A DNA stretch of 64,000 nt from the NCBI GenBank assembly GCA_024180945.1, contig JAKSGN010000016.1, positions 620,001-684,000 on the forward strand, given 5' to 3'. How positions within the stretch are numbered: position 1 is the first letter of the stretch; each line of letters begins with the position of its first letter. The stretch comes from Macrophomina tecta. Its lineage: Eukaryota > Ascomycota > Dothideomycetes > Botryosphaeriales > Botryosphaeriaceae. Below, piece by piece: positions 1-64,000 of this stretch. Both the position numbers and the translations under genes were made by a program. The notes under the pieces are model-generated. The model was given only the letters and a program-made list of their open reading frames with translations. It was not told where the DNA came from and ran no database searches.

Positions 1-1162
1 ATGCTAGAGAGGAGTAATTTAAGGCTCTTAAACTAATTCTCAAAGACTTCGGCATTATTTAAAAGATTAGGTTTATTATTAGTAATAATATAAGCTTAAA
101 TAATACTCTTTATTCTACGATTAGTAGCTCTCTTAAAGAATAAGATGTTCCTTAGAATATATTTACTTATCGTATATATTGCATTGGCTATATAATTAAG
201 GGGTAAATTCGAAATCTATACCTTAGAGGGTTAAATTTACTAAACCTATATACCCGCTCTGAATTTATACCTTCGATGTGCCACTATATTAGTACGATGG
301 TATAAATAGACGCTTTACCTTATTATATTCTCGCTTGTTTGGCGCCCATTGTATAGATAGGGATTTCTACACCTAATTTAAGCGATAAGGTTGTAAACTT
401 AAGGCTTAAGAGCCTTAAGTAAGAGATTTACGTTCTCTAATCATCCTTAATACTATGTACGCGGCGTCTACGGACGCTAGTATTATCACCATTATCTAGT
501 ATATAGATAATACCTACTTCTACTTTCTTGCTAGCGTATATACCTGCGCCTATACCTGCACCTATACTAAGGCGTATACTAAGGCGCACATCGGAGCCCT
601 CGTAAGGGCTATAGCGTAGAAGTAAACGCGCTAGGCCGATAGTCGACTACGTAGCGCTCGCAGGTAAGCGTCCTAGGATAATTAGATAAGGATAATTAAC
701 AAAGCTGTATGGATTTGGATTAGCAAAAATTAAGAGTAGTGTGGGTTTAGATTAGGGTAGTTAATAGAGATGTGGATTTGGTCTAAGCTTATTTAGATAT
801 ATGGATTTAGATTTTAGACTATTCTGCTAAGAAATAAGGGAGACTTATAATCTCAGACTTTTATATGTATGTCTAACGAGGGTACAACGCGCCTTATTAT
901 ATTATAGAATGTGTTTAGACGCTAGCGCGCGCAGAGCGGGGGGTAAATATTAATACCGTACTAAGATATACGATAGGGCGGCGATTCTATAAGTAGTAGC
1001 GGCGTATATGAGGCGACCCTAGTCTGCGCTCGGCCGCTAAGAAATTAGCGGTACTAAGTAATAACGCACGGCCGTGGCCTATCTACGGAGGTGTGGATTT
1101 AGAGCGAATATATAGATTTAGTAAATTTAACCCTCTAAGGTGTGGATTTTGAATTTACTTCT
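1..1162. repeat. AT-rich RIP-damaged repeat with inverted arms
   Basis: No open gene is visible. The block is TA-rich and stop-dense. Roughly 70-bp inverted arms lie at 202-275 and 1089-1162; they share the stretch around TTAAATTTACTAAA and differ mainly by C/T and G/A changes, as RIP would leave. Several copies of a GTGGATTTAG-like word lie between the arms. This could be a non-autonomous element or the subterminal region of the hAT remnant that follows. No target duplication was found. Confidence 0.45.
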
Positions 1163-2137
1163 ATAATTAATTTAGCCGTTTAGGTATTCCTCTTCCACAA
1201 TTTCATGCAGGTGGAGGAGTTGGACTTATTCGAAGAGTAGGAGATTATCGCGAGAGATGGCCTAGTTGGAGCTACCGAAGCCTTACGGTAGTTATTTCGA
1301 GTTATAGGTTTCCTAGGTAAGCTTTATAACATCGTTGTCTTCGTGCAAGTATTAAGCGGCCGCACTTAGGCCTTTATAGACCTAGTAGGAAGGTTAATTC
1401 CACTAGATAACCGTATAAGATAGAATAGCTGGACTAGCATATGCGATATTGCACTTAAGTATAAAAGCAAGATTAACGAGTTCTATAAAGCCTATTAGGC
1501 GGACCTAAAGAATGACTTCCTATCTCCCCTAGGCTAGTAAAAGATTCGTACTATCTAGACGTTTCTAGGGCCGTTTTAGGAGGCAACTCTATACTGCTAA
1601 GGATATAAGGCGACAATCGACTTTGTGCTCTTTACTATAGATGTGCTGATTAGGTACCTAGAATCGGCGCTCGATAAGATTAAAGACGATAAGGAGCTCT
1701 GTTCTTAAATTACTAGTAGCTAGGAGACTCTCGATAAGTATTATAGTAAGACAGATGACTTACCTCTCTATGCCGCTGGTATCATACTTCATCCAAACCG
1801 CCGTACGAAGTATATCTAAAGCAACTAGAAAGCATCCTAGCAAAAAACGGCCATTAATAGCGTCAGAAAGCTTTGGCGGGGCTACCGGGATAGCACACAC
1901 CTTCCTGTAATACCATCATACGAAGTCGAAGCGAGTCAAGAGACTCAAAAGCCAGTCTCCGCATTCCGTAAGATTGCACGAGACCTGGAGGGGTACTCTC
2001 GGCCACGCAGCCTGGATGAGTTTGACGACTATTGCGATCAAGAGCCTTACGATCTCGGGAATATGAGTGCTATTGAGTGGTGGCTACAAGAGCCACAAAG
2101 AAGACGCTTTCCAAGGCTTTCAAGAATGGCACTTGAT
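1163..2137 (+). pseudogene. hAT transposase remnant (C-terminal half)
   Basis: Conceptual translation across scattered stops gives hAT-like segments in order: a tract ending in LDKYYSKTDD, then LYAAGIILHPNRRTKYI, and near 2063-2135 a stretch with NMSAIEWWLQEP that leads into the usual dimerisation region. The C-terminal SAEPER-type motif is missing because homology stops near 2137, where the LINE begins. TAA and TAG stops replace Gln and Trp codons, as RIP would cause. It encodes no functional protein. The family assignment rests on motif recognition only. Confidence 0.55.
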
Positions 2138-2280
2138 CCCCAGCCCGCTTACGGCAGGCTCGCCTGGCGGCGGTCGGACCTTCGGCCCTCCCTTTGCCGC
2201 CAGTCTCGCACTGCCTCCAGCTTCGCTGAGGATTATCTGACATCAAGTCGATACAGACAGTAAGAACTGGCTTCGCCATT

Positions 2281-3047
2281 CGAGCTAACAGCAACGAGAG
2301 CAGAACGCGGCTTATAACACCATACTCTTTCCTCGAGAAGGAAGGGGCCAAAGTTGAAGCGGCGGAGGAATGGCACGGATACGTGGTTAAGAACCTCCCT
2401 GTCAACATCAACACTGTCGGAGGGCTCCGCCCGATAACGGACTTCTTAGGGGAAGAGATCAAGGCGGCTACAGGACAAGACACGGTAGCCCTAACGCATC
2501 TACGCGCAACTGGATCGTGTACCTGGCAGAGCCGGTAAAGAGGAGCTTTAGGCTCTTCGAGTCCGGACCCGCGGAACCTATCCGGAAAAAGACACAGATC
2601 ACGCAGTGCCAAAAGTGCTACGGATACCACGACCCTAGAGCCTGCAATAGAGCTACCCGGTGCCCGCGCTGCGGAGCCCAGGAACAGCACGAGCAATGCC
2701 ACAACCCGCCCAAGTGCACCAACTGCGGGGGCCCACACGAGGCTCAATACCTTGGCTGCCAGGCCCGCCCTAGAAGAAAGGACGGAGTAGTTGTCAGACC
2801 CACGCAGCGTCAGCTGAAAGCCATCAGGAGGCTTGGGCAACAGGAGTATGAGGCAGCACATAATGACACTCCCAGCGAAGAGAGCCTACCACGGGCGGCC
2901 TGGGAGGAGCGCCTCCCCGAGCAGGGCCGTGAGGAATTAAACGGAAGGACGACGCCTAGTCCTTCCGAGGAATCAGAAGGAGAGGCTATGGATGCCACTC
3001 CGACTCCAGGACTTCCTGGAACTGGTGCGGTTAACCTACGCCAGTAA
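2281..3047 (+). pseudogene. LINE A ORF1, gag-like zinc-knuckle protein
   Basis: This is the nucleic-acid-binding ORF1 of a Tad-like LINE, which would package the element RNA. The first part (2281 to about 2515) reads in one frame, with a WHGYVVKNLP-type segment seen in this family. The second part, 2517-3047, is in another frame, so one frameshift lies near 2515. The second part holds three successive CCHC-type knuckles, around CQKCYGYHDPRAC, CPRCGAQEQHEQC and CTNCGGPHEAQYLGC, then an acidic Ser/Glu-rich tail. Its TAA stop is immediately followed by the ATG of ORF2 (TAAATG), which would suit termination-reinitiation. Confidence 0.7.
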
Positions 3048-3249
3048 ATGCGGGACACCGAAAACCGCGGGAGTAGGCGGAAAAAGACTCGTCCGAGGAA
3101 CAAGCTCCGCCTCATGCAGGTGAACACTCACACGAGTGGACCTGTGCAGGACGTAGCCTTAAATCTTGCCTGGGAGGCGCAAGCAGATATATTGATAGTA
3201 CAGGAGCCTTGGGCGCACCTAAGGAAAGGAAGGAGGCTAACGAAGAACC

Positions 3250-3925
3250 TGTTGGATTTGGTGGAAATGAGATTCTTGGTGATGAGCCGTGGCAGGCGGG
3301 TGGGGCCCCTTTTATACCTGCTACGGCCAAGCTACGCTACTGAAAGCTTCCTCCTTCTACCAGCTGAAGATTGGACACGGATACTTCAAGTCCTATCTCT
3401 ACCGTTTTAACCATGTAGAGGATGATAGATGCTACTGCTCTGGTACGGCAAAGCAAACACCGAGACATCTCCTCTTAGACTGTTATTTATATAGAGCTGA
3501 AATGCTCTCTATAAAAGACGCTCTGGAGAAACCTATTCTTAATCTTACGGACCTATTCACTACAAATAAAGGCGCTCAAGCAACAGCTGAGTTTGTTAGA
3601 AAAACCAAGATATCCACGCGCCGGTGGATTCTTAACAACACGCCCGACGGGGTTTAAATACGTCCGACGCTTACACTCCTTTGTTTTCTATTACTATTCT
3701 CTCATACTATCTCCTTAGAGGCCTTGCCTCTCTTTTGGCTTTTAAGTCTACTATTCCTTGTGCTCTCCTAGAATGCTTCTTTTACAAGGAGCCTCCAGAA
3801 AATATATAACTAGAAACGGCTTCTGAAGCCCGTCTTTGATAGTCTCTGACTCAAGAAGGACGTTAAACAAAATAAATAAATAAATAAATACGCTACTGAA
3901 CCTTAAATACACGAAAGTTCCAACA
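3250..3925 (+). mobile_element. Solo LTR (120 bp) split by LINE B, 5-bp TSD GAACC
   Basis: The element begins TGTTGGATTT and ends GTTCCAACA. The direct repeat GAACC flanks it at 3245-3249 and 3926-3930. Removing it rejoins the LINE A endonuclease frame exactly. Taking out the 544-bp LINE B fragment plus one target copy leaves a 120-bp LTR with TGTTGG...CCAACA ends, as in Copia-type fungal LTRs. A related 5' end occurs at 18096. Confidence 0.85.
3345..3888 (+). mobile_element. LINE B 3' fragment with (AAAT)n tail, 12-bp TSD
   Basis: This is a 5'-truncated LINE copy of about 544 bp. It contains only the last part of ORF2: the GHGYFKSYLYRF segment, the zinc motif CYCSG...H...C and the C-terminus, ending at 3657. 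A 3' UTR and an AAAT repeat tail at about 3868-3888 follow. The direct repeat TACGCTACTGAA flanks it at 3333-3344 and 3889-3900. The tail, the truncation and the long TSD are the signature of target-primed reverse transcription. The insertion is inside the solo LTR, so it is the youngest of three nested layers. Confidence 0.85.
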
Positions 3926-4943
3926 GAACCACTCGGGCTTTGACGCCTTTGCCCCACAAGACGACTGGTCGACGCCCCCAAAGGTCCTAACGTACGTTAG
4001 AAAGACGCCGAGCCTACAGTCTTTCCAAATACGCCCTTTCAACACGCCTAACGCGTGCGTAGTAGAGGTAAACAGGATCACGATTGCCAACGTCTATAGA
4101 CCCTGGACAGGGGATTCCCCCCTAGCGGAGCTAGAGGCATGGGAGCTGCCCCAGGACACAGTAGTAGCAGGCGACTTCAACGCGGTTCACTGGACCTGGC
4201 AGCCGGGGCACGGCCGGCATAGAGGCCATGGTAACCGGATAGCTGAGTGGGCTGAAAGCCGGAGGCTCTTTAATATAAATCCGGAAGGCCCTACGCACGA
4301 CCGGGGCAATACCATAGACCTAGTATTCACGAACATCCTAGGGGCGGAGACCCAGGTACTGGAGGAACTACGCACGGGGTCAGACCACTACACGCTATGG
4401 ACCAGCATTCCTATCCAAACCCAGATCAGGACAAAAACGCGTAAACTTACAGTACACGAGGACCGGCTCGCGGAATTCCGACAGGCCGTAAAGAGAAATA
4501 TAGGCACAATTACAGCCGACATAGGCACAAGGGAGGGTCTAGAACGAACCACACATACACTAGTAAAGTTACTTCAGGAGGCTATAGCCGTGGTAGGGAA
4601 AGAGGCCACAACTAAGGGCAAGCCTACTACGTGGTGGAATAACGACTGCAAGGCGGCAGTTCGCCGTCTAAGGGAATGCTACCCTAAGAAGCAGCAGAGG
4701 GAAAAAGAAGCACTACGCGATGCAGTTAGGAAAACAAAACGACGGTACTAGAAAGACCAGATCGCCAATGCTAAGGACGACCGAGACCTCTTCCGGATCA
4801 CAGCTTAGCACAAGGCAACTAACCGCTTTAGGTCCCCGCCACTAGTTGACGGAGACAGGGCAATCACAAATCCAAGAGACAAAACCGAGCTCCTTCGAGA
4901 AGAGATCCTGTACCGCTTTAATGCGGATCAGGACATTCTAGAC

Positions 4944-5011
4944 TATTGAGATATAACTCAATCAATTCGCACTGAATAACAGTGCGGCGCCGTGCTTTTT
5001 TCAGTCCAACA
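4944..5011. mobile_element. 68-bp LTR-like insertion, TSD TAGAC (copy 1)
   Basis: A 68-bp sequence ending CAGTCCAACA lies between direct repeats TAGAC at 4939-4943 and 5012-5016. It is nearly identical to 7584-7651; the differences include two G-to-A changes at its left end (TATTGAG against TGTTGGG). The TG...CA ends and 5-bp duplication indicate an integrase-type insertion, most simply a very short solo LTR. It interrupts LINE A ORF2 between the endonuclease and reverse transcriptase domains. Confidence 0.8.
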
Positions 5012-7583
5012 TAGACCCATGGTGCCCATTACAGACGGAGCCAGAAGAGATCCCGTGGGAGAAAGAGATTACGCTGGCGGAAGCAGAAGCACACTGCATT
5101 AAAACCGGGAACACTACGCCTGGCACGGACGGGGTAACGGTCAGGCTACTCCAGGCCGCCTGGCCGGAAATTGGGAGCACAGTTACTGCCTTATACCAAG
5201 GCTACCTACAACAAGGATACCACCCCAAGGCCTTCCAAACCGCAGAAGTAGCTATAATCCCTAAGGCAGAAAGGGACCCCTCAAGTATTCGAGCCTACCG
5301 GCCAATCGCGCTGCTCTCATACCTCGGCAAGGGACTAGAGCGGCTCGTGGCAAGGAGAATATCCTACCTAGCGGTAAAGCTAAATCTACTTAGCCCACAA
5401 CACTTTGGGGCGCTACCACAGCGCTCCGCACTAGACCTCGCCGCATACGCCGCACATAACGTCGAACAAGCGCTACTAAAGCACAAGGAGGCCTCCATGT
5501 TGATGATGGACGTGCAAGGTGCTTTTGACGCGGTACTACCAAACCGACTAATAAAGCGGCTGCGAGAACAAGGCTGGCCAGAGCGGGTGGTAAGGTGGAC
5601 GCAGGAGTTTATTACCAAACGTAAAGCCAGGGTCCGCATGGAAGGAGTCACCACAAACGAGAAGGAACTGCAGTATGAGGTCCCACAGGGATCCCCAGCC
5701 TCGCCAATCCTCTATATGCTCTATCTCTCACCGCTGCTAAAGGCGGGGAACGTACAGACACGGTTCGCATACGCCGACGATGTCGCCTTTCTACGCACGG
5801 GGAAGAACACAGAAGAGACAACTAAGGCCCTTACGGCTGACCTAGAAGATTTACTACGCTAGGGGAGGAGAACGCAATCGCCTTTACGCCCGATAAATAC
5901 GAGCTAATCCACTTCTCTAGAAAGAGAGCCCCAGAACTATCCGAAACAATCCAAGCAGGAGGGATAACAATACACCCTACAGACAAACCTGTTCGATAGC
6001 TAGGGGTCTACTTTAACCAAAAGCTCAACTTTAGGCATCACGCCGAGGTATAGGGTGCTAAAGGCAGCAAGGTGGCGGCACACCTCCAACGCCTAAACGG
6101 GGTTATAAAGGGCATGCCCCCAGCGGCAACGGCAAAAGCGGCACACGCATGCGTAATCCCGGTCGCTACGTACGGCGCGGAGATCTGGTATAAAGGACCA
6201 ACAAAGCCGGTACCATAATATACTACTAAAACGGCGGTACCTAGACAAGGATACCATACGGCGACTATAGATAGGGCGCTACGGACAGCGGCCCGGGCTG
6301 TAGCACCTGTAGGGAGAACGACTCCGACCCCGGTGCTCCATCGTGAGGCAGGGATTCCGCCGGCAAACGTGCTCGTACAACAGATCCAGAGAAGGGCATC
6401 ACTTCGTCTAAGGCTACTAGACAAGGCCCACCCAATCGTCGGGCGGACACAGGTCATAAGAGGTCACGGGGGATGGGCTCCAAGGGCCCCCAATTCGCCG
6501 CCGAGGGCCACAAGGCTACAAAGAATGGCGCAGCTAGTAGAGGACTGCGAAAGACCCCAGCTACTCCAGCCGAGCTACACCAATACCCCCCAAAAGATAA
6601 CGCAGGGGAAAGAGAGGGGAGCAAAGGAATTTGCAGAATCACTGAAACAAGACCCACCGAGAACTTTACATGTCTATTCGGACGGCTCAAGCATGAACTC
6701 GAAGACCGCCTGGGCCTTCGTCGCCTACAGACACGGCACGCGGATTCAGGCCCAAAATGGAAGCCTACACAAGGCGGAGGTGTTTGACGCGGAAATCCGA
6801 GGCGCAGCAGAAGGACTCACGTGGGCGGCTACTAACGCAGAAGCCCTACAAGCCACGAACGTCGTACTATGCATAGACAACACTTTAGTCATACAGGGCA
6901 TAGACGGGCACACTCCGGCCAGCTCACAGAGCCAATTCACAACGCTAAAGAGCACGAGACAGGAACTCCGAATCCCAGTGGAGACTAGGTGGTGCCCTGG
7001 TCATATGGGAATCACGGGAAACGAGGAGGCCGATCAGCTAGCGAAGGCAGCCATCGATCTACTAAACGGTGAACAAGGGCCGGCATCGGTATCCTGGACA
7101 AGGCGGAGGAATAGGGAGGAGAGGTCGCGTATCTACGAGGCTTGGTGGGAGGAGCACCAAACGCCAACTTACCGGCACCTAGGCCTCAAGATAAGAAAAG
7201 GAAGGAACCCTGAACTAGCATTGCCAAGGCAGACGCTGCATCGGCTACTAGCCGAAAGAACGGGACACGGGGATTTCGCCGAATATCACAGACGCCTTAA
7301 GCATGAAAGGGCAAAACTTACCTGTAAATGCGGCGCTGAGAAAGCGCAATGGCACTTTATCGACTGCCGCCTAGCAGCCGGCTGGGGGTATCCGGGAGCC
7401 GCGACGAGGGCAGAGAAGCTTAAGGGCCTCCTCGGACAAACGGGGTGGTTTCTGTTCCAAAGCCTTGTTTAATCAACGGAGGTGTTCCGGGGCGGAAGCG
7501 AGGCACCGCAAACGGATTAAGCCGCGAATCTAAATCGCGGAGTGCTGGGGACGGCCGGCAAGGCGGCTGCACAGCAGGACTTG

Positions 7584-7651
7584 TGTTGGGATATAACTCA
7601 ATCAATTCGCACTGAATCACAGTGCGGCGCCGTGCTTTTTTCAGTCCAACA
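7584..7651. mobile_element. 68-bp LTR-like insertion, TSD ACTTG (copy 2)
   Basis: This is the intact copy of the 68-bp element: it begins TGTTGGGATA and ends CAGTCCAACA, flanked by ACTTG at 7579-7583 and 7652-7656. It lies 106 bp after the LINE A ORF2 stop, in or near the 3' UTR. No internal retrotransposon domain is attached to either copy. Confidence 0.8.
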
Positions 7652-7656
7652 ACTTG

Positions 7657-7929
7657 TAATAAAAACTGGGTAGGAAGCGGAGGATCTCATTTGTCCAGCG
7701 AAAAGGTGGCTACTCCACCCGTCAACAAGCCCCATGGGAGACAGACTGGCTATAAAGTTAGTACAGATAGACGTTAATACCATCATCATCTCCTTCAGTT
7801 AGAAGGACAGGCAGAAACTAAAGGCAGAAATTCGATTCTTTCTTCTGATCTCACCGAGTTCGGGCCTGAGGCCCACCCAAGTTCGACAACTACCTACTAT
7901 AACTACCATATTATGTTTTGGGAATATCA
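7657..7929. other. Unassigned sequence between LINE A and Copia solo LTR
   Basis: I see no supportable gene here. The composition is intermediate and the short open frames lack recognisable domains. It may be the end of LINE A or of an older repeat. Confidence 0.3.
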
Positions 7930-7934
7930 ATTTA

Positions 7935-8187
7935 TGTTGGATTAATCACGTGTATGTGGCTTTTGCCAAGTTGTTGGAATATTTAATTCAGTAGTGTTTT
8001 GGATTCAGTTATGTCTTATACTCGTTGCACACTTGTCTCAGCAGGTAAGCAAGTTACATACCCGTTTTACCCTAGTAGGTAGAATAGGTATAAGGGAAGC
8101 CCGTACGGCCTCCCTCCACTAGATATGCCACTCATTCCAATTGATTCTTTTATCATTGATCAAGCCGTCACACCACTTGTTCCAACA
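7935..8187 (-). mobile_element. Copia solo LTR, 253 bp, TSD ATTTA
   Basis: The sequence starts TGTTGGATTA and ends GTTCCAACA, with ATTTA repeated at 7930-7934 and 8188-8192. It closely matches the LTR at 58975-59227, which sits beside a polypurine tract and a Copia reverse transcriptase read on the minus strand. The polarity of that element makes this LTR's sense run left to right as written here. Confidence 0.85.
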
Positions 8188-8192
8188 ATTTA

Positions 8193-8426
8193 GAAAGGCG
8201 ATTTATATTCTAATTCCTTAGTAAAGTCGATATCTTTCCTTCTTCCTGCTGTACTAATTTCACCTCTAATCCTCCTTAGGGTTTCTTAGACGATGATGGT
8301 CATACCGCCGGTAGCATCGCGAGGGACATCGGCTAAGCCATACCTCGTCGTTGTTAGGCTTATTCACCATTCGAGTTAGCCAGACCACCCCTGTATACTC
8401 CCTGACAAGGATAATGTTTTTCTACT
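8193..8426. other. 3' flank of the terpene cyclase, no gene seen
   Basis: This short AT-leaning stretch lies between the Copia LTR and the cyclase stop. It should hold the cyclase 3' UTR on the minus strand. No domain or RNA gene was recognised. Confidence 0.35.
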
Positions 8427-9917
8427 TTACCTCCAAACGAAGTTGGCCATCTGGTTGTAGCGGCAGCCGACGATGAAGCGGTCGACCTCATCGGCCCACT
8501 TCTCTGCCGACTCGGCCGCGCGGACCTCGGCGAGAAGCTCGGCGGCGACCTTGTCGAAGCGCTCGATGTTGGTCTTGAGCTCCCGGCACGTGTCCTCAAT
8601 GGCCTGCTGCACAGTCATGCCGCGGGTGTAGACGAGGACGGGCACAATGCTGTCGATGTCGCCGTGACGCTGTTTCATATGGAAGAGTGAGAACGCGCTT
8701 CGAAAGAATAGTGCTCGGTTGCTCAACTCCGCATTCTGTTCTTATGTAGGGGGGGATTGGGGCTTGAGGTGCAGGAGCATCACGTACGATTTCCTTTCTG
8801 AGTGATAGCATGTCGTTGGACCTATATTTTGAATCCAGGTAGTCAGTTCGAGGGTAATGACCCCTGAAAAGGATGTGTGCGGGGCATGCTGCGACAAATG
8901 ATGCAAATCTGGAGGACTTACAAGGACATATTCATGTTGACTTCGTGCCACAAGGCCCGCATCTTGGGGTGCTCCATAATCCAACGGGGAAGCGTCTGGC
9001 CGTCGGCGAACCTGTCCGCGCCGTCAGCAAGCAGTCGTAAGATCGGATGTCACTTCACGGAGGCACGGGCTGTGTCTTACTCATTCAGAGCCAACATGGA
9101 GGTGACGGCACTTGTGCCCATTCTGGTCCTCCAGTACTCGGATGCTTCGGGCATCCCCCCGCCCAGCTTTCTAGCTTGCTCGCGTTGTTGGCAACCCATG
9201 TAGTAGTCAATTTCGTCGACGAAGCACATAATCTGGTCTGGACAGGGATCTTCTTTTAGCACGATTCCTGACTATAAATCATGTTCTTTAAGGAGAAAGG
9301 GAGGACAAAAGGGCGGTTCCCACCACCAGATTAGCAACCCACCTTTGTCATAGACTTCGCGCAGCTCGGCGCCGATGACGTCCAGGCTGCGGATCAGCTT
9401 GTTCTTAGGCGGGTTCACATCGAAATGGTACTCGTCGGTCTCCTCGTTCGGGACGCCCAGGGAGTAGCGGGCGTAATGCAAGGACTCACGCCTGAAAGCG
9501 TTGGCATTGTCCAAGTTGATGAAGAGGTCGGACGTGGACTGATCGATCTCGTCATCCCAGGTAAAGAGCCACAGAAACCAGAAGGTCACGGTTTTGAGCC
9601 TCTTGCCGTCCGCGCGAGGCCACCAGAGGGAAGACAGCAGAGCGTAGTCGCCTTTCTTCAGGGCGGCAGCTCGCTGGGGAGGATATAGGCTGGACGGGCT
9701 GTTAGCAGATGCAGGTCTTTAGGGCGGTCGAGGCGGGTCCATACTCATCAATCCTGGCCGATAAAGCTTCCTTGAGTTCGGGGTAGTTTGGGTTGAGTGC
9801 TTCAGGCCAGTCCTTGTACAAGGGCCGGAGGTTGGGGATGTAGAAGGAGTCACGGCTCATTTCGGTTTTCAGGTTGGGCCTGGGGTTGACAGGCTGCTGA
9901 ACTGCGACGGAGGCCAT
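8427..9917 (-). CDS. Class I terpene cyclase (probable sesquiterpene synthase)
   Basis: It would ionise a prenyl diphosphate, most likely farnesyl diphosphate, with Mg2+ and cyclise it in the cytosol. Six exons fit canonical GT..AG introns: 9917-9745, 9674-9343, 9252-9081, 9011-8922, 8821-8788 and 8669-8427. They give 347 residues without a stop, a normal length for a fungal single-domain cyclase. The aspartate-rich motif is TWDDEID at about residues 97-102. The second metal site is NDMLSLRKE at about 258-266, matching NDxxSxxxE. A C-terminal Arg-Tyr pair (CRYNQ) is present. The gene is divergent from the P450, with 360 bp between the start codons. Product identity cannot be read from sequence. 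An extra 3' exon beyond 8427 is possible, since the family often continues further. Confidence 0.88.
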
Positions 9918-10277
9918 GGTGGGTGCAGGAGAACGCTGTGCAATTCCGGTCGGGTGGTCCTGTTAGGGCGTACGAAGGTGTTGTTGAATAGTTCTTTTTC
10001 TTTTTTCTTTTTTTTTCTGCCGGCCGAGTTTGCGGTCGGTTAGGGCTACAGCGTAAAGGTGACTTTGGCGGCCTTCAGCGGCGGTGGTCGGGCAATAATA
10101 TTCGGAATCCGATGTTTGCCGATTCTAAGTCCGATCGTCCTGTCCGCTTAATATATACAATCGGCAATGTATGGGGAAGGTGCAAGTCTAGAAGGGTATA
10201 AAGGGATCTCAAAAGTTTGTGCCGCCACCGCCCGCGACGCTGGTTGTCCCTGCTGTCTTCCGGCGGAGTGAAACACC
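9918..10277. promoter_or_regulatory. Shared divergent promoter, terpene cyclase / P450
   Basis: The 360 bp between the two start codons must drive both genes. It contains a T-rich tract on the cyclase side (about 9989-10018) and TATA-like stretches near 10149 and 10196 on the P450 side. A perfect palindrome TCGGAATCCGA lies at 10102-10112. That palindrome fits TCG-N5-CGA, the consensus published for AflR, and also CGG-N3-CCG. Co-regulation by the AflR-like factors in this window is an inference. Confidence 0.65.
10102..10112. promoter_or_regulatory. AflR-type palindrome TCGGAATCCGA
   Basis: A perfect 11-bp inverted repeat of form TCG-N5-CGA, 176 bp before the P450 start and 185 bp before the cyclase start. 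A near-identical palindrome precedes the GAPDH gene at 15743. Confidence 0.6.
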
Positions 10278-11859
10278 ATGACGACGGCCTTCCCACCACC
10301 GTCTCTCACAGCAGCCTCGGCGAGCGCGTTAGCTCTAGGGTGCATATATGTGCTGTCGTTGGTTGCTTATCGTCTCTACTTGCACCCACTAGCCAAGATC
10401 CCGGGGCCAAGGCTTGCTGCCGCCACAAAATGGTACGAGTTCTACTTCGAGATCGTCAAAGCTCCGGGAGGCCAGTTTTCCAAAGAAGTGAGCCGGATGC
10501 ACGACCAGTACGGTGAGCGAGAGATCTTTCGGGTGCTTTGAGTAGACAGTGGCGTTAAGTGTGATTGTACAGGGCCCATAGTGCGCATCAACCCCGAGGA
10601 GGTCCACGTGCGAGACCCGTCGTGGTTCGAGGTCCTCTACGCGCCGAACCCAACGCACCGCAACAAGTACCCCCCGTCGGCCCAGCTGGCCGGCTTACCT
10701 CTGGGAAGTGGGTGCATCACCACGGCTCCTGCATCCTGTGTCTCGGTTGCTGACCAAACGTTGCCGCAGCCCACGGAACTGTCGAACACGACGTCCACAG
10801 AAGACGGCGAATGGCGAACGCCCCGATGTTCTCGAAGCGCGCGGTCGCAAGCGCTCAGAGCTTGATACGCCAGCACATTGACGAGCTCGCCGGCGTATTC
10901 GCGTCCAAGATGGGAACAGGCGAGCCGGTCGAGCTGCAGACAACGTTCCTGGCGTACACGACGGATACGATATACCACTACATGTTCGACAGGGACACGG
11001 GGTACCAGCGCAATCCGGAGGCGGCCGAGCGCTGGCGGCGCTCAATGCAGGCAGTCTCGCAGGCGACGCCGTTCATGAAGCAGTTCCCGTCACTGCTGCC
11101 GAAGCTGATGATGTTTCCGAGCTCAGTGCTTGAATGGATCCTCATGCGGGTGCAGCCCGACATTGCCGGCTTAATGGGCACGCACAGGGTAGGTTCCGAC
11201 CCGATCCGATCTGATTCGCCTCTTGCACGATCGGTGGTGTTCGTGGCTCATATGTTGCAATAGCTCATGAGTGAGATCGTGTCCGATCACGTCAAGTCCG
11301 AGCCGACCGGACTGGAGGCCGAGGAGCACAAGGCCGCGGCCGTGCGCCAGCGCGCGTTCGCCAAGCCGAGGACGATATTCCACGCGATCGAGAGTAGCGG
11401 TCTCCCGCACAGCGAAAAGACGCCGGCCCGGTTGGCGCAAGAGGGGCTGACGGTCCTGTTCGCCGGAGGGGAGACGGGCTCCAGAGTGTTGGCCAACACG
11501 GTGTACCATTTGCTGGCGAACGCCGAGGTGCTAGAAAAGGTCAAGGGCGAGGTGTTTGCTGCGGCGGCGGGCTCGAACAAACTCCCCGACGTCAAGGAGC
11601 TGGAGAAATTGCCCTGGCTGGTAAGGTCTCCTCGTATCCGATTCCGGATAGGTTCTTACACGACAGCAACCGGCTAATCTAACGCCTCCTGTCTCTCTTT
11701 ACAGGCGGCCTCAGTGCGAGAATCCATTCGGCTGAGGGCACCGACAACATCAAGACTCCCGTTGACGTCCAATAAAGAGCTTGTTTATGGCAATTTTATC
11801 CTGCTGCCAAACGTGAGCTACCCGTGAGCCTGCATCACGCAACCCCTCCCCCTTTCCCC

Positions 11860-11898
<39 letters not shown>

Positions 11899-12352
11899 GC
11901 GCCTCCTCAATCTGACTTTCCCTCGTCCCTTTTTGCGCAGACGCCGGTCAGCATGAGTATTCCGGACATCGTGCACGACCCGAACATCTTCCCGGAACCG
12001 ATGAAATTTAAACCAGAGCGGTGGTTCGGCGCGAGCGACGAGCAGAACCGCTTTTACGTCGCGTTTGGGAAGGGAACGCGGATGTGCGTTGGTATGGAGT
12101 AGGTAGCGAAGGTCGTCCAGCCCCCACCACAATAAGTAGCGCTGACACGTCCGAAACCCCACCAGCTTTGCGTACGGCGAGATCTACATGAGCTTGGCGA
12201 CGATCATCTGCCGGTTTAAGCTCGAACTCTTCGAGACATATCGGGCGAGAGACGTTGACTACAATCGGGATTGTTTCCTGGGAGAGAGCGACCGGTCGAG
12301 CCCGGGCGTGCGGGTGAAGGTGCTCGAGGACACCAAGGCCTTTACCGCTTAA
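10278..12352 (+). CDS. Cytochrome P450 monooxygenase next to terpene cyclase
   Basis: It would hydroxylate or oxidise a terpene scaffold at the ER membrane, with electrons from a P450 reductase. Seven exons join in frame: 10278-10512, 10573-10707, 10770-11188, 11264-11620, 11705-11812, 11941-12098 and 12166-12352. They give 532 residues, normal for a microsomal fungal P450. An N-terminal hydrophobic anchor spans about residues 12-33 and is followed by the proline-rich hinge KIPGPR. The I-helix reads AGGETG near 330-335 instead of the usual AGxDTT. The K-helix ExxR is ESIR at 388-391. The heme loop is [10 protein letters not shown] with Cys467. The start was chosen because it precedes the anchor. 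The style resembles P450s of sesquiterpene clusters such as Tri4 relatives, but no family number is claimed. The fifth intron holds an AT microsatellite. Confidence 0.92.
11863..11896. repeat. AT dinucleotide microsatellite in a P450 intron
   Basis: About 17 AT units lie between the donor at 11813 and the acceptor at 11940. Length variation here would not change the protein. Confidence 0.9.
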
Positions 12353-13067
12353 CCGACCTAGAAGGGGAGCTGAGGGAATTCCGCCAGGCGTAGAGGCCGT
12401 GGCGTGCTCAATGCGAATGCTAAATGACAGTGAAGCATGGTGCGTGCTGAACAATGCAGTCGGAGGGCAAAGTATTCTCATTCCGTGGGCCGGATGGCCT
12501 GCGAGATCCGCGTACGCTTTGTACAGTATGGTAAAAGTAAAATTAATGGAATTCTCAGCCCCTGTCTACTGATATCTACCACTCGGCCTTCTGCTATTAT
12601 GACATCGGTGTTGGGAAGCTCCGGAAGCGGGTCTTCTCAAATGGCGTCCCATGCCTCTTGCACTGCAACTCTTATGTGCAAGTGGCAGATAGTCGAGTAG
12701 GCGGATAGATCTACAGCTCCTAACAAACACCTCAGGCTCGTCAAGCTGGCCAGGGCGACGCTTGAGGGGGTGCAGGATGACCGGCCAGGCAAGCATTTTC
12801 TACCTGGCGTCCTGCAACACCTTTATGCCGCCGGTTGACAGAGCGAAGCGCGGGGCAGTGCAGGCGCTCACCACGCGTTGGTTCAAGGGTAGCAGGCGGT
12901 GCGGCAGGGGTGGCAGGAAGCGCAGTAGTATGCGTGGTAGCCGAGTCGGCGGCAAGCGTGTCGGGCGAGGTTGTCAGAAGGTTTAGGCAATGGTTGGCAG
13001 TCGCTGACTCGGGCCCGCGCACCGGCCCCAAAGACACACAGCCAGACCAACCGACACTCTCCCTACG
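12353..13067. other. Intergenic region with a possible Tc1-like scrap
   Basis: No intact gene is seen. On the minus strand, about 12560-12695 reads RVAVQEAWDAI followed after a stop by DVIIAEGR. This resembles the last part of fungal Tc1-like transposases, but the match is short. The rest should hold the P450 3' flank and the promoter of the small gene at 13068. Confidence 0.35.
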
Positions 13068-13529
13068 ATGACGGCGAACTGCAGCTGCGTCTTGGACACG
13101 CTCCGCATGCTGCTGCGGGTCGAGGCGGCGCGCGAGCAGGCGGCGGCGGCGCTCGACACGCGGCTGGAGCTGGCGGAGCGCTGCGAGAGCCGGTGCCTGG
13201 AGATGCTGGCGTGCCCGCGCTGCCGCCGCCAGCGGTTCGCGCTGCTCTGCGCGACGGCCGTCAGCACGCGCACCGTGCAGCTGCTGGCGCGCGAGGCGGG
13301 CGCCGGCGGCGTGCCGCTCTCCATCGGCGGCCGCCCGCTGGACCTGGCAGACGCCGAGCCGCTGCTGCAGGAGCTGCTGTCCTTCCAGCTCGACAACTTC
13401 TCCAGCATGCAGCGCGCGCTCGAGTCAGTCGTGGGCGGCCTGGGCGACGCCGACAGAGCTGCTTGTCTGGATGCGCTCCGGGCCAACGTGGACCAGCTGC
13501 GCCGTCTGAAGGCGCGGCTTGCTATATAA
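13068..13529 (+). CDS. Small AflR C-terminal-domain protein (copy 1)
   Basis: This is a 153-residue single-exon protein with no zinc cluster. It looks like the C-terminal regulatory domain of AflR-type factors standing alone: an N-terminal CSC, an LDTRLELAER helix, then CPRCRRQRFALL, a Leu-rich helix and a basic end. The copy at 23773 shares LDT-LELAER, the C..CR.RFAL segment and the ending KARLA. It lies 59 bp upstream of an AflR-like factor on the same strand. It lacks a DNA-binding domain, so one possible role is to bind the factor and modulate it, like a microProtein; that is inference. The start is the only ATG giving the conserved N-terminus. The stop codon overlaps a TATATAA word. Confidence 0.75.
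   Translation: MTANCSCVLDTLRMLLRVEAAREQAAAALDTRLELAERCESRCLEMLACPRCRRQRFALLCATAVSTRTVQLLAREAGAGGVPLSIGGRPLDLADAEPLLQELLSFQLDNFSSMQRALESVVGGLGDADRAACLDALRANVDQLRRLKARLAI
13523..13529 (+). promoter_or_regulatory. TATA-like word overlapping the stop of the small gene
   Basis: TATATAA includes the TAA stop of the small gene and lies 60 bp before the ATG of the regulator. It could be a core promoter for the regulator if the two are not cotranscribed. Confidence 0.35.
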
Positions 13530-13588
13530 CCGCCCGCCTCCGCGCCGTACTCCCACCAACCGCGCGCGCGCGCTCCTCCCAGACTGCG

Positions 13589-13757
13589 ATGGAGCCGGCC
13601 GCCGCGCCCGCCCCCAAGCGGCGCCACACCTGCGACGGCTGCAAGCGGGCCAAGGTGCGCTGCAACTCCGCCCGCCCTCTCTGCGCCCGCTGCCTGCGCC
13701 TGGGCTCCGAGTGCGTCTACAGCCTCTCGCGCCGGGCCGGCCGCCCCCGCCTCAAGA

Positions 13758-13803
<46 letters not shown>

Positions 13804-14653
13804 CGCGCCCGTAGCCCCCGCCGTCGCCGAGCTGGTGCCCACGCCCTCCTCCTCGTCCGCCTTTGCGCCCGCTTCCGCCTCCATCGCCTCCATCTCCGCC
13901 GACGCCGCCGCCCTCGATCTTGGCCTTGACCTTGACCTCGACCTCGACCTCGACCTCGACCACCTCGACCTCGACCTCGACCCCGCTCCCGCCCCCGACC
14001 TCGACTTCTGCGCGACCGCCTGGGCCGTGTCCGCCGCCTCGCCCCCGGGCTGCGCGCTGCCCGACGGCTACGCCGTGCCCGCCGACGCCTCCCTCACCGA
14101 CGTGACCTTCGACTCGGCGCAGTCGAGCCCCGGCGCCGCCTGCAACTGCGCCGCCAGCCTGCTCGACTGCCTCTCCGACACGGCCGCCCACGTCGCGGGC
14201 CCCAACATCGCGCGCGCCGTTCACGCCTCCAAGCGCGTCCTGGACCGCTGCCGCGCCGTGCTGGACTGCGTCCGCTGCGCCGAGCGGTGGACGGCCGTGC
14301 TGGCGCTCTGCCAAGCCGTCGATCACGTCGCCTGCGTGCTTGATCTGGGCTCGCTCTGGTCCGATTCGCCGTGCATTCCGCGCCACTGCCTCTGGCGCGA
14401 GGGGCTGGCCCGCGACGACGTTCCGCTGTGGGCCGGCTCTCACACCATCAGCGGCCCCAAGCGCCGCCTCCTCCTGCGCGCCATCCTGCTGCGCCGCCTG
14501 GCAGAGTTGCGCGAGGTCATGGCCGCCGTGCGCCGCGCCGCCGACGCCCAGGCCGCCGCCTCCCAGGCCACGTGCGAGAAGTCTTTCGCCGCATTTGCCG
14601 GGGACGTGGCGGCTGCGCTCTCGGCCAGAGCGGAGCTGGTCAGCGGCCTGTGA
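13589..14653 (+). CDS. AflR-like Zn2Cys6 transcription factor (copy 1)
   Basis: A 354-residue nuclear regulator. The binuclear zinc cluster is C15, C18, C25, C32, C35 and C42, followed by the linker YSLSRRAGRPR that resembles AflR. Then come about 14 glutamines (CAG codons, 13760-13801), a Ser/Ala/Pro-rich stretch, and an unusual Asp-Leu repeat near 13915-13981 from GACCTC units. The C-terminal half begins CNCAASLLDCL and matches the AflR regulatory domain. An upstream ATG at 12971 in the same frame was rejected, because it would run through the small gene and lacks family similarity. It should control secondary-metabolite genes; the nearby TCG-N5-CGA palindromes suit it. A second copy is at 24372. 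Confidence 0.88.
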
Positions 14654-17027
<2,374 letters not shown>

Positions 17028-18095
17028 TAAGGGACCGCGCGAAGTGAAGGTGTGGGAAGAGAGAAAAGGGAGGGGGAGGGGATTGCATGATCTGCTCGTA
17101 TTGCCCAATTTGGCAGTTCCGTCTTTCCATAGCTTATGGTAAAGTCCGGCTTTGCGATTGGGGATTATCGCTCATAGACCCATATAGATAAAACGCCAGG
17201 TATCCACACTCTTTTACTCATAGCTGTGGTGGCCTTGTATCGTTCCCCGCCGTCCGATTGGAGACAATGCATTTATTCCTACTAGCGTACCAGCAGCCGC
17301 ATTGGTACTGCCGACGGAACCGTTGTTGGCTCCACTATCGTGCAGTCGTACGACTCTGGCTACCGCTAGTGCTTAGATTAAGTTAGACCAGCTAGTAGGA
17401 GGACAAAAGTGGCTACCACCAGAGCAGACGTCCGTACACTTGTCAATAGGGCAGCGTCTCTCATGGGTAGGGTCTCGCCGACCCGCTGAACTCCGGATAA
17501 GAGCTTCTCTGTCCTAGCCGCTGCCGCGATGCTTTAGGTCAGTCATCCTATGTTTATCCCAGAGCTTGTCCGAGAAGGAGAATAGGGATGCGTACGTGCA
17601 TGGGTTGCTCGGCGCAGTTGTTGCATTAGATCTAGCGTGGATATGTATGAAAGGACTATAGCGTCACAGACCGCTTAAACAGAAGCAATCCGTATCGTGC
17701 AACACGTCTGGCCACAAAAGCGCTAGGAACGGAAAGAAATAAAGTACCCCCACTCTTCGTTACGGTTTGCGTGGGTTCCGTGGGCCGGTAAACCCGTGGC
17801 TCCTAGTGCCTCCACCGACGTCTGCTTCTTCTCCGTGCTCGCGAAAACCTACTACAAGGGTCCCAGGCTCCGCCTATACGGAGAAACCCAGCAGAGCGCA
17901 GACAAATACAGTGAGCGCGCCCTCGGAGTTCATGGAGTACACCTTTTTGGCCAGGAGAGTACATCCTGCTTGGGCCGCCCAAGTGACAAGGGAGAGAACG
18001 GGCTGTGAAAGCCGCGTTCAGCCAACCAGAAGGGTCAATTTGGCCAACACGAGCACTGTGTCCTCCGGCCGTAGGACATGCGGCGGATTAGATTC
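17028..18095. other. Intergenic region downstream of GAPDH, no gene supported
   Basis: I see no domain on either strand. Small open frames at 17767-18225 and 17796-18008 overlap each other and look like degenerate sequence. A GAPDH 3' UTR is expected at the left edge. Confidence 0.4.
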
Positions 18096-18240
18096 TGTTG
18101 AACTTGGTGGGAGAAATGAGATTCTCGGTGATAGACAGGAGTATAGTGACCTGATAAAAGTTCTGGGCCACTTAAGGGAGGCGCGCCAAAACGCGTCGCA
18201 CGCGCGCACCACTTCAATCTTCTAGACCACCCAATGCCCC
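18096..18240 (+). mobile_element. Probable LTR 5' fragment
   Basis: It begins TGTTGAACTTGGTGG followed by AAATGAGATTC, which resembles the start of the 120-bp LTR at 3250. The similarity ends after about 38 bp. The 3' limit and any target duplication could not be found, so the right boundary is approximate. Confidence 0.4.
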
Positions 18241-18372
18241 CATAACGTACTTCTTTAAACGAGCTCTTTGGCAAGTATACTCCTAATTAGCCCTACTATC
18301 TATATTAGCACCGTATTCTGATTGCCTATGAGGTATTAGGTAAGAAAAGCGCATAGTTTTGTAAGGAGCTTA

Positions 18373-18796
18373 ACGTGTTTCACCAGTGAGCTGGCCACCC
18401 CAGTGAGCTGGCCACCCAAAAACCCACCAAAAATCGGAAAAGTCGTACCTTGATATCTCGACAACGGCGTAATAATAAATTTCAAAATTCTAAAACTAGT
18501 TTTTTATACCTTCTTTAAGACTCTTGTCAAAGTTCTAGAATAATAAGCGTAGCCATTATTAAGATATCGAGTTTTTGGTCCCAATTTTAAGCTAAATTGC
18601 TAGATCTCTAGGGCTGCTTAGTGAATTCTTTTTAAAATCGAATAAGAGTGTCAAAATAGGTATAAAAGGCTAAATATGAAATTCTGAAATTTATTATTAC
18701 GCCGTTGTCGAGATATCAAGGTACGATTTTTCCGATTTTTGGTGGGTTTTTGGGTGGCCAGCTCACTGGGGTGGCCAGCTCACTGGTGAAACACGT
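18373..18796. mobile_element. 424-bp TA-flanked MITE with long terminal inverted repeats
   Basis: The arms begin ACGTGTTTCACCAGTGAGC and are inverted over about 120 bp on each side, so the element could fold into a long hairpin. TA dinucleotides flank it at 18371-18372 and 18797-18798, as for Tc1/mariner-type elements. Each arm contains two copies of CAGTGAGCTGGCCACC. No coding capacity. Confidence 0.85.
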
Positions 18797-18831
18797 TAGC
18801 ATGCCCAGCTCGTCCGTTACTAATACCAACC

Positions 18832-18961
18832 TGTTGTTACGACGGACCCGACCGTGTTGGGTTTCAGTCGGCGTGTAAGACCATTCGGCCAACCTCCCGT
18901 CGACTCCCAGTCGACAAAAGGTTCAGCAATGATCAGCCTGGTGGCTGATCGTGCCCCAACA
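18832..18961 (-). mobile_element. Probable solo LTR, about 127-130 bp
   Basis: On the minus strand it begins TGTTGGGGCACGATC and ends GTCGTAACA. A RIP-damaged relative lies at 52726-52862. No 5-bp duplication was confirmed. Between this and 19123 I see no gene. Confidence 0.5.
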
Positions 18962-19524
18962 ACTCTATATACAGGTAGGTCCGTAACACCATAGGCTGGT
19001 TTACCCGCTTCTCTTCTCGGGTTAGCCAGTAGGGCAAACCTACTAGCTCTAGGCCTTGATTAAAGGTAGCGACTTCTTGCCTAATAGTAGAAAGTGCCTC
19101 CTTAGAGGCAAAATCCCTAGTACCCGCACCCGTGCAAAAGTCAGGGCGCACGGCCAAGGCGCTAATTATCCTGCCACCAACACCAACACTTTGGAGTTGC
19201 ATTGTTCAACAACGAGTTGCTCAAATACAGTGAGAGTTGATTCTTTGTAAAGCTAGGCTACCAGCGAGTTTGATTAGTCACAAGCTTGAATAACATCTAC
19301 AAGCCGTTGTGACATACTTTTACAAAGCGCTTTAAGGCTTGGTGATGGCGCATGGTCCTGCGAGCCTCAAATGGGAACCAGTTCGCGAAACTGATGATGG
19401 AAAAATCTGGTTGTTCTCCTAGCTAATGAGCGGCGTTGGCTATAGATATCTGACACTATAACCGAGGCAAACAAAAAGCTTAAACAGATCAGGCAATAAG
19501 GCGTTGATCAGCCAACGATTGGGC

Positions 19525-20769
19525 TCATGTTCCATCACTTGGTTTTTCCACCAATGCGTACGCCCGGGGCAACCACTCAGCAAGCAACGCCTCAACACGC
19601 TCAGGATTCTTCTCCAGCCCAATGAATGGCGCAATCTCTTGAAGCTTCATCTTCAGTGGCCACCAAAGGTATTCCTGGAGGTTTAGGTCAGGCGAATATG
19701 GAGGGTGAGTAATGCACCTAATTTGATGATCACGCAGCCAATTCTTTACCTGTTTCGCTCGATGAATACTGTTAGAATAAGTGCAGTGGCAGCTTATTCA
19801 GTAGTGATGGGATGAATTGGCCTAGATTGGCATATCTAGTAGAGGGAGGCCGTACGGGCTTCCCTTATACCTATTCTATCTACTAGGGTAAAACGGGTAT
19901 GTAACTTGCTTACCTGCTGAGACAGGTGTGCAACGAGTATAAGACATAACTGAATCCAAAACACTACTGAATCAAATATTCCAACAAATACCAACACCAT
20001 CTTGTAACCAGTACATGCCATAGTCGTAGTTTCTTGGCACCTGTTCCTCCAGTACTTTAATGTAGGATTTGGTAGTGTAGCCTTGCCTAGGAGAGTCTAA
20101 ATCACGCTCCATGACGTGTAAATCAGACACCCCCAGCTGGCCTGAAAAGCCACCCCATACCATACACCTTGCCTCCTTGCCAAGTGGCCGTGTATTGAGC
20201 CGGCTTTGGTCCCGCTTTTGCTGGCCAGGCGTACGGAAAACCCAGCTTGGTGCGTGGCCAGAGCTCTGCTCAACTGAGCACTCATCACCAAACGTAACCC
20301 TCATCCACCATCTCCAGCTCTTATACCGGTATTTCTTTGCATATTGGTACCGAATGCGGGCATTCGCTTGAGAGATCCAAGGCCGATCCTTTGCACGCCA
20401 TTTGGTGATATGGTTCTTGCGTAGAATACGCCTGAGCGTATCTTTATGGATAGATAACTGGAGTTGCTTAATCACTTGGCTGTGCCTGAGTTTTGGGAGC
20501 CGGTTGATAAAACGAATAATCTGGCGCTCCGTGCGAAGGCTAACTTTGGAAGGACGGCCAGTACAAGGTGTTAGATCAACCTGGCCAGTCGTATCGTAGT
20601 GGTTGAAGCAGCTCCTGATTGCGTGTTCTGAGAAGCGAGTCTCACGGGCAATTTGACGCCCAGATTTGCCACCTCGTGATTGTGTAATAACCGAAACTCG
20701 TTGATCATGTGAAAGCTGATGCCTTTGCCTAGCATTGCCTGAAATTTCGCGTCCAAAGATGCGCTGCAT
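19525..20769 (-). pseudogene. Tc1-like DDE transposase split by a solo LTR
   Basis: The cut-and-paste transposase runs 20769 to 19987 and resumes 19764 to 19525. The Copia LTR plus one target copy lies between. The two parts are in frame with each other and together would be 340 codons, so this insertion is the only lesion I see. Helix-turn-helix segments occupy the first third (GKSGRQIARETRF; GRPSKVSLR). Catalytic acidic residues are expected in TFGDECSV, in WLQDGVG at the break, and in SPDLNLQEYLW. The start at 20769 was preferred over an upstream ATG that lies outside the inverted repeat. Confidence 0.85.
19770..19986 (-). mobile_element. Copia solo LTR variant, 217 bp, TSD AATAC
   Basis: It is flanked by AATAC at 19765-19769 and 19987-19991. 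It matches the 253-bp LTR at 7935-8187 but lacks the first 36 bp of that LTR and ends instead at an internal TGTTGG/CCAACA. Confidence 0.88.
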
Positions 20770-20857
20770 GGCGGTGTAATGAGGCAAGGGATGAAGAGGG
20801 TGCGTTGTTGTTTTGACTTGTGCACGTCCGTGCGCCCTGACTTTTGCACGGGTGCGG

Positions 20858-21351
20858 TCCACTGACGACCCGAACATATTCCCCCCCTTGTTCTTAGATG
20901 AAGTAGGCGCTGAGACATGCGCCTGGCTGTAACATAAGGGAACGGCGTTCTGGGATTACCGGGGGTCTAGATTACGGCCATAGGGCAAATATGCGGTGAA
21001 GGAGAATCACCTATTCTTCCGTCCCGCAGAACGCCGGGCAATGGATGCGTTATTTGCTACATATCGATTCAAGGTGGGGGCCGGGGTTAGATACGCGCTA
21101 AGCTAGCCCAAAGTGTAACTCCGGATCTCCCGCAGGCCCTCATTAACAACGGGCGGACAGAGTTCCAAGGCCAATTCCGAATCGAGGGTTATGGCGATCT
21201 TCCTGACATTTCCGGCGGGTCCTGAGAAACGCTGTGGGCATCCAAGCTGCGTTTCTCCGCGCGGCCGGAGAGGATTTCCCCCTTCACAAGATGGCCGGGG
21301 CGACATGAGCACGACACGACTGGTATTAGGATCTGCGGCGGAGATGGCTGT
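20858..21351. other. Intergenic region, no gene supported
   Basis: This lies between the Tc1-like element and the dipeptidase pseudogene. Minus-strand frames continue beyond the dipeptidase stop without recognisable domains. Confidence 0.35.
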
Positions 21352-21501
21352 CTAACGCAACAGGCTGGTGAACATGGGCTCGACGTCGTCCTCAAGCGGC
21401 TCGACGGCGGCCATGTCGCGCGCAACGTCCTCGACTGCGGCAAGCACGCGCAGCACGTTGGTTCCAGCAATCCCACGCACGGAGGGCGGGGTATTTTCTG
21501 A

Positions 21502-21697
21502 TGGAACATGAGCCCAATCGTTGGCTGATTAATGCCTTAATGCCTGATTTGTTTAAGCTTTCTGTTTGCCTCGGTTATAGTGCTAGATGCTTATAGCCAG
21601 CGCCACTTATTTGATAGTAGCGAACAACCAGATTTTCCATCATCAGTTTCGCGGACTGGTTCCCATTTTGAGGCTCGCAGGACCATGCACCATCATT
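21502..21697 (+). mobile_element. Tc1-like 3' fragment inside the dipeptidase pseudogene
   Basis: This is an inverted, slightly diverged copy of about 19350-19540. It contains the last codons of the transposase (stop at GATGGAACATGA) and the 3' non-coding region. No terminal repeat was found, so it arrived by partial duplication or abortive repair. Confidence 0.75.
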
Positions 21698-21916
21698 TTC
21701 CGACATGCTCGAGGCCGACGGGCGCGGAGTCGAAGCCCATGCCGTCGAAGTCAGCACCCAGGCCGACGTGTCGCCAGCCAATCAGCTCGCCGATGTACAC
21801 GATGTGGTCCGCGACGTCGGCCACAGTGGCGTTAGGGCCGCAGGCGACGAAGGGCGGGTAGAAGTTGACCATGATGACGCCGACATTGTCGCGCAGCTGG
21901 AGCAGGACGTCGTCGG

Positions 21917-22115
21917 CAGAGTTGCTATCAATCAATTCTCTGATTGAACTCGGACCATGGTCCAAGCTCACCCTAATGTTACTATAGCAATAAGCCTGCA
22001 CAGTACACGAACAGGCTCTTGCACAGGCCAAATTAAGTAAAGCATGCCAAAAAACTTAAAAAGCTCGGACCATGGTCCAAGTTCAATCAGATTGAATTGA
22101 TTGATAGCAACTCTG
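21917..22115. mobile_element. 199-bp hAT-type MITE, 8-bp TSD GTCGTCGG
   Basis: The ends are CAGAGTTGCTATC and its inverse, with about 48-bp inverted repeats. GTCGTCGG is repeated at 21909-21916 and 22116-22123. Removing the element plus one copy rejoins the dipeptidase frame (NVPDD to VLLQL). Its termini differ from those of the intact hAT at 26310, so a different transposase moved it. Confidence 0.9.
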
Positions 22116-22525
22116 GTCGTCGGGGACATTGCGGGGGATGGGACACAGGGCTGCGGCGGCCGAGTGCGAGAAGAGCACAGGAGCGCTGGACAGCCGCAGC
22201 GCCTGGCGGGCAGTGTCGGCCGGCGGGCGACAAGCCCCCGTGGCGCGGGACGGCGGGCGCGGCGCTGTCAGCAAAGGTGTTGTGGCAGACATGGGTGAGG
22301 GTTGCGACGCAGCGCCGAGCCCGGCGCGCTAGCCACCTGGTGCAGGCCCTCGATGCCCAGGAGGCTCGACACGGCGGCCCACGGCACGGACCGCCACTGG
22401 GCCAGCACGTCATCGACTGTGGGCTGCTGCAGCTGCAGCGGCGTTTGAAGGCGCGGCAGGCCGGCGGCCTGCCGAGTCAGCAGCCGCACCACCAACAGCG
22501 GGATGAGCGACTTGAGGCGAAACAT

Positions 22526-23772
22526 GATAGGCTCCTAAGACAAAAGCTGCTTTAACTAGCGCATTGCTGCAGCCGTAAACCGTATATCAGCAGTGGCCCG
22601 CCGGTTGCCGAGCTTGCACGGAGACCGATCGCTCGCGGAAAGCCTGAGGTAATGTAGCTTTGTAAAGCAGAATGAGGAGCTCATCAGATGCACCGCCCCT
22701 CTGACTGCAACATCATCTCAATCTGTCATGAGTGCATCGCCCAGTGATTGGACATCAGCAGCGAGCTTCAGCGGTTGCATACCCTTCCATTACCGTTGGG
22801 AGTTGAACCATGACGGATGCTACAGCCCCACCGCCCCGATCGATTAACTCTGCGCTGTGGATTACCAGCAAGGACCTAACTGGGCCAATCTGGAACCGTG
22901 CAAGTACTCCATCAAGGGTCCCTCACGAACTCCGAGGCCGCCCACACCGTCGTTTTCCGGGTTTCTTATTGGTTCGTCTATGCCCAAAACCGCAGTAGGG
23001 CACTGATTTTTACAGAGTGAGCGGCCACGTATCTCATAAGAGATCCTCGTACAGGAGGGTTCTGCAGCGTCGTGTTGTTCTTAAGGTGGAGCGATGCTGT
23101 TCTGGCCTATCATGGCACTGGAATACAGCCATAATCCCCTGTTCTCACAACCCGTAATCTGGGCACTAGCGGTCAGCGCTACACAGCTCACTTGTCACCT
23201 CATTAACCGATCCGGTAGCTTGTGCCTCCGCGCCTGGGTTTCACTCAGTAGGGCGACAAAATTCTCGGCCTCGGCGCTTGCACAGACCGTTTTCCTTCTG
23301 CTCATCGAATCGGACGCTGACGAAGGTTGCGGCCTGTCTCGGTGAGAACGCCCATTTACATAGTCAGCGGCCGTTCAAGAGCCCGCGGCGGGGTAGAGAG
23401 TCAATTGCTGCCGCAAGAGAGAAGCCAGTTGGTGCGGGGCGCGCTCAGTTGCGAGGGAAAAGTCAGTTGATGCGGGGTGCGTTGAGTGGCGAACGAATGG
23501 TCAGCAACTGACGCGCACAGCGCCTGGGCAAGAAGCGATTACAGTAGCGACCTCAAAACTCATTGGCAGAGCGCTAAGATCGGGTACCGGGCCGGTCGCG
23601 GGCGGGCCGAACGGAAACCGAAGAGGGGACCAGAGAAGTGCTGCGTGTATTTAAGTGTTGTTGTAGGCAGCGGCGCGGCGTTCTACAGCAACCAAGCGAG
23701 CAAGCAAGCAGGCAGGCAGGCGAGTTGGAAGACGACCAAGAAGGCAAGCAAGCTTTGACGCGGAGACTACTG
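22526..23772. other. Intergenic region and promoter of the second regulator module
   Basis: No gene is supported. A TATTTAA-type word lies near 23649, about 120 bp before the small gene at 23773. The last part also holds CAAG/CAGG short repeats near 23690-23720. Confidence 0.4.
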
Positions 23773-24273
23773 ATGGCAGGCAACCAGTGCGGGTGCGCGC
23801 TACTAGCGTTACGGGCGCTCGCCCGGCTCGAGCAGCTCGACGGCGCAGCGGTGCCCCTGGACACATCCCTAGAGCTTGCTGAGAGGGCCGAAGCGGACTG
23901 CCTGATGGTCCTACACTGCGAGACATGCCGGCAGCGCCGCTTCGCCCTGATCAGCGTGACGGCGCTCAGTGCGTCCGTTATCGATTGGCTGCAGCGCTCG
24001 TGGCAGCTTGACGGCACCGCCCCGGAGCATCCGCCAGCCCTCATCTCGCTCGGCGATTACCATTTGGAGGCTGCCGACGCCGAGACCCTGAGTCGCGAGC
24101 TCATGGCCCTGCGACTCTCGCACCTGTCCAAAGTCATGGGCGCGCTTAAGGCTGCCATCACCACCCTGGGCAGTGGGAGAGCGGGCACTTGCCTGGACGT
24201 CGTCCACGCAAAGCTCCAGCAGCTGCGCGATTGCACCCAGCGAGTCAAGGCCCGTCTCGCCGCGTCGGAATGA
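23773..24273 (+). CDS. Small AflR C-terminal-domain protein (copy 2)
   Basis: A 166-residue single-exon protein, paralogous to the one at 13068. Shared features are an N-terminal C-x-C (CGC), LDTSLELAER, C..CRQRRFAL, LEAADAE...ELMALRLSHL, a CLD segment and the end VKARLA. It has no zinc cluster. It lies 98 bp upstream of a second AflR-like factor on the same strand, repeating the arrangement 10 kb to the left. The ATG at 23773 was chosen over one at 23638, because the extra 45 residues are basic low-complexity sequence with no counterpart in copy 1. The function is unknown; modulation of the neighbouring factor by domain pairing is inference. Confidence 0.75.
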   Translation: MAGNQCGCALLALRALARLEQLDGAAVPLDTSLELAERAEADCLMVLHCETCRQRRFALISVTALSASVIDWLQRSWQLDGTAPEHPPALISLGDYHLEAADAETLSRELMALRLSHLSKVMGALKAAITTLGSGRAGTCLDVVHAKLQQLRDCTQRVKARLAASE

Positions 24274-24371
24274 GCAGCCTTCCGCCCCTTCCGCCCCCAT
24301 CTCTTTAATACGACCCTCGCCGCCCTCGATCAAGCAACTAAGCGCTGGAATCACGCAATACGCACCCCATC

Positions 24372-24645
24372 ATGAACACACCCGGCACTCAAAACCCAGC
24401 CGGGCCCCCGACCAGAGCCTCCAAGATCCGTCTTTCCTGCGACAGCTGCCAGCGCTCCAAGATCCGCTGCGGCCAGGAGCGCCCTGTCTGCCGGCGGTGC
24501 CTCAAGTACGGCATCGAATGCGTCTACAGCCCTTCCCGCCGTGCCGGACGCCCACGCAACCGCAAGACAACTACACAGGCAGGCCAGCCAGCAGTCCGCC
24601 AGCATGAGCAACCGCAGCAACAGCCGTCGTCGCCGCAGCAGCAGC

Positions 24646-24707
<62 letters not shown>

Positions 24708-25736
24708 CCGCCATCACCTCCACAAACGCTCTCCACTCCGGCGAACACGTCACTCCCCCCAGAGCAATGTATTCCGCCGCGATCTGCCCCCTGCGAAGAC
24801 ACCATCATTGTGGCCACAACGCAGCCCTGTGCCGTGACCCCAGCCCCCACCACCGCCACCTCTCTGCCTGGTTTAGCCCAGTTTCTTGCGGAATCACCAG
24901 TTCCAAGCGGTTCGGCGGCTCTGGCTGACTCCGTCGGCAGCCGCGATGAGACGTTTCCGGACCTGACCCCTGTTGATGCCACGGACGATTTCTATGCCAT
25001 GTTCCCGGGGCTCAATGGCCACCAAATGCCCGACGCACACCAGGACCAGGGGGTCGACTTCGATTTCCTCCTTGGCCCGCAAGACGACATCGACTTTGCC
25101 TCGAAGACATCGTACTACTACCTTTCCGCCTCTAACCCCGGGTCCGATGCTGGCTCGACGACCTCTCAGCCCGGGAGCAATGGCCTCTGGCCTGCCGCCG
25201 CAAAATGCAACTGCTCTGCAGCCCTTCTCGACCTGCTCGCCCAGCCGCCAATCGCAGGCAGCCAATGCGGCGAGCTAACGTCCATCGCCGGTGCCGTATC
25301 TCAGTCCGGGCCGCTGCTCGACCAATGCTACTGCGTGCTTTGCTGCCCGCAGTGCGCATCTCATTTCTCATCCGTCCTCATGGTATGCGAGGCCATGGAC
25401 CGTGCTTCCATCGCGCTCGATATGGGGCCGCTGTGGGACGAGCAGAACCTGGACTGCCGGTCTGCGCGCACAACCACCAGCATCGACCTCGCCCGCGACG
25501 AGTCACCCCTCCGCTGCGGCAACTACACCGTCCGCAGCGGCGACCGCCGCATCGTGCTGCGAGTGCTCATCATGAAGCGCTTGACGAAGCTGCAGCATAT
25601 CATGGCCAAGCTACGGACTGCCATAGACTCCCGGCCGGCATCTGATCCGGTGTTGCACAAAGCGTTTGCCGGGCTCGTCTCCGAGTTTATCGCCAAGCTC
25701 ACTTCCAATATAAATTTAGTCAAAGTCTTAATATAA
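24372..25736 (+). CDS. AflR-like Zn2Cys6 transcription factor (copy 2)
   Basis: A 454-residue nuclear regulator. The zinc cluster is C23, C26, C33, C40, C43 and C50, followed by YSPSRRAGRPR, almost the same linker as copy 1. A glutamine run of about 25 follows, encoded by CAA codons (about 24635-24708), where copy 1 uses CAG. The middle is Ser/Thr/Pro- and Asp-rich. The C-terminal AflR-type domain starts CNCSAALLDLL near 25205 and includes VLCCPQCASHF and a C-terminal helix pair. Single exon; the start is the first ATG before the cluster. Sequence after the stop is AT-rich. Confidence 0.88.
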
Positions 25737-25799
25737 ATAGTTAACACGAGTTCCTTTTGTCATACTGCTTCATTTCCTGCAGACCAATTCGTGCTGTTT

Positions 25800-26309
25800 T
25801 GCTCAGCGTGTCCAACCACCCGCCCGCCCCCGCCCGGCCCTACGGGCGGGCGGGCGGTCGAGCAACCAGCGTTCGGCGGGCGGGTGGATTACGTAACAAG
25901 AGACCCGGCGGGCGGGTGGGCGGGCGGGTAAATCAGTTATACCAAATCGGGTAGTCCATGATAGAGCTCTATAGTGTTGAAATAGTTATCAAATTCGTCA
26001 CCTATCGTACAACGCTGCCTCCCGCACCTCACACACCTTCTTTAAAGAGCCCTGCTCGTAGCCAGTGCTTCTGGCATTCCTCCGCTTCAAGCATATCGTT
26101 ACCCATGCGGTTGCGGTCGTCTGTAAGGATCTTTTTGGTCTGGCTGAAGACTCGTTCGCACTCTGAGCTCATGGCGGGTATACTAAGGAGATTCATGGCC
26201 ATTCTTTGTAGGATAGGCCACTTCCCTCCCTTCGTAAGCCATCAGTTGAGCGGGTCCTTGAGCTTGCTGTTGGTTATACCAATCTCCATATAAGAATCAA
26301 GCTCACTAA
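25800..26309 (-). mobile_element. hAT-2 remnant: transposase 3' end and GC-rich subterminal repeats
   Basis: On the minus strand 26290 to 26029 reads the hAT dimerisation domain: WPILQRMAMNLLSIPAMSS, a CERVFS motif and ECQKHW, ending in TGA at 26029. The following 25800-25935 is packed with GGGCGGGCGGG and its inverse, probably subterminal transposase sites. The element stops at 26309, where the intact hAT-1 begins. The rest of the gene is not found on the other side of hAT-1. Confidence 0.7.
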
Positions 26310-29300
26310 CAGGGTGGTAAGCGTCCCGTTTTCTGCCGTCATGGGCCGTCTGACGAGACGAGACGACACGGCCAGGGGCCATGACGAGACGTGACGGCAG
26401 AAACCGGCCGGTGACGAGTCGATGACGATATGACGGAAAGCTTAGTAAGCATGGTATTGAGTTGGGAGGCCGGGATGAGGGTATCGTTTGCTAGCATCAC
26501 CCATATTAATTATACTGCTTTCTCCGCACCCCATCCACAAGCTCTCTTCGCCAGCTCACCAGCTACGAGTCCAAAGCGTTTCACGATAGATGACGTCATT
26601 CTGTGGTGTTAAGTCTCATTGCTACACGATCTTATTTACCAGCCACGCCTTCTGGCACATCTCTGCCTCTATCGTATCGTCGCTGAGCCTTGTTCGCTCA
26701 TACGATATCTTCCGCCTCCCATATGAGAAGAGACGCTCAGGTTCTGCGCTCATGGCGGGTATGGTGAAGACGTCAAAGGCCATGCGCTGTAGCACAGGCC
26801 ATTGCGAGCCCTCTGCGTGCCACCATTCGATGGGATTAGCCACCGTATAGGTGGTTGGGCCGGCCTCCCAGTAGCTGTTTAGCTGCGAGGACTCGATTTT
26901 ACGTCTTTTTCCTCGCCGCCTAGCAAAATTAGTGGGCCGACCGAACGCTTCAAAAGCCTTGAAGACGTCATCCTCTGGTGGTGAGGAGTCTTCCTCCGCC
27001 GCGGCCTCCTCCGCTGCGGCCTCCTCCTCTGCTTGCGCAAGCCATACCCGCTCATACCTCTCATACTCCTGCTTAATAGCGCTCCTAGCTTTCGCAATCC
27101 AGCTCTTGTACTCCTGCCAATGCTCTTCAAAGTACTCAAAGCGGTAATTGGAGTGGAGGAAGATGGCAAGGCGGTAAATGGGACTCTCATCGATCAGTAA
27201 GTAATAATCGGTTAGCTTGAGCCAGCCGGCATCCACCCTCGTGGAGTACTCCTTCAAGACCTCACTAGGAAGCTCGTTGGCGTTCATTTGAGCCTCCATG
27301 CGATCGGCCTCCGCTTTGAGGTGTTTATACATGAAACCCATGGATTTGAGCGTCTCCCATACGGCTCCATGCGTGCCTTGGGTCGCCTTACCCTCCATGT
27401 ATTGTGTGAGGCCTTTGAAGGGTCGCAGCAGCTGAAAGAGGCGCTCCAGATACGCCCAGTTGTCGGGTGAGAGGCGGTCAGATCGTATGTCATATGAGGA
27501 AGGTGGTGGTTGGTAGCGATCGAGGAAGCGATCGATCGCGTCGCGCAGTTGAAGCGCTATTTAATCGATTAGCGATCCGCAGCACCAAGGAGCAGGAGAA
27601 CTTTACTACGATTTATATATATCTCCAGTAGAAGCATCCTGGCTATCACTTGGCAATTAAACCACCAAACTTACCTCTCTTGATCATGTAGTAGGCGGAG
27701 CTCCAGCGTACGCCTTGGTCGATGAGCAGCACGTAGAAGGCCTCATCACCACCATGCGGGTCCGGGTCATCGTCAGTAAGTCGCTCATAAGGCATCTGGC
27801 ACCTCTCAAACTCCTCTCGCCTCCCATTGCTTCTATTGATGAATACGCAGATGTTATGAAGCTTGCCAAGAGGCCCTGCTTTGCTCCAAACCTTGAACGC
27901 AGCGTCGCTATCGTCCTCCAAGCCAAGAAGGTCTCTTTCAAAGGCAGTGACACCTTTGCCAAGGAGGATCGCCTTTACAACGATATTAATAATGTGACCA
28001 ATGCAACGGATGCGGCAGGCAGGATATTCAACACCAGGAACATCTCGTGCAAGCTCTTTGAGCATCGTATCGTTGTTGGAAGCGTTGTCGAGCACGAAGC
28101 AGCCGATATCCGTGATCTTATACTCCTCGATCGCTTTGCGCACGATTAGAGCCATATTCTCGCCAGAATGAGTGCCGATTATTCGCTTGAACCCGAGGAG
28201 CAGAGTCCGCGGCGTGCCATCTAGGCCTAAAAAGTGAGAATTTACTGCCAAATATGCCCTCTTATTGCCCTCATCGCACGTCCAAGCATCGATGCTAAAA
28301 TGCACCTTACTCTTGGCAGAGAGAACGATTTTACGGACGGATGCGCGTCGATCTTCGAAGGATCGCTTGATCCAGCTGCTTACACCACCATGGCTTCGTG
28401 GCAGATACCTCTCTGCCATAGGGCCGCCTAGGGTAATAATCTCTCGCAGCTCAGGCGAGGCTGCTTGCCTGAAGGTCAGATCCAGCTTCACAACCGCATT
28501 AATATATGCCTCTTGGAACCCCTTATCGTGAAATGGGGTAACGAGCGCGAAGGAGGACGAGGATTGCTCATTTGCGCGGGCAAAGGCGCGGCCAATGGGT
28601 GAGTCGCATGCTCTAGTCGTTGCTCGTGGCTTCTTTGGATTATAGACGCGATGAACCTGGTCCAAATGAGCCTCGGCAGCATGCGTGCCTGACATTTTAT
28701 ACACCCCATGGTGGTAGTAACCCTTGTAGTGGCAGTACTTGCATACAAACCAACGATTACCGGCATCATCGACGCAGTCACCGCCATGGGCGAAGATCCA
28801 CGATAGCTTATGGCCGCTTGCCTGTGTGCGGTGGCGAATACGCCAGCGGAGACCGCTTATGACCCGCGATGAGCTATCGCGGACCTTTAGCAGGTCGATA
28901 TCGGCTTCGGTAACAGCGTGGGAGGTAGTGGAGGGCGAATGCGACGAGAGGAGGTCTAAGGAGGACGCGCGTGAGTCTTGGGAGTCGTTCATAATGCTTG
29001 CGAGGCGTGGGAGGGTAGGGGTTGATACTGGGCAAAAGTCGTAGCGCGTTGTTTATACAGGGTCCCCTGGGCGCGGGAGAACCTACGCGAAAATTTGCTG
29101 TGGATCTCGCGTACATGGCGTGTTTTAATTGGGAACGCGTCGCGGCCGTGCTCACGAGAAACTCAACACCATGGATAATTACCCGATTAGGCTTAGCTTA
29201 TCGTCACCGACCGGTGACGAGACTCATATGACGAGACGGGACGGCATAGAACGAGACGTGACGTGACGTGACGATTACGTAACCCGGTGACGACTCGTCA

Positions 29301-29332
29301 CCGAGTCGTCAACCGTGACGCTTACCACCCTG
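26310..29332 (-). mobile_element. hAT-1: complete hAT transposon, 3.0 kb
   Basis: Perfect 16-bp inverted repeats CAGGGTGGTAAGCGTC bound it at 26310-26325 and 29317-29332. Both subterminal regions are rich in GACGAG and GTGACG words, likely transposase sites. The transposase reads through with one intron. It has little RIP damage. The 8 bp outside each end differ (CTCACTAA left, ACCTCAGT right), and the flanks belong to different elements. Confidence 0.88.
26622..28992 (-). CDS. hAT-1 transposase, apparently intact
   Basis: The enzyme would excise and reinsert hAT-1 and generate 8-bp duplications. Exon 1 is 28992-27675, the intron 27674-27557 (118 bp, GTAAGT..TAG), exon 2 27556-26622; together 750 residues with no stop. 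Near residues 70-115 a BED-type zinc finger shows CKYC...H....H (FVCKYCHYKGYYHH, then HAAEAHLDQVH). The catalytic core follows, with SIDAWTCDEGN and CIGHIINI segments. The C-terminal dimerisation domain has WPVLQRMAFDVFTIPAMSAE, PERLFS and AEMCQKAW. An acidic Glu/Ala tract lies near 27000. No neighbouring host gene is involved. Activity cannot be judged from sequence alone. Confidence 0.88.
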
Positions 29333-30168
29333 ACCTCAGTCGACTGCGAAGGTCATACACCTACTTCAGGAACCAGGCGAGAGGGCGCCGAAGGTGGGAA
29401 CAGCTAGATATCTAGTTAGAGGCATAGGTAAGGGAAGCGGCCAAAAGATTCCATGATACGATGATGCGCTAGAAGCGAAGGTGCTGGAAGGACTTTCTTA
29501 TAAAGCCGACCAACATCTAGAAAGCGGCCAAGTATCTTACCGATTCAGGAAGCAGCGGACTCGCTCGAATTACACGCCTTAAATACCAGGACGGCTACGC
29601 GGAGCCCTGCGAGGAGATCTCGGAGACACTAATCAGGAACTTCTTCCCGGAGCTCCCTAAAGTCCGAGGGGGTGCACAGGCCGTGGCGGCTCAGAACTAT
29701 AGTAAGCAGCTCGAATACGCACCACTAACAATAGAAGAAGTAAAGGAGGCCGTCTTCCGGGCCAGTCCATTCAAAGCACCGGGAGCAGACGGAATTCCCG
29801 CGGTTATATAGCGCGAGCTTTGGCCAGTAATTAGCAAGCATATCTTTCAGCTTTTCAATGAATCGTTACTACATAGCCGCTTACCTAGCCGCTAGAGCAT
29901 CGCGAGAATTATTCCGCTGCGTAAGACAGAAAAGTCAGCGGAGGTGCCGCAAGAATACAGGCCAATCTCGCTATTATCGACGCTAGGAAAAGCGCTAGAG
30001 TCAGTAGTGGCAGAGAGGATCTCTACTTTAGCGAAGGAGCACTCTCTACTACCTAAGAACCACTTCGGCGGTAGGAAGCAACGATCTATAGTATAGGCAC
30101 TAACCGTCCTCCAGCAACGCATCTATAACGCGTGGCGCGAAGGCAAGGTTCTCTCGCTTCTATCGTTC

Positions 30169-30399
30169 TGTGAGGGCTTGCACCCGGTGCGTTCGCGGGT
30201 ATGCAGTGGCATTGCTACCTACAAGAAGACTAAGCTGGAGAGAAAAGGAATAGATAAAAGACGAGGGCAGTGCGAGTAATATACACCCTGCGCACTGACT
30301 ACTTTCCAGATTTGGCATGTTCTCGAACTTTCTCGCTCCCTCCACTGGCTACCTGCCGCAGGAATCATCCAAGGCATCCTACGGGTCCAACCCGTGACA
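30169..30399. mobile_element. Solo LTR, 231 bp, TSD CGTTC
   Basis: It starts TGTGAGGGCTTGC and ends CCCGTGACA, flanked by CGTTC at 30164-30168 and 30400-30404. Removing it restores the LINE C reading LLSFDVKGAYN. Reading the other strand gives TGTCACGGGTTGG at the start, a Gypsy-like LTR end. Confidence 0.88.
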
Positions 30400-30813
30400 C
30401 GTTCGACGTCAAAGGGGCTTACAACGGCGTTGCCCGAGACGTGCTCCTCCAGCGGCTCCGACAAAGAAAGATCCCGGAAGTACTAGTCAAATAGGTGAAA
30501 GCATTCTGCTCCAACAGAAGCGCCTCTATAGTAGTAAATGGCGAGACGTCTAGGGTCATAGATCTGCCGCAGGCAGGACTTCCGTAGAAATCGCCTCTCT
30601 CGCCGATACTATTTATATTCTTTAACGCCGACTTAGTGCAGTCCGTAACCAACAAGAACAAAGGAGCCATCGCCTTTATCGACGACTATAGCGCCTAGGT
30701 AACCGGATTATCCGCAAGCGAGAACGTGGCAAAGCTTCAAAGAACGGTAGTAGCTCGAGCCGAAGAGTAGGAAGCGACGAGCGACGCGACGTTTAAAGCA
30801 GAGAAGACGATGC

Positions 30814-30943
30814 TGTCAGACTTGAGAATCATGTGACGTTCCGGAGCATCCGCTCACCCGTGTGGGGTATATAGGACCCTCTTCCCCACCCTCTACAGAT
30901 AGCCAGCTGCTGCACAATTCATCACTTTTCTCAAAGTTCGACA
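30814..30943. mobile_element. Solo LTR, 130 bp, TSD GATGC
   Basis: It starts TGTCAGACTTGAG and ends AAGTTCGACA, flanked by GATGC at 30809-30813 and 30944-30948. A GGTATATAGGACC core and a pyrimidine-rich tract lie inside, as in a small LTR promoter. It interrupts LINE C and is less RIP-damaged than its host. Confidence 0.85.
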
Positions 30944-32192
30944 GATGCTTATCTACTTTACGCGGAATAAGCAAAGGCGATCTAGCTAGCCGATAATAGT
31001 TAAGGGAAGAGAGGTGCACCTAAAGGCAAAAGCGAAGATTCTCGGCGTTATCTTCGACCAGGAACTCCGGTTCAAGGCTCATACGAAGAGGATCGCAAAA
31101 AGGGGCGTCCAGATAGCCCTAGCGCTAAAGCGACTACAGGGCCTTCGACCTAGCAGCGTGCGCCAGCTCTTCTCAACCACCGTAGCACTGGCGGTTAACT
31201 ATACGGCTCCAATATAGGCGCCAGCCATCACGGCACCACTAATAAAATCACTAGAGGCAGTGCAGAGAATCGCGGGCAGAGCAATAACCGGAGCTTTTAG
31301 AACGATAGCACTACCCATCCTCAAAGTCAAAGCAGCGATTCTACCTATCAAGATCCGCCTCTATCAGCAACTGCTTCGATTTTAGGTTAGCTACCATACT
31401 CTACCGTAGAAACACCCCTTCTAGAAGCTAAAGCGTGCAATCAACCCGGCTAATAAGAGGTTCGTGTCCCCGCTATAGCGAATAATACTAACGGCTAGAG
31501 AAATCTACGCTAAACGCCTCAAAATAATCCGCCTATTTATAAAAATGCCGTAGGCCGATAGACTAGTAGTTTAGATTAACTCCCTAAAGCCGGCGAAGCT
31601 CCGAGCTAGTACTTTACTAAGGTTAGAGGTAGCTATCTTTACGAATAGCGCGTAAAGAAGTAGTAAGCTCGGAACTAGCGTCTTTTACGTAGATAGTAGG
31701 GGTATAACCATCGTCGCTTACTTATATCCGGTCGGTAAATCTAAGTTAGCAGACAGATTATTCGTAGAGCTCTAGGTAATTTACTAAGTAGTAGAGCTAA
31801 TATAGAGTATATAGTCGTCTGCAATAATAGCTACATATCCTAAAGTAGCTAAGGTAAAGCACGCTATTTATAGTAATAGTAAGATAACTCTCCGTCTCCT
31901 CCGTAGGCCGTAATAAATACTATATTAGGAAACTATTCGAAACATCCTCCACTTATTAGACTAGATTAGATGTAATAAGGGACCGCCCATTAAGTTTAGA
32001 TAGATACTAGCGTGTAAAGGAATTATAGAGAGCGAGAAGGCATATAGCTTAGTACTATAAGCTATAGAGAATAACTAAGAGCCTTCTTTAGAAAATCTAC
32101 TATGGCCATTAGTACTAGCTCGGTGTAGAGAAATTACTTTAAGACTATAGAGGAGAATATTTAAAGCTTCTAAGGTCGGCGAGTTAACCTAT

Positions 32193-32970
32193 TATAACGG
32201 CGGCCTCTTTTACTAGGCTTTAGAATCGCCTAGCAGGGTTAGGTAGCTAAAGGGTTTACCTTAAAGAATAAGAGAAGGGTAAAGGATTAGAACGGTAGTA
32301 GTAATTACGTAATATATCAGTGCGCGGTGCGCGTTAGGCTTATTACCTCTAATAGGATTGTATTGGAACTTTGAGTTAACTATAAAGGTTAAAGTACTAT
32401 CTAATAAGTGTGTCTATATACTATAGGAAAATTGTAGTAATCTAGATCGATATAGCTAGATTAAAGCAGCTGGATTAATAGTATTAAATCGTTGATCTTA
32501 AATTAGGTTAATCTAGGTGGGCCCTATAGGTCCTACGTAACTCGGGTGCTAAAGCCCATTTCCTAGAATCCGACTTCTATATCGGTTAAGGGAGTATTCT
32601 ACCGCTAGACTATCGTTCCTTAGATCGTATAAGTTATTCGACTTTCTCCCGTCCGTTCCTCTTAGCTCGAAGTTAGTTTCCGGGATTCGTAACTTCTCCC
32701 TTATGGGCATTCTTCCCCTACGGGAGTTTACCTAGTCTATATTCTCGTGGTCTTGCTATACCGCGTGGGTGTCGCTCCCGTGCGGGCTTTTATTACTACT
32801 TTATTTAGGCCCGGACGCGCCGTCTTCTCTTACGGCTAGTTTTCCCGTGCGGGCGTGCTAGTGGTGCAGCTCTACCGCTCTTATAGGTTTTTAGCCCCTG
32901 CAGTGTCTTTTCCCGTGCGGGCCTTCTTCCCGTAGGGTTATAAAGCCCTTGTTCTCTAGGGTTCGTAATA
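32193..32970 (-). repeat. Gypsy 1 3' LTR
   Basis: 778 bp. It contains repeated short hairpin words of type CCC-N4-GGG, especially CCCGTGCGGG, at about 32695-32935. A tRNA-like stretch occurs on the minus strand at about 32550-32630. The left TG has become TA, consistent with RIP. Confidence 0.85.
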
Positions 32971-33075
32971 CTATCCCCCCTCTTAAGAATCTTCGGCCCG
33001 AAGATTTATTCGTTTATCTATATCTTAGGCTTTCTTCGTTTTCTTATTTTCTTTTTTTACTATAAGCCTCCCACC

Positions 33076-33830
33076 ATGCCTCCGAAATAAAAGCACGATT
33101 TATAAAAGACTAAGCGTAAGTCTCTAGGTGCGAAGATCGATTTACTAGGTATCGCGATATCTATTTCTTATTCGTAGTGTTTGCTTCTAAATGCCCAGCG
33201 AAAGGCTAAGAAGCCTAAGATAGTATACCGGGTAGCCTTAGGTTTTTCCTATTATAGCGAATGTTGCCGTGCCGGGCGTACTAGTTATAATACTAGCGGC
33301 CTTAAGAACTTTAATTATTAGTTTTTCTTTAGTAGTTTCGCTAGTCTACTAATTCTTTCTCTAGTTAAGCATCTTCGTCGTGCCTTAGATAAGGCGCGCT
33401 CGGAACGTGCTACTTTCGAGAATTAGCTTTAAAAGGCAGCCTCTGGTCTTTCTTATACTAAAAAATAGTAGGAGTTACTTAAGCGTCGTGCTGCCCTAAT
33501 ATTATAGCGTAAGTCGGACGCGATCGATGTGCTTAGAAAATTAGAAGCGTTAGAGGCTAGGAATACCTCTAACCCTAAAAATACTAAGGAGGAGCGATCG
33601 TCGAAGCGTTTACGTAGCGATGCCTTAGCTAATATTATTATAGAGTCGTCCTAGTCTATTAGGTCTCCTAGCGTTGGTTCGGGTTCTGCGCCTTCCGAGG
33701 GTTTTGGTCTAGTTAATTAGGCGCGGTTATCTCTGTTTCCCGACTTTAATTTTAGATCCTTCGTATACGACGAGTTAGCGGTATTAGTCGATCTGGGTTT
33801 CAGCGATAGAACTCATTAATAAGTTCTTAA
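33076..33830 (+). pseudogene. Antisense accessory ORF of Gypsy 1
   Basis: Reading opposite to pol, it starts ATG CCT CCG AAA at 33076 and continues in one frame to about 33830, interrupted only by TAA/TAG at sites that suit former Gln or Trp codons. Visible parts are a basic N-terminus, a CCRAGRTSYN segment, a charged helical stretch (LRRALDKARSERATF) likely to be a coiled coil, a Lys/Arg-rich nuclear-type stretch and a Ser/Pro-rich part. It overlaps nothing of pol, whose chromodomain ends near 33800. I do not recognise the family. A similar reverse ORF occurs in Gypsy 2. Confidence 0.5.
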
Positions 33831-36800
33831 TAGTCGTATAGTTTCGGTGGTTCCTAGGTATTATCCTAGTCCCCTTTCTATTTAAGAAGGTATCGAAACT
33901 AACCGTTAATATAGCCGCTGTCTAGAATCTATTCTATGTTCTAGTCTATGTTTTTATCAGCATTTAGATTTTCCGGTAGCATTTCTTCCGTTTAGTGTAA
34001 TAGCGTAGCGTTTTCTAGTGCCGGTTTAAGGAGTAAGACATAAAATATAGGATATATCCATATAGTATTAGGTAATTTAAGGCGGAAATTAACCTTTCTA
34101 ATCTATTCTTTAATTTTAAACGGTCCGATTTTCTTAAAGTCTAATTTATTGTTTAGCCATTTTATCTTAATATTTTTTCTAAGGAGGTAAACTTTATCCC
34201 CTTCTTTTAGCTTTAGTGCCTCCTAGTACCATCTATTATAGTATTTACCTATTTATAGAGTTACGAATTCGAGGTCTAGGTATAGCTATTCGTAGAGTGC
34301 CTTTAGCTAGTCTACTTTAAGAATTTCTTTTTAGGCTAGGGATTCGCTTAGTATTAGCTCTTTATAAGCTATAGGCTCGTAACCGTAGTTAGCGTAGAAT
34401 GGGAATTTCTATATAGCTAACGCCTTCAAGCTATTATATGCGAACTATACGAGCGGTAGCAGCTCGACCTAATTATCTTATACGTAATTAAGATAGTAGC
34501 GTAGGTACTATTCTAGCGTCTAATTCATCCGTTCTGTCTATCCGTCTGTTTAAGGGTGTACTATAGTTAAGAGCTTATACTTAGCTCTAAGCTAGCGGGT
34601 AAGAGTCTGCTAGAATTAGAATATAAATAGCCGATCTTTATCTAACACGAGCTCTTCTAGTAACCCGTAATTACCGAGGATTATTCTAAGAAACGTATAG
34701 GCGAGTCCCTCCGCATTTACCATTTTAAGATATAGTAGGTAATACGCGTACTTTATTATTCTATTAATAATAACTAGAATCAAGTTATACTTAACATTAG
34801 TAAGCGGTTCTTCTAACTTAGGTAGGTCCGTAATAAAGTCTAGTAAGATAAATTACTAAGGGCGCTTCGGTACCGGTAGTGGCTAAAGTAGTCCGTAGGG
34901 TGTATACCTCGCGGCCTTACTTCTAATATAAAGGTCGTAGTATAAGACTATTTATTAGACGGTTCTTCTTAGCCCTAGAAAGTAGTAGCTTCTTATAATT
35001 CACTCTATCGTCTTATCTATTCTTTAATAACCGTATACTAGGGCTTTGTATATATCCTTTATAAGCTCTTCCCGTAGTTTAGCCGGAACGTAGACTAATT
35101 CTAAAAATAAGATTATATCGTCTGCGTTTCTAGTTACTTAGGGGTCGTTATCGAGTTTTCTAGTTTCTTAAGCTATTATGTTATCTACGTAGGCTTCTTA
35201 GATCTTCTACTCCTATTTATTACCTTCGAGGCGTATCGCTAGGGCGAATAGTCTAACCGGGATAAGTAAGTCGTCTAGTCCTTCCTTAAGCTACGTTTAT
35301 TCTAGGCTATAAATAGCTATAATCTAGCGGCTACGGCTAGCGGGTATAAAAGACCCATTCTCCTATGTATCGAGTATCGTAAGTTGCGAACCTAGCTTTT
35401 TTTTAATATAGTCGGCTCGTCTGCTTAGCGCGTTTATGCGAGCGTTCTTAGATCCCTTTCTATAGGTAATCTTTATATTGTAGGACGCTAGCTCTTCGGC
35501 CTACCGAACCTATCGACAGTTTAATTCCTTAGTAGTAGTAAAGTGCGAAAGGTTCTTATAGTCGTAGTAGACTATAACCTAGTATTTCGCGCCTTCGAGG
35601 TAGTGTTTCTATTTTTTAAAAGCCGTGACTATGGCTAAGAGTTTCTTATCGTAGATATTATAGTTCTTTTTAGTAGGTATTATTTTTCTTAAGTAGTAGG
35701 CGATGGGGTATAGTCGGCCTTTCTCGTCTAGCTAACTAAGTACAGCTCCTATAGCATAGTCTAAAGCGTCGGTTTCTACTATAATTGGTAGATCTAGGTT
35801 ATAGACCCCTAGAACTAGTACTTCTATAAATATTCACTTTAGTAAGTTGAATGCTTACTATTATTTTTCTTTCTATATAAACCTATATTCCTTCTTAGTA
35901 ACGTCAGTTAGAGGTGCCGCTATTTTAGCGTAGTTTATAATAAACTTCTGGTAAAAGTTAGTAAATCTAAGAAAAGATTACACTTCTTTAACAGTTCGCG
36001 GTATTAGCTAGTCTCTAATTACGTCTAGCTTCTTATCGTCTATGCCGATATATCCGGGGGTAATAATAAACCCTAGGTATTCTATCCTTTATATATACTA
36101 CTCACTTTTTTCTAGAGCTACTTAGAGGTTTCGCTCGTCTAAGGTCTATAGGACTTTTCTTACGTGCTCGGTATATTCCTCGAGCGTCTCCGAGTATATT
36201 AGGATATTATTTAGGTAAGCCAAGGCGAATATATCTAAATACGGACGTAGGGTATCGTTAACTAAGCTCTAGAAGGTAGCCGGTGTATTAGTAAGCCTAA
36301 AAGGCATTACCGTATACTCGTAATATCTAAATCGCGTTCGGAACACCGTCTTCCATTCTTTACCTTTCTTAATATGGACTAGGTAGTAACCCTCTTAAAG
36401 GTCTAATTTTATAAAGAACTTAGCATTGCGGAGCTTATTCTATAATTCGTTAATATAAGATAGTGGGTATCGGTTCTTAACTGTAATATCGTTTAGCTAT
36501 TAGTAGTCGATATAGAGGCGGAGCTTACTATTCTTTTTTAGAACGAATAGAATAGGGTATCCTACCGACGACTATAAGGGTCGTATATATTCTTATTCTA
36601 GGTTTTTATCAATATATTTCCGTAATACTTTAGCCTCTGTCTTAGACAAGGAGTAAATAGGCTTAAAAGTGGGTTATATTCCCGGGAGTAGGAGTATCTT
36701 ATAATTCTATAGCTAATGCTCTAGTAGTTATTCTTTACCTCTTTCTTAGAATATTCTTAGTATGTCCTAGAACTCTTATAGAACTATTTCTAATTCTGGT

Positions 36801-39700
36801 ATAAATACTAATTTATCCTTAGTAGGCCTTATAATTCTACTAAGGTCTACGCTAACCTCGGCTATCGAAATACCTTTATCGTCGTGGCTCTTATACCCAA
36901 GGGAACTAGTACCTACTTTATCCGGGTAGCTATATCGTCTATTAAGCCTCTAGGGGCAGTCTTCTCCGACTAGCTTTAGGCTATTCTTATTCTTATCCGT
37001 TAGGCCCCGTTTCGTACGAGTAAGAGTCTTTTACTCGGTGTTCTTACTAGGTTTTACGTAAATTATATAGGCCTTTTCTCCTCGTCTTATTATAAGTTTC
37101 AGCGCTCGGTAGCTAATAGTCTTAATATCTATGGGTACGTTATTATCCCGCTATCTTAGCTTGGAGGTTCCGCTCTAGCTCTCGAGCTCTAGCGCTTTTT
37201 TCTAGCTCTATTAGCTTCTTCTTACCGTTGCGAGGTGGCGTCTATAGTATTTATTAGGGAACGTAATAGTCTTCGTTTTCTAGCTAATATATGGCTCGTG
37301 AGTTTTTAGCCACGATATTCCTAGAATAATGTCGTGTCTGGGAATTATTATTACGTTGAGGTTAATTCGTTCTCGGTAATTATCAACGGTAAGGGATGCT
37401 TTTCCTATCTCAATTTATATCTAGCTATTTTCGTATTCCGCTAGGGAGCCGTCTACCGTGCTTAGCTAATAAGGATAATTCTTAGCTTACTAGGATAGTT
37501 AGTTCTAGACGATAAACTTAGGGTCAATAAATACGCCTTATACGCCGCTATCGATTATAGCTATTACCTTTTTCCTACAGAATATAACTAGGATGTGTAA
37601 AAGTCGATATAGGTTTAATCCGGTAGGTATAATTTCGTTCGTTATATGTATAACCTAGTTAAGGGACCTATCTAACGGCCCCTTCTAGGGTCCCTATCTA
37701 GGGGAGCCGTCTAGTTTTTTAATATAGGTCGTCCCGTTATTTTACAATGGATGTACTCGTTCTATTTGTTAACTAGAATTAGGGTGTCTTTCTATTATGT
37801 CTATCTACCGCGCTAGATTAGTCGTCTCTAGTAGATCTACCCGTTTCGGACCTAATACTAGAAGGTAGGCATGTCGTATTTTTCGTAGGATATCTATTAT
37901 AAGGTGCCCCTGTCCCTAGTTACCGTACTATACTAATAAAGGGTATAGGCTATATTACGAAGGTATTATAGGTCTTATTGTTGTTATACCCCCTATACCT
38001 CGTCTTCTAGCTAAAATACGAGTTCGTCGGCCATCTTAAGTAGTAATTCTTTCTAGGGGTTTTAGATATCATCTTACTATACGCGTGCGTATATCTTTTC
38101 TTACTATACCTTGTATTGCTGCGTCCCGAGGTTAATTATAGGGCCTAGAATCTAGGTAACCGTGGGCTCTAGGCTATCGGTAACACAGCGTGTCTCTCCG
38201 TATCGAGTTAGGTATTTAGTTATTCTTATAAGCATAGCTTCGTCCTACTATTACTCGTTGTCGGTCGTGCTTAACTCTGGGGTACTATCGTATAGTTTCC
38301 CCGTGTCGCTATTAACTAGGTTCTCGTTATTAGGAAAGGCTTTAATAAGCTCTTCCTCTGTTCTTAGGGTCGTATTAACGTATCGTAGCTTCTTAGGGTA
38401 CTAGTCTATAGCGTCCTTATCACTCTAGTAAGTAGTATAGTTATTATTATAGTAGGCTATCTAGCTAAGCCTCTAATACTCGGGGCTCTAGCTTTCCTCG
38501 TATCGCTTATTAAATTCGGCGAAGGGGTTTTCTTATTTAGTAACCGTAGAGACTTCTCGGCTCTTCGGTTCTTGCGTTATAGCCGAGACTTATTTATTCT
38601 TTTTAAGGTAGTAGTATGTCTTTTCCTAAGTCTTACCATAGTAGACGTATAGCCCTTTTTTAAATCTTTATTTTTACTCTAGAGTCTATTCTTTACATCA
38701 TTTTTTCTTATAGCCGTTGTTCTTTTCCCTATAGTAGTTATCCCTTTTAGATAGGTCATTCCGGCAGTTAATATTATCTAGCTCTATAGTATCTCCCCCT
38801 TCCTAAGTATATCTAGGGCACGCTAGGCGCGAAGTATTAGCTCTATAGTTTACCTTATACTTCTTAGATTAGTGCTCGAAGAGGCGGTTATCGTATTTAA
38901 TAGCTAACTTAATAAGCTTGTCTAGGGTCTTAGAATCATCTTATATTATAAGTTAGTCTTTAACCCTTTCCTTAAGTCCTCGGTAGTAGTAGTCTATAAG
39001 GGCGCGGTCGGACTAGTTATCTAGGTACACTATGGCCTTTTAGAATTCTATAATATAGTCTGCTACTAAGGTCTTCTAGTAAATATTTATAATAACTCGT
39101 CGGGCCTTATTAACCTTATCGAGGTCTCCGAAGCTTTACTTAATTTAAGTCACGAAGTACTTATAGCTATTAAAGACTTTCTTAGTATTCTTCTTATATA
39201 CTTCTAGTTCTTTCTCTATTCGGTTTCTAAGGTAGGGCTCGAACCACTATACCGCAATATCGCGGAGGTAGGTAGCTACGAATATTATCTTTTTATCGTC
39301 GGTAGGGAAGTCTCTAGAGTTAAAGAAGAAGTATAGATCGAGTTATAAGAGAAAGGTCTAGAGCTTCTTTTAATTACCGTAGAATAGATCTAGCTTAGCC
39401 GTCTTCGTGCTTCTATTAGAAGGTTAAGTCGTTGTTAATACTAGAGTATAAACGGATGCCGGGGTAGAGGTTATTAGAATAACTTAGTTACGAAGTTCGC
39501 CTATTTATCGATAGAGCTAGGTGTTCTCGTTAGTCTACTCCTAGAGTTATCTATGTAGTTCGCCGATCTAGCCTTATATATCTTAAATAACCTAAAAGAG
39601 ATCGGCTATAGTTAGCTATAGGGGACTGTTATTATTTATATTAACGTTATTTATTGTGTTACTTAGTTAGCGTTAAGTATCAGGTAATACTATCTTATCG
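33800..39700 (-). pseudogene. Gypsy 1 gag-pol remnant
   Basis: On the minus strand, order from the right: gag (about 39600-37700), protease (about 37650-37200), reverse transcriptase (36700-36000), RNase H (35900-35450), integrase (35400-34100) and chromodomain (near 34000-33800, EEMLPENLNAD and FRYLLK). Integrase context is given by YVQDNWVELLPLAQFAYN near 34450. The reverse transcriptase signature reads [11 protein letters not shown] near 36210, where YLDD is expected; both catalytic Asp codons are now Asn through G-to-A changes. Many TAG/TAA stops are present. It codes for nothing functional. Confidence 0.8.
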
Positions 39701-39753
39701 TTAAATATTTCTTTTCTCGGAACTACCTTCCCTTATAAGAATAGTAGTTAAAG

Positions 39754-40531
39754 TATAACGGCGGCCTCTTCTACTAGGCTTTAAAATCGCCTAGTATGGT
39801 TAGGTAGCTAAAGGGTTTACCTTAAAGAATAAGAGAAGGGTAAAGGATTAGAACGATAGTAGTAATTATATAATATATTGGTACGCGGTACGCGTTAGGC
39901 TTATTACCTCTAATAGGATTATATTAGAACTTTAAGTTAACTATAAAGATTAAAGTACTATCTAATAAGTATATCTATATACTATAGGAAAATTATAGCA
40001 ATCTAGATCGATATAGCTAGATTAAAGCAGCTAGATTAATAGTATTAGATTGTTAATCTTAGATTAGGTTAATCTAGATGGGCCCTATAGGTCCTACGTA
40101 ACTTAGGCGCTAAAGCCCATTTCCTAGAATCCGACTTCTACATCGGTTAAGAAAGTATTCTACCGCTAGACCATCGTTCCTTAGACCATATAAGTTATCC
40201 GACTTTCTCCTGTCCGTTCCTCTTAGCTTAAAGCCGGTTTCTAAGATTTGTAACTTCTTCCTTATAGGCATTCTTTCCCTACGGGAGTTTACCTAGTCTA
40301 TATTCTCGTAGTCTTGCTATGCCGCGTGGGCGTCGCTTCTGTGCGGGCTTCCATTACTACCTTACTTAGGCCCGGACGCGCCGTCTTCCCTTACGGCTGG
40401 TTTTCCCGTGCGGGCGTGCTAGTAGTGCGGCTCTACCGCCCTTATAGGTTTCTGGCCCCTACGGTGCCTTTTCCCGTGCGGGCCTTCTTCCCGTAGGGTT
40501 ATAAAGCCCTTGTCCTCTGGGGTTCGTAACA
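39754..40531 (-). repeat. Gypsy 1 5' LTR
   Basis: 778 bp, same length as its partner and differing almost only by C/T and G/A. Internal sequence to its left starts CTTTAACTACTA in element sense; a similar start follows the Gypsy 2 LTR. Confidence 0.85.
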
Positions 40532-41017
40532 CCCATAAGCTTAACCGAGCGTTAGTATATTTCCATACTAAGAAGCTCTATAACTAACTAAACTATAAGA
40601 AAGCCACAGCAATTATATAACTAAGAACATCGAAAGCGAGCCTAAATGAACTACTATATAAAATTAAGTAAGTAGAGGCGCCCTCGTATAACTACGAAGC
40701 GAAGAGGGAAATAGTTAAGTACTTTCTTTTAGAGTATCCGCGTTAGATAGATCTACGCGCTAGGTTATAGATTAACCTAGGAAGTAGATTCGGTAATCTC
40801 GCATTTATATTAGGTGGATAGTCGGGCACGAAAAAGCCCGATAGTAGATATATAGATAGCCTACTAGAAAAGTAGCGGGTAGATATACGCACGGTTAGAG
40901 TAATAGTAGCCTTTACTTTAGCTACTAGAAGACTAATTATAATTAAAGACTAAGAGCTTAGTTCTTCTTTAAGTAAACTAATTCCTTCTCTAACTAGCTA
41001 TTACGCCGTTATAGAAA

Positions 41018-41508
41018 TATAATGAGCGGGCCTCTACCTCTAAGAATCTAAACACTAAAGAGGAAGAAAACCTATTAAGGGGGTTTTCCTTAAGTAGATA
41101 TAAGAAGAGGATAAGAATAAGTTAAATACGTAATAAGACTAAGTACTTACGTATAAAGACTATATTACTAATAGAGTCTAAATTCTATTACTAAAGTTAA
41201 CTACGAAGGTTAAAGCTATCTAAGAAGTATAGTTTATATATAAGTAGAAAAGTATCTATAATCTAGTTTCTAATCTATCTACTCTATCCCTTAGGAGGGC
41301 GATAACCTTAGAAGTAGATAGAGTAGCTTATTCTACTCTAGATACTCTATAGTATTCTAGTCCGAGCGCCTTCAGAGCAGTAAGAGCACTATCTTAGCGT
41401 TACGTATATTATATAAGTACGCGTAGGTCCTTTCTACGCCGTACCCGAGTTCCCTATTTACTACCTTATCCCGCTATTTTCTAACCCTATAGAGGCTGCG
41501 CCGTAATA
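41018..41508 (-). repeat. Gypsy 2 3' LTR
   Basis: 491 bp, heavily C-to-T and G-to-A changed compared with the other LTR. Ends TATAATGAG and GCCGTAATA reflect original TGTAACGAG and GCCGTAACA. Confidence 0.85.
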
Positions 41509-41629
41509 CTATTCCCCTTTTTAGGTTCTTCGGCCCAAAGAATTTTATAATATATATAAGTTCTTAATAGGTAACCTTTACTTCCTTTCGTGTCTTTTAC
41601 TTATTATACCTAAGGTTTCTTTAATATAA

Positions 41630-42330
41630 CGTCGCTACGCGCTCGTTAGTCGCTACTAATACGAGATACCTTTCCCCTATAACGCTTATTATGCCACTAG
41701 TGTGAAGTATTTTATTAGCTTAGATTTAGGGCACTATAAGCACTATTTATTAAAGAACCGTAAATGCGACTTAGTAGTTTCTTAACGCGACTATATATCT
41801 TCCCCGCTTATTTTCTATCCTGGCTAACCTTTATAGGGGCAAAAATTAACGCGAAGGTAAAAAAGATAGAGGATTAGCTAGAGCACCTTTATAAGAATAA
41901 GCGTTAGATTCTAGTAGAGGAGTTAAAACTCTAGAAGTATTATTCTAAGATATACGCTTATTGTTATTACTTAAAGAAGTAACTCGCCCTTCTTAAATAT
42001 AAGCGAAAGGGAATATTTAAGCATAAGCTAGCGTCTATTAAGAAGTTAGAGAGACTTAAAAAAAAGAATTGTAATAAGTAACGTAAAGCTAGCGAAAATA
42101 TACTAACTTTAAAATATTCTCTAAGTTCTCTTATTATTGCGAGTTTCTTAAATTCTAGAAGTTCTTAGCCTAACTCGGTAGCTAGGATTACATTTTCGTC
42201 TAGGGCTAAGTTATAGATAGATTCATTCTTCTAGGGTAACCCTATTTTTATAGGAGGTTAGAGTTCTAGTAATAGAACTCTATAACGAGATCTAGATATA
42301 TATTATTCTTAGATACCTACTAGTTATTCT
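41630..42330 (+). pseudogene. Antisense accessory ORF of Gypsy 2
   Basis: Plus-strand reading opposite to pol, in the same position as the reverse ORF of Gypsy 1. Fragments in shifting frames include RKCDLVVS and a long Lys/Glu/Leu-rich helical region (KKIED, YKNKR, EELKL, KKLERL) likely to be a coiled coil. It is more decayed than the Gypsy 1 version. Family not recognised. Confidence 0.35.
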
Positions 42331-45300
42331 CGTTTCTGTATCCTTCCTATTTAACGAGATATTTAGGCTAATAACTAAACTGTTTATAGTCTAGGATCTT
42401 TTTAACTAGGTACTAGTCTTCTTCGGCATTAGGGTTTTCCGGTATAATCTCTTTCTAAGTTTCTAGAATAGTAGTATTTTCTAGTACCGGCTCGAGTATT
42501 ACTACATAAAAGGTAGAATTCATCTATATATTAGATAATTTAAGTCGATATATAACTTCTTCGAGTTTTTTTATAATTTCGAATAGACTAATTTTCTTAA
42601 AATCTAATTTATCGCTCGGTCGCTTTAATTTAATATTTTTTATAAGAAGGTATACTTTATCCCCCCTTTTAAGATTTAGTACCGCCTAGTGCTATTTATT
42701 ATAGTATTTAGATATTATAATTCGTACGTATTCGAGGTCGAGACTAATAGCTTTATATAATTCTCTTAGCTACTCAGCCTTAAGAATACCTTTCTAGACT
42801 AATTTTCTACTTAGAATAGCTTCTCTATACACATCTAGTTTAAACCTATAGTTGATGAAGAACGGAAATACATTAGTTAACTCTTATTTAGTGCTATTAT
42901 AGACGAATTATACTATAGGTAGCTATATAGCCTAGTTATCCTATAGATAGTTAATATAATAATAGAGATATTACTTAAGAGTCCGGTTTATCTATTCTAT
43001 CTAGCCGTCGGTTTACGTATATATTATTATAGAGAGTTTATTCTTTACTCTAAGCTAGTATATAAACATTTACTAAAATTTAGATCTTATTAGTTTATTT
43101 CTATCTAAGACTAATACCTCCAGCATTCTATAATCTATAAAGATATATCGGAGAAACGTATAGGCTAGCTATTCTATATTTAATATTTCTAGGTAGGGTA
43201 AAAAGTATATATACTTCGTAAGTCTATTAATAAAGACTAAAATTAAGTCGTACTTAACTTTTATAAGCGGATCTCTAGACTCTAGTAACTTCGTAATAAA
43301 GTCTAGTATAATCTATTACTATAGTTATTCTAGGACTTCTAGGGGTTATAGTTATTTATATAGAGCGTATATTATGGCTTTACTTCGGATATAAAGATTA
43401 TATTACGAAACTATATACTAGACTATTTTTCGTAATTCTAAAAAGTAGAAGTTTTATATAATCCTCTTAGTTATTCTATTAATGCCCTAATATCTATACG
43501 TAGGTACTACGTATATATTCTTAATAAGTACTTATCGTAGTCTTATTAAAATATAGATTAATTCTTTAAAGAGAAGTATTTCTTCTTTATCTTAAGTAAT
43601 ACGCGGGTCGTTCTTAAGCGCTAAAAGTTCCTATATAGAGTTCTAAGTATATACTTCTTAAATCTTCTAATACTATGGGTTTAACTTAATATAAAGTATT
43701 AGAAAAGACTATCTAGTAAGAATAAGCGATCTATCGCTTATCTACTATAATACTATAGGTTGCAGCTCGATTTTTTTTTTTATATAGTCTATCCTTCTAT
43801 TAAGTATATTAGTAGTAGCGTTGTCTATATCTTTTCTATACGTAATCTTAAAATTATAGAATACTAATTCTTATAACTAGTGAACTTATTATTAGTTTAG
43901 CTTCTTAGTTATAGTAAAGCACGTAAGATTCTAATAGTTATAATATACTATTACCTATTAGTCGGCTTCTTTTAGGTAGTATCTCTAGTACTTAAATATT
44001 AAGATAATAGCGAAGAGCTTCTTATTATAAGTATCGTAATTAAGCTCTACTAGGGTAAACTTTTTTAAGTAGAATATAATTAGATGCTATTTACCTTACT
44101 CATTAGGCTAGCTAAGATATACTCCTAGGGCAAATTCTAATATATTAGTTTCTACTTTAATTAGTTTATTAGAATCATATATTCCTAAGACGAGTACTTC
44201 ATAAAATATTCTTTTTAGTAAATTAAAGGCTTACTACTAATCGTCTTTCTATTAAAAGCCATATTTCTTCTAAGTAAGTTATATTAAAGGTTTTATAACC
44301 TTTAAATAGTTTTAGATAAACTTTCTATAGAAGTTCGCAAATCTAAGAAAGAACTATACTTTCTTAATTATCTTTAGTACTAGCTATTCTTTAATAGAAT
44401 CTAGTTTTAAGTCGTCTATACTAATATACCTAAGAATAATAATGAAGCCTAAGAATTCTATTCTCTATATATACTACTTATATTTCTTTAGTGCGATAGA
44501 TAGGTTCTTAGCTTAGAGGGTTTCTAGAATCTTTCTAATATACTTCTTATATTTCTTAAGTATCTCTAAAAAGATAAGAATGTTGTCGAGATAAGCTATA
44601 TAAAAGATATCTAAGTAGTTGTATAGCGTATTATTAATAAGGTTCTAAAAGGTTATTAGCACATTAGTAAGTCTAAATAGTATAACTGTATACTCGTAGA
44701 GTCCTAGCCTTATATAAAAGACTATCTTCTACTCTTCTCCTTCTTTAATCCTAACTAAGTAGTATTCGTCCCCGAGGTCTAGCTTCGTAAAGTACTTTAT
44801 ATTTTCTAATTTATCCTAGAGCTCATTAATGTATAGAAGCGGGTAGCGATTCTTAATCGTAATATTATTAAGTTATTAGTAGTCGATATAGAGGTATAAC
44901 TTACTATTCTTCTTAGAAATAAAGAGAATTAAATATTTAGTCAATAATATTAATAGCCGAATATATTCTCATTCGAGGTTTTTTTTAATATATTTTTTTA
45001 AAGCCTCTATTTCCTTCTTCGATAAAAAATAGATAGGCTTATAAGCTAGTTTTATTCCTAGCTTAAGCGGAATTTTATAGTTCTATAATTAGTACTTTAG
45101 TAAGTCTTCCTTTCCTCTTTCTTAGTAAACAGTAACTAAGTCTTAATACTCGTTAGGTATTATTTCTATTTCTAGAATTAGAGATATTTCTTATAGTCGC
45201 TACTATATCTTTAAACTACTATATTATTCTTTCTTAATCCTCGTAGAATTATCTTCTCTAAAGGAAGTTAGATAGTTCTTATTCTTTAGTCTTTTTCGTT

Positions 45301-48300
45301 AGGCCCTAGCTAGTGCTCGCTGTTATACCGCCGGTAAGGGTTAAATATATATAAGGTAGACCTAATAACCTTAGTATTATATATGCCGAAATACCTCTCT
45401 TAAGATTATCTAGATATCTATAAGAGGTTCTAAGACTACTAACTACTTTCGCAAAGCCTTACTCTTAGTCTTATACTTTCTTTATATAGTCTTTTATAAT
45501 AAGTATTATTCCTAATTTTCGAAAATACTTAACTTAGTAGGGCTTACTCTGCTTAAGGCGCTATATTTTACTAAAAAGGTGGTATTTTATATACTATAGT
45601 CCTAGTTCTATCTTAGACTTTCTTTAAGGTTACCGCTAATACTACTATCGCTAGGCCTTATACTATTATTTAAGTCTTGCATTTCTTCTAATAATTTGAG
45701 AATATTATTTCGCTTAATAGGGCTTATTCCTGTAATAGAATTATATTTTACTAAGAAGGTTTCGTCTTCTATGTTATAGTCCTAGTTCTAACTTATACTA
45801 CTATTGGAGTTACCTATATAGTTACTATATTTAGCCCTTATACTAGCTACTTCCTATTTTATACTAAAGATATATCCTTAGAAGATATCTAGTAGTTTTT
45901 ATTTAATATTCTTATAACTGCTCTTGGGGTTTTTAATAATATCCTAGATATTCTATTATAGGAAGAGTGTATCACTCGCCTAGTTAATAAGGGGGTTATA
46001 AGTCTAGAGCTAAGGTATTTTAAGAATAATATCGTATTTCGAGATCCTTTAGATATTAAGAATAATCTAATTAGAATATCTATTAACTTCTAGTAAGACT
46101 TCTTCTATTTTAATACGTATCTATTCTTTTTTATAGTCGGCGTTTCTTCCATTAAATCTGCTAAGAGAGTAGGGCTCTTTCTTCTTTTAATAAGAGATAT
46201 TTAATTCTTATACTAGCTCGTTATAGATAAAGTCTCCACTTAATTTACTATTAACTAGTATCGAGATCTTACGTCCTCGTAGAACTCCAGCGATCTTAAA
46301 TTATTTCTAAAGTTTCTTTCTGGTAAGAGTTTTCGTTTTCGATATACGTAATACTATATAAAGGGACCTAGACTATAGCCCCTAAGTTAATTCTAATACT
46401 ATAGGGCCGTCTAGTTTTTTAGTTTTAGATAGCCGTAGACTTTACTATATATATAGTCTTTCTATTTATTAACTTAAAGGTATGCTTACTCCTAGTTAGT
46501 CTATTTATTAGTGCGTAACTATTTTCGCTAGTAAACTATATCCTTCTGCACCTAGTATTGGAAAGTTAGTATATTAAGTTTCTCACTCGGTATCTACTAA
46601 AGTGTATAGTTTTAGATAGTTACCGTGCTATATCGATAAAGAATCTATGCTAACTCTTAAAGAAAGTCGTAGTTTACTTACTATTAAGTAGTTATTTCTT
46701 AATAATAAAGTGTTATAAGTGCAGTTTTCTTAGTAACGATAAGTTTATATTTTTTTCTATCTTACTCGATTTGGGTTTTCTAAAGGGTCCCTTAGCGCTA
46801 TATCTATAGTACTATAAGGACTAACCCTCTCTTATAGGGAATTTAGATTACCTAGGTGAGTTAATCGTTCTTATTTATTATTTCTACACTAATTCTATAC
46901 TTAGCTATAAGGTGCTCGAGTTTTAAAAGAATTATAGGGTTTAGTATAGCTTCTACTTCGCTATCTATTAAGTTGTATAGTTCTCTAGTCTCGCTATTTA
47001 CGAGCTCCTCGTCCAAGGGGAAGCTATTAATAATATTATTAGTCTCGATAACTTCTTCATTCTTAGTTATTATACCAAATTATCGAGGTTTATAGGAATA
47101 TTATCCTAATATATCCTTACTACTTTAGTGCATCTAATAGTCATCGTCATAATAGGCTATCTAGTATAGCATATCGTAGTTATCTTAGCGGGATATAACT
47201 AATATTTTATGCTAAGTACTTAAGGTCTACTTTCTATCTTTCTTATTATAAGGGTTCTATAGATACTTAGGAGAGAAGTACTTATTACTACTATAAATAA
47301 TATAGAGTCGATTCTTATAACGCTATTTCTACTCGTCTATCTAGTTTGGGTTAGATTCTTTAGACTTCTTATTATTATTTCGATTATTGTTATTGCCCTT
47401 CTTAGAATTCTATTAGTTAGCCGCGTTAAGGGCTATAGTATCTTCGCCTTCGAGGATTATTCTTTCACGGTGAGGCTTCGAGGTATTAGCTTATCTAGAG
47501 CCTATTTTCTATTCGTATATATGACCGTTAATCTAAGACGTAAGGTCTACTATCTTTTAAAAGATAGCCGGGTATTTATAGATAATTATATTCTTCTTAA
47601 CTTCTTCCTTTAGGCCTTTATAGAAGAGGTTGTGAAAAGTCTCATCTAATTATTTAAGGTAGGCTATAAGCTATTAAAACTTAGTTATATAGACAGCCAT
47701 AGATCCTAATTATTTAATAGTTATAATATTATTAGAGGCTTTACAAACTTCATCTTAGTCGTTAAAGGTGGCCTTAAGGTTATTTATAAATCCCGTATAG
47801 GTATTAAAGATTTTCTTAGTCTTTTCTTATCTTTTCTCGAGAGAGTATTCATTGGCTAAGTAGTCGCGAAGATATAGTTCTATCTATATCTCTACTATTC
47901 CTCTAAGGTAGATAGATGCGAAGAGTACCGCTTCGGAGTCGTTATCGAACTATACTTAGTTAAACTAGAGGTAATGCTTTATTTAAAGTAAGAAGGATTA
48001 GAGCTTCTTTTTATCTCTATTAAACTTCTCGGGTGCCACTACTTTAACCTTAGTAGCACTCCACTTTGTCATGTGCTTAATTAGTCGAGCATTCTAAGCC
48101 TTTAGCTCCTCGATAAGCTGTAAGAGCTTAGCTCTAATAGGCTTCGTTTACTATGTGGGCTAAGCTAGCCCTTGGGCACCCTAAACCTAACCCTCAGCCG
48201 GGTCGACCTCTATCTAAGATCCTGGTGCTATTACTATTTCCTAAACTTATTAGGGGGTAATACCTTACCCGATGAGACTTGATCTTAGAGCCTTCCTCTC

Positions 48301-48320
48301 CTTGCAAGGATAGTAGTTAA
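42330..48320 (-). pseudogene. Gypsy 2 gag-pol remnant
   Basis: The minus strand carries the same domain order as Gypsy 1. The reverse transcriptase signature is AYLDNILIFLE near 44590, with the second Asp of YLDD changed to Asn. Integrase lies around 42700-43700 and gag at the right end. It is dense in TAA/TAG. At the 5' internal end the word CCTTGCAAGG, a perfect palindrome, lies at 48299-48308. Confidence 0.7.
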
Positions 48321-48322
48321 AG

Positions 48323-48813
48323 TATAACGAGCGGGCCTCTACCTCTAAAAATCTAAATACTAAAGAGAGAGAAAACCTATCGAGGAAGTTTTCCTTAAGT
48401 AGGTATAAGAAGAGGGTAAGAATAAGTCGAATACGTAATAAGACTAAGCACTTGCGTATAAAGGCCGTGTTACTAATAGAGTCTAAATTCTATTGCTAAA
48501 GTTAACCACGAAGGTCAAAGCTATCTAAGAAGTATAGTTTATATATAAGTAGGAAAGTATCTATAATCTAGTTTCTAATCTATCTGCTCTATCCCTTGGG
48601 AGGGCGGTGACCTTAGGAGCAGATAAAGCAGCTTGTCCTGCTCTAGGTGCTCTATAGTGTTCTAGTCCGAGCGCCTTCGGAGCAGTAAGAGCACTATCTT
48701 AGTGTCACGTGCATCACGTAAGTGCGCGTGGGTCCTTTCCACGCCGCACCCGAGCTCCCCACTTACTGCCTCATCCCGCTATTTTCTAACCCTGTGGAGG
48801 CTGCGCCGTAACA
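48323..48813 (-). repeat. Gypsy 2 5' LTR, right part little mutated
   Basis: 491 bp. From about 48590 to 48813 it keeps GC-rich sequence that is C-to-T and G-to-A changed in the partner LTR, so RIP damage fades toward the gene island on the right. Confidence 0.85.
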
Positions 48814-48890
48814 AGGGACTAACAGCACTCGGGAAGTAGTCTCGAAGGGAATAGTACGAGGGGTGTATGGAGGACAGCTCTACTTTTACA

Positions 48891-49110
48891 TTTCCTTTTT
48901 TTTTTCTTTTTTTTTTTTCCTTGCGTTTATTAAGCTTTATCTACTAGTCGATTTGTCCGTGTCTATTTTCAGATCGTTGAACTGGAGGGAGGTATGGTTT
49001 CTTTGCATACAGTGTGCTGGGCCTCGAATGAACCGGGATCCCAATGTAGCTTAGCGTAGGATAGTGTTCTTTGTCCCTATGGTCTGCTGAGGCCGACGGG
49101 GTGTATGAAT

Positions 49111-49143
<33 letters not shown>

Positions 49144-49343
49144 AGTCTCAGGCTATGTGATCGAGGACGAAAGAACCACCTATTACTCTACGTGACTGAC
49201 TGTGAGTTGATCGGAAGCCGGCATGGTTCGGGGATTTTTTATGCACTTAATAAATGACCTGCGTTTGAATTTTTGGTTGGTACATCGTCTGATTCGCCTA
49301 GATTTGCAGCATCCCAAAAGAACATAGAAAACGAAAGGAGACA
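48891..49343. promoter_or_regulatory. Left flank and promoter of the O-methyltransferase gene
   Basis: It contains a T-rich tract (48893-48919), an ATC microsatellite (49112-49143) and CGG-N3-CCG at 49212-49220 (CGGAAGCCG), which differs from the full TCG-N5-CGA site only in its last base. The short frame at 48863-49054 has no support. Confidence 0.4.
49112..49143. repeat. ATC trinucleotide microsatellite
   Basis: About ten ATC units upstream of the O-methyltransferase gene. Confidence 0.9.
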
Positions 49344-50790
49344 ATGGGCCCACCTCCGGAATCCATCGTCGATATCGCCCGGCGCATTCTCGAGAATGCG
49401 GAGGAAATCTCGAAGTATCTTTCGAGCACATCGCACCCGCCTCCATCATTCTCTCCCTTCGCCCCGGAGACACTCCTGCCACCAGACACCAGCGATTCGG
49501 CGACTCTAGCGCTCCGCACGACGCTGCTCGACGACACCAAGAAGCTGTACGACCTGGCCCTGGGCCCGAAAGAAGTGACCCGATGGACGGCGTACGGCCA
49601 CAACGACGTCGCGGCGCTGCAATTCGCCGTGCGCTACGGGATCCCGCGCTTGGTCCCGCTACCCGACGACGTGCAGAAGGAAGAGGAGGAAGTGCCGACC
49701 ATCTCATACGAGGACCTCGCAGCCAAGGCGGCGGCTGCGGGCCACCCGGTGGACGCGGTGAACCTGCGGCGGATGCTGCGGCTGTGCATGCTGAACCGCA
49801 TCTTCGCCGAGCCCGCACCGGGCGGCCGCGTCGCGCACACGGCGTCATCGGCCATCCTCGCGCGCTCCGCCGCCGCGGCCGCCCACGTCCGCACCATCGC
49901 CGACGAGACCTTCCCCGCCGCGGCCAAGGTCATCGACGCGCTCGAGAGGTGGGGCGCCCGCCCCGAAGAGCCGTGGCAGTGCGGGTTTTGCCTCGCCTTC
50001 GACGCGGGCGAGAGGTCGGTTTTCGAGTACTGGTCGCAGGAGCATCCGGAGAAGATCGAGAGGCTGGCGATTGGGATGAAGGACGCCGCGACGGACGCGG
50101 GTTGGGAGCCTGCGCACCTGCGGCGGGGGTTCGACTGGGCTGGGCTGGGGAAGGGCAAGGTGGTCGATGTGAGTGCGCAGAAGCTTGGACTTCTTCTTCT
50201 TCTTCTAACTGGCGTAGGTCGGCGGCGCCCAGGGGCACGTTAGCATCGACGTTGCAAAGGAATTCACGAACCTGGAGTTTGTCGTGCAGGACCTCCCCGC
50301 TGTCCTGCAGCAGGCCCAGGAAGAGCTGGTCCCCACACTCCCGGGTCATCTTGCACGGCGTATCAAGTACCAGGTGCATGACTTCATGGAACCTCAGCCG
50401 GTGGATAACGCGGACGTCTATCTGTTGCGCCACGTGCTGCACGACTGGTCCGATAAGTATGCTGCCAAGATTCTGCAGCAAATCGTGCCGGCCATGAAGC
50501 CGGGCGCCAGGATCCTGCTGAACGACGCTGTGCTGCCTGCCGTCGGCGAATTGCCGGCCGTCGACGAGCTCAAAGTCCGGTGAGTATTGCTTCGACTGAC
50601 TGCGTTCGCATGGCTGACCAATAGCAGGAGGATGGACTTGCAGATGATGCATAGCGGGAATGCCCGGGAGAGAGAGCAGAGAGACTGGGAAGGAGTCCTT
50701 GCCCGGACAGACCCACGACTGAAGCTCAAGAATGTGGTCAAGCCTCCTGGAAGTACACTGTCGGTTATGGAGGTTGTCTTGGAAGGATGA
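49344..50790 (+). CDS. SAM-dependent O-methyltransferase (family 2, plant COMT-like)
   Basis: It would transfer a methyl group from S-adenosylmethionine to a hydroxyl of a small molecule. Exons 49344-50168, 50218-50579 and 50628-50790 give 449 residues, typical for fungal secondary-metabolite methyltransferases. The N-terminal half is helical, with a winged-helix-type dimerisation region (YEDLAAKAAAAG, LRRMLRLCMLNRIF). SAM binding is VVDVGGAQGHVS, formed across the first intron, followed by VQDLP. The catalytic-base region is LLRHVLHDWSDKYAAKIL, with the expected His. It stands alone between Gypsy 2 and a Fot1-like element, about 24 kb from the other island. Whether it belongs to the terpenoid pathway is unknown. 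Confidence 0.9.
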
Positions 50791-51098
50791 TAGTATGAAA
50801 TGTCTGCACTTAGGAAACATCTACCTCAGGGGTATGGCCACAAAAGGCTCTGTCATGTGTGACTTTCCGATACAATACGTCATCCAAGTGAGTATCGGAG
50901 TGCACACAGGGAATTGGAATAGGAGCACGAGTCTCAGCAACAAGTATATGCTTTAGTCGAAAATCACACGCCTCTATCTTTCGGTTCCACTACGCTAGCA
51001 GCAAAGGATACGTGATGGAAGCCCCCTTCTCGCCGCTCAACACCATGGAAAGCAGTGTGGTTTCAATCTCGATCTTATCAATCTTATCAATCGATCCC
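50791..51098. other. O-methyltransferase 3' flank, no gene seen
   Basis: Short frames without domains. This is the transition from the gene island into the transposon block; composition falls to AT-rich after about 51540. Confidence 0.4.
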
Positions 51099-51185
51099 TA
51101 ACGTAGTTGATAAGCGGAACGTTCGGATAAGCGAAACGTTCGGGTGTGCCAAGACAACCACTAAACATCTACACCCCCACCATCA

Positions 51186-52600
51186 TGCCACCAAGTTCGA
51201 AGACTACAGCTTTAGAGCGAGAAGGACGACTTGTCTGTGCTATAAACGCGTTAAGAAGGAATCAAATCTCGAGTATCAAGGAAGCGTCGCGCATATATCG
51301 CGTGAACTACGATACGCTCCGGCACCGCCTCCAAGGTCGACCTCCACGCGCCGAAACTGTCGCAAACGGCAGAAACCTTGACGACGATGAAGAACAGACA
51401 TTGGCCAAGTGGATATTAGATCTTGCTGCCCGCGGTTATCCCCCTCGCAAGTGGATGGTCGAAGACACAGCCAATATGCTGCGTCGACTGCGGGGTAAGC
51501 CACCGGTCGGCAAATGTTAGGTGGACAACTACGTTAACGTACCCCTAAAGTGCAAATTGCACAGAGCAAGAAATACGACTATCAAAGAGCAAAACAAGAG
51601 CATCCTAAGGTAATTAATAGTATTTTCGGCTCCTCAAGAATGTGGCGAACAAGCATAGCATCTAAGATAATGATATCTATAATATAAACAAGATAGGCTT
51701 CCTAAGAGGTGACATTAGTATAGCCAAAGTTATAACGACAGCAGATAGCCCTAAATACTATATTTAGCCAGGCGATCGTGACTAGATGATGGTTATTAAG
51801 TGTATAAACATAGCTAAATGCCATATACCAGCCATGGTTATCGCTAAAGGGAAGGTGTTCTAGAATATCTAGTTTAGTAAGGACGCAGGCCTTCTAGATA
51901 ACTAGGTAATCGCCTATAGCAAAACCAGATGGTCTAATAATAGATTAGACTATATATAGCTTATAGAGATATTTAATCCTTATACGAAGTAATATACCAA
52001 AGGTACTAAATGACTTCTTATTATAGATAGACATAATAGCTACTATTTAGAGCTATTTAAGACATACGTAAGGAATAATAATATTATCCCGTTATCGCTA
52101 CCTTTATATTTCTTATATATTTTATAACTACTAGATGTTGCCTATTTTAGTTTAGTTAAGTAGCATTATCGTTAAGGGATAAAGATATTAGCTCATAATA
52201 GCTAGAACTATATTAATATAAATAACTTTCTTTAGATCTATGCTGCTGCTCATCTAGAAGCGCTAAGTAATAGTAATATTAAAAGTGCCTTTAAAGCTAC
52301 TAGTGTTTTTTTATTTAATTCTAATAAGACGCTTAATAGATTAGATATAATAAATATTTTACTATTCTTAGAGCCCTTAACTTCCTTAATAAATTCAGTG
52401 ACTAATACACCTAAAATAGTGTACTAGATTAAGAAGTAGTAAAGAGCTATAGAATACTAATAATATAAGCTTAAATAATGATCTATATTACCTATAATAG
52501 TAGTAATAAAAAAGATAGTAAAGAGTGCTAAGTTAGCATTATAAGCGATAGTAATTATAGTAGAGTAACTTAAGCATATGTAGGCTTATAATATAAAAGT
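51186..52600 (+). pseudogene. Fot1-like transposase remnant
   Basis: It starts MPPSSKTT at 51186. The first 124 codons are open and carry the psq-type helix-turn-helix (SIKEASRIYRVNYDTLRHRLQ) and the CENP-B-type domain (DDDEEQTLAKWILDL..GYPP). Beyond 51520 the frame is broken by many TAA/TAG. Scattered pieces of the DDE region can still be read near 51980-52180 (YTK, DRHNSY-like, LQLLDVAYFS-like). Related to pogo-type transposases that use TA targets. Not functional. Confidence 0.75.
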
Positions 52601-52725
52601 AGTTAAAAAGTGTAATATTAAAGTTAAGTATATTACTTAAAGAGAGAGTCTTATACTTAAGAAGATAGTTAAGCTATTATAGAAGCCTATAGTATCTATT
52701 ACGAACACGCCTCTATATATAGAGT

Positions 52726-52862
52726 TATTAGGGTAAACTAGCCACTAGGCTAGTTATTACTATATCTTTTATCGACTAACTAGCTACTTACGGTCGATGG
52801 GAGGTTAGCTAAATAGCTTTACAGCAACGACTAAAACCCAACACGGTCGCCACGCTGTAATA
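52726..52862 (+). mobile_element. RIP-damaged solo LTR, relative of 18832-18961
   Basis: About 137 bp. It shares GGGAGGTT and ACCCAACACGGTCG with the LTR at 18832-18961 (minus strand). Its ends read TATTAGGG and CTGTAATA, as RIP would make from TGTTGGGG and CGTAACA. Target duplication not confirmed. Confidence 0.5.
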
Positions 52863-53129
52863 GTATCTCTAGAAGCTACTTAAAGTATAGATAGTAATAT
52901 AATACTAGAAGCTTTAAGTCGAGCTCTATATTACTATAGGGGGTATACGTTAACTAGGTATAATATAAGGACTTGCCTAGTATGTAAAAAACCTTGCATA
53001 ATATAATTATTATATAAAATTAGATGGTGGTATTATAATATAAAAAAGATAGTAGTGTTTTTATAGTACTAAGAAATGCCTAAACGTTTCGCTTATCTAA
53101 ATGTTTTGCTTATTAACTATGTTATCTTA

Positions 53130-56100
53130 GCTAATAAGATTTATTTCTCTATTTTTAAGATTTGTTCTTTCTTTAAGATTTGTCCTCCCCGCTAACTATA
53201 TATCTACTAGCGTAGAAATAAATTATAGTATATTAGGTATAAGGATATTTAGATATCTTATATAGCTTATATTAGTTACTCTATATCTTTAAGCCTTTAT
53301 TAATACTATTATCTCTTATGTGGGCTAAGTTCTTTCTAAGTCTCTAAAGCCGTTACTATTATAGTATACTTAGAACATTGTCTAGGCATATTCTAAGACT
53401 TAGTAAGAGAATTCTTAGTATTAATTTATATAAATCTCTTAGTGTAGAAAGTTTCTATATCTTTAAAGTAATAATTCTATGCTATAGTTAAAGTATAGGA
53501 AGTAAATAGTCCTTATCTAGTAAGAGCTATATTCTGTATTTTAACTAATTCTATAGGGTTATTTTTTTATTTTATCTTGGCCTAAAAGTTAGCCACTAAT
53601 ATTATATTACTATAGTTATATAAAATGAGTTAAAATTATCGACGTTTAATATTAACTAAGAACTCTTCTAACGTTAAAGGTTACTAGATAGGCTATTAAG
53701 ATAGAGCTATAGTAATAGACACTAAGATAGCTATTAATAAAGATAAATAAAAGGGGTTAAGAGAAGGTATAGAAGTAGGTATAGAAACTAATATAAATAT
53801 AGAAGTAGTTATAGATTCTGCGGCTAGTATAGAGGTAGGAATTAATATAGTAATAGAGGTATTTACTTGTTATAAGGCTTCAGCAAGTATTTAACTCTAA
53901 GATTAATAGAGAGGTTAGAATAGAGGAATAGAAGGTAGTATATATTACTTAAAAGCTAATAGATCTTAGCGAGTTAATACTTTATTTCTTTTTAGTGCAC
54001 CCCTTGTTTAAGTTAGGAATGGTTCTAGAATAGGCTAATACGATTTTAGAGATAGGCATATTAATCGTTCTTACTTATATTAATAGTACTAATAATTATT
54101 ATAAAGATAATTTAGTTATAACATTAATCTAGACCTTATTATATTCTATAGTATATAATAATATAGGAGGCTGTTCATTTTCTTAAAGAAGCTAGAATAA
54201 GAATATTTACTATGATATTATCTCTATTTTTTTTAGCGAAGTAAATTTTATTACCTAATACGCTTAATTACTAGTAGCGTAAGGATGTTATTATAAAGCG
54301 CTAAGGCTTGGGTAGAGGATTACTAAGCTATATTATAAATAATAAAGCCTAGTAAGTAGTTAGAAGGAGATAATTCTCTAAAAGAAAAATAGATAAAAGA
54401 TTTAATAAAGAAAGATAAGAGGGGAAGTAAAAATATAGAATAAAGCTTTTATATTAGATTTCTTAGTATTACGTATCTCGTAGAGTGAAACTACGGTGCT
54501 ATCTAGAGTTCTTTATATATAGATATTTCTTATACAATTAGATTCTTCTAGATATACTATGTTAGAAATCTGATAAGAGTAATTTATAAGAAATAAGATT
54601 CTAGCCCTAATTCTTATTCGTTTTATATAATTTTTATATTATAATAATAAGAAATGATTGAACTTTTATAATATATAAAAGGATTTTTAGTAGGGGCTAT
54701 ACCTGTTTAGTTATTAGTTAGTAAAGTGGGGTGGTGAATTTTGCTACCTTAGTTTACTATTATAGTTTACTACCGTAGTTTACCACTGTTATAACTCCGA
54801 GGTATATTTGTTATATACCTTAGGTAGTATACTAATACCTAAGGTAATATATTAATAAGCTACGCTTATATAAGCTTACTTATTAATATTTAATAGTTAT
54901 AAATGCTGGGAGATAGGAATAGTATTAACTTTAGTTTATATCTAATGTTATGACCTAAGAAAGAGGGACACAGTGGGGACGATGGGGGCGATGTAGAAAG
55001 GGCACTACCGGATTATCTAGCGCTGCCCCGAGCCCCGTTGGCCAAGCCATGTGACCTCTAGTGCACGTTCCCGGCCAATGGCCAGCCTAATAGCTAAATA
55101 ACACCACACCTCCGGCTAACGAATAGCTAACTAGATTAATATATATAACTTATATTCGTTACTAGTAGATAGGACCTTCGTGGTTAACTTGTTAATTAAT
55201 TTTTATTCTAATATTGCGTGTGACCCTTCCCTGCCTACTATCACAGCCCCCCGAAAGCCTACACTACCCGACGATACGCCCGACCTCCCCTAGAAAGAGT
55301 AACAGCGTAACACGTAAACTTAATATTATATTTTAAGGAAGTAATCTTCTTCCTATACTTATTATATTAACTTTTAACTATTTGCTTAATTCTTTTAATA
55401 ACGTGTAGTAAGTTACTACTTAAGGTTATAAGATAGTCTTTTAAGATCTTATATATTTCTTTAATAGATAAACTTATAATTATATTATAGTATTAATAAT
55501 AAGACATCTAAGCAGCTAACTACTCGATACGTATATTATATTAATTTTTATATAGGTATCTATAGAGTTTCTATTAGTTATTATAGTCTTTAAGTAGTTT
55601 ATTCTACTTTAGTTAGAACTTTAGTAGTCTCTTTATGTAGATAAGCTACTTTAGTTAGTTATATAAAAGACTTATAAGAGGCTTTAATAGATAGCTTTTA
55701 ATAAAGTATCTTAGACTATTAATGTGGGGTATACCTAAGTCTAATACTTTATAAATTTAGCTCTCTTTTTAGCGATCTTCTACTTCTTTACTTTTATTAT
55801 GCTATTAGTGTCTCGCTAGACTAGTTAAGCCTTTGTCTATATATTTTTATTAATATACTAGATGTATAGAAGTTATAAAACTTTTAAAAGTAGTATATAA
55901 GTTATCTATTTTAATATATCCTTCTAATTACTAATAAATATATATGGTTATAATATTTCTATCTTAATGAGAAAGTTTGCGATTACCTAATAATAGTCTA
56001 CTTATATTTTATTACTAAGGAAGTAGAAGCCTATAGAAAAGAAGGTCTATAAATTAGTATAGCTAAGTATATATAAAAATAGAAGTTTATATTTATTAGT

Positions 56101-56987
56101 TTAGTATATATAATCTATTAGTAGTATATTAGAATTTATAAATAGTAACTCGATCTACTTCTAGTAGATAAAAAAGAGACTTTATATATAATTATTAGTA
56201 TTCTTCTTAATAACGAAGACTTAGTCTGCTATAGATAAGTTATCTAGTAATATCTTAATAGAATTTCTTCTATTTAAGTATTTCTCTCTAATCATCTTTC
56301 TCTTACTACAAATATTAGTAGTAGAGACTAGTATATTTTAATTTTTTTTAAATTATAGCTAGTATCTGTATCGGCCATGCCCTAGTATATATTATTAATT
56401 TAATTATTTTTTTCTATGCTAGTGTATACCTATGATAGATATTATATGCACTAGGGTTAATTAATCGAGGGTGGTTATAATATTTATTCTAGATCTCTAG
56501 CTTCTACTAGTCACTATGCTTAACCTTAAAGATAATAAGCTTAAAAGAGCACTCTATTAAGCAGGTATTTATACTTAGGGTCTTTATGCTTAACTAATAG
56601 TTTCTAAATCGATTGTACTAATAGTAATATTATATTTTAATATTGGAATTGTAAGGTTTACTCCGCTTAAGTATAAAGCTGTAGCTATGCTATATACTAT
56701 GTGTTTTAAGAGTATTATATGCCTCTTTATAGAAGTTATAAAGAAGATCTAGAGAAGGTACGATATCTTCTATATTAGAATCTATAAGGTAAAGATTAAA
56801 CTTAGTACTAAAGTTCTTCTATAATTATATCTACTCGCTGCAGATGCGCGCTAGTCACATATAAGTCACGTACTAATAGATTATACGCTAAGCTGAATTA
56901 AGCGATTAATTTCCACTAGTACTAGCGCGGGGGACAAATCTCAAAGGGGGGACAAATCTTAAAAATGGGGGGATAAATCTCATTAGC
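53130..56987. mobile_element. 3.9-kb TIR element, family not recognised
   Basis: Inverted ends of about 60 bp: on the left GCTAATAAGATTTAT, on the right its inverse ending CATTAGC. Each end has three tandem copies of a unit like GAGATTTGTCCCCC. The right end is unmutated, the left end shows C-to-T changes. The interior is extremely AT-rich with no readable transposase. The left end lies only 7 bp from the Fot1-like element. No clear target duplication. Confidence 0.6.
54946..55313. mobile_element. GC-richer insertion inside the 3.9-kb element, possible solo LTR
   Basis: It runs from TGTTATGACC to GCGTAACA and is clearly less AT-rich than its surroundings, so it arrived after most of the RIP. 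The flanks TCTAA and CGTAA match at only three of five positions. Classification uncertain. Confidence 0.4.
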
Positions 56988-57837
56988 CATGTTCGTAATT
57001 TGCCGTTAAATAAACAGACAGTTCCCGGCTAGGCGGGGCAGGCTGGTTTATTACATTAGTCAGCACGGGGTGTTGGCCGTGCAGGGGATAACCCGACAGC
57101 CCCGGCCAATTCGGGCAGCGTATCTCACAGGCGAATGTCTCGGACTTTTCGAATGCTGAACAGCAAACCCATCGTCGGATTCCGAAATCAGCCGATTCCG
57201 GCAAAAAAATAAAAAAAAAAAAAAAATTCCAAGTCCGTCCACAGTCCGGCGGCGGATCGGCCAGGGTCCGCGTCGTGCGATGCGCTCGCGCAGCGGTGAT
57301 AAGTCATGTCGACGGCTTACGAGGGCGTGGCATGGCGCTGGCGCAACGCCGACCTTGTTCGTGGCCAGGAGCGCATCGGGGGCCGCACCGGGGGCCTCGA
57401 GCACGGTCACAGCAATCTTTCTCCGGCTGCTCATGCGTGGTTGGTGCGCATATCTGGTTGCCGCTCGGCTAGTAATGTCGATGACTTTCTTCTGCCGTTC
57501 CTCGGCTATTATCCATCAACCACCCAAAGATCGCACAATTTCGTGCAAAAGTGAAGCTCGATCCAACTCGCCCAATCCTGGTTCCTGGAATGGATTTTCG
57601 CAGCTGGAAGCGAGGAATACATGTACCTTTCACGACACAAACTTAGATCAGCTACTTCAAAATTTTCATTACGAGGTCAAGCAGCGGCGGCTGTTCTCTG
57701 CGTTCTGTGCATGCGGGATTTTGTTCGCAAGACCATCAATCGGCACCTGTCATGCCCACAGCTGTACTGCCGCAACGTGAGAACGGTCCATCTCGCGTGA
57801 TGTGTGCTTTCCGTTACAGGCCGGTGCCCAGAATCGG
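56988..57837. other. Unassigned region with a TCGGATTCCGA palindrome
   Basis: No gene is supported. A minus-strand frame at 57434-57060 begins MSSRRKIAVTVLEAPG but has no recognisable domain. TCGGATTCCGA at 57175-57185 fits TCG-N5-CGA. A/T-rich tracts at 57206-57227 resemble the T-tract beside the similar palindrome in the cyclase promoter. Confidence 0.35.
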
Positions 57838-58974
57838 ACGACACTACGCATGTGGCAATTGTAAAGTCAAGAAGGTAGTGCCCCGCGTTTTCAGAAGCAC
57901 TTATCCAGGTAGTGTGCTGATGTGTATAGATCCGATGCAGTGGCGAGAGCCCAGCATGCCAACGATGTTTGTCCAAGGGCATAGAGTGCACGTACACGAA
58001 GAGAAAGCGACTTCCAAAGAAAAAAAGAACGTATCTGCCCAAGAGTCAATGCCCGCAAGATGGAGGGCACGCCAGTGGGGAGCTGAAGCCAATCACTCCG
58101 GATCAAAAGGCTTTTCTCGGTCAAGGAGAAGCCCGTCAAGCCAACGATTAGCGCGAGCAAGATACCCCTGGAGAAACCGCGAGGCTCCTCGCCACGTGGA
58201 AGATCCAACCACCTAGCCACAGAAGAGCAACGAGGTTTCGGCGTTTTTATGCTAACTAGAGATAGCGCGTGGTTGGCCGTGGAAGATAGAAGGCGGGGAC
58301 ATTTAGATGAGCCATCGGGCGCCTCTAGTAACGCTTTCAAAAACGATCTTGGTGCGACGTCTAATGCGAGTGATAGCTCATTAGCACCGGGTACATTCCC
58401 CGTTCTTGATTAACACTTCGCCCCTAGCTAACGTATATTTTATAGTAGTCACACAATGCTAATTTTCCGACGCGTCCACCTTTGCTGCCGACGACTTCTC
58501 CCTAGACACTTACACTTCCTTTACCGCCTTCAGCGAAGCGGGTACCGCATTTCTAGACGACATCGGTGCGAAGAGTCTTAACCCTGCAGACGGTCGATTT
58601 AATACCGGGCTGCAAATGTGTGAAGCAAGCAATCTCAGACCTCGAGAAGTCTATGGCTTATATAGAGATAATATCCCCGGTAACTGCTGAAGCTACTCTC
58701 GCGGCGAACAAAAAGACGATAGCGAACTATAAGGCGCTTTTTAGGTGCGATCGGAGCTACTTATCGGTGGCCACACTGCTAACGCTGCTAGTCGCGGATA
58801 AGATAATCGGTATTCTATAACGACTATATGCGTTATACACCTCTTGGGCGAAGAAAGCCATCCAACGTTAATTGGATATACCCCTCCGCGACGAGCTATT
58901 AGAGTGGCCAATTTTCGTCGGGGTTTACCCCGCTAACACTCTAAAAGAATAGGCTCGAATCATAGATGCCTTAC
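57838..58974 (+). pseudogene. Third AflR-like regulator, broken and cut by Copia
   Basis: The N-terminal zinc cluster can be recognised in pieces: YACGNCKVKK near 57845, then DPMQWREPS, then in another frame CQRCLSKGIECTY and the basic RKRLPKKKR (57958-58030). An intron may separate the first two pieces; a one-base frameshift separates the last two. From about 58606, CKCVKQAISDLEKS and YKALFRCDRSYLSVATLL match the AflR-type C-terminal domain, with further fragments to 58970. The Copia LTR starts at 58975 and removes the end. The C-terminal half shows some C-to-T decay. Confidence 0.6.
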
Positions 58975-59227
58975 TGTTGGAATAAGTGGTGTGACGGCTT
59001 GATTAATGATAAAAGAATTAATTGGAATGAGTGGTATATCTAGTAGAGGGAGGCCGTACGGGCTTTCTTTATACCTATTCTACCTACTAGGGTAAAACGG
59101 GTATGTAACTTGCTTACCTACTGAGACAAGTGTGTAACGAGTATAGGATATAACTGAATCTAAAATACTACTGAATTAAATATTCTAACAACTTGGCAAA
59201 AGCTATATACACGTGATTGATCTAACA
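58975..59227 (-). repeat. Copia 3' LTR, 253 bp
   Basis: In element sense it starts TGTTAGATCAATC and ends CTTATTCCAACA. It is preceded in sense by the polypurine tract AAAGGGGGTG (59228-59237). Similar LTRs lie at 7935-8187 and 19770-19986. Confidence 0.85.
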
Positions 59228-62200
59228 CACCCCCTTTACGTACTGCCTATTTGGGGAGTAGGTGATAAAAAGAAATAAGGGTAAAATAGATAACTAGGTA
59301 AGTGTTAAACTTGTGGACTCGCTTAAAGTAGGCGGTTGATTTCTAAAATAAAGGAATAATAAAATACGTTTTCTATACTATAAGCTAGTAGTACTACTTA
59401 TATATAGTATGGAAAACGCATAAGTAGCATTCGGATAATAACTATAAATACTAGAAAGATTGGTGGAGACTTATACCTAATTAGATATAAGTTCTCTATT
59501 AGCTTAAATAAGCTATAAGGGTTGTGCCTTATTTTGCGAAATAATATAAATAAATGGCCGCTAATTATGGAGTAGGGAAAGTCTAATAGCCGTAATAAAA
59601 TAAGCATGCTTCTAGCGAGGTAGGGCTTTAGTAAGACTGTTTACTAATATTACTACTATAGGTGTCTACTAAAGGTAAACGTTGCCTACTTAGGCTTCCT
59701 AGCGTAGCTAATAGTAGTATATATCTATATAATGTAGCTTGGTATTAAGCTTCCTAATACTTTCTTATATGAGCTGAAGCATTTGCATATTATCGCACTA
59801 TATTTTAATTTAGTGGCCTAGATCGAATTGGACTCCTCTAAAAAGGCATTTCTACTAGAAGTATTGCTTAGCGGCTTCTAATAAGGTAAGAAGCTTAGCT
59901 TTAGTAGTTAAAGTTATAACCGTAGGCTACTTAATAGCCTTTTAATTAATAGCTACTCCGAATATAGTAATAATCGAGCCTTAGTAGCTGCAGTATATAT
60001 TCGGATTATTAGTAAATACTGTATTACTACTAATAGTAAAGATGTTATTTTCATCTTTATAGTTATTTTAGAAGAATAAAGCGAGCTTCTTAGTTTCTAC
60101 TAAGTAGCTAAGAAGCCTCTAAGAAAGTTCTAGGTGGCGAGAAGACAGATTAGTAAGATAAGATAATAGTACGAAATAAGTATACGTAATATTTACCCTA
60201 GTACTAGTGGCCGCGAATTATGCTAAACTAATCTTGCTTTAATAAAGGTAAATGTCTTACGTACTTATGTGCATGCCTTGGTTCACTTAAAGCACTTTAT
60301 CTAAAGGAAGTGGTATTAAAGGAAAGTAATTTTTACTAATATCGTAGTAAGTAATAAGGCTAGAGATATATAATTTCTAAGAGAGCTATAAGAGCTTCTA
60401 CTCTCGGTCCCTTATAATGTGTAAGGCTAGGAACTATTGTGCTTCTTCTAGAATTTTTATCTCATAGCGTTTAAGTAGGTCTTCTTAGAAAGTATTTATA
60501 AAAAGTTTATCTCGCCTATAGTATACTATAATAACGTTATCTATAAAGAAGAAGATGAACAGGCGATCGTTTAAGTATAAGTAAGGTATATTAGGTATCT
60601 AAGTTAAATCGAGCTCTTTTAAGAATTTATAGAAGTGCCGTTACTAGAGAGCTAGTAACTTCTTAAGGCTATAAAGCGCTTAAAGTAAACGAAGGATTTA
60701 GTCTTATTTAAGCTTTAGTTCTTTTAGAGGTCGATAGTATATCTTTTCCTTAAGTAGAACGTAAGGGAATGCGTTTATAACATTATACTAGCGCATTTCT
60801 AAGTTAAAAGTGCAGATAATAGCAATTAGGACTTAGAAAATCTAAAAGGTAAGGGTAGCTATATAAGTATTCTACTAAGTAGCTTAAAGGTCTCCTCTTA
60901 TATAGATACGTACTTTAACCTTAGTAAGCTAGCCGTGTTTATTAAGCTTATACTTAAATACCTAGGTAAGTAGAATAACGTTCTTATTAAGGCTTTTTAC
61001 TTTACTAAGTACTATTATCTCCTATACCCCCTTATTCTAAAGTTCCTAGAGTTCTATTTAAATTGCCTCTAGTAGGTGGGTTTTTATTAGGTGGTTGAAA
61101 ATATTCTTATAGAAACGAGGTTTAGGTAGTAGTTAATCTCGGTAAATGCATAGTAGGCCTATAGACGATGCTTACGCTTTTATTAGAGTAGGTTCCTAGA
61201 AAGATACGAGAAAAGATGTAAATAGCATTTAGTAACTAAATATATTATTATAAATTAATGCAATATACGTATCTTTACATAAGTTATGAGTCCTTAATCC
61301 GTGGATAATTAGGTTTAAATTAATATCTGCTATAATATTACGTCTTCTTAGGGTATGGTTTCCTCTAGCAGTGCCTAGATTAGGTGAATTATTATATTAG
61401 ACTAGTATAAGCTAGCCGAGTCCTCGTGATTATTAATTCTATTAATCTTTACCCCCTAAGCCTTAAGAGGCTAAGCCTTAAGAGGCTTATTATTAGACTA
61501 GAGTAGATTAATCTAGTAATACATAATCTAAAGAATCTAGTATTTACTCGCCTTAAGTTAAGCCTACTTATAGGCTGCTTTTCGTATATTATTCGCGTGC
61601 TAGGCCTTTACTAGTTAATTCTAAAGGGCTTAATAGATAATCTAGTTATACTTCTTATACTTAGGCGCCTAGGTAGCTATCTTAAGTCTCTAGAGTTTCT
61701 TAAGTTAATTAAATTAGAGTTAGTAATGGCTTATTACTAAGGTTAAAGAAGACCTTAGAATTCTAATCTAAGAAGATAATATCCTCCTTATAAAGTATAA
61801 TACGAGGAATAACTATCTCTTACTCTTAATTTTACTTTTATTATTATAGAGTGAATATCTTTTCTAGATTCTCTAGAGAGAACTTATTAGATTTATTAAA
61901 GGTAACGTCTCTTAAGTGTACTACTTAGTTCTTTAGAGGATGCTAGATTCTATAGATATTAGTAGAGTTATATCTAACTAAGTATCTAATAAGAATACGC
62001 TTACCTAGCTTATTACTACGTGGAATATTCTTAAGTAGTAAGTAGGCTTTATAGCTATAAATTTAAAGGTATGCTACTTTTAGCTTCTTATTATAAATAT
62101 ACTTAAATAGTATTTTTTAATAGTGGCGCTTTATTAGGGTTTTATTATGGATGTAGACTGCTGCCTTAATAATTTTAGGCTATAGGTACTTAGGTAGGTT

Positions 62201-64000
62201 AGTACTAACCCGTAAGGATCTTACTTTAATAATAATTAAATGCTCTAAACGCTCTAATATACTATTTTACTAAGGGGTATATAGAGTTAATACCTTATAG
62301 ATAACTCCTTACTGCTTAAGCTACTACTTAAAAGCTCGTGTAAGCGATACTTCTCTATTTAATCTAAGAAAGGCTATTAATTTGCTAAATCTTATTTTAA
62401 TTATTTAAATAATGTTAAGAAGGTACTAAGTATACTTATCCTTAGTTATATAAGTAACCGCAAAAGTAAATTTAGTAGAAGTGTATTTAAGATATATAAT
62501 TTATTAGTAGTTATTATTAGCTCGTGTTATATATATTAAGTTAAATAAGACTTAAAAAAATACTTCTTCTAATAATTTCTTTAGTTATATAGATTAAGAG
62601 ATCTACTATTATACCTTAGTACATATGTATATATTATAGTAATTAGATAGCTACTAATTAGTAATTATAGCTTCTTATACTACTTATAGTAAGGCTTAAA
62701 TAGCTCTTTAGCCTATATATATAAAGATTTTATGCTATTATATAGCTAGCAATGAGTAATTAGTAATATTTAATACTATAGCTAGTGGATTATCTGCTTT
62801 CTTATATTTTATAAAGAAGTAGTTTTAAGCGGAGATTAGGTAGGCTATAATAAAATCCTTTAAGTAGAGGTATATATGTTTTATATCTAACTTAATTCCC
62901 TTTTCTTTTACCTTAGTAATAGAGACGAGGTTTACTATAAATAAGGGTATATAGGCCACATCTATAAGCTTAATAGTGCGTAGGCCTTTATGATTAGTAG
63001 TATATACTAGTACTTTACTAAATAACTAAATCTTAACTGTGGAGTTTTTTAATATAATATAGTTATCTAGCCCTGCGTCTCTTGTTTTAGTATAGCGACT
63101 CTTTATATACTAATTATAAATATAGTGTATTATACTAGTATTAGCGATCTATAAGAGATTAAGAGTTATAGACCTTAAAATACGTTATACACTAAATAAT
63201 AAGGCAATTACTACTAGAAAAAATAATATTTTCTTTTCTTCTTTATCTAGTTTTGGCTCTTATTTCTTTTAAGGAGCGTTATTCTACTTTTTCTAGCTTT
63301 AGCTATAATTTTAGCTAATTTTAAACCGTTTAATAGAGCGTTTAACTCTTCTCTTAATCTATAGATCCTTGAGTGCCTTATTAACCTTGTCTTAAATCTT
63401 CTAGTTTAGTATCTAATCTACTAGTCTAGCATCTAGATTATAATATCTATATTTATCGTAGAAGTAATTCTCGCTATATAAGTAGGTAGGTAGCTTTCTT
63501 TTCTACTTCTTATTTCTTAGTAAAGCGATAAAGGCTACTTTAGTAGCCTTTAGATTCTTAGCCGTATTTTAGTATAAGTAGTTTTAGTAGTCGATAATTA
63601 TTTTATAAAGTAATCTATTAAGCTCGTTGTACTAAAGCTTAATTTTATAGGCTAAGGCCTAGTGGGTATTAAGAGGGGTAAGCACTTTAAGAAAGGTAAC
63701 TTTTTTTTAATTATCTATAATCTCTAGAAGTTCGAGCTTTTTTATCTTAAATAGAGTCTCTTCCTATTATAAGAGCTATTTATTAATATTTTAACTACTT
63801 AGAGGCTTCTTAAGCTAGCGAAGCTTATTAATAATAAGCTCTTCTTAAGTTTTCTTTATTAGCTAGAGCCGCGCCTTAAGCGCTATAAGCTAAGAATAGG
63901 GATGCGAATTACTCCTAAGCTTCTTTAGAATTAGAAGTAGTAATAGGCTTACTAAGTCCTTAATAATTATTAATAGATCGTTGATTTTCTTTTTTAGCTT
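58975..64000 (-). mobile_element. Copia retrotransposon, RIP-damaged, running off the right edge
   Basis: It contains the 3' LTR, polypurine tract and minus-strand pol. The reverse transcriptase signature near 60490-60560 reads LFIFFFIDNVIIVYYRRDK, where a VDD is expected, so a catalytic Asp is now Asn. A zinc-knuckle-like region with Cys-to-Tyr changes appears near 63440-63480, placing gag at the right. The 5' LTR would lie beyond 64000. Stops are dense and no part is functional. Confidence 0.8.

What the first reader, a model, noticed from the sequence alone, without database searches (positions are those of the whole stretch)
13068..25736. A two-gene module seen twice: stand-alone AflR C-terminal domain directly upstream of an AflR-like factor
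Seen: at 13068-14653 and 23773-25736, a 150-170 residue protein without a zinc cluster but with the AflR-type domain lies 59 or 98 bp upstream of a full Zn2Cys6 plus AflR-domain protein, on the same strand. The small proteins share LDT-LELAER and CR-RFAL; the factors share the SRRAGRPR linker and CNC start. Inference: the module was duplicated as a unit, and the small protein could pair with or titrate its partner, like a microProtein. I know of no described system of this form.
Basis: partly seen in the sequence, partly recalled or inferred. Interest (0 to 1): 0.85.

Follow-up and report, generated by a model that had tools for sequence, protein, structure and literature searches.

The report
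Two-gene fungal regulator module, repeatedly duplicated
In a plant-pathogenic fungus, a gene regulator is repeatedly found next to a small gene that encodes only a distant relative of the regulator's own tail domain, and several related fungi carry both genes on the same stretch of DNA, which suggests a little-known helper or brake for fungal gene regulators.

Summary
At 13068-14653 and 23773-25736, small proteins (153, 166 aa) without a zinc cluster lie 59 and 98 bp upstream, same strand, of Zn2Cys6 factors (354, 454 aa). Pfam's AflR model misses all 36 small proteins scanned, but profile comparison links both the small proteins and the factor C-termini to AflR domains of the same genome; 0 of 100 shuffles score as high. 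AlphaFold models show the same helix order. The host is Macrophomina (inferred). Its genome holds a third intact tandem pair (55 bp gap), a RIP-damaged copy of pair 2, and a pair 41 kb apart. Of 21 factor hits, 6 share an exact contig length with a small-protein hit, once with consecutive tags. Trees of nine pairs agree (Mantel r 0.97). These are co-inherited partner genes, not pieces of one gene. Most likely the small protein is a co-regulator without DNA-binding domain that acts through the shared domain; binding, and helper versus brake, are untested. The microProtein reading stays open. New variant of the known factor-plus-co-regulator arrangement.

The parts
13068..13529 (+). s1: small stand-alone AflR-type C-terminal-domain protein, 153 aa, no zinc cluster
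13530..13588 (+). 59-bp gap; no ATG in it; no consensus splice donor in 13301-13700; the two frames differ
13589..14653 (+). t1: Zn2Cys6 factor, 354 aa; no in-frame ATG upstream within its open frame
13625..13735 (+). zinc cluster of t1 (residues 13-49, PF00172 E 6e-9)
14141..14650 (+). AflR-type C-terminal domain of t1, from CNC on; three helices, beta hairpin, two long helices in the model
23773..24273 (+). s2: small stand-alone AflR-type protein, 166 aa
24274..24371 (+). 98-bp gap; an ATG at 24270 overlaps the stop codon of s2 and opens a 12-codon frame that ends before t2 (read from the sequence)
24372..25736 (+). t2: Zn2Cys6 factor with a long glutamine run, 454 aa
24435..24542 (+). zinc cluster of t2 (residues 22-57, PF00172 E 7e-11)
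25206..25733 (+). AflR-type C-terminal domain of t2, from CNC on
10102..10112 (+). TCGGAATCCGA, between terpene-cyclase pieces (-) and P450 pieces (+); possible factor site (weak inference)
15743..15753 (+). TCGGGGTCCGA, 146 bp upstream of the GAPDH start; possible factor site (weak inference)

Best explanation
Each module encodes a pathway-type Zn2Cys6 regulator and a dedicated partner that is a stand-alone, distant relative of the regulator's AflR-type C-terminal domain. The partner cannot bind DNA through a zinc cluster and lacks the long linker. It most likely binds its own factor through the homologous C-terminal domains and modulates its activity, stability or nuclear supply, as has been proposed for AflJ/AflS and AflR. 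Shown here: domain relationship, duplication as a unit, linkage in other species, congruent histories. Inferred: physical pairing and regulatory role. The sign (helper rather than inhibitor) is a guess, about 60:40, because the small gene is kept with its factor across lineages.
For: Small proteins and factor C-termini each align nearly full length to AflR domains of the same genome; 0 of 100 shuffles as good. AlphaFold helices, compared by eye and not superposed: s1 H6-23, H29-48, H56-77, two-residue bridges at 85-90, H93-120, H127-152 (mean pLDDT 81); t1 H187-201, H207-226, H228-231, H234-250, H268-274, strands 280-287, H290-324, H328-353 (14 of 18 ten-residue blocks from residue 181 on at 82-96). 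Three intact tandem pairs with gaps of 55, 59 and 98 bp, one stop-ridden copy and one pair 41 kb apart in this genome. Trees of nine pairs: Mantel r 0.966, 0 of 20000 permutations as high. dN/dS estimates for pair 1 vs C37 that could be computed are all below 1: s 0.63 and 0.18, t 0.53 and 0.16 by two methods. Passages of PMC3528264 cite AflJ binding to two C-terminal domains of AflR.
Against: No interaction, expression or knockout data. Pfam AflR: 0 of 36 small proteins, 1 of 23 factors at E 0.14. The direct profile match between small proteins and factor C-termini is the weakest of the three (probability 20%). Three of the five AlphaFold models of s1 had low mean pLDDT (59, 55, 52). Clathrospora has both genes but on contigs of different length (314764 vs 23989); Phyllosticta and Neofusicoccum gave factor hits but no named small-protein hit. 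dN/dS is uncertain because third positions are nearly all G or C; differences between s1 and the C37 small gene at codon positions 1, 2, 3 are 29, 22, 28, and two regional runs failed. PMC3528264 itself argues for an alternative, endosomal role of AflJ.
Confidence: 0.6

Rival explanations
1. MicroProtein-like inhibitor: the small protein pairs with the factor's C-terminus into a dead complex and so sets a threshold or feedback brake.
For: It is a lone domain of the factor's kind without DNA-binding domain or long linker, beside its putative target at three intact tandem loci.
Against: No sign that it arose recently from its own partner's C-terminus: small proteins resemble each other and the AflR domains better than their partners. 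A pure inhibitor would not obviously be kept with the factor in several genera (inference).
Confidence: 0.25
2. Independent function: the small protein has another partner or acts elsewhere, and the linkage only reflects membership in one gene cluster.
For: In the two Pleosporales records with numbered tags the genes are four tags apart; at C5 they are 41 kb apart.
Against: Copying as a unit, congruent trees, shared domain family.
Confidence: 0.12
3. One split or misread gene: the two frames belong to one spliced or frameshifted protein, so there is no small protein.
For: The gap is very short, and the t1 frame stays open through s1.
Against: Frames differ at all three tandem copies, and no consensus splice donor was found near the two window junctions (the C37 junction was not scanned); no in-frame ATG upstream of t1; public models are separate (P0002 and P0052); elsewhere the genes are 41 kb or four tags apart.
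Confidence: 0.03

Closest known systems
AflR with AflJ/AflS (aflatoxin cluster)
   Same: A Zn2Cys6 AflR-type factor with a clustered partner gene that lacks a zinc cluster (recalled); passages of PMC3528264 cite work in which AflJ binds two C-terminal domains of AflR and was proposed as a co-activator.
   Different: In those passages AflJ has three predicted membrane spans, belongs to its own fungal family, and the authors favour an endosomal role. Here the partner is a small stand-alone AflR-type domain, directly upstream on the same strand. AflJ was not compared by sequence.
Sol4 (solanapyrone cluster, Ascochyta rabiei) and Brq1 (Cladonia macilenta)
   Same: Regulators reported with a zinc-cluster-factor middle region but no DNA-binding domain (Brq1 passages in PMC8161216; the solanapyrone paper was seen only as a reference entry there, and the name Sol4 is recalled).
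   Different: Their domain is the middle homology region (PF04082 for Brq1); none of the 36 small proteins matched PF04082. The Brq1 authors allow that it may be misannotated. No paired full-length homologue is mentioned in the passages seen.
AurR1/AurR2 (aurofusarin cluster)
   Same: Two regulators in one cluster; AurR2 is called a possible co-regulator whose deletion alters a product ratio (PMC6266765 passages).
   Different: The domain content of AurR2 was not seen; its tag is three numbers from AurR1 in the table shown.
MicroProteins (recalled)
   Same: A lone domain related to a transcription factor, without the DNA-binding domain.
   Different: Inhibition through dimer formation is untested here; small gene and factor form a repeatedly duplicated genetic module.

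Membership tests
AflR domain family (PF08493) | Small proteins match Pfam's AflR model | tested here: not met
   0 of 36 small proteins at E <= 1; none of the four window proteins at E <= 10
AflR domain family (PF08493) | Factor C-termini match Pfam's AflR model | tested here: not met
   1 of 23 factors, E 0.14
AflR domain family (PF08493) | Profile-profile relation to domains that pass the Pfam cut-off | tested here: met
   Against 5 of the 6 own-genome domains that pass (the sixth was not extracted): small proteins E 3e-7, factor C-termini E 4e-10; 0 of 100 shuffles as high
Zn2Cys6 transcription factors | PF00172 zinc cluster in the factor | tested here: met
   23 of 23 factors of alignment A4
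MicroProtein | Small protein with a domain of a factor but no DNA-binding domain | tested here: met
   No PF00172 match among 36 small proteins; shared domain. That the domain is an interaction domain is inferred
MicroProtein | Represses its factor by forming non-productive complexes | not testable with these tools
   Needs binding and expression data
AflJ/AflS family | Sequence relation to AflJ | not tested
   No AflJ sequence was fetched
Sol4/Brq1-type regulators | Fungal-specific middle homology region PF04082 | tested here: not met
   No PF04082 match among 36 small proteins at E <= 1

The most novel reading that the evidence does not exclude
The module is a two-subunit regulator whose subunits are made together: at tandem loci the factor is the second cistron of one transcript, or is driven from a promoter inside the small gene, so the 55-98 bp spacing couples the dosage of partner and factor, and the stand-alone AflR-type domain is an obligate, lineage-matched partner. 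It would be a portable regulatory cassette that spreads by duplication among metabolite clusters.
Probability: 0.25. Interest if true: 0.8.

Novelty: new variant of a known kind. Interest (0 to 1): 0.6.

Why it matters
AflR-type regulators control important fungal metabolite clusters, yet the role of their C-terminal domain is poorly understood (general knowledge). A separately encoded relative of that domain, inherited with its factor, gives a natural way to test what the domain does and a new marker for regulators of silent clusters. A pair that is copied together also shows how a regulatory unit can spread.

Tried and rejected

Fusion or split gene: rejected on frames, lack of a donor consensus at the two window junctions, separate public models, and distant loci.

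Binding sites: 16 palindromes were screened. TCGGNNNCCGA occurs 3 times in the window (0.71 expected; 2 of 100 shuffles had at least 3): at 10102, at 15743, and at 57175, which is not near an identified gene. In the C5 stretches it occurs 5 times, among them 79 bp before the factor and 218 bp before an O-methyltransferase start (genome density 866 in 54.1 Mb). Against: chosen after the screen, no TCGN5CGA site within 1 kb upstream of s1 or s2, TCGN5CGA as such is not enriched in the window (13 against 12.6 expected), and the reversed control pattern is commoner genome-wide (1127). Suggestive only; the likeness to the AflR site is recalled.

Limits of the protein searches: searches scored only the roughly 8000 candidates sharing most words, so absences there mean little (P0052 was missed and found). 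The row P0038 bears the tag G6011_10030 with the name Neofusicoccum parvum, the same tag as the A. panax row P0037; one of the two labels may be wrong. The A. panax linkage rests on P0037, whose contig length equals that of P0020.

Rows dropped: two of 23 factors (P0049, P0051) were left out of the C-terminal profile because no CxC was found past residue 120. The tree of nine pairs left out Exserohilum, whose factor is a 173-aa fragment, and the stop-ridden copy. One of the six own-genome AflR hits (L005) was not extracted. A weak hit at C5:288648 (E 0.52) was not counted as a copy.
Full report
What is there. The four reading frames are as described: s1 13068-13529 and t1 13589-14653 with 59 bp between; s2 23773-24273 and t2 24372-25736 with 98 bp between, all on +. 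s1 and s2 are 41% identical over 139 residues (E 2e-28), t1 and t2 28.5% (E 3e-40). The only credible Pfam domain in the four proteins is the zinc cluster of the two factors.

Host. The nearest public protein to s1 (98%) is from Macrophomina phaseolina, of the Botryosphaeriaceae; that the window is from this species or a close relative is inferred. The window lies in contig C14 of a 54.1-Mb genome of 37 contigs.

Is the domain AflR-type? Pfam's AflR model matches 0 of 36 small proteins at E <= 1 and 1 of 23 factors, at E 0.14. Six places in the same genome do pass the AflR cut-off. A profile of five of these against the small-protein family gives probability 93%, E 3e-7 over 140 columns; against 21 factor C-termini 97%, E 4e-10 over 149 columns; small proteins against factor C-termini directly 20%, E 1e-3 over 145 columns, or 64%, E 6e-5 with four-sequence profiles. 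None of 100 column shuffles reached the real score in any of the three comparisons. By eye they share CxC at the start, an L.C..C segment in the middle, a glycine-containing turn, then a long helix. AlphaFold models of s1 and t1 show the same order, three main helices, hairpin, two long helices; this was read from the element lists, the models were not superposed, and three of the five s1 models had low confidence. So the small protein is best described as a stand-alone, distant relative of the AflR C-terminal domain.

Copies in the genome. Besides the two window pairs there is an intact tandem pair on C37 (207061-207534 and 207590-208528, 55 bp apart; small protein 73% identical to s1), a stop-ridden copy of pair 2 at C14:228826-230927, and a small gene at C5:962444-963169 with a factor at C5:1003796-1005328, 41 kb apart, with sequence in between that is repeated in the window. 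Searches with two other small proteins found no further loci. The DNA match of pair 1 to C37 comes in two pieces, 13067-13763 and 13999-14666, and so runs from the small gene's start to just past the factor's stop; the match of pair 2 to the broken copy (23551-24587 and 24679-26067) covers both genes. The pair is thus copied as a unit. In the broken copy 467 of 489 substitutions are C>T or G>A, 253 of them in CpA or TpG, the signature of RIP.

Other fungi. The factor searches find 19 and 2 proteins. Against: 15 of 21 have no such match; in Clathrospora the two sit on contigs of different length; Phyllosticta and Neofusicoccum factors came without a named small protein. These searches were capped, so absences are weak. 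Adjacency is thus seen in Macrophomina, looser linkage in Pleosporales.

Shared history. Maximum-likelihood trees of nine pairs group pair 1 with C37, pair 2 with 740967/740966 (support 89/88 and 82/89), and C5 with the Pleosporales in both gene sets; path distances correlate at r 0.966, with 0 of 20000 label permutations as high. Long branches meet in both trees and inner forks among the Pleosporales are weak or differ, so only these groups are relied on. dN/dS between pair 1 and C37 is below 1 in every run that finished, but differs by method (s 0.63 and 0.18; t 0.53 and 0.16), because third positions are nearly saturated with G and C; two regional runs failed.

One gene or two? Frames of small gene and factor differ in all three tandem pairs, no consensus donor was found near either window junction, t1 has no in-frame ATG upstream, and the public models are separate. 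The short gaps leave little room for a separate terminator and promoter: either the factor's promoter lies inside the small gene or one transcript carries both (inference). Five and six ATGs, the start itself included, lie between the small gene's start and the factor's start, so simple leaky scanning is unlikely (inference).

Surroundings. Pair 1 lies among terpene-cyclase pieces (weak matches: PDB E 3e-4, Pfam E 0.0016), P450 pieces (E 2e-4 and 3e-7) and a second GAPDH (67% to the copy on C35 over residues 56-287). That recalls the heptelidic acid cluster with its self-resistance GAPDH; the title of that work was seen only in a reference list and the paper itself is not held. The C5 factor lies near a polyprenyl synthase, an O-methyltransferase and a short-chain dehydrogenase. 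So these two modules look linked to metabolite genes, though no target is shown; the stretch around C37 gave no clear biosynthetic gene among the three frames scanned. A palindrome TCGGNNNCCGA stands upstream of some of these genes; it was picked after a screen and is only suggestive.

How it most likely works. The small protein has neither a zinc cluster nor the factor's long linker, but has its kind of C-terminal domain. The simplest reading is a dedicated partner that contacts its factor through these domains. AflJ, proposed as co-activator of AflR, is cited as binding two C-terminal domains of AflR, although the same paper argues for another role (PMC3528264, passages). Regulators without a DNA-binding domain are reported in other clusters (PMC8161216, passages). 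Whether the partner helps or restrains the factor cannot be told from sequence; I lean to help because it is kept with the factor across lineages.

Verdict. New variant of a known kind; interest 0.6.

Noticed in passing
window 9044-16920: Terpene-cyclase pieces (-), P450 pieces (+) and a second GAPDH gene flank pair 1; this resembles a heptelidic-acid-type cluster with a self-resistance GAPDH (the likeness is recalled).
   Followed up: partly
G000 C14:394549-395588: A stop-containing relative of the cluster GAPDH (pieces 83% and 85% identical) on the same contig.
   Followed up: no
L041 (G000 C14:228826-230927): Copy of pair 2 riddled with stops; 467 of 489 substitutions are C>T or G>A, a RIP signature.
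   Followed up: yes
window 21696-22055: Membrane dipeptidase (peptidase M19) piece on the - strand upstream of pair 2.
   Followed up: no
window 50218-50580: O-methyltransferase piece on an island of about 50% G+C between stretches near 30%.
   Followed up: no
window 19975-20955 and 18371-18798: Tc1-like transposase frame, and an inverted repeat with 174-nt arms, 87% complementary, 80 nt apart.
   Followed up: no
window 24636-24713 and 13760-13801: Long glutamine-coding runs in both factors, mostly CAA in t2 but mostly CAG in t1, so the runs may have expanded independently.
   Followed up: no
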